From the NCBI GenBank assembly GCA_031273385.1, contig JAISRY010000214.1, forward strand, positions 1 through 17,434: a DNA stretch of 17,434 bases, given 5' to 3'. The stretch comes from Tannerellaceae bacterium. Lineage in GTDB: Bacteria > Bacteroidota > Bacteroidia > Bacteroidales > Tannerellaceae. A program made the position numbers and the translations under genes. The notes under the pieces are model-generated. The model worked only from the letters and a program-made list of their open reading frames with translations. It was not told the origin of the DNA and did not search any database. Within the stretch, counting starts at the first letter, position 1. Each line of letters begins with the position of its first letter. Shown here piece after piece: positions 1 through 17,434 of the stretch.

Positions 1-21
1 ATATATTTCGTTTTTTTTATC

Positions 22-29
22 TACCTTTG
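22..29 (+). promoter_or_regulatory. Putative ffh-folD promoter (-7 element)
   Basis: The octamer TACCTTTG fits the Bacteroidota -7 consensus TAnnTTTG. It lies 41 nt before the ATG of ffh at 71, which leaves a leader of roughly 35 nt. The -33 region is at the window edge and shows only T-rich sequence. It probably drives ffh and folD together. Confidence 0.6.
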
Positions 30-70
30 TGTCCTGTTCATTTTATTGTAGAATAAATAAAGAAAAAGAT

Positions 71-1394
71 ATGTTTGAAAATTTAAGCGAAAGGTTAGAC
101 AGATCGTTTAAACTGCTGAAAGGCGAAGGTAAAATTACGGAAATCAACGTGGCTGAAACCCTTAAAGACGTGCGTAAGGCGTTACTCGATGCGGACGTTA
201 ACTATAAAGTTGCCAAACAATTCACAGATACGGTAAAAGAAAAGGCGCTCGGACAAAACGTACTGACCGCCGTTAAGCCCGGCCAGTTGATGGTTAAGAT
301 TGTGCATGACCAACTGACGCAACTGATGGGGAACACGGCGGAAGAGATCAACCTCAAAGGATCTCCCGCTATTGTGTTAATGTCGGGGTTGCAAGGCTCC
401 GGTAAAACGACTTTTTCCGGTAAGCTGGCCAATATGCTGAAGACAAAAAAGGGAAAGAATCCCCTTTTGGTGGCCTGCGACGTCTACCGTCCCGCCGCCA
501 TTGAGCAGTTACGCATATTGGGCAACCAGATCAATGTACCCGTCTACTCCGAGCCGGAAAACAAAAATCCGGTCGCTATCGCATTAAACGCCATCAAGGA
601 AGCAAAAGCGAACAACCATGATTTAGTCATTATCGATACAGCCGGACGTCTTGCCATCAACGAACAGATGATGCAGGAAATTGCAGCGATCAAAAACGCT
701 GTCCAGCCCGGCGAGATATTGTTTGTGGTAGATGCCATGACGGGGCAGGATGCGGTGAATACGGCCAAAGAATTTAACGAACGGTTGAACTTCGACGGGG
801 TGGTACTGCAAGCTCGACGGTGATACGCGGGGCGGAGCGGCTCTTTCCATCCGCACGGTTGTGGATAAACCGATCAAGTTTGTCGGTACGGGCGAAAAGA
901 TGGAAGCCCTTGACGTATTCCACCCCCAGCGTATGGCCGACCGTATACTCGGCATGGGGGATATCGTTTCGCTTGTCGAACGTGCGCAGGAACAATACAA
1001 CGAAGAAGAGGCGAAACGCCTGCAAAGGAGGATCGCCAAAAACCAGTTTGACTTCAACGATTTTATTTCCCAGATCCACCAGATAAAGAAAATGGGGAAC
1101 CTCAAAGACCTGGCCTCCATGATTCCGGGAATAGGCAAGGCGTTAAAGAATGTCGATATTGACGACAACGCATTCAAGAGTATCGAAGCCATGATCTATT
1201 CCATGACCCCGAAAGAGCGTAGCCATCCCGAATGCCTGAACGGTTCGCGCCGGCAGCGTATCGCCGCAGGCAGCGGTACAAGCGTTCAGGAGGTGAACAA
1301 GTTAATCAAGCAGTTTGACGAAACGCGGAAGATGATGCGTATGCTTACGACAAAAATGCCGGCCGGCAACAAGAAACTTTCATTTAAACGATAA
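71..1394 (+). CDS. ffh: Signal recognition particle GTPase Ffh, frameshifted as sequenced
   Basis: Ffh is the SRP54-type GTPase that binds signal sequences of nascent membrane and secreted proteins together with 4.5S RNA and delivers them to FtsY. The N domain starts at [14 protein letters not shown]. The G domain shows the P-loop GLQGSGKTT, the ACDVYRPAA motif and DTAGR. The M domain carries the RNA-binding stretch [13 protein letters not shown] and ends without a long Met-rich tail. The reading frame breaks after codon CTG at 806-808: the family sequence expects [13 protein letters not shown], but only CAAG follows where ACCAAG would fit. That is a 2-nt deletion, and the downstream frame (from AAG at 810) runs cleanly to the TAA at 1392-1394. 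Since ffh is essential in most bacteria, a sequencing or assembly error is the likeliest reading. ATG at 71 is the start because it begins the conserved N terminus. folD follows 7 nt later. Confidence 0.93.
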
Positions 1395-1401
1395 TAAGGA
1401 T

Positions 1402-2286
1402 ATGATGCATTTAATAGACGGAAAAGCCGTATCAGCCCAGATAAAACTGGAGATCGCCGAAGAGGTCGGGCGGATCAGGGAGGCCGGAGGGAAGATCCCT
1501 CATCTGGCGGCTGTTTTGGTAGGCCACGATGGCGGGAGCGAAACATACGTAGCCAGCAAAGTGCGGACGTGCGAAGAGGTGGGGTTCAAATCATCGCTTA
1601 TCCGGTACGAAGAGGATGTGACCGAAGAGGAGCTGCTCGCCTGTGTGGAGCGCCTGAACGGCGACCCGGATGTGGACGGTTTCATTGTCCAGTTGCCGCT
1701 TCCCGCCCATATCTCCGAACAGAAAATAATAGAGGCCATCGACTACCGTAAAGATGTGGATGGTTTCCACCCTGTAAATGCCGGACGGATGTCGATCGGC
1801 CTGCCCTGTTTCATTTCTGCCACTCCTGCAGGGATACTGGAGCTGTTGAAACGGTACGAAATCGAAACCAAAGGAAAGCACTGCGTCGTCCTGGGGCGGA
1901 GTAATATTGTCGGCAAACCGATGGCTATGCTGATGATGCAGAAAGCCTATCCGGGAGACTGTACGGTAACGGTCTGCCATAGCCGTTCGGAAAACCTGAA
2001 AGAGATGTGCCTGCGTGCGGATATTATTATCGTCGCTTTGGGGGCGCCTGAGTTTTTAAAGGCGGATATGGTCAAAGAGGGTGTAATTGTGATTGATGTA
2101 GGGACGACGCGTATGCCGAGCAGCGTCACAAAGAGCGGTTTTAAATTGGTTGGCGATGTGAAGTTCGACGAAGTATCCCCTAAATGTTCCTATATTACCC
2201 CCGTTCCGGGCGGAGTAGGCCCTATGACGATTGTTTCGTTGATGAAAAATACGTTACTTGCGGGAAAGAAAGCCATCTATACATAA
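1402..2286 (+). CDS. folD: Bifunctional methylenetetrahydrofolate dehydrogenase/cyclohydrolase FolD
   Basis: Cytosolic enzyme that interconverts 5,10-methylene-, 5,10-methenyl- and 10-formyl-tetrahydrofolate using NADP(+), supplying one-carbon units for purines and formyl-Met-tRNA. The product is 294 aa, close to the family norm. The catalytic Lys is K53 in TYVASKVR. The motifs VQLPLP (near 97), [14 protein letters not shown] (dinucleotide-binding loop) and [11 protein letters not shown] near the C terminus are all present. Two adjacent ATGs (1402 and 1405) are possible starts, and the conserved part begins right after them. The gene lies 7 nt after ffh on the same strand, so the two are probably co-transcribed. 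No strong terminator follows; only a weak A5/T5 dyad is seen around 2286-2300. Confidence 0.96.
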
Positions 2287-2311
2287 AAAAGGCGATTTTT
2301 CATTTCAAAGA

Positions 2312-2342
2312 TTTGGCAAATAAAAGGAAATACCTATCTTTG
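2312..2342 (+). promoter_or_regulatory. tRNA-His promoter (-33 and -7 elements)
   Basis: TTTG at 2312-2315 and TATCTTTG at 2335-2342 are separated by exactly 19 nt, a textbook Bacteroidota housekeeping promoter. Transcription should start near 2348, about 37 nt before the tRNA. Confidence 0.8.
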
Positions 2343-2384
2343 CACCGTCTTAGACGAATATCAGACGGTCGACAGGACAAATAT

Positions 2385-2459
2385 GGTGATTGTAGCTCAG
2401 TTGGTTAGAGCATTGGATTGTGGTTCCAAGGGTCGTGGGTTCGAACCCCATCTTTCACC
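2385..2459 (+). tRNA. tRNA-His (anticodon GTG)
   Basis: The cloverleaf can be drawn by hand. T8 A9 are followed by a GCTC D-stem with the AGTTGGTTAGA loop. The anticodon stem is TTGGA/TCCAA around the loop TTGTGGT, with anticodon GTG at 2420-2422. The T-stem is GTGGG/CCCAT around TTCGAAC. G2385 fits the extra G-1 specific to tRNA-His and pairs with C73 at 2459. The acceptor stem GTGATTG/CTTTCAC has two T-T oppositions at pairs 5-68 and 6-67. CCA is not encoded. It stands alone, with its own promoter and terminator. Confidence 0.96.
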
Positions 2460-2468
2460 CCCTATCAG

Positions 2469-2506
2469 AAAAAAGGCTACCCCCAAAAGAGGGTAGCCTT
2501 TTTTTA
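2469..2506 (+). terminator. Intrinsic terminator after tRNA-His
   Basis: GGCTACCC (2475-2482) and GGGTAGCC (2491-2498) form a perfect 8-bp stem. Flanking A and T runs extend it, and a run of T follows immediately. The loop is CCAAAAGA. The A/T flanks make it usable in both directions, but the minus-strand gene ends at 2628, beyond the repeats. Confidence 0.92.
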
Positions 2507-2540
2507 TTCCCAAGCGGACAGAAACCATCCAAAATGGGAC

Positions 2541-2624
2541 GGGAGCAATTTCAAATAGGTCAGGAGCAATTTCAAATAGGTCGGGAGCTATTTTTATTTG
2601 CTCGGGAGCTATTTTTGGGGGCTC
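2541..2624. repeat. Four tandem 21-bp repeats between convergent units
   Basis: Four head-to-tail 21-nt units start at 2541, 2562, 2583 and 2604, each beginning (G/A)GGAGC. Units 1 and 2 differ only in the first base and contain ATTTCAAATAGGTC. Units 3 and 4 share GGGAGCTATTTTT and end in GCTC, so each can fold as GAGC...GCTC. An inverted copy of TCAAATAGGT is found at 2626-2635 and includes the TAG stop of the neighbouring minus-strand gene. Confidence 0.85.
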
Positions 2625-2627
2625 TAC

Positions 2628-4214
2628 CTATTTGACAAACTTCACGGAATGGGTTTTCCCGTTTTCTTTTATCTTGATGATATATACCCCTTTCGGCAGG
2701 TGGGCGACCGGGACGTATGTGTGATCATGATTGATCAATCCGTTGGACAGGGTATACCCTTTCATATCCATAATCGAATAAACCCCCTTTTCACACTGAG
2801 AAATGTATAAGCCGCCATCCTGTACCGCCACCCTGAATGCCGAGGCGGGAGCAACCTTTTCGTTACCCACAATAGATATGTTTGACGTAAAGTATAATGT
2901 AGCTAACGTACTTCCGCCGGTAGGCGTAACCTTAACGGCCACACGCTCGTTTTGCTTGGATGCCGTCGCTTCAAAGGTCAGATCGGTTTTGAGTTCATTG
3001 GGGGAATAGATGGCCAGGTGCATTTTTCCGCCTGTCTTATCCCCGTCTTCGTAGGGTATGATCCGTGTTTCCATTGTTTTTTCTCGCGTGGCGTTCGCTG
3101 TATTTCCGTGCAGATACTCCGTCGTCATCCGGAACGAGGCTGGAGGTTCGTTATTGGCCACCTGCGCGATCAAACGGTTGAGGAGAGCCGCCTGACTCAA
3201 TCCCTTGTAATCGCTCATGGTCACAAATGTCGATCCTATATGGGTAGAATCTCCCTCCATGCGTGCGTCTTTGAATTGATAGTCTTCAATGGTCAGGACA
3301 AGATCCTTGGAGGCCTGTTCCATCGTCAGCCAGTACTTCCTCCAATCGGTACCGGTACCATTTTCATCATACATCACGGACTTGATCGCCCGGACAGGCA
3401 TTTTCCTTGATTGATCCATGAAAAGGGTGACCTCATGCTGTTTCTTTTCTTTTATCATACTTTTGGGTGCGGCGCTAAACAGCGTCACATCAACGGTGCC
3501 GTTATAATTCGCATCCGTATGCGATATGATATCAATCTGGTAGTTCACAGGCGGGATCTTAAACCCGGGATCAACATCAATAAAGCTGAGCAGGTCAAAC
3601 AGGTCTCTGCTTCCATCCATGTTTACATACAACGCGCCGTCGTCAGCGCCTGAAGACAGACGTTCGGCAGTGAGATCAAGCAAAACGAACTTCCCCATGC
3701 TTGTCGACAACGTGAGCGAAAACCCGCCCAGCAGTTTACCGGAAGGCTCTTTCGGAGCGATCAGGATAGAGGCCGACAGGACATCTATAAGGCCCTCCCC
3801 TTTCACCAGCGTCTTTTTAGGAAGCTCAAAGGTGGTGGGAAAGCCGTTGATATCCGGCAATGTCACTGTCTCATAATCCTGAAAGAGCAGCTTGATATCC
3901 ATGGGCGTCTCCATAATGGCCAGGGACATCAGCACGCTGTCGGGCTTGATACCGACCTTGCGCGAGTCCGATCGGAGCCGGCTCATTACAGGGTTAATGA
4001 ATGGGGAACGCAGGATACCGTCACCGGTCATCTCCGGTTTGAAAAGCGCTTTAAGCTCAAAACCGAATTGCCTGTCCAACTGTTCAACAACTGCCGGCAA
4101 GATCTCTTTGCAGAGCGCCGTTTTCTGTTCGCCGGTCAACGCTGTTTGCGAAGAAACAGGTGACATACAAATAAATAAACCAAATACACTGGTTAAGATA
4201 AAACTTTTTTTCAT
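2628..4214 (-). CDS. Secreted protein of unknown function with T9SS C-terminal sorting domain
   Basis: A 528-aa protein with a Sec signal peptide (about residues 1-23, MKKSFILTSVFGLFICMSPV then SSQ). The C-terminal ~75 residues look like a type A Por/T9SS sorting domain, with GVYSIMDMKGYTL, a LPKGVYIIKIKENGKT strand and a closing HSVKFVK. It should therefore cross the outer membrane by the type IX system and be surface-anchored or released. The ~430-residue middle is rich in beta-strand-like and acidic stretches. I do not recognise a catalytic motif or named family in it. The start ATG at 4214 directly precedes the signal peptide. A weak promoter candidate, AATATTTG, lies at 4276-4283. The gene follows the DUF1080 gene by 116 nt on the same strand and may be read partly from it. 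Its TAG stop is embedded in an inverted copy of the adjacent repeat. Confidence 0.85.
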   Translation of the reverse strand: MKKSFILTSVFGLFICMSPVSSQTALTGEQKTALCKEILPAVVEQLDRQFGFELKALFKPEMTGDGILRSPFINPVMSRLRSDSRKVGIKPDSVLMSLAIMETPMDIKLLFQDYETVTLPDINGFPTTFELPKKTLVKGEGLIDVLSASILIAPKEPSGKLLGGFSLTLSTSMGKFVLLDLTAERLSSGADDGALYVNMDGSRDLFDLLSFIDVDPGFKIPPVNYQIDIISHTDANYNGTVDVTLFSAAPKSMIKEKKQHEVTLFMDQSRKMPVRAIKSVMYDENGTGTDWRKYWLTMEQASKDLVLTIEDYQFKDARMEGDSTHIGSTFVTMSDYKGLSQAALLNRLIAQVANNEPPASFRMTTEYLHGNTANATREKTMETRIIPYEDGDKTGGKMHLAIYSPNELKTDLTFEATASKQNERVAVKVTPTGGSTLATLYFTSNISIVGNEKVAPASAFRVAVQDGGLYISQCEKGVYSIMDMKGYTLSNGLINHDHTYVPVAHLPKGVYIIKIKENGKTHSVKFVK

Positions 4215-4330
4215 AATACTTACTCAATTAATGAATGAATTACGTCGTAAACGTAATCAAATCCGACATATAAAACAAATATTTATATCAAAAAATGTCG
4301 AGCCCCATTTATATTTGGTCAAAATTGATC

Positions 4331-4975
4331 TTACTGTTTCGTAATGGTCACGTTGCGGAATTGAATTTCTTTCCCTTCGCTTTGTAGCCCGATATGGCCG
4401 TTTTTCACGCTGTTGGTACCTGTGTTTTGATATACGCCGTTGATATAAACCACAATCACGCCGTCTTTTACGAATATATTGGCATGATTCCATTCGCCGG
4501 CAGGCTTTTCGCTCGTCGGGTTGGTTTTCCTGACAACAGGGAATGCCGGGCGTTCAACGCCTTGCCGTATCGGAAATTCAACAAGGTTGGAGCCTCCCAG
4601 CAATACGAAGTCTCCCGCATCGCCGGCGTGCAACTGACATTCTATGCCATTGGGGAAAGGGTTTTTCGCTTCTTCGATCAGCAGGAAGATCCCACTGTTG
4701 GTCGCTTCGCCGGGCCAACGCCATTCAACGTGCAACGTGTAATTGTCATATTTCTCTTTCGTATACATATACCCGAGCGTCCCCTGTATATGAATCACCC
4801 CATCCCGCACGGTATAGACCTGATCTGCCGGAATAGCATTTTTATCGACGACAAAATTCCAGTTGGACAGGTCTTTCCCGTTAAACAATTTCTCCGTTTT
4901 CTGGGCTTTTGAGTCATTGGGGAAACAGAACGCGGCAGTTGCAATGACTGCCAATAGAAGCATACTCTTTTTCAT
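4331..4975 (-). CDS. DUF1080 (3-keto-disaccharide hydrolase-like) secreted protein
   Basis: A 214-aa protein with a Sec signal peptide (about 1-24, ending DSKAQ). A single concanavalin-like DUF1080 domain follows, from LFNGKDLSNW (around 31) through EWRWPGEATNSGIFLL, GIECQLHAGDAGDF and GEWNHANIFVKDG to the closing GHIGLQSEGKEIQFRNVTI. Some members of this family hydrolyse 3-keto-glycosides in the periplasm, whereas others have no assigned function, so a carbohydrate-related role is inference. It starts 18 nt after the ettA stop with no promoter between them, so it is probably expressed from the ettA transcript. That pairing of a translation factor and an exported protein has no obvious logic. 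Confidence 0.88.
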   Translation of the reverse strand: MKKSMLLLAVIATAAFCFPNDSKAQKTEKLFNGKDLSNWNFVVDKNAIPADQVYTVRDGVIHIQGTLGYMYTKEKYDNYTLHVEWRWPGEATNSGIFLLIEEAKNPFPNGIECQLHAGDAGDFVLLGGSNLVEFPIRQGVERPAFPVVRKTNPTSEKPAGEWNHANIFVKDGVIVVYINGVYQNTGTNSVKNGHIGLQSEGKEIQFRNVTITKQ

Positions 4976-4993
4976 GGGTTTTCTATTATTTAA

Positions 4994-6682
4994 TTAATCG
5001 ACAATAAGTTTCCTGTAGCGTACGCGCCTGGGCTCTTCATACCCCGGCTGTTTTCGTTTATATTCTTCGTATTCGGAGTAAGAGCCCTCATAATAAACGA
5101 CTTCCGAATTACCCTCAAAAGAGAGGATATGCGTACATATACGGTCGAGAAACCAACGGTCGTGGGAAATGACCACCGCACAACCGGCAAAGTTTTCCAG
5201 TCCCTCTTCCAATGCCCGAAGCGTATTGACATCTATATCATTACCCGGTTCGTCCAACAACAGCACATTGGCTTCCGCCTTTAACGTCAACGCCAGATGA
5301 AGCCGGTTCTTTTCCCCTCCGGATAATACGCCGCACAGCTTTTCCTGGTCGGCGCCGGTAAAATTGAATCGCGACAGGTATGCCCGCGCGTTGACCTCTT
5401 TCCCCCCGACACGGATAAATTCCTGTCCGCCGGAGATAACCTGGTAAACCGTCCTTTCCGGGTCAATATCCTGATGCGTCTGATCGGCATACCCCAGCTT
5501 CACCGTTTCGCCTACCTCAAACCGCCCCTTGTCGATGCGCTCCATGCCCATGATCATTTTAAAGAGCGTAGTTTTACCCGCGCCATTCGGTCCGATCACG
5601 CCGACAATACCGTTCGGGGGCAGCACAAAGTCCAGGTTGTCAAACAACAGCTTGTCGCCAAACGATTTGGAGACCTCCTGCGCCTCGATGACTTTATTCC
5701 CCAGGCGAGGCCCGTTGGGAATAAACAGTTCCAATTTGGCTTCACGCTCTTTCTGATCCTCATTCAGTAATTTCTCATACGAATTGAGACGGGCTTTTCC
5801 TTTTGCCTGACGGGCTTTGGGCGCCATGTTGATCCATTCCAGTTCGCGTTCCAACGTCCGGCGGCGTTTGCTGGCCTGCTTCTCTTCCTGCGCCATACGT
5901 GTCGTTTTCTGATCCAGCCACGAAGAGTAATTCCCTTTCCACGGAATACCCTCCCCACGATCCAGCTCAAGAATCCAACCGGCCACATGATCCAGGAAAT
6001 AGCGGTCGTGCGTGATGCAGATCACCGTCCCGGCATATTTTTGCAAATGCTGTTCCAACCAGTCGATGGATTCCGCATCCAGGTGGTTGGTCGGCTCATC
6101 CAACAGTAAGATATCAGGCTGTTGGAGCAACAGGCGGCACAGCGCTATGCGCCGGCGCTCTCCCCCCGACAGTGTATCGACAAGCTGCTCTTCCGGCGGA
6201 CAACGCAGCGCATCCATTGCACGCTCCAGGCGGCTATCCAGGTTCCACGCGTCCGTCGCGTCGATCTTGTCCTGCAACTCCGCCTGACGGGTGAGCAGTG
6301 CATCCATTTTATCCGGATCGTCCAACACGTCGGGATCGCCGAATCTCAGGTTCACCTCTTCATATTCTTTCAGCGTATCAACAATATCCCGCACGCCCTC
6401 CTCGACAATTTCCCTGACCGTATTGCCTTTTTCCAGTTGTGGATCCTGCTCCAGATAGCCTACCGAGTAGCCGGGCGAAAAAACCACCTCCCCCTGATAC
6501 TCCTTTTCAATCCCGGCGATGATTTTAAGTAAAGTCGATTTACCCGAACCGTTTAATCCGATAATACCAATCTTCGCTCCATAGAAGAAAGAGAGATAAA
6601 TGTTCTTTAAAACCTGTTTTTGAGGTGGATAGATCTTATTCACCCCCACCATTGAGAAAATAATCTTTTTATCGTCTGCCAT
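4994..6682 (-). CDS. ettA: Energy-dependent translational throttle protein EttA (ABC-F ATPase)
   Basis: ABC-F protein that binds the ribosomal E site and gates the first peptide bond according to ATP/ADP level. Two nucleotide-binding domains are visible. The first has Walker A GLNGSGKST (42-50), signature LSGGERRR and Walker B LLLDEPTNHLD. The second has GPNGAGKTT, LSGGEKNR and LLLDEPGNDID. The linker with GKARLNSYEKLL matches the EttA P-site-tRNA interaction motif region, and the N terminus and the DRGEGIPWKGNYSSW segment are typical of EttA rather than of other ABC-F types. The start is ATG at 6682 (MADDKK; 562 aa). An in-frame upstream codon at 6706 overlaps the -7 promoter element at 6704-6711 and cannot be used. 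The second Walker B carries Gly where most members have Thr. DUF1080 follows 18 nt downstream. Confidence 0.95.
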   Translation of the reverse strand: MADDKKIIFSMVGVNKIYPPQKQVLKNIYLSFFYGAKIGIIGLNGSGKSTLLKIIAGIEKEYQGEVVFSPGYSVGYLEQDPQLEKGNTVREIVEEGVRDIVDTLKEYEEVNLRFGDPDVLDDPDKMDALLTRQAELQDKIDATDAWNLDSRLERAMDALRCPPEEQLVDTLSGGERRRIALCRLLLQQPDILLLDEPTNHLDAESIDWLEQHLQKYAGTVICITHDRYFLDHVAGWILELDRGEGIPWKGNYSSWLDQKTTRMAQEEKQASKRRRTLERELEWINMAPKARQAKGKARLNSYEKLLNEDQKEREAKLELFIPNGPRLGNKVIEAQEVSKSFGDKLLFDNLDFVLPPNGIVGVIGPNGAGKTTLFKMIMGMERIDKGRFEVGETVKLGYADQTHQDIDPERTVYQVISGGQEFIRVGGKEVNARAYLSRFNFTGADQEKLCGVLSGGEKNRLHLALTLKAEANVLLLDEPGNDIDVNTLRALEEGLENFAGCAVVISHDRWFLDRICTHILSFEGNSEVVYYEGSYSEYEEYKRKQPGYEEPRRVRYRKLIVD

Positions 6683-6703
6683 TGTGTTTATCTTAATCTT
6701 GCG

Positions 6704-6711
6704 CAAAGGTA
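6704..6711 (-). promoter_or_regulatory. ettA promoter (-7 element)
   Basis: On the minus strand this reads TACCTTTG (TAnnTTTG consensus), 21 nt before the chosen ATG at 6682. No clear -33 TTTG is seen 19-20 nt upstream. Its position decides the ettA start. Confidence 0.6.
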
Positions 6712-6802
6712 GTAAAAGATGCGAAAGCCTGTATAATGGTTAAAGATATTTAAGATCGTGTTTTTATTCGTGAAGCATTATGCTGTATAACATAAAAACA
6801 CC

Positions 6803-6810
6803 TATATTTG
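6803..6810 (+). promoter_or_regulatory. Promoter of a short intergenic transcript
   Basis: TATATTTG matches the TAnnTTTG consensus exactly. It is followed within 75 nt by an intrinsic terminator on the same strand, and no plus-strand gene lies downstream for at least several kb. Confidence 0.55.
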
Positions 6811-6815
6811 TAGCA

Positions 6816-6885
6816 TGTTTTTCATGGTATTAGATTTAAGGTTAACAAGAAAGATTGGTTGTCGCGATGACAACCTTCTTTTTTT
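6816..6885 (+). ncRNA. Candidate ~70-nt small RNA or attenuated leader
   Basis: A transcript from the promoter at 6803-6810 would start near 6816 and end in the T-run at 6879-6885 after the GGTTGTC/GACAACC hairpin. An ORF starting at ATG 6824 (23 codons, beginning MVLDLRLTRKIGCRDDN, TAA at 6893-6895) spans this hairpin. The unit may therefore be an sRNA, a micro-protein mRNA, or the leader of a gene now lost. The start is inferred from promoter spacing. I do not assign it to a known RNA family. Confidence 0.45.
6851..6885 (+). terminator. Intrinsic terminator of the short transcript
   Basis: A perfect 7-bp stem GGTTGTC (6857-6863) / GACAACC (6869-6875) with loop GCGAT is flanked by AAG/CTT-type extensions and followed by seven consecutive T at 6879-6885. 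Confidence 0.75.
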
Positions 6886-7031
6886 CTCCGCTTAACCAGC
6901 CGCCACAAACTCTCCCAAGCACTCCCACACTTTCTCAAACACTCCCGAACGCTTCTCACAGCCCTTTTTATCCAATATGTATCGAACAAATAGGAAATAA
7001 TTGTCCGATAAAGCAAAAATAGATAACAAAC

Positions 7032-7066
7032 TTTTCTTTTTCCTCCGGAATTATGGAAAAAGAGAA
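7032..7066. repeat. 12-bp inverted repeat next to a promoter
   Basis: TTTTCTTTTTCC (7032-7043) is complementary to GGAAAAAGAGAA plus neighbours (7055-7066), with one G-T pair and an 11-nt spacer. No T-run follows on either strand, so it is not a normal terminator. It sits 11 nt upstream of the TATATTTG at 7077 and could be an operator. Confidence 0.4.
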
Positions 7067-7076
7067 AAAACATGCC

Positions 7077-7084
7077 TATATTTG
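7077..7084 (+). promoter_or_regulatory. Promoter before a 34-codon ORF
   Basis: TATATTTG is a perfect match to the Bacteroidota -7 element. A TATG at 7052-7055 could act as a weak -33 element with a 21-nt spacer. Confidence 0.45.
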
Positions 7085-7094
7085 CCAACGAAAA

Positions 7095-7199
7095 ATGATC
7101 AAACCGGGAGAAGTCGAAAAAAATATCCCCGAACAAAGTTTTCCATTTCGTAAAACACACGCTCCAATCTCCCTATTTTCCGCATATCGAAATAAATAG
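7095..7199 (+). CDS. Possible 34-aa ORF of unknown function
   Basis: ATG at 7095 to TAG at 7197-7199, beginning MIKPGEVEKNIPEQSFPF. It starts 10 nt after the TATATTTG element, so the message would be almost leaderless. It has no membrane segment and no motif that I recognise. It could be a real micro-protein, the fossil N terminus of a lost gene, or chance. The only support is its position right after a good promoter. Confidence 0.2.
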   Translation: MIKPGEVEKNIPEQSFPFRKTHAPISLFSAYRNK

Positions 7200-7345
7200 A
7201 TTCAACCTGTTTCGTAAAATATGCAGGTGAAAAAATATAGACACGTTTATTCCCAATATAGCTGCCATCCTGTTGCCGTAGCAATTCCACTTGTACAGTC
7301 TTTTCCCGAGTAGCAAATTATACAAATTGAATTGAAAAGCGGATA

Positions 7346-7370
7346 ATTCAACCGTATAATGCGGTTGAAT
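7346..7370 (-). terminator. Hairpin after tyrA
   Basis: ATTCAACCG (7346-7354) and CGGTTGAAT (7362-7370) form a perfect 9-bp stem with a 7-nt loop, 3 nt after the tyrA stop. On the minus strand only a short CTTTTC tract follows a few bases later. It is a plausible end of the aromatic operon, but weaker than the other terminators here. Confidence 0.55.
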
Positions 7371-7373
7371 CGG

Positions 7374-8147
7374 CTATTCTATCTTCCGTCTGATCTCGGA
7401 AAGGTACTCTTTCATGCCTTTCATATCCTTTTTTTCTATGATTTTCTGTAGCTTGGAAAGTTCATCCTGGATATGTTGTATTTGTCCTGGAGTACGTGGA
7501 TTGAAGAGGATTTCGGTCAATAGATAATCGTCTTCAGAGAGTAATCCGCGGGCGATCTTCATGTGTTTTTTGAATGTTGTTCCCGGTGCGTCCTGATGCT
7601 TCATCGTGGCGGCAAAAACCATTGTCGACGCAAAAGGAATTCCCAACGAATAGGCAACAACGCGATCGTGCTCTTCGAACGAGTACTCAAAAATGTTCAA
7701 CTTCAACTTGCCGTACAAATCTTTAAAGAATACCTTCCCTAAATGGTCGCTTTCCGAAATGATAATCGTATTCTCTTTTTCGAGGTTTCCCAGATTGGCA
7801 AAAGTCGGCCCGAACATCGGGTGGGTGGACACAAACGGACGCTTGCAATCCGTATAAAATTGCTGCAAATTGGTCTTCACCGATGCAATATCGGAGAGGA
7901 TACAATAGGGCGGCAAATACGGAATCACCGTTTCGAAAGCTTCGATGGTGTGATGCAGCGTCACACAATTGATCACCAGCTCGGGAGCGAACGCAGCGAT
8001 CTCTTCCGGCTTCAACAGGCGAAGGGCATTATAGATGAAGCGCATGCGCTTCGGGTCGCTTTCCAGTACGGCGACATCGTGTTCAAAACTCAGTAGGTCG
8101 GTGAAGAAAGATCCCATCTTTCCGGCGCCAAGTATCAATATTTTCAT
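7374..8147 (-). CDS. tyrA: Prephenate dehydrogenase (TyrA)
   Basis: Oxidatively decarboxylates prephenate to 4-hydroxyphenylpyruvate, the Tyr branch. The product is 257 aa, a monofunctional single-domain-pair form without a chorismate mutase or ACT domain. The Rossmann motif GAGKMG is at 7-12, an acidic residue after the second strand (VLESD, E29) suggests NAD rather than NADP, and STHPMFGP at 107-114 is the conserved family motif. The C-terminal half is helical, as expected for the dimerisation domain. It is the last gene of the pheA operon, 12 nt after aroF/CM, and is followed by a hairpin. Confidence 0.93.
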   Translation of the reverse strand: MKILILGAGKMGSFFTDLLSFEHDVAVLESDPKRMRFIYNALRLLKPEEIAAFAPELVINCVTLHHTIEAFETVIPYLPPYCILSDIASVKTNLQQFYTDCKRPFVSTHPMFGPTFANLGNLEKENTIIISESDHLGKVFFKDLYGKLKLNIFEYSFEEHDRVVAYSLGIPFASTMVFAATMKHQDAPGTTFKKHMKIARGLLSEDDYLLTEILFNPRTPGQIQHIQDELSKLQKIIEKKDMKGMKEYLSEIRRKIE

Positions 8148-8159
8148 TTCGGTATCGTA

Positions 8160-9230
8160 TTAATCGTTCGTCATAATGATCATCTGTTGGCGGACAGACT
8201 CTTCGTGTATCTCTTTCAGCAGCTCTTTCACAAATTCGGCGCTGAGATCCAGGGATTCGCCCATATCGGCGCGTTTCTCTAAAATCTCGCTGTAACGCGG
8301 CGATTGCAGGATGGGCATGTTATGTTCCTTTTTATATACGCCGATTTCGCGGGAGATACGCATGCGTTTGGCCAGCAGTTCCAGCAACTGTTCGTCGATT
8401 TGGTCTATCTGGCGGCGCAGTTCAGAGAGGTTTTCGGTCGTTTGGGACACGTCGCGGATCACGAGCAGGTTGATGACATAATCAAGGACGTCGGGACTGA
8501 TCTGCTGTTCGGCATCGCTCCATGCCTGATCCGGGTGGCAATGGGATTCGATCATCAGGCCGTCGAAGCTTAGATCCATCGCCTGTTGGGATAGGGGAGC
8601 GATCAATTCGCGCTTCCCCCCGATATGGCTGGGATCGCAGAAGATGGGGATATTGGGGAGGCGGCGGCGTAGCTCGATCGGGATATGCCAGAGCGGTAAG
8701 TTCCGGTATATCTTTTTGTCATACGAACTGAATCCCCTGTGTATCACTCCGATCCGCCGGACGCCCGCGCCATGGATGCGTTCGATCGCGCCGATCCAAA
8801 GTTCGAGGTCGGGGTTCACCGGATTCTTTATCAATACCGGAATATCAGTCCCTTTCAGCGTATCGGCGATTTCCTGTACGGCAAAGGGGTTGACGGTTGT
8901 CCGCGCGCCTATCCACAGGATATCGACACCGGCTTTCAGCGCTTCGACGACATGTTCCCTTGTCGCCACTTCCGTCGCCACATACATTCCCGTCTCTTCC
9001 TTAACCCGTTTCAACCACTGGAGGCCGATCACCCCTACACCCTCAAATCCCCCCGGTTTAGTCCGCGGTTTCCATATCCCGGCACGGAATATTTTTATCC
9101 CTTTAGAAGCAAGCCTACGTGCCGCTTCCATCACCTGTTCTTCCGATTCTGCGCTACAGGGGCCGGCTATAACGATCGGGCGTTGCGGGTCTACACCCTG
9201 TAAAACGATTGATTCAAATTCCATTTTCAT
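8160..9230 (-). CDS. DAHP synthase (type I-beta) fused to AroQ chorismate mutase
   Basis: A 356-aa bifunctional enzyme. The N-terminal part makes 3-deoxy-D-arabino-heptulosonate 7-phosphate from PEP and erythrose 4-phosphate: IAGPCSAESE (21-30), KPRTKPGGFEG (54-64), IGARTTVNPF (108-116), LIKNPVNPDL (133-142), HRGFSSYDKKIYRN (164-177), CDPSHIGG (198-205) and IESHCHPDQAWSDAEQQ. The C-terminal ~85 residues (about 265-350) are an AroQ chorismate mutase, with LRRQIDQIDEQLLELLAKRM and GVYKKEHNMPI, which converts chorismate to prephenate for the neighbouring PheA and TyrA. This AroA-AroQ fusion is usual in Bacteroidota, and it may serve as feedback control through prephenate binding at the mutase site. 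ATG at 9230; it lies 8 nt after the aminotransferase and 12 nt before tyrA. Confidence 0.95.
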   Translation of the reverse strand: MKMEFESIVLQGVDPQRPIVIAGPCSAESEEQVMEAARRLASKGIKIFRAGIWKPRTKPGGFEGVGVIGLQWLKRVKEETGMYVATEVATREHVVEALKAGVDILWIGARTTVNPFAVQEIADTLKGTDIPVLIKNPVNPDLELWIGAIERIHGAGVRRIGVIHRGFSSYDKKIYRNLPLWHIPIELRRRLPNIPIFCDPSHIGGKRELIAPLSQQAMDLSFDGLMIESHCHPDQAWSDAEQQISPDVLDYVINLLVIRDVSQTTENLSELRRQIDQIDEQLLELLAKRMRISREIGVYKKEHNMPILQSPRYSEILEKRADMGESLDLSAEFVKELLKEIHEESVRQQMIIMTND

Positions 9231-9238
9231 TGTGTCTG

Positions 9239-10432
9239 TTATCTATTGTTTCTTTCTATTCTATTTATTCTGTTTAATGCCTCTTCCAACAGTTCATCGT
9301 TGCAGCAGAGCGAAATGCGTATATACCGCTCTCCGCCGCTACCGAATATAAAGCCGGGAGTGACGAATACGTTGGCCTCATATAGCAACTGATCCGCCAG
9401 TTGCCGTCCGTCCGGGCAGCTTGGCGGGATCTTCCCCCACAGGAAGAGGCCGGTTTGCTTCTCATCTACCCGGCACCCCAACGCTTTCATGATCTCGGCA
9501 GCCTTGCCCCGCCTCCCGCGATACGTACTGTTCATCGTATCATACCACTTTTTAGGCGCTTTCAGGGCTTCGACCGCCGCATATTGCATGGGTTTGAACT
9601 GTCCGGAATCCACATTGCTTTTCACGTTCAATATCCATTGGACAAACTGTGCGTTCGACGCCAGCATCGCCATACGCCACCCCGGCATGTTGTGCGACTT
9701 GCTCATCGAGTTCATTTCGATACAGACATCCTTTGCCCCAGGGATGCTTAAAAGGCTCAGCGGGTTGTCGTTGAGGATAAAGCTATACGGGTTGTCGTTG
9801 ACAATAACGATACGGTGTTTGCGCCCGAACTGTACCAGCTTTTCAAACAATTCGCGGCTGGCGTTTGCCCCGGTGGGCATGTGGGGATAATTGACCCACA
9901 TCAGTTTGACGGTCGAAAGATCCGTTTGCTCCAGCGCCTCGAAATCGGGATACCACCCATTTTCCTCTTTCAACGCATAGCCGATAGGATTCGCGCCGAC
10001 CAGACGGCTGACCGACAGATAGGTAGGATAACCCGGATTGGGTATCAGCACGGCGTCTCCCGGATTCAGGAACGAGAGCGATACATGCAGGATGCCCTCT
10101 TTCGAACCGATCAGCGGCAATATCTCCGTAGCGGGGTCGATCTCCACCCCGTACCATGTTTTGTACCAGCGGGAATAGCCCTCCCGGAGTTCGGGGATAC
10201 CCGTATAGGGTTGGTAGCCATGCTCGTTGGGGAGGACGGCATGTGCGCACAGGGCGTCGATGGTTTGCGGGGAGGGTGGGAGGTCGGGGCTACCGATCCC
10301 CAGGTTGATCACCTGCCTGCCGGCGGCGTTCATCGCTGCGACCTCTTTCAGTTTGGTAGAGAAGTAGTATTCGCTTATGCTGCCGACGCGTGTTGCCGGC
10401 ACAATGTCACACGCTTTGTTTTCCTTCTGCAT
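9239..10432 (-). CDS. PLP-dependent aminotransferase, probably aromatic/prephenate
   Basis: Fold type I class I/II aminotransferase of 397 aa. The PLP Schiff-base Lys sits in NSMSKSHNMPGWR (about 243-255) and the PLP-N1-binding Asp in VNDNPYSF. Its position between pheA and aroF/CM points to transamination of phenylpyruvate and hydroxyphenylpyruvate, or of prephenate; substrate choice is inference. The motif usually written NxPNNPTG reads NYPHMPTG, so Met replaces the Asn that normally contacts the PLP ring oxygen. I chose ATG at 10432, which has AGGTG just upstream and a 26-nt overlap with pheA; GTG at 10438 is the alternative (399 aa). Confidence 0.9.
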   Translation of the reverse strand: MQKENKACDIVPATRVGSISEYYFSTKLKEVAAMNAAGRQVINLGIGSPDLPPSPQTIDALCAHAVLPNEHGYQPYTGIPELREGYSRWYKTWYGVEIDPATEILPLIGSKEGILHVSLSFLNPGDAVLIPNPGYPTYLSVSRLVGANPIGYALKEENGWYPDFEALEQTDLSTVKLMWVNYPHMPTGANASRELFEKLVQFGRKHRIVIVNDNPYSFILNDNPLSLLSIPGAKDVCIEMNSMSKSHNMPGWRMAMLASNAQFVQWILNVKSNVDSGQFKPMQYAAVEALKAPKKWYDTMNSTYRGRRGKAAEIMKALGCRVDEKQTGLFLWGKIPPSCPDGRQLADQLLYEANVFVTPGFIFGSGGERYIRISLCCNDELLEEALNRINRIERNNR

Positions 10433-11252
10433 ATTCACCTAATATTTTAAATTCTTTTGTTAATGGGATAACGGCGTCCAACGCCTGCTTGTAACGGGTG
10501 TAATCGGCAAACGTTAGATTGATATAAAACAAATATTGCCATTCGCGCCCGATAATCGGAAGGGACTGTATCTTAGACAGGTTCATATCGTAGAACGAGA
10601 GGATGGAAAGGACTTGCGACAAACTGCCTACGGCATGGGAAAGGGCAAAAACGAGCGACGCCTTGTTCTTTTTCGTTCCGCTCAGCAGTTCGTCCGCCGC
10701 CCAATGGTCGGCGATGGCCAGAAAACGGGTAAAGTTGTGTTTGTTCGTTTCAATCCCTTCGGCCAACACCTCCAGTCCGAACGCCTGCGCCGCCTGCCTG
10801 CTGCAGATAGCCGCCAGCCCTTTCAGCCGGTTGGTGGCTATCCATTCGGCGCTCGCCGCCGTATCTTCCTTTTCCACGATTTTGATATGCGGCAGTGTAT
10901 CAAGGAAATCCATACACTGCATCAGTGCGATGGGATGGGAATTGACCTCCGTTATTTCGCCGATGGATGTGCCGGGGAGGGCGGCCAGCGAATGGGATAT
11001 ACGCAGTTTGTATTCGCCGATGATTTGAAAACCGCTTTTACGGATCAGCTCATGGTTTTGCAGCAAACTGCCGGCAATCGTATTCTCTATGGCCATCATA
11101 CCGATGACGGAGGGGTCTTTTTCGATCGCTTTGATCACCTCTCGGAAAGTAGCGCATGCGATGATTTCGATATCTTCGCCGTCGAAGTAACTATGAGCAG
11201 CCATTTCATGGTACGAACCGGCTATCCCCTGTATTGCAACTCTCTTTTTCAT
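10407..11252 (-). CDS. pheA: Prephenate dehydratase (PheA)
   Basis: Converts prephenate to phenylpyruvate for Phe synthesis. The product is 281 aa with a prephenate dehydratase domain (1-180), including MAIENTIAGSL (53-63) and the catalytic NFTRFLAI (173-180), then a C-terminal ACT domain (about 197-275). It carries no fused chorismate mutase; that activity is in the downstream aroF/CM gene. In the ACT domain the classical Phe-binding ESRP is replaced by IQSLP (228-232), so feedback by Phe may differ from that of enteric PheA. It is the first gene of the operon, with an unusually clear Shine-Dalgarno sequence for this phylum (GGAG at 11257-11260, 4 nt before ATG). It lies behind the leader/attenuator at 11286-11439. 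Confidence 0.95.
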   Translation of the reverse strand: MKKRVAIQGIAGSYHEMAAHSYFDGEDIEIIACATFREVIKAIEKDPSVIGMMAIENTIAGSLLQNHELIRKSGFQIIGEYKLRISHSLAALPGTSIGEITEVNSHPIALMQCMDFLDTLPHIKIVEKEDTAASAEWIATNRLKGLAAICSRQAAQAFGLEVLAEGIETNKHNFTRFLAIADHWAADELLSGTKKNKASLVFALSHAVGSLSQVLSILSFYDMNLSKIQSLPIIGREWQYLFYINLTFADYTRYKQALDAVIPLTKEFKILGEYAEGKQSV

Positions 11253-11285
11253 ATATCTCCTTTTTTACGTTGTATTGCTGACTAA

Positions 11286-11320
11286 ATAAAAAAAGTCCCG
11301 CCTTTGTTCGGCAGGACTTT
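11286..11320 (-). terminator. Attenuator terminator in the pheA leader
   Basis: In the minus-strand RNA, AAAGTCCTGCC (11310-11320) pairs with GGCGGGACTTT (11292-11302) in an 11-bp stem with one G-U pair and a 7-nt loop, followed by a U-rich tail (11286-11294). It lies 33 nt before pheA and after the leader peptide, so if it forms it ends transcription before the operon. Confidence 0.88.
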
Positions 11321-11383
11321 ATTTGTTTTATTGATGATCTGTTGCTTTCGCCAATCTGTTCGTTTTACATATAAACTCCTGCC
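11310..11383 (-). promoter_or_regulatory. Antiterminator of the pheA attenuator
   Basis: In the RNA, GGCAGGAGUUUAU (11383-11371, codons 19-23 of the leader peptide) is complementary to AUAAAGUCCUGCC (11322-11310), 12 of 13 pairs with one G-G. The second strand is the 5' arm of the terminator stem, so the two structures exclude each other. A ribosome stalled at the Phe/Tyr codons leaves codons 19-23 free and the antiterminator forms. A ribosome reaching the stop codon covers them and the terminator forms. Confidence 0.75.
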
Positions 11384-11439
11384 CTTATTCTGCTAAAATA
11401 AAAGGAATAAAAGAAGTATGTAAAACTAAATCGGTTCAT
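11365..11439 (-). CDS. Phe/Tyr-rich leader peptide of the pheA operon
   Basis: A 24-codon ORF with ATG at 11437-11439 and TAA at 11365-11367. It begins MNRFSFTYFFYSFYFSR and ends AGVYM. Six Phe and four Tyr codons are present, nine of these ten within codons 4-15, as in attenuation leader peptides. An A-rich stretch precedes the ATG in place of a Shine-Dalgarno sequence, as is usual in this phylum. It starts about 16 nt after the predicted transcription start and is followed by a matching antiterminator/terminator. The content predicts response to both Phe and Tyr, the two products of the operon. Confidence 0.85.
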   Translation of the reverse strand: MNRFSFTYFFYSFYFSRIRAGVYM

Positions 11440-11460
11440 CTTTTTTGCTTTATCCGGTGA

Positions 11461-11490
11461 CAAAAGTAATATATTTCTTTTACCTGCAAA
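11461..11490 (-). promoter_or_regulatory. Promoter of the pheA-tyrA operon
   Basis: On the minus strand TTTG (11487-11490), an 18-nt spacer and TACTTTTG (11461-11468) match the Bacteroidota promoter. Transcription should start near 11455. It lies only about 20 nt after the hipA stop. Confidence 0.72.
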
Positions 11491-11509
11491 CAAAAAGAGC
11501 GTTTTTTTT

Positions 11510-12595
11510 CTATTTATTCTCCCTAACCAGCTCATTTACCGTTTTTATCAGCTCGCTCGCCCGTTCTTTATTGAGTCCGGCTTTTTCGGCGACGGCCATC
11601 ATGTCGTTTATAGTTGGTTCGCCGCTGTTATTGATCGTTGTCGTATGGAAGCCATTGAAACCACGACTTGGCAGCAGGTCGTATGCAGGGGAGAGTTTCC
11701 ATTCTCCGCGAATCAGTTGGAAAGAGAAGTTTTTCGCATGGTCGTCACGGTTTTTGATAGCCACATTAAATGCCATCAGGCGGAAAAGGGCATACACCTC
11801 TTCTGTATTTTTAGTCAAAATATGACATAGTTTCAACAAATCGCCATAATCCAAGCTTGGGACACGGTAATCCGCATGCAGCAAACCGGCGGCGCTTACC
11901 GTATGAACTTTACCCTCAGATGTCCTGTCAAAGCGCTCTACGGCAAAGTATTTCCCCTCAAACAGGTTTGTCCCAGGCATCTTGATGCCGCACTTTTTGG
12001 CAAGCAGCGAATACTTATACTCAATCTCACCAATATGTGCAGGGTCGATCGTTGCTTTAAATTTAACAAGCCATTCTTTCTGGTCAATTTTCACAAATAC
12101 CTTAGGCCTTGCTCCGCCCGGTGAACCTCCGTATTGATATAGCTTATCGAGAGAGCCGCCATCATGGTCGGTCGTCAATATCTTTTCGGTTTCGGCAGCC
12201 AGCGCGTTAAAATCAACGATTTCATCAGGAATCGATTCGCTGTAGTCCGGCCTAAATTCCAATGCGCCCCGCCCTGTGCTGCCCACCAGCGCCAATCTTT
12301 GGAGAAGCGTAAACTTCTCCGGTGCAACGCCTTTACTCCTAAAATACCTGTCGAGGATAAGATTGCCCCAACCGTCGGGCAGACTGTCGTCAAACACGCC
12401 GAACCCTCCATTGAAAGGGGTACGTTTCGCAACAAACACTTCGGCTTTAAGGGGAAGATGAAACGGGGAGATGGATTTCCCTGAAGCTAAATAGGTTACA
12501 TCATATTCAAATGCGCAAAGCATGTCGGGGGTAGAAGCTATCCGCCCCACTTTCACGCCATTCATAAACACTTCGACGACTTTCACCTCATGCAT
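11510..12595 (-). CDS. HipA-family serine/threonine kinase toxin
   Basis: A 361-aa HipA-type kinase. The N-terminal couple-HipA domain has FHLPL, FDDSLPDGWG (67-77) and YFRSKG. The HipA core then has a Gly-rich loop QYGGSPGGARPK (154-165), WLVKF (ATP Lys K178), catalytic Asp D284 in NRDDHAKNFSF (282-292) and the Mg-binding Asp D306 in LSPAYDLLP. All key residues are present, so the kinase is probably active. HipA of E. coli phosphorylates glutamyl-tRNA synthetase and causes persistence; the target here is unknown. It overlaps the antitoxin gene by 8 nt (ATGCATGA). It is shorter than E. coli HipA (440 aa) but has both domains. Confidence 0.92.
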   Translation of the reverse strand: MHEVKVVEVFMNGVKVGRIASTPDMLCAFEYDVTYLASGKSISPFHLPLKAEVFVAKRTPFNGGFGVFDDSLPDGWGNLILDRYFRSKGVAPEKFTLLQRLALVGSTGRGALEFRPDYSESIPDEIVDFNALAAETEKILTTDHDGGSLDKLYQYGGSPGGARPKVFVKIDQKEWLVKFKATIDPAHIGEIEYKYSLLAKKCGIKMPGTNLFEGKYFAVERFDRTSEGKVHTVSAAGLLHADYRVPSLDYGDLLKLCHILTKNTEEVYALFRLMAFNVAIKNRDDHAKNFSFQLIRGEWKLSPAYDLLPSRGFNGFHTTTINNSGEPTINDMMAVAEKAGLNKERASELIKTVNELVRENK

Positions 12596-12905
12596 TTCGT
12601 GATCCTCTCTTTCTTTTTTTCACCTCCTGCGTTTTCAACAGTTCGTCTATACTCTGGTAGGACTTCTTTGTAAACAAGTCCATGAAACTATCCATATCAT
12701 CCAGGGTGAAAGCGCACAGAAGCAGATTACGAAACGTAATTTCTCCCGTATTTTCAAATTTACGGTAGGCATCGTACCCTACACCTGCCCGCTTGGCAAA
12801 AGCCCTTTGCGTCAGATTCCGTTCCAGTCTTCTTTCCCTGACCCTTTCTGCAATTTCTTTCAGGAGTGAATCGGGAGTGCGATCAATAATTGCTTTAATA
12901 TCCAC
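12588..12905 (-). CDS. HipB-like HTH antitoxin/repressor
   Basis: A 105-aa protein with a Cro/C1-type helix-turn-helix at about 20-70 (RERRLERNLTQRAFAKRAGV then YRKFENTGEI) and a Lys/Arg-rich C-terminal tail (VKKRKRGSRNA). Its gene lies immediately upstream of hipA with an 8-nt overlap, the classical antitoxin-toxin order. It likely neutralises the kinase and represses its own promoter; a TGTGT/ACACA dyad overlaps the predicted start of transcription. The fit is to family and position, since no HipB-specific residue could be verified. Confidence 0.85.
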   Translation of the reverse strand: MDIKAIIDRTPDSLLKEIAERVRERRLERNLTQRAFAKRAGVGYDAYRKFENTGEITFRNLLLCAFTLDDMDSFMDLFTKKSYQSIDELLKTQEVKKRKRGSRNA

Positions 12906-12933
12906 AATTAAACGAATATAATACTATTTAGTG

Positions 12934-12947
12934 TGTGTTTTTACACA
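12934..12947. promoter_or_regulatory. Candidate HipB operator
   Basis: TGTGT-TTTT-ACACA is a perfect 5-bp dyad with a 4-nt spacer. It lies between the -7 element at 12952-12959 and the hipB ATG, overlapping the predicted transcription start. The position suits a repressor site; the assignment is inference. Confidence 0.4.
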
Positions 12948-12951
12948 ATTA

Positions 12952-12959
12952 CAAAGATA
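12952..12959 (-). promoter_or_regulatory. hipBA promoter (-7 element)
   Basis: TATCTTTG on the minus strand, with a TTG 20 nt upstream (in ACTTGCACG). It gives a leader of about 40 nt before hipB. Confidence 0.7.
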
Positions 12960-12988
12960 GGTATAATCATCGACACGTGCAAGTTTTA

Positions 12989-13915
12989 TCACACCACACG
13001 TTGATAGGCTTGTATCGAAAGCATCTCTTTGGGGATGGACTTTTTGATGCCGTCGATCAGGATACGGGCGATGGAATGGCGGATAAAGTCCTTTCTGGTG
13101 ACAAAAACGATCTCCCGCGTCGGCTTGGGTATGGCAAAAGGGCGAACCAGCTCTTTCTGTTCGTCGTTCAGCTGATGCACCGCCAACTCGGGGATGAACG
13201 TAATCCCGTTGCCACCCTCTACCATGCGCATAAAGGTCTCCATACTGCCCAACCGGTAGGCGCCCTGATGGAGCTTGACCTGTTCCATCTGGCAAAAACG
13301 CATCAACTGATCCCTGAAACAATGCCCCTCGTCCAACAGCCAGAGCCGCTCCCCGCTGATATCCGACGAACGGATCAGCTCGTTCTTGAAGATGGATTCG
13401 TTGCGGGCGACATACCCGAAGAATTGTTCGTAAAACAGCCTGTCGCCCTGCAATTGAGGCTCGGAGGGTTGGGAGGCGATGATGGCGGCGTCGATTTCAC
13501 CGTTGGTCAGCGCGGTGAGCGTAGGCGTCGTCTTCATTTCCAGGATATGGATATCCAGCCCTTTATGCTTCTCCGTCAACTGCTGGAAGAAACGGGGAAT
13601 CAGGTAGGGGGCGATCGTCGGCAAAACGGCCAAACGGAACGTACCCTTGATGGATAGCTCCTCCTCCGTAATGATATCCTTGATCAAAGAGGCCTGATAC
13701 AACACCTTGCGTGCCTGTTCTATTACTTTACGTCCGGCGCGTGTGGGCTTGACAGGCTGCACGTTACGGTCGAAAAGCTTGATGCCCAATTCATCTTCCA
13801 GCTTCTGAATCATCATACTTAACGTCGGCTGCGTGACGCAACAATGCTCCGCCGCCTTTGCAAAATGGCGGAAAGTATCGACGGCCAGCACATATTCCAA
13901 TTGTTGTATAGTCAT
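12989..13915 (-). CDS. oxyR: Peroxide-sensing LysR-type regulator OxyR
   Basis: A 308-aa LysR-type regulator. The winged HTH is at 1-60 (LEYVLAVDTFRHFAKAAEHC, then TQPTLSMMIQKLEDELG), the substrate-domain fold follows from about 90. The redox pair is C199 in LDEGHC and C208 in MRFC, the same numbering and spacing as E. coli OxyR. On oxidation by H2O2 these form a disulfide and the protein activates peroxide-defence genes. The gene starts 25 nt after the SGNH hydrolase stop without a promoter in the gap, so it may be read from the M20/SGNH transcript. No peroxidase or dps gene is adjacent in this window. The HTH also carries C25/C26, which are unlikely to be sensing residues. Confidence 0.94.
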   Translation of the reverse strand: MTIQQLEYVLAVDTFRHFAKAAEHCCVTQPTLSMMIQKLEDELGIKLFDRNVQPVKPTRAGRKVIEQARKVLYQASLIKDIITEEELSIKGTFRLAVLPTIAPYLIPRFFQQLTEKHKGLDIHILEMKTTPTLTALTNGEIDAAIIASQPSEPQLQGDRLFYEQFFGYVARNESIFKNELIRSSDISGERLWLLDEGHCFRDQLMRFCQMEQVKLHQGAYRLGSMETFMRMVEGGNGITFIPELAVHQLNDEQKELVRPFAIPKPTREIVFVTRKDFIRHSIARILIDGIKKSIPKEMLSIQAYQRVV

Positions 13916-13940
13916 AGGATCTTTGTTTATATAGATGTCA

Positions 13941-14711
13941 TCATGCCAATCCGGTCGCTTCCAACCAGAGATTGGCCATTAATTGCCGCCCCGAGAGGTC
14001 GGGATGTACGCCGTCGTTCGCCCAGTAACGCGCCGGAGCCACCTTTACCGCCGCATCGAAGCCTGCCTGGAAAGGAACGAAGACAGCGTTGAATTCGTCG
14101 GCCAGCTTCCTGGCTATCCGGCGGTATTCGTCAAACATCGGGAACCATTTCACGTCTTCGATCGCCGAACCGTCTTTCAGCGCAAAAGGCTCGCAGATCA
14201 CGAGCTGTATAGCGGGCAGTTTCTCTTTTGTATAGGCCAGCAGCGAACGGTAATCGTTTTCATACACCTCTGCCGTCCCCTTATAGCCTCCCGTCAGGGT
14301 ATGCCAATAGTCGTTCACGCCGATCAGGATGCTCAATACGTCCGGATAGAGAGCCAACGTTTCCAGTTCCCAACGCTCGCGAAGCTGGTACACCTTGTTT
14401 CCGCTGATGCCGCGGTTGTAAATCTTCGGTTGCAGAGCGGCATGTTTGGCCAATAACTGGCTGGCGATGAACAGGCTGTACCCATTCCCCAGCATGGCTA
14501 ACGAATTGCTGGCCGTATTTGCCTTGTCCCGCCCCGCATCCGTGATGGAATCGCCCTGCATGAGGATGACGGCATCTTTTTTCAACGTGATCTTTGGCGC
14601 CTGAACCGCTGTGTTTTCTTTGATCACAGCCTTTGCCAGTTCCGGCATCATCAGGGCTCCACCTGCCGCCAGCACACTTTTTTTCAGAAAATCTCTTCTT
14701 GAATCTTTCAT
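13941..14711 (-). CDS. SGNH/GDSL hydrolase with Tat signal
   Basis: A 256-aa exported esterase/acetylhydrolase-type protein. The N terminus has a twin-arginine signal (SRRDFLKK then VLAAGGALMM), so it is expected to be exported folded. SGNH blocks are all present: GDSITD (block I, S55), the RGISGNKV Gly block, GVNDYWH (block III Asn) and DGVHPDLSG (block V with Asp/His). The natural substrate is unknown; relatives deacetylate glycans or hydrolyse esters. I chose ATG at 14711, because it places the Tat motif at residues 4-6; an in-frame TTG lies 12 codons upstream. It sits between an M20 peptidase (53 nt upstream) and oxyR (25 nt downstream). Confidence 0.9.
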   Translation of the reverse strand: MKDSRRDFLKKSVLAAGGALMMPELAKAVIKENTAVQAPKITLKKDAVILMQGDSITDAGRDKANTASNSLAMLGNGYSLFIASQLLAKHAALQPKIYNRGISGNKVYQLRERWELETLALYPDVLSILIGVNDYWHTLTGGYKGTAEVYENDYRSLLAYTKEKLPAIQLVICEPFALKDGSAIEDVKWFPMFDEYRRIARKLADEFNAVFVPFQAGFDAAVKVAPARYWANDGVHPDLSGRQLMANLWLEATGLA

Positions 14712-14764
14712 GGGTATCCTTTTTATGTTGATTAGTTGGTTTTTCAACGATGAAATGGGCTTTT

Positions 14765-16120
14765 TTAGTTATATTCCCTGTAAAACTCCGCGACGGCTTC
14801 AATGCCTTTATCGAAGAAATCGAGCAGGAAGCTCTCGTTGGGAGAATGGATGGCATTCTGTTCCAGCCCGAAACCCATCAATACCGTCTTGATACCCAAC
14901 ACCTGCTCAAACGTGGAGATAATAGGAATACTCCCTCCGCGCCGCACAGCCAGCGGGGCCTTTCCGAACGCAATTCCCATCGCCTTTTCAGCGACCTTAT
15001 ACGCCGGAAGGTCAATGGGGCAAACATATCCCTGTCCGCCATGCGCCGGCGTCACTTTGATGTTCACCGATCCGGGCGCCGCCTTTGTCAAATAATCGAT
15101 GAACAGCTGTGATATGGCGTGGTAATCCTGATGGGGTACCAGGCGACAGGAGACTTTGGCGTATGCTTTCGACGGCAACACCGTTTTACTTCCCTCCGCC
15201 GTATAACCGCCCCAGATGCCGCAGATATCAAACGATGGGCGGCAACTGTTCCGCTCCAGCGTCGAATAGCCTTTTTCACCCGCCAGGGCTTCCACCCCGA
15301 TGGATGCTTTATATTTCGCTTCGTCAAAAGGAATACGGGAGATCATTTCCCGTTCGGCGGGAGAAACGTTTTCGACATCGTCGTAAAAGCCGGGGATCGT
15401 GATCCGCCCATCGGCATCGATCACATCGGCCAACAAGCGGCAAAGCACCTGGGCAGGATTAGCGACCGCTCCCCCAAAATGCCCGGAATGTAAATCCCTG
15501 TTCGGGCCGGTCACCTCCACGTTCCAATAGGCCAGCCCGCGCAGGCCGGTCGTCAGCGAGGGGATATCCGGGCTTACCATACTGGTGTCCGACACCAGGA
15601 TGACGTCCGCTTTCAGTAATTCCTTATATTGTGTACAGAACGCTTCCAGGCTGGGCGAACCGATCTCTTCCTCCCCCTCCAGCAGGAACTTGACATTGCA
15701 ACGCAGCAGATCCAGCTTCAACGCCGCCTCAAACCCTTTGACCTGTATCATCGCCTGTCCCTTGTCGTCATCCGCCCCGCGCGCCCAGATACGGCCGTCG
15801 CGTATCTCCGGCTCAAAGGGGTCGCTGTCCCACTTTTCCAGCGGCTCGGCAGGCATGACGTCGTAATGGGCGTAAACCAATACGGTCGGCGCACCGGGTG
15901 AAACAATTTTCTCACCATAGACGACGGGATTTCCCGCAGTCGGCATAACGACCGCCTTATCCGCCCCCGACGAAAGCAGGATCTTCACCCATTGCCGGGC
16001 GCAGGCGTCCATATCCTGCTTATGCTCCTGCTTGGCGCTGATGGAGGGGATACGTATAAGCGAAAACAACTCTTCCAGAAATCGTTCCCGATGTGTTTGA
16101 ATGTACGTTTTGATGAACAT
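14765..16120 (-). CDS. M20 family dipeptidase/metallopeptidase
   Basis: A 451-aa cytosolic dizinc exopeptidase of the M20 (CNDP-like dipeptidase) group. Metal and catalytic residues are seen in VYAHYDVMP (His plus Asp), ARGADDDKGQ (bridging Asp), EGEEEIGSP (Glu pair), VSDTS (Asp), and the C-terminal NAIHSPNE (His). The lid-domain HSGHFGG is also present. No signal peptide is seen. ATG at 16120 has AGGA 6 nt upstream; an in-frame ATG at 16132 is the alternative (455 aa). A promoter sits at 16153-16160. The SGNH hydrolase follows about 50 nt downstream. It probably splits small dipeptides. Confidence 0.93.
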   Translation of the reverse strand: MFIKTYIQTHRERFLEELFSLIRIPSISAKQEHKQDMDACARQWVKILLSSGADKAVVMPTAGNPVVYGEKIVSPGAPTVLVYAHYDVMPAEPLEKWDSDPFEPEIRDGRIWARGADDDKGQAMIQVKGFEAALKLDLLRCNVKFLLEGEEEIGSPSLEAFCTQYKELLKADVILVSDTSMVSPDIPSLTTGLRGLAYWNVEVTGPNRDLHSGHFGGAVANPAQVLCRLLADVIDADGRITIPGFYDDVENVSPAEREMISRIPFDEAKYKASIGVEALAGEKGYSTLERNSCRPSFDICGIWGGYTAEGSKTVLPSKAYAKVSCRLVPHQDYHAISQLFIDYLTKAAPGSVNIKVTPAHGGQGYVCPIDLPAYKVAEKAMGIAFGKAPLAVRRGGSIPIISTFEQVLGIKTVLMGFGLEQNAIHSPNESFLLDFFDKGIEAVAEFYREYN

Positions 16121-16152
16121 AGTTCCTAACATTTTTAGTTTATAATACCGGA

Positions 16153-16160
16153 CAAAGATA
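16153..16160 (-). promoter_or_regulatory. M20-SGNH-oxyR promoter (-7 element)
   Basis: TATCTTTG on the minus strand, 33 nt before ATG 16120. No promoter of this strength is seen before SGNH or oxyR, so it may drive all three. Confidence 0.65.
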
Positions 16161-16229
16161 GAGAAACGAACGATGAAACCGTCTGTTTTTATTCGTAAAC
16201 ATTGATTTCATCGACCGTGGGGCAGGGTA

Positions 16230-17027
16230 TCACAACCCGAAAGCCTCTACCAGGTCGTCCAACTGTTTGTCGCTCATCCCCTCAGGTTCATAGCCGGCCA
16301 TACGGGCGCTGAAATAGATCTGGGCGGACTTGCTCAACGTATCAATTGCGTCGAAACATTCGATAATATCATTCCCGACAGCCAGTATGCCGTGCTTTTC
16401 CCAGAAAACCACATCATGCCGGTCTAACTGCCTGATCGTTGCGTGTGCCAACTCCAAGGTACCCGGAATTTCGTAGGGAACGATCCCGATGCCTTTCGGG
16501 ACAATGATCCGGCACTCCGGTATCATGCTCCACAGCAAACGGGTAATGGTTTCCGACTGCATAAAAGGCTTACAATGCGTCATCCCGATCAAATCGGTAG
16601 GATGGGTATGCAGGACGACCCTGTTATCCCGTCCTGCACTGCGCAGGTAATGGTGCATCATCAGGTGTGAGGGCAGTTCGGACGTAGGGCTTACCGCCTG
16701 TTCGGCAATAATTTCGTACGATAGCCCGTCGCCGGCAATGCGGATAATAGAACCGTTGGCGAAAGGGTCTTGCGCCACATAGCGCATCCGTTTCCCCGTC
16801 CCGGTCACATAGAAGAGGTTTCCGGCAAGCGCCGTCATGGCTTCATATAAAGGTACGCGCGAGGAGAGTGCGGGTAACGCCTTTTCTTCCTCGCTCATCA
16901 GGCTTGTCAGGTTGACGGAGATATTCCCCCCGTTCCGTTCCGCCCATCCTTTCGTCCACAAATAACCGGCCACCTCTGCAATACGGCCGATCTCAGCCAT
17001 CAGTTTGTCATTGCTCCTGATTGTCAT
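16230..17027 (-). CDS. rhaD: L-rhamnulose-1-phosphate aldolase (RhaD)
   Basis: Class II Zn aldolase that splits L-rhamnulose 1-phosphate to dihydroxyacetone phosphate and L-lactaldehyde. The product is 265 aa (E. coli RhaD is 274). ERNGGNIS (30-37) is the phosphate loop, TGTGK and PTSELPSH hold the catalytic Glu (E117), and the zinc ligands are H140 and H142 in LHTHPTD and H212 in EKHG. These positions almost coincide with E. coli E117, H141, H143 and H212. The other rha genes are not in the window; they may lie beyond 17434, or rhaD may be isolated. Its own promoter is at 17054-17083. Confidence 0.94.
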   Translation of the reverse strand: MTIRSNDKLMAEIGRIAEVAGYLWTKGWAERNGGNISVNLTSLMSEEEKALPALSSRVPLYEAMTALAGNLFYVTGTGKRMRYVAQDPFANGSIIRIAGDGLSYEIIAEQAVSPTSELPSHLMMHHYLRSAGRDNRVVLHTHPTDLIGMTHCKPFMQSETITRLLWSMIPECRIIVPKGIGIVPYEIPGTLELAHATIRQLDRHDVVFWEKHGILAVGNDIIECFDAIDTLSKSAQIYFSARMAGYEPEGMSDKQLDDLVEAFGL

Positions 17028-17053
17028 ATTTTGTTATTTCAAATTAACACGCA

Positions 17054-17083
17054 CAAAAGTATATAATATTTCTCGTATATCAA
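17054..17083 (-). promoter_or_regulatory. rhaD promoter
   Basis: On the minus strand TTG (17081-17083), 19 nt, TACTTTTG (17054-17061). This fits the Bacteroidota consensus and gives a leader of about 20 nt before ATG 17027. Confidence 0.65.
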
Positions 17084-17086
17084 GTC

Positions 17087-17110
17087 AGAATTTCCAGAAT
17101 TTCCAGAATT
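17087..17110. repeat. 9-bp direct repeats between divergent promoters
   Basis: AGAATTTCC is present at 17087-17095 and 17096-17104, with a third partial copy (AGAATT) at 17105-17110. They lie between the rhaD promoter and the plus-strand promoter at 17109-17139, where an activator or repressor site would be expected. Confidence 0.5.
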
Positions 17111-17139
17111 GTTATTCCGGATGATTTGCTTTATCTTTG
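17109..17139 (+). promoter_or_regulatory. Plus-strand promoter at the right edge
   Basis: TTG at 17109-17111, 20 nt, TATCTTTG at 17132-17139: a full promoter match, divergent from rhaD. The only nearby ORF is 10 codons (ATG 17181). The target is unknown and may lie past the REP-like repeats. Confidence 0.55.
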
Positions 17140-17434
17140 CTTCCGTATTTATACTAAACCAGGTTTATCAAAAAGGGAAATGACGGCGATTGCGTTTAGT
17201 AACGTGAAATAAATAACCTATAATGATTGCATTTACAATGATTAAATTTTGCAAGGCTTACATCCCGTTAGGGATGTATCGCTCGGTAGAATGGAATGCG
17301 CCTCTCCAATCCCTTGCATCCTGTTAAGGATGCATCCCTGACAGGATGCAGAAACAGCGGTGGCATCTTTTTTCTACCGAGCGAGGCATTCCTAACGGAA
17401 TGCCGTTCGGTAAATGCAGACCATTACAAGTTAT
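17140..17434. other. Gene-free right edge
   Basis: No coding region of useful length is seen between the plus-strand promoter and the end of the window. The stretch holds AT-rich sequence to about 17255 and then the palindrome cluster (17261-17404). Confidence 0.6.
17261..17404. repeat. REP-like palindrome cluster with 13-bp inverted repeats
   Basis: There are four hairpins of one style: CATCCC-GTTA-GGGATG (17261-17276), GCATCCT-GTTA-AGGATGC (17316-17333), GCATCC-CTGACA-GGATGC (17332-17349) and GGCATTCC-TAAC-GGAATGCC (17385-17404). GCATCCTGT (17316-17324) also pairs with ACAGGATGC (17341-17349). TCGCTCGGTAGAA (17279-17291) is a perfect inverted repeat of TTCTACCGAGCGA (17372-17384), and GTTCGGTAAATG follows the last hairpin as a variant of GCTCGGTAGAATG. 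The set behaves like a composite REP element rather than an IS, as no transposase is present. Confidence 0.8.

Follow-up and report, generated by a model that had tools for sequence, protein, structure and literature searches.

Attenuation at the pheL-pheA locus of Escherichia coli is an established mechanism. The ilvGMEDA and thr leaders of the same organism illustrate that one leader peptide can read more than one amino acid. In Bacteroidetes, where promoters follow the consensus TTTG / TAnnTTTG, the Bacteroid-trp motif attenuates trp genes.

Published descriptions closer to the present locus are sparse in detail. A passage of PMC1183508 counts pheA among attenuated operons. For Flavobacterium psychrophilum, passages of PMC9723704 propose leader-peptide attenuation of amino-acid operons and name 5′ elements of pheA (structured) and hisG, with conservation given for Flavobacteriaceae. 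That pheA element comes from the same phylum and precedes the same gene as the leader described here, but those passages name it without a peptide, stems or amino-acid specificity. In Bacteroides thetaiotaomicron, which belongs to the same order as our organism, long 5′ UTRs carry leader-peptide-like sORFs for which attenuation is suggested; passages of the report name BT_4401, not pheA (PMC7366714). The Bacteroid-trp motif (RF01692) is presented in passages of PMC2864571 as a candidate Bacteroidetes cis-regulatory RNA and classed as not a riboswitch. Like our leader it is a cis-regulatory candidate of Bacteroidetes, yet it matched neither the window at the gathering threshold nor any of 11 pheA loci searched at E values up to 1. 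No report of a Phe/Tyr pheA leader in Bacteroidales was found among the titles and abstract openings retrieved from the open-licence literature.

Here we analyse a window of 17,434 nucleotides from a Tannerellaceae bacterium (contig JAISRY010000214.1). Judged from its sequence and from folding models, the region upstream of pheA is very likely to be a ribosome-mediated transcription attenuator of the trp/phe kind, controlling a pheA-aminotransferase-DAHP synthase/chorismate mutase-tyrA operon. This reading was proposed in an initial annotation and is now supported by anatomy, conservation, covariation and an in-silico switch. With pheL-pheA (RF01859) the locus shares a Phe-rich leader peptide, competing stems before pheA and the same behaviour when a ribosome is masked in silico. 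It differs in that pheL has 15 codons with 7 Phe and no Tyr, whereas the present leader contains both Phe and Tyr and precedes an operon for both. In addition, pheA of E. coli is a chorismate mutase fusion with tyrA-aroF on the opposite strand, in contrast to the single operon in the window. Reading of several amino acids is shared with the ilvGMEDA and thr leaders, which serve different pathways. The mechanism itself is textbook material. New relative to earlier work are the anatomy of the element, the evidence that its stems covary, the reading of Phe together with Tyr, the Trp-containing variants and the class-wide spread.

Anatomy of the leader and its operon

All parts of the element lie on the reverse strand, in the order hipA-like gene end (11510), promoter, leader ORF, terminator and pheA start (11252). 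The promoter (11461-11490) consists of TTTG at 11490-11487, an 18-nt spacer and TACTTTTG at 11468-11461, and fits the Bacteroidetes consensus. It is followed by a leader ORF (11365-11439, ATG to TAA) encoding the 24-codon peptide MNRFSFTYFFYSFYFSRIRAGVYM with 6 Phe and 4 Tyr, of which F4, F6, Y8, F9, F10, Y11, F13, Y14 and F15 are the proposed control codons. Thus the biosynthetic operon is preceded by a short ORF dense in codons for its product amino acids, and an intrinsic terminator separates this ORF from the first gene.

The competing stems are formed by four strands. Strand 1 contributes two helices to a protecting stem in which codons 5-15 pair with codon 17 to the stop, as seen in the single-sequence fold. 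The outer helix (11416-11425) pairs with 11363-11372, which contains the stop codon, and is supported by both fold and covariation. The inner helix (11396-11404) lies inside the Phe/Tyr codons and pairs with 11382-11390, which overlaps the antiterminator strand at its first two G; both sides of this helix covary. Strand 2, the 5′ arm of the antiterminator (GGCAGGAGTTTAT, 11371-11383), pairs with strand 3 (ATAAAGTCCTGCC, 11310-11322) at 12 of 13 positions, the exception being a single G-G mismatch. Positions 11320-11310 of strand 3 double as the 5′ arm of the intrinsic terminator (11286-11320), which has an 11-bp stem (11320-11292), a loop of 7 and a T-run from 11291; antiterminator and terminator are therefore mutually exclusive. 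The promoter, the 24-codon leader with its Phe and Tyr counts, the terminator and the 12/13 antiterminator had all been placed correctly on the reverse strand by the initial annotation. A terminator scan of positions 7000-13000 returned five hits, a total not above that of shuffled sequences (mean 7.3), and the attenuator terminator is the only one on the reverse strand.

The genes 3′ of the attenuator look like Phe and Tyr synthesis genes. The first structural gene, a putative pheA for prephenate dehydratase (10407-11252, reverse strand), scores 185 bits (E 1.6e-54) with NCBIfam PRK11898, which falls below its curated cut-off (219). It is followed on the same strand by a putative PLP-dependent aminotransferase (9239-10438; best NCBIfam match E 3.1e-117), a DAHP synthase/chorismate mutase fusion (8160-9230; PRK12595, E 1.8e-58) and a prephenate dehydrogenase, tyrA (7374-8147; best NCBIfam match E 2.4e-18), each likewise below the curated cut-off. 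Chorismate mutase models match residues 262-353 of the DAHP synthase fusion, again below their curated cut-offs.

Two neighbouring features were also observed. A HipB/HipA-like pair (11510-12905, reverse strand) adjoins the pheA promoter upstream on the same strand, and the terminator scan found no reverse-strand terminator between this pair and the attenuator. Downstream of the operon and on the opposite strand, the FopS small RNA (RF04319, 75.8 bits) is found at 6815-6888 of the window.

Conservation and covariation in Bacteroidia

The initial annotation staked its proposal on relatives carrying the same short ORF and competing stems, and these are indeed present. A PheA search matched 15 of 18 genomes in the genus, 58 of 59 in the family, 52 of 119 in the order and 43 of 148 in the class. 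The resulting set comprised 144 pheA loci from 150 matching genomes. Absent from it are G069, G105, G199, G274, G305 and G317; G199 entered later as L156 and is negative for the leader. One locus with only 15 nt upstream (L053) was dropped, leaving 143 loci with sufficient upstream DNA. A script called a leader where an ATG/GTG ORF of 10-45 codons with at least four F/Y/W in ten residues was followed by an intrinsic terminator at most 110 nt downstream. Such a leader precedes pheA in 121/143 loci, as opposed to 2/715 dinucleotide shuffles and 1/143 reverse complements. In 103/121 of these loci, compared with 5/121 reverse complements, a TAnnTTTG motif lies no more than 75 nt before the start of the leader. 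The attenuator layout therefore appears to be unexpectedly widespread, occurring in most examined pheA loci of the class.

The 22 script-negative loci were inspected by eye. Nine of them carry a Phe/Tyr-rich ORF (L036, L049, L050, L064, L084, L085, L086, L126, L132) and were missed mostly because of bulged, weak or distant terminators; the other 13 have no Phe/Tyr-rich ORF by eye either. In seven loci (L069-L072, L074, L081 and L136) no leader was detected before pheA, and the upstream DNA of L081 and L136 resembles, by eye, the end of another gene. Thirty of 80 named loci, picked by name and spread, were also inspected: 21 are positive by script, 8 further by eye, and one (L222) is without a leader. 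Phocaeicola vulgatus is script-positive, and Bacteroides fragilis and B. xylanisolvens are positive by eye.

We also sampled 30 loci from 102 matching genomes selected for other classes. Two of these proved to be Bacteroidia (L169 positive, L156 negative), and none of the 28 loci inspected from other classes of the phylum has a leader with a terminator.

Covariation was analysed in an alignment of 58 of 60 family loci, with L107 and L114 left out as no leader was found in them. A consensus fold of these loci, computed with no structure supplied, recovers both the protecting stem and the terminator. The protecting stem is paired in 96.1% of cells, with 10 pairs changed on both sides and 70 double-change cells compared with 17.7 in shuffles; none of 500 shuffles equals it on any measure. 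Slid out of register, it is paired in only 40-55% of cells. As an example, one inner-helix pair is C-G in 46 sequences and U-A in 12, its 5′ side being the third base of Tyr14 in the window. The initial annotation had held that there was no third protecting stem; the protector is in fact present, with the strongest covariation of the element. Because this stem exists and covaries most, the layout is that of a classical three-stem 1:2 / 2:3 / 3:4 attenuator.

Covariation in the two competing stems, which the initial annotation had proposed as a check, is found in the family for the terminator and only between families for the antiterminator. The terminator is 99.5% paired, with four pairs changed on both sides and none of 500 shuffles equal. 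The antiterminator is 94.6% paired with an almost invariant core, and no covariation measure rises above shuffles within the family (58 to 126 of 500 as high). Since these in-family pair counts are uninformative, the test was shifted to other families. Across 63 other-family loci, own arms score 20.7, swapped arms 15.1 and shuffled arms 12.3, and the own arm is matched in score by 14.6% of the swapped arms and by 4.4% of the shuffled ones; these arm-swap scores carry a slight bias, as the pairing score was among the terms used to choose the ORF and terminator. Within the family, own and swapped arms score 23.4 and 22.8. Other-family duplexes include GGCAGGA/TCCTGCC, AGCGGGA/TCCCGCT and AAGGTGAGGC/GCCTCACCTT. 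In 12 of the 58 family loci the strand-2 core stands in a different frame, and in 5 of those 12 it is not fully within the ORF. As the frame varies, selection at strand 2 acts on RNA rather than peptide.

The protecting stem and the antiterminator are mutually exclusive in the family, and the tendency extends to other families. Until strand 3 is transcribed, pairing of the strand-2 region to strand 1 has a family mean of 0.79 and a minimum of 0.60. Pairing of the antiterminator arm with strand 1 averages 0.79 in the 58 family loci compared with 0.51 when strand 1 is shuffled (14/290 shuffles at least as high). The corresponding values for 61 other-family loci are 0.68 and 0.46 (40/305 shuffles at least as high), two of the 63 leaders being too short and omitted.

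Predicted ribosome response and alternative readings

The consequences of ribosome position were modelled by folding RNA truncated after strand 3 while a 29-nt footprint, standing for the ribosome, was masked codon by codon. Over the 58 family leaders, the antiterminator has a mean probability of 0.97-0.98 while codons 3-15 occupy the A site, dropping to 0.74 at codon 16, 0.15 at codon 17 and 0 from codon 18. Codon 15 is the last control codon of the window leader. The switch position was scored in 120 of 121 leaders, one family leader being unscorable. Strand-3 pairing falls 1-3 codons past the end of the aromatic run in 54/57 family and 56/63 other leaders, counts taken on real leaders only; in the remaining scored leaders the fall comes earlier or later. 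In total, 110 of 120 leaders have the antiterminator present at the control codons and lose it 1-3 codons on. In the window leader (L001), the switch codon ranges over 17-19 depending on the assumed footprint, smaller footprints giving 18-19. The same calculation returned the expected profile for E. coli pheL, with low values at codons 2-4, high values over codons 5-14 and a fall at codon 15; values were again low with the ribosome at the stop codon or absent. In silico, a ribosome at the control codons thus permits the antiterminator and one past them prevents it. This bears out the earlier suggestion that, with the antiterminator strand near the end of the ORF, ribosome position would decide the outcome directly.

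In most family leaders, when no ribosome is present and strand 4 has yet to be transcribed, the equilibrium favours the antiterminator over the protector. The core pairs of the antiterminator reach a family mean of 0.65, and 0.97 in the window leader. As a measure of arms paired, the values are 0.68 for the family, 0.63 for other leaders and 0.21 for E. coli pheL; the protector is accordingly modelled as weaker at equilibrium than in pheL. Since the antiterminator wins at equilibrium, the protector would have to work by forming first.

For the attenuator model we infer the start site, stalling, termination and response to Phe/Tyr as follows. RNA polymerase would start just past the promoter and a ribosome would follow on the leader ORF. 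With charged tRNA-Phe or tRNA-Tyr in short supply, the ribosome would wait at codons 4-15 and cover strand 1, blocking the protecting stem. The free strand 2 (codons 19-23) could then capture strand 3, the 5′ arm of the terminator, allowing read-through into pheA. When both tRNAs are charged, the ribosome would reach the stop codon and itself mask strand 2, which the protecting stem would hold after ribosome release. Strand 3 would then pair with strand 4, and transcription would stop in the T-run at about 11291-11286.

A simpler version, put forward in the initial annotation, is that the ribosome alone masks or frees strand 2, with no protecting stem involved. This two-state idea keeps some force in the models given the equilibrium advantage of the antiterminator in most family leaders, and a ribosome beyond codon 17 blocks the antiterminator unaided. 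Against it stand the protecting stem, which appears in the consensus fold and has the strongest covariation of the element, and the pairing of strand 2 with leader codons above that with shuffled strand 1, in the family and in other families alike. We regard this version as improbable, and it was rejected on the consensus fold and the pair counts, which show the protecting stem.

We see very little chance that the leader RNA binds a regulatory protein or metabolite, as a riboswitch, T-box or TRAP-like element would, and that the ORF is incidental. Such an element could equally be structured with competing stems, but no Rfam cis-regulatory family matches the window at the gathering threshold, T-box included. 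Moreover, the aromatic codon run is retained across families whose RNA arms differ in sequence, and the switch sits directly behind that run. It is scarcely credible that the ORF product is a functional small protein rich in aromatic residues and that the terminator is ordinary. The peptide is similar across the family, as would be expected of a protein, but F and Y replace one another, additional aromatic codons appear, and the C-terminal frame and stop vary while GGCAGGA is kept; a constant terminator 40 nt upstream of pheA would also switch the operon off. By every feature testable from sequence, the element appears to belong with the ribosome-mediated attenuators of the trp/phe type.

Amino acids probably sensed and leaders before other operons

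The family leaders are consistent with the initial proposal that both Phe and Tyr are read: the 58 peptides contain 296 Phe and 290 Tyr but lack Trp. The 63 other-family leaders contain 21 Trp residues in 21 leaders, among them L056, L059, L068, L121, L128 and L140, with the Trp inside or edging the Phe/Tyr run. At least three F/Y are present among the six neighbours of 15/21 of these Trp residues; when the non-F/Y residues of each leader were permuted 2000 times, the mean count was 4.9 and the maximum 12. Because Trp codons lie within the aromatic run, the leader in many lineages probably reads Phe, Tyr and Trp, which suits an operon with a DAHP synthase. Tyr23 is unlikely to be a control codon, as it falls within the antiterminator strand and many relatives have Cys there.

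If the element works as drawn, gut Bacteroidales would already possess a reporter of their amino-acid supply, and transcription-translation coupling in the phylum would become directly testable. Its variable Phe/Tyr/Trp make-up suggests that one leader could be tuned to several end products. The class that carries the pheA leader includes Bacteroides fragilis and Phocaeicola vulgatus.

Similar leaders were found before other amino-acid operons. When the genus genomes were scanned with a covariance model built on the pheA leader, 15/18 returned a single strong hit (E below 1e-19), which coincided with that leader. These are the same 15 genomes with a PheA match and their leaders were in the model’s own alignment, so the hits show only the absence of a second close copy. 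Of the many weaker hits, eight were examined by eye: three lie before hisG with His runs, one before a leuA-type gene and one before trpB, and three are uninformative. Direct searches in the family found a leader with a terminator in 19/22 hisG loci (L256-L277; at least three His in eight residues; shuffles 0/110), 18/22 trpB loci (L307-L328; two Trp in eight; shuffles 0/110) and 20/25 leuA loci (L332-L356; six L/I/V in eight; shuffles 0/125), the pooled shuffles giving 0/345. The trpB set was used in place of trpE because trpB precedes trpE in the contigs; 25 loci were fetched and the 22 above the family cut-off were used. Upstream regions of trpE have a terminator in 0/21 cases, and the trpB leaders have weak antiterminator pairing in a direct scan.

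On balance, we favour a broader reading in which Bacteroidia generally control amino-acid synthesis by ribosome-mediated attenuation, with a Phe/Tyr (often also Trp) leader before the operon that includes the first aromatic step. If true, ribosome and RNA polymerase would run in step on nascent RNA throughout the class, and the device would have arisen inside the class independently of the proteobacterial leaders. The suggestion in the initial annotation that the Bacteroidota leader is an independent solution is only plausible, considering that 0/28 other-class loci are positive and that no searched locus reaches the Phe_leader threshold. The window has no match to RF01859 at the gathering threshold. 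A Phe_leader search of 11 loci at E values up to 1 returned only Phocaeicola vulgatus (29.8 bits compared with a threshold of 55, E 0.64), in which the pheA leader (L203:4338-4484, forward strand) aligns to the entire model. This match may reflect convergence, chance or very distant kinship. Other below-threshold Rfam matches overlapping pheA leaders in the 11 loci were isrJ in the window leader (E 0.15) and Thr_leader in L080 (E 0.89). A distant pheA leader (L144:689-796, forward strand) also resembles the Rhizobiales sRNA Atu_C9, at 28.1 bits relative to a threshold of 40 (E 0.0019).
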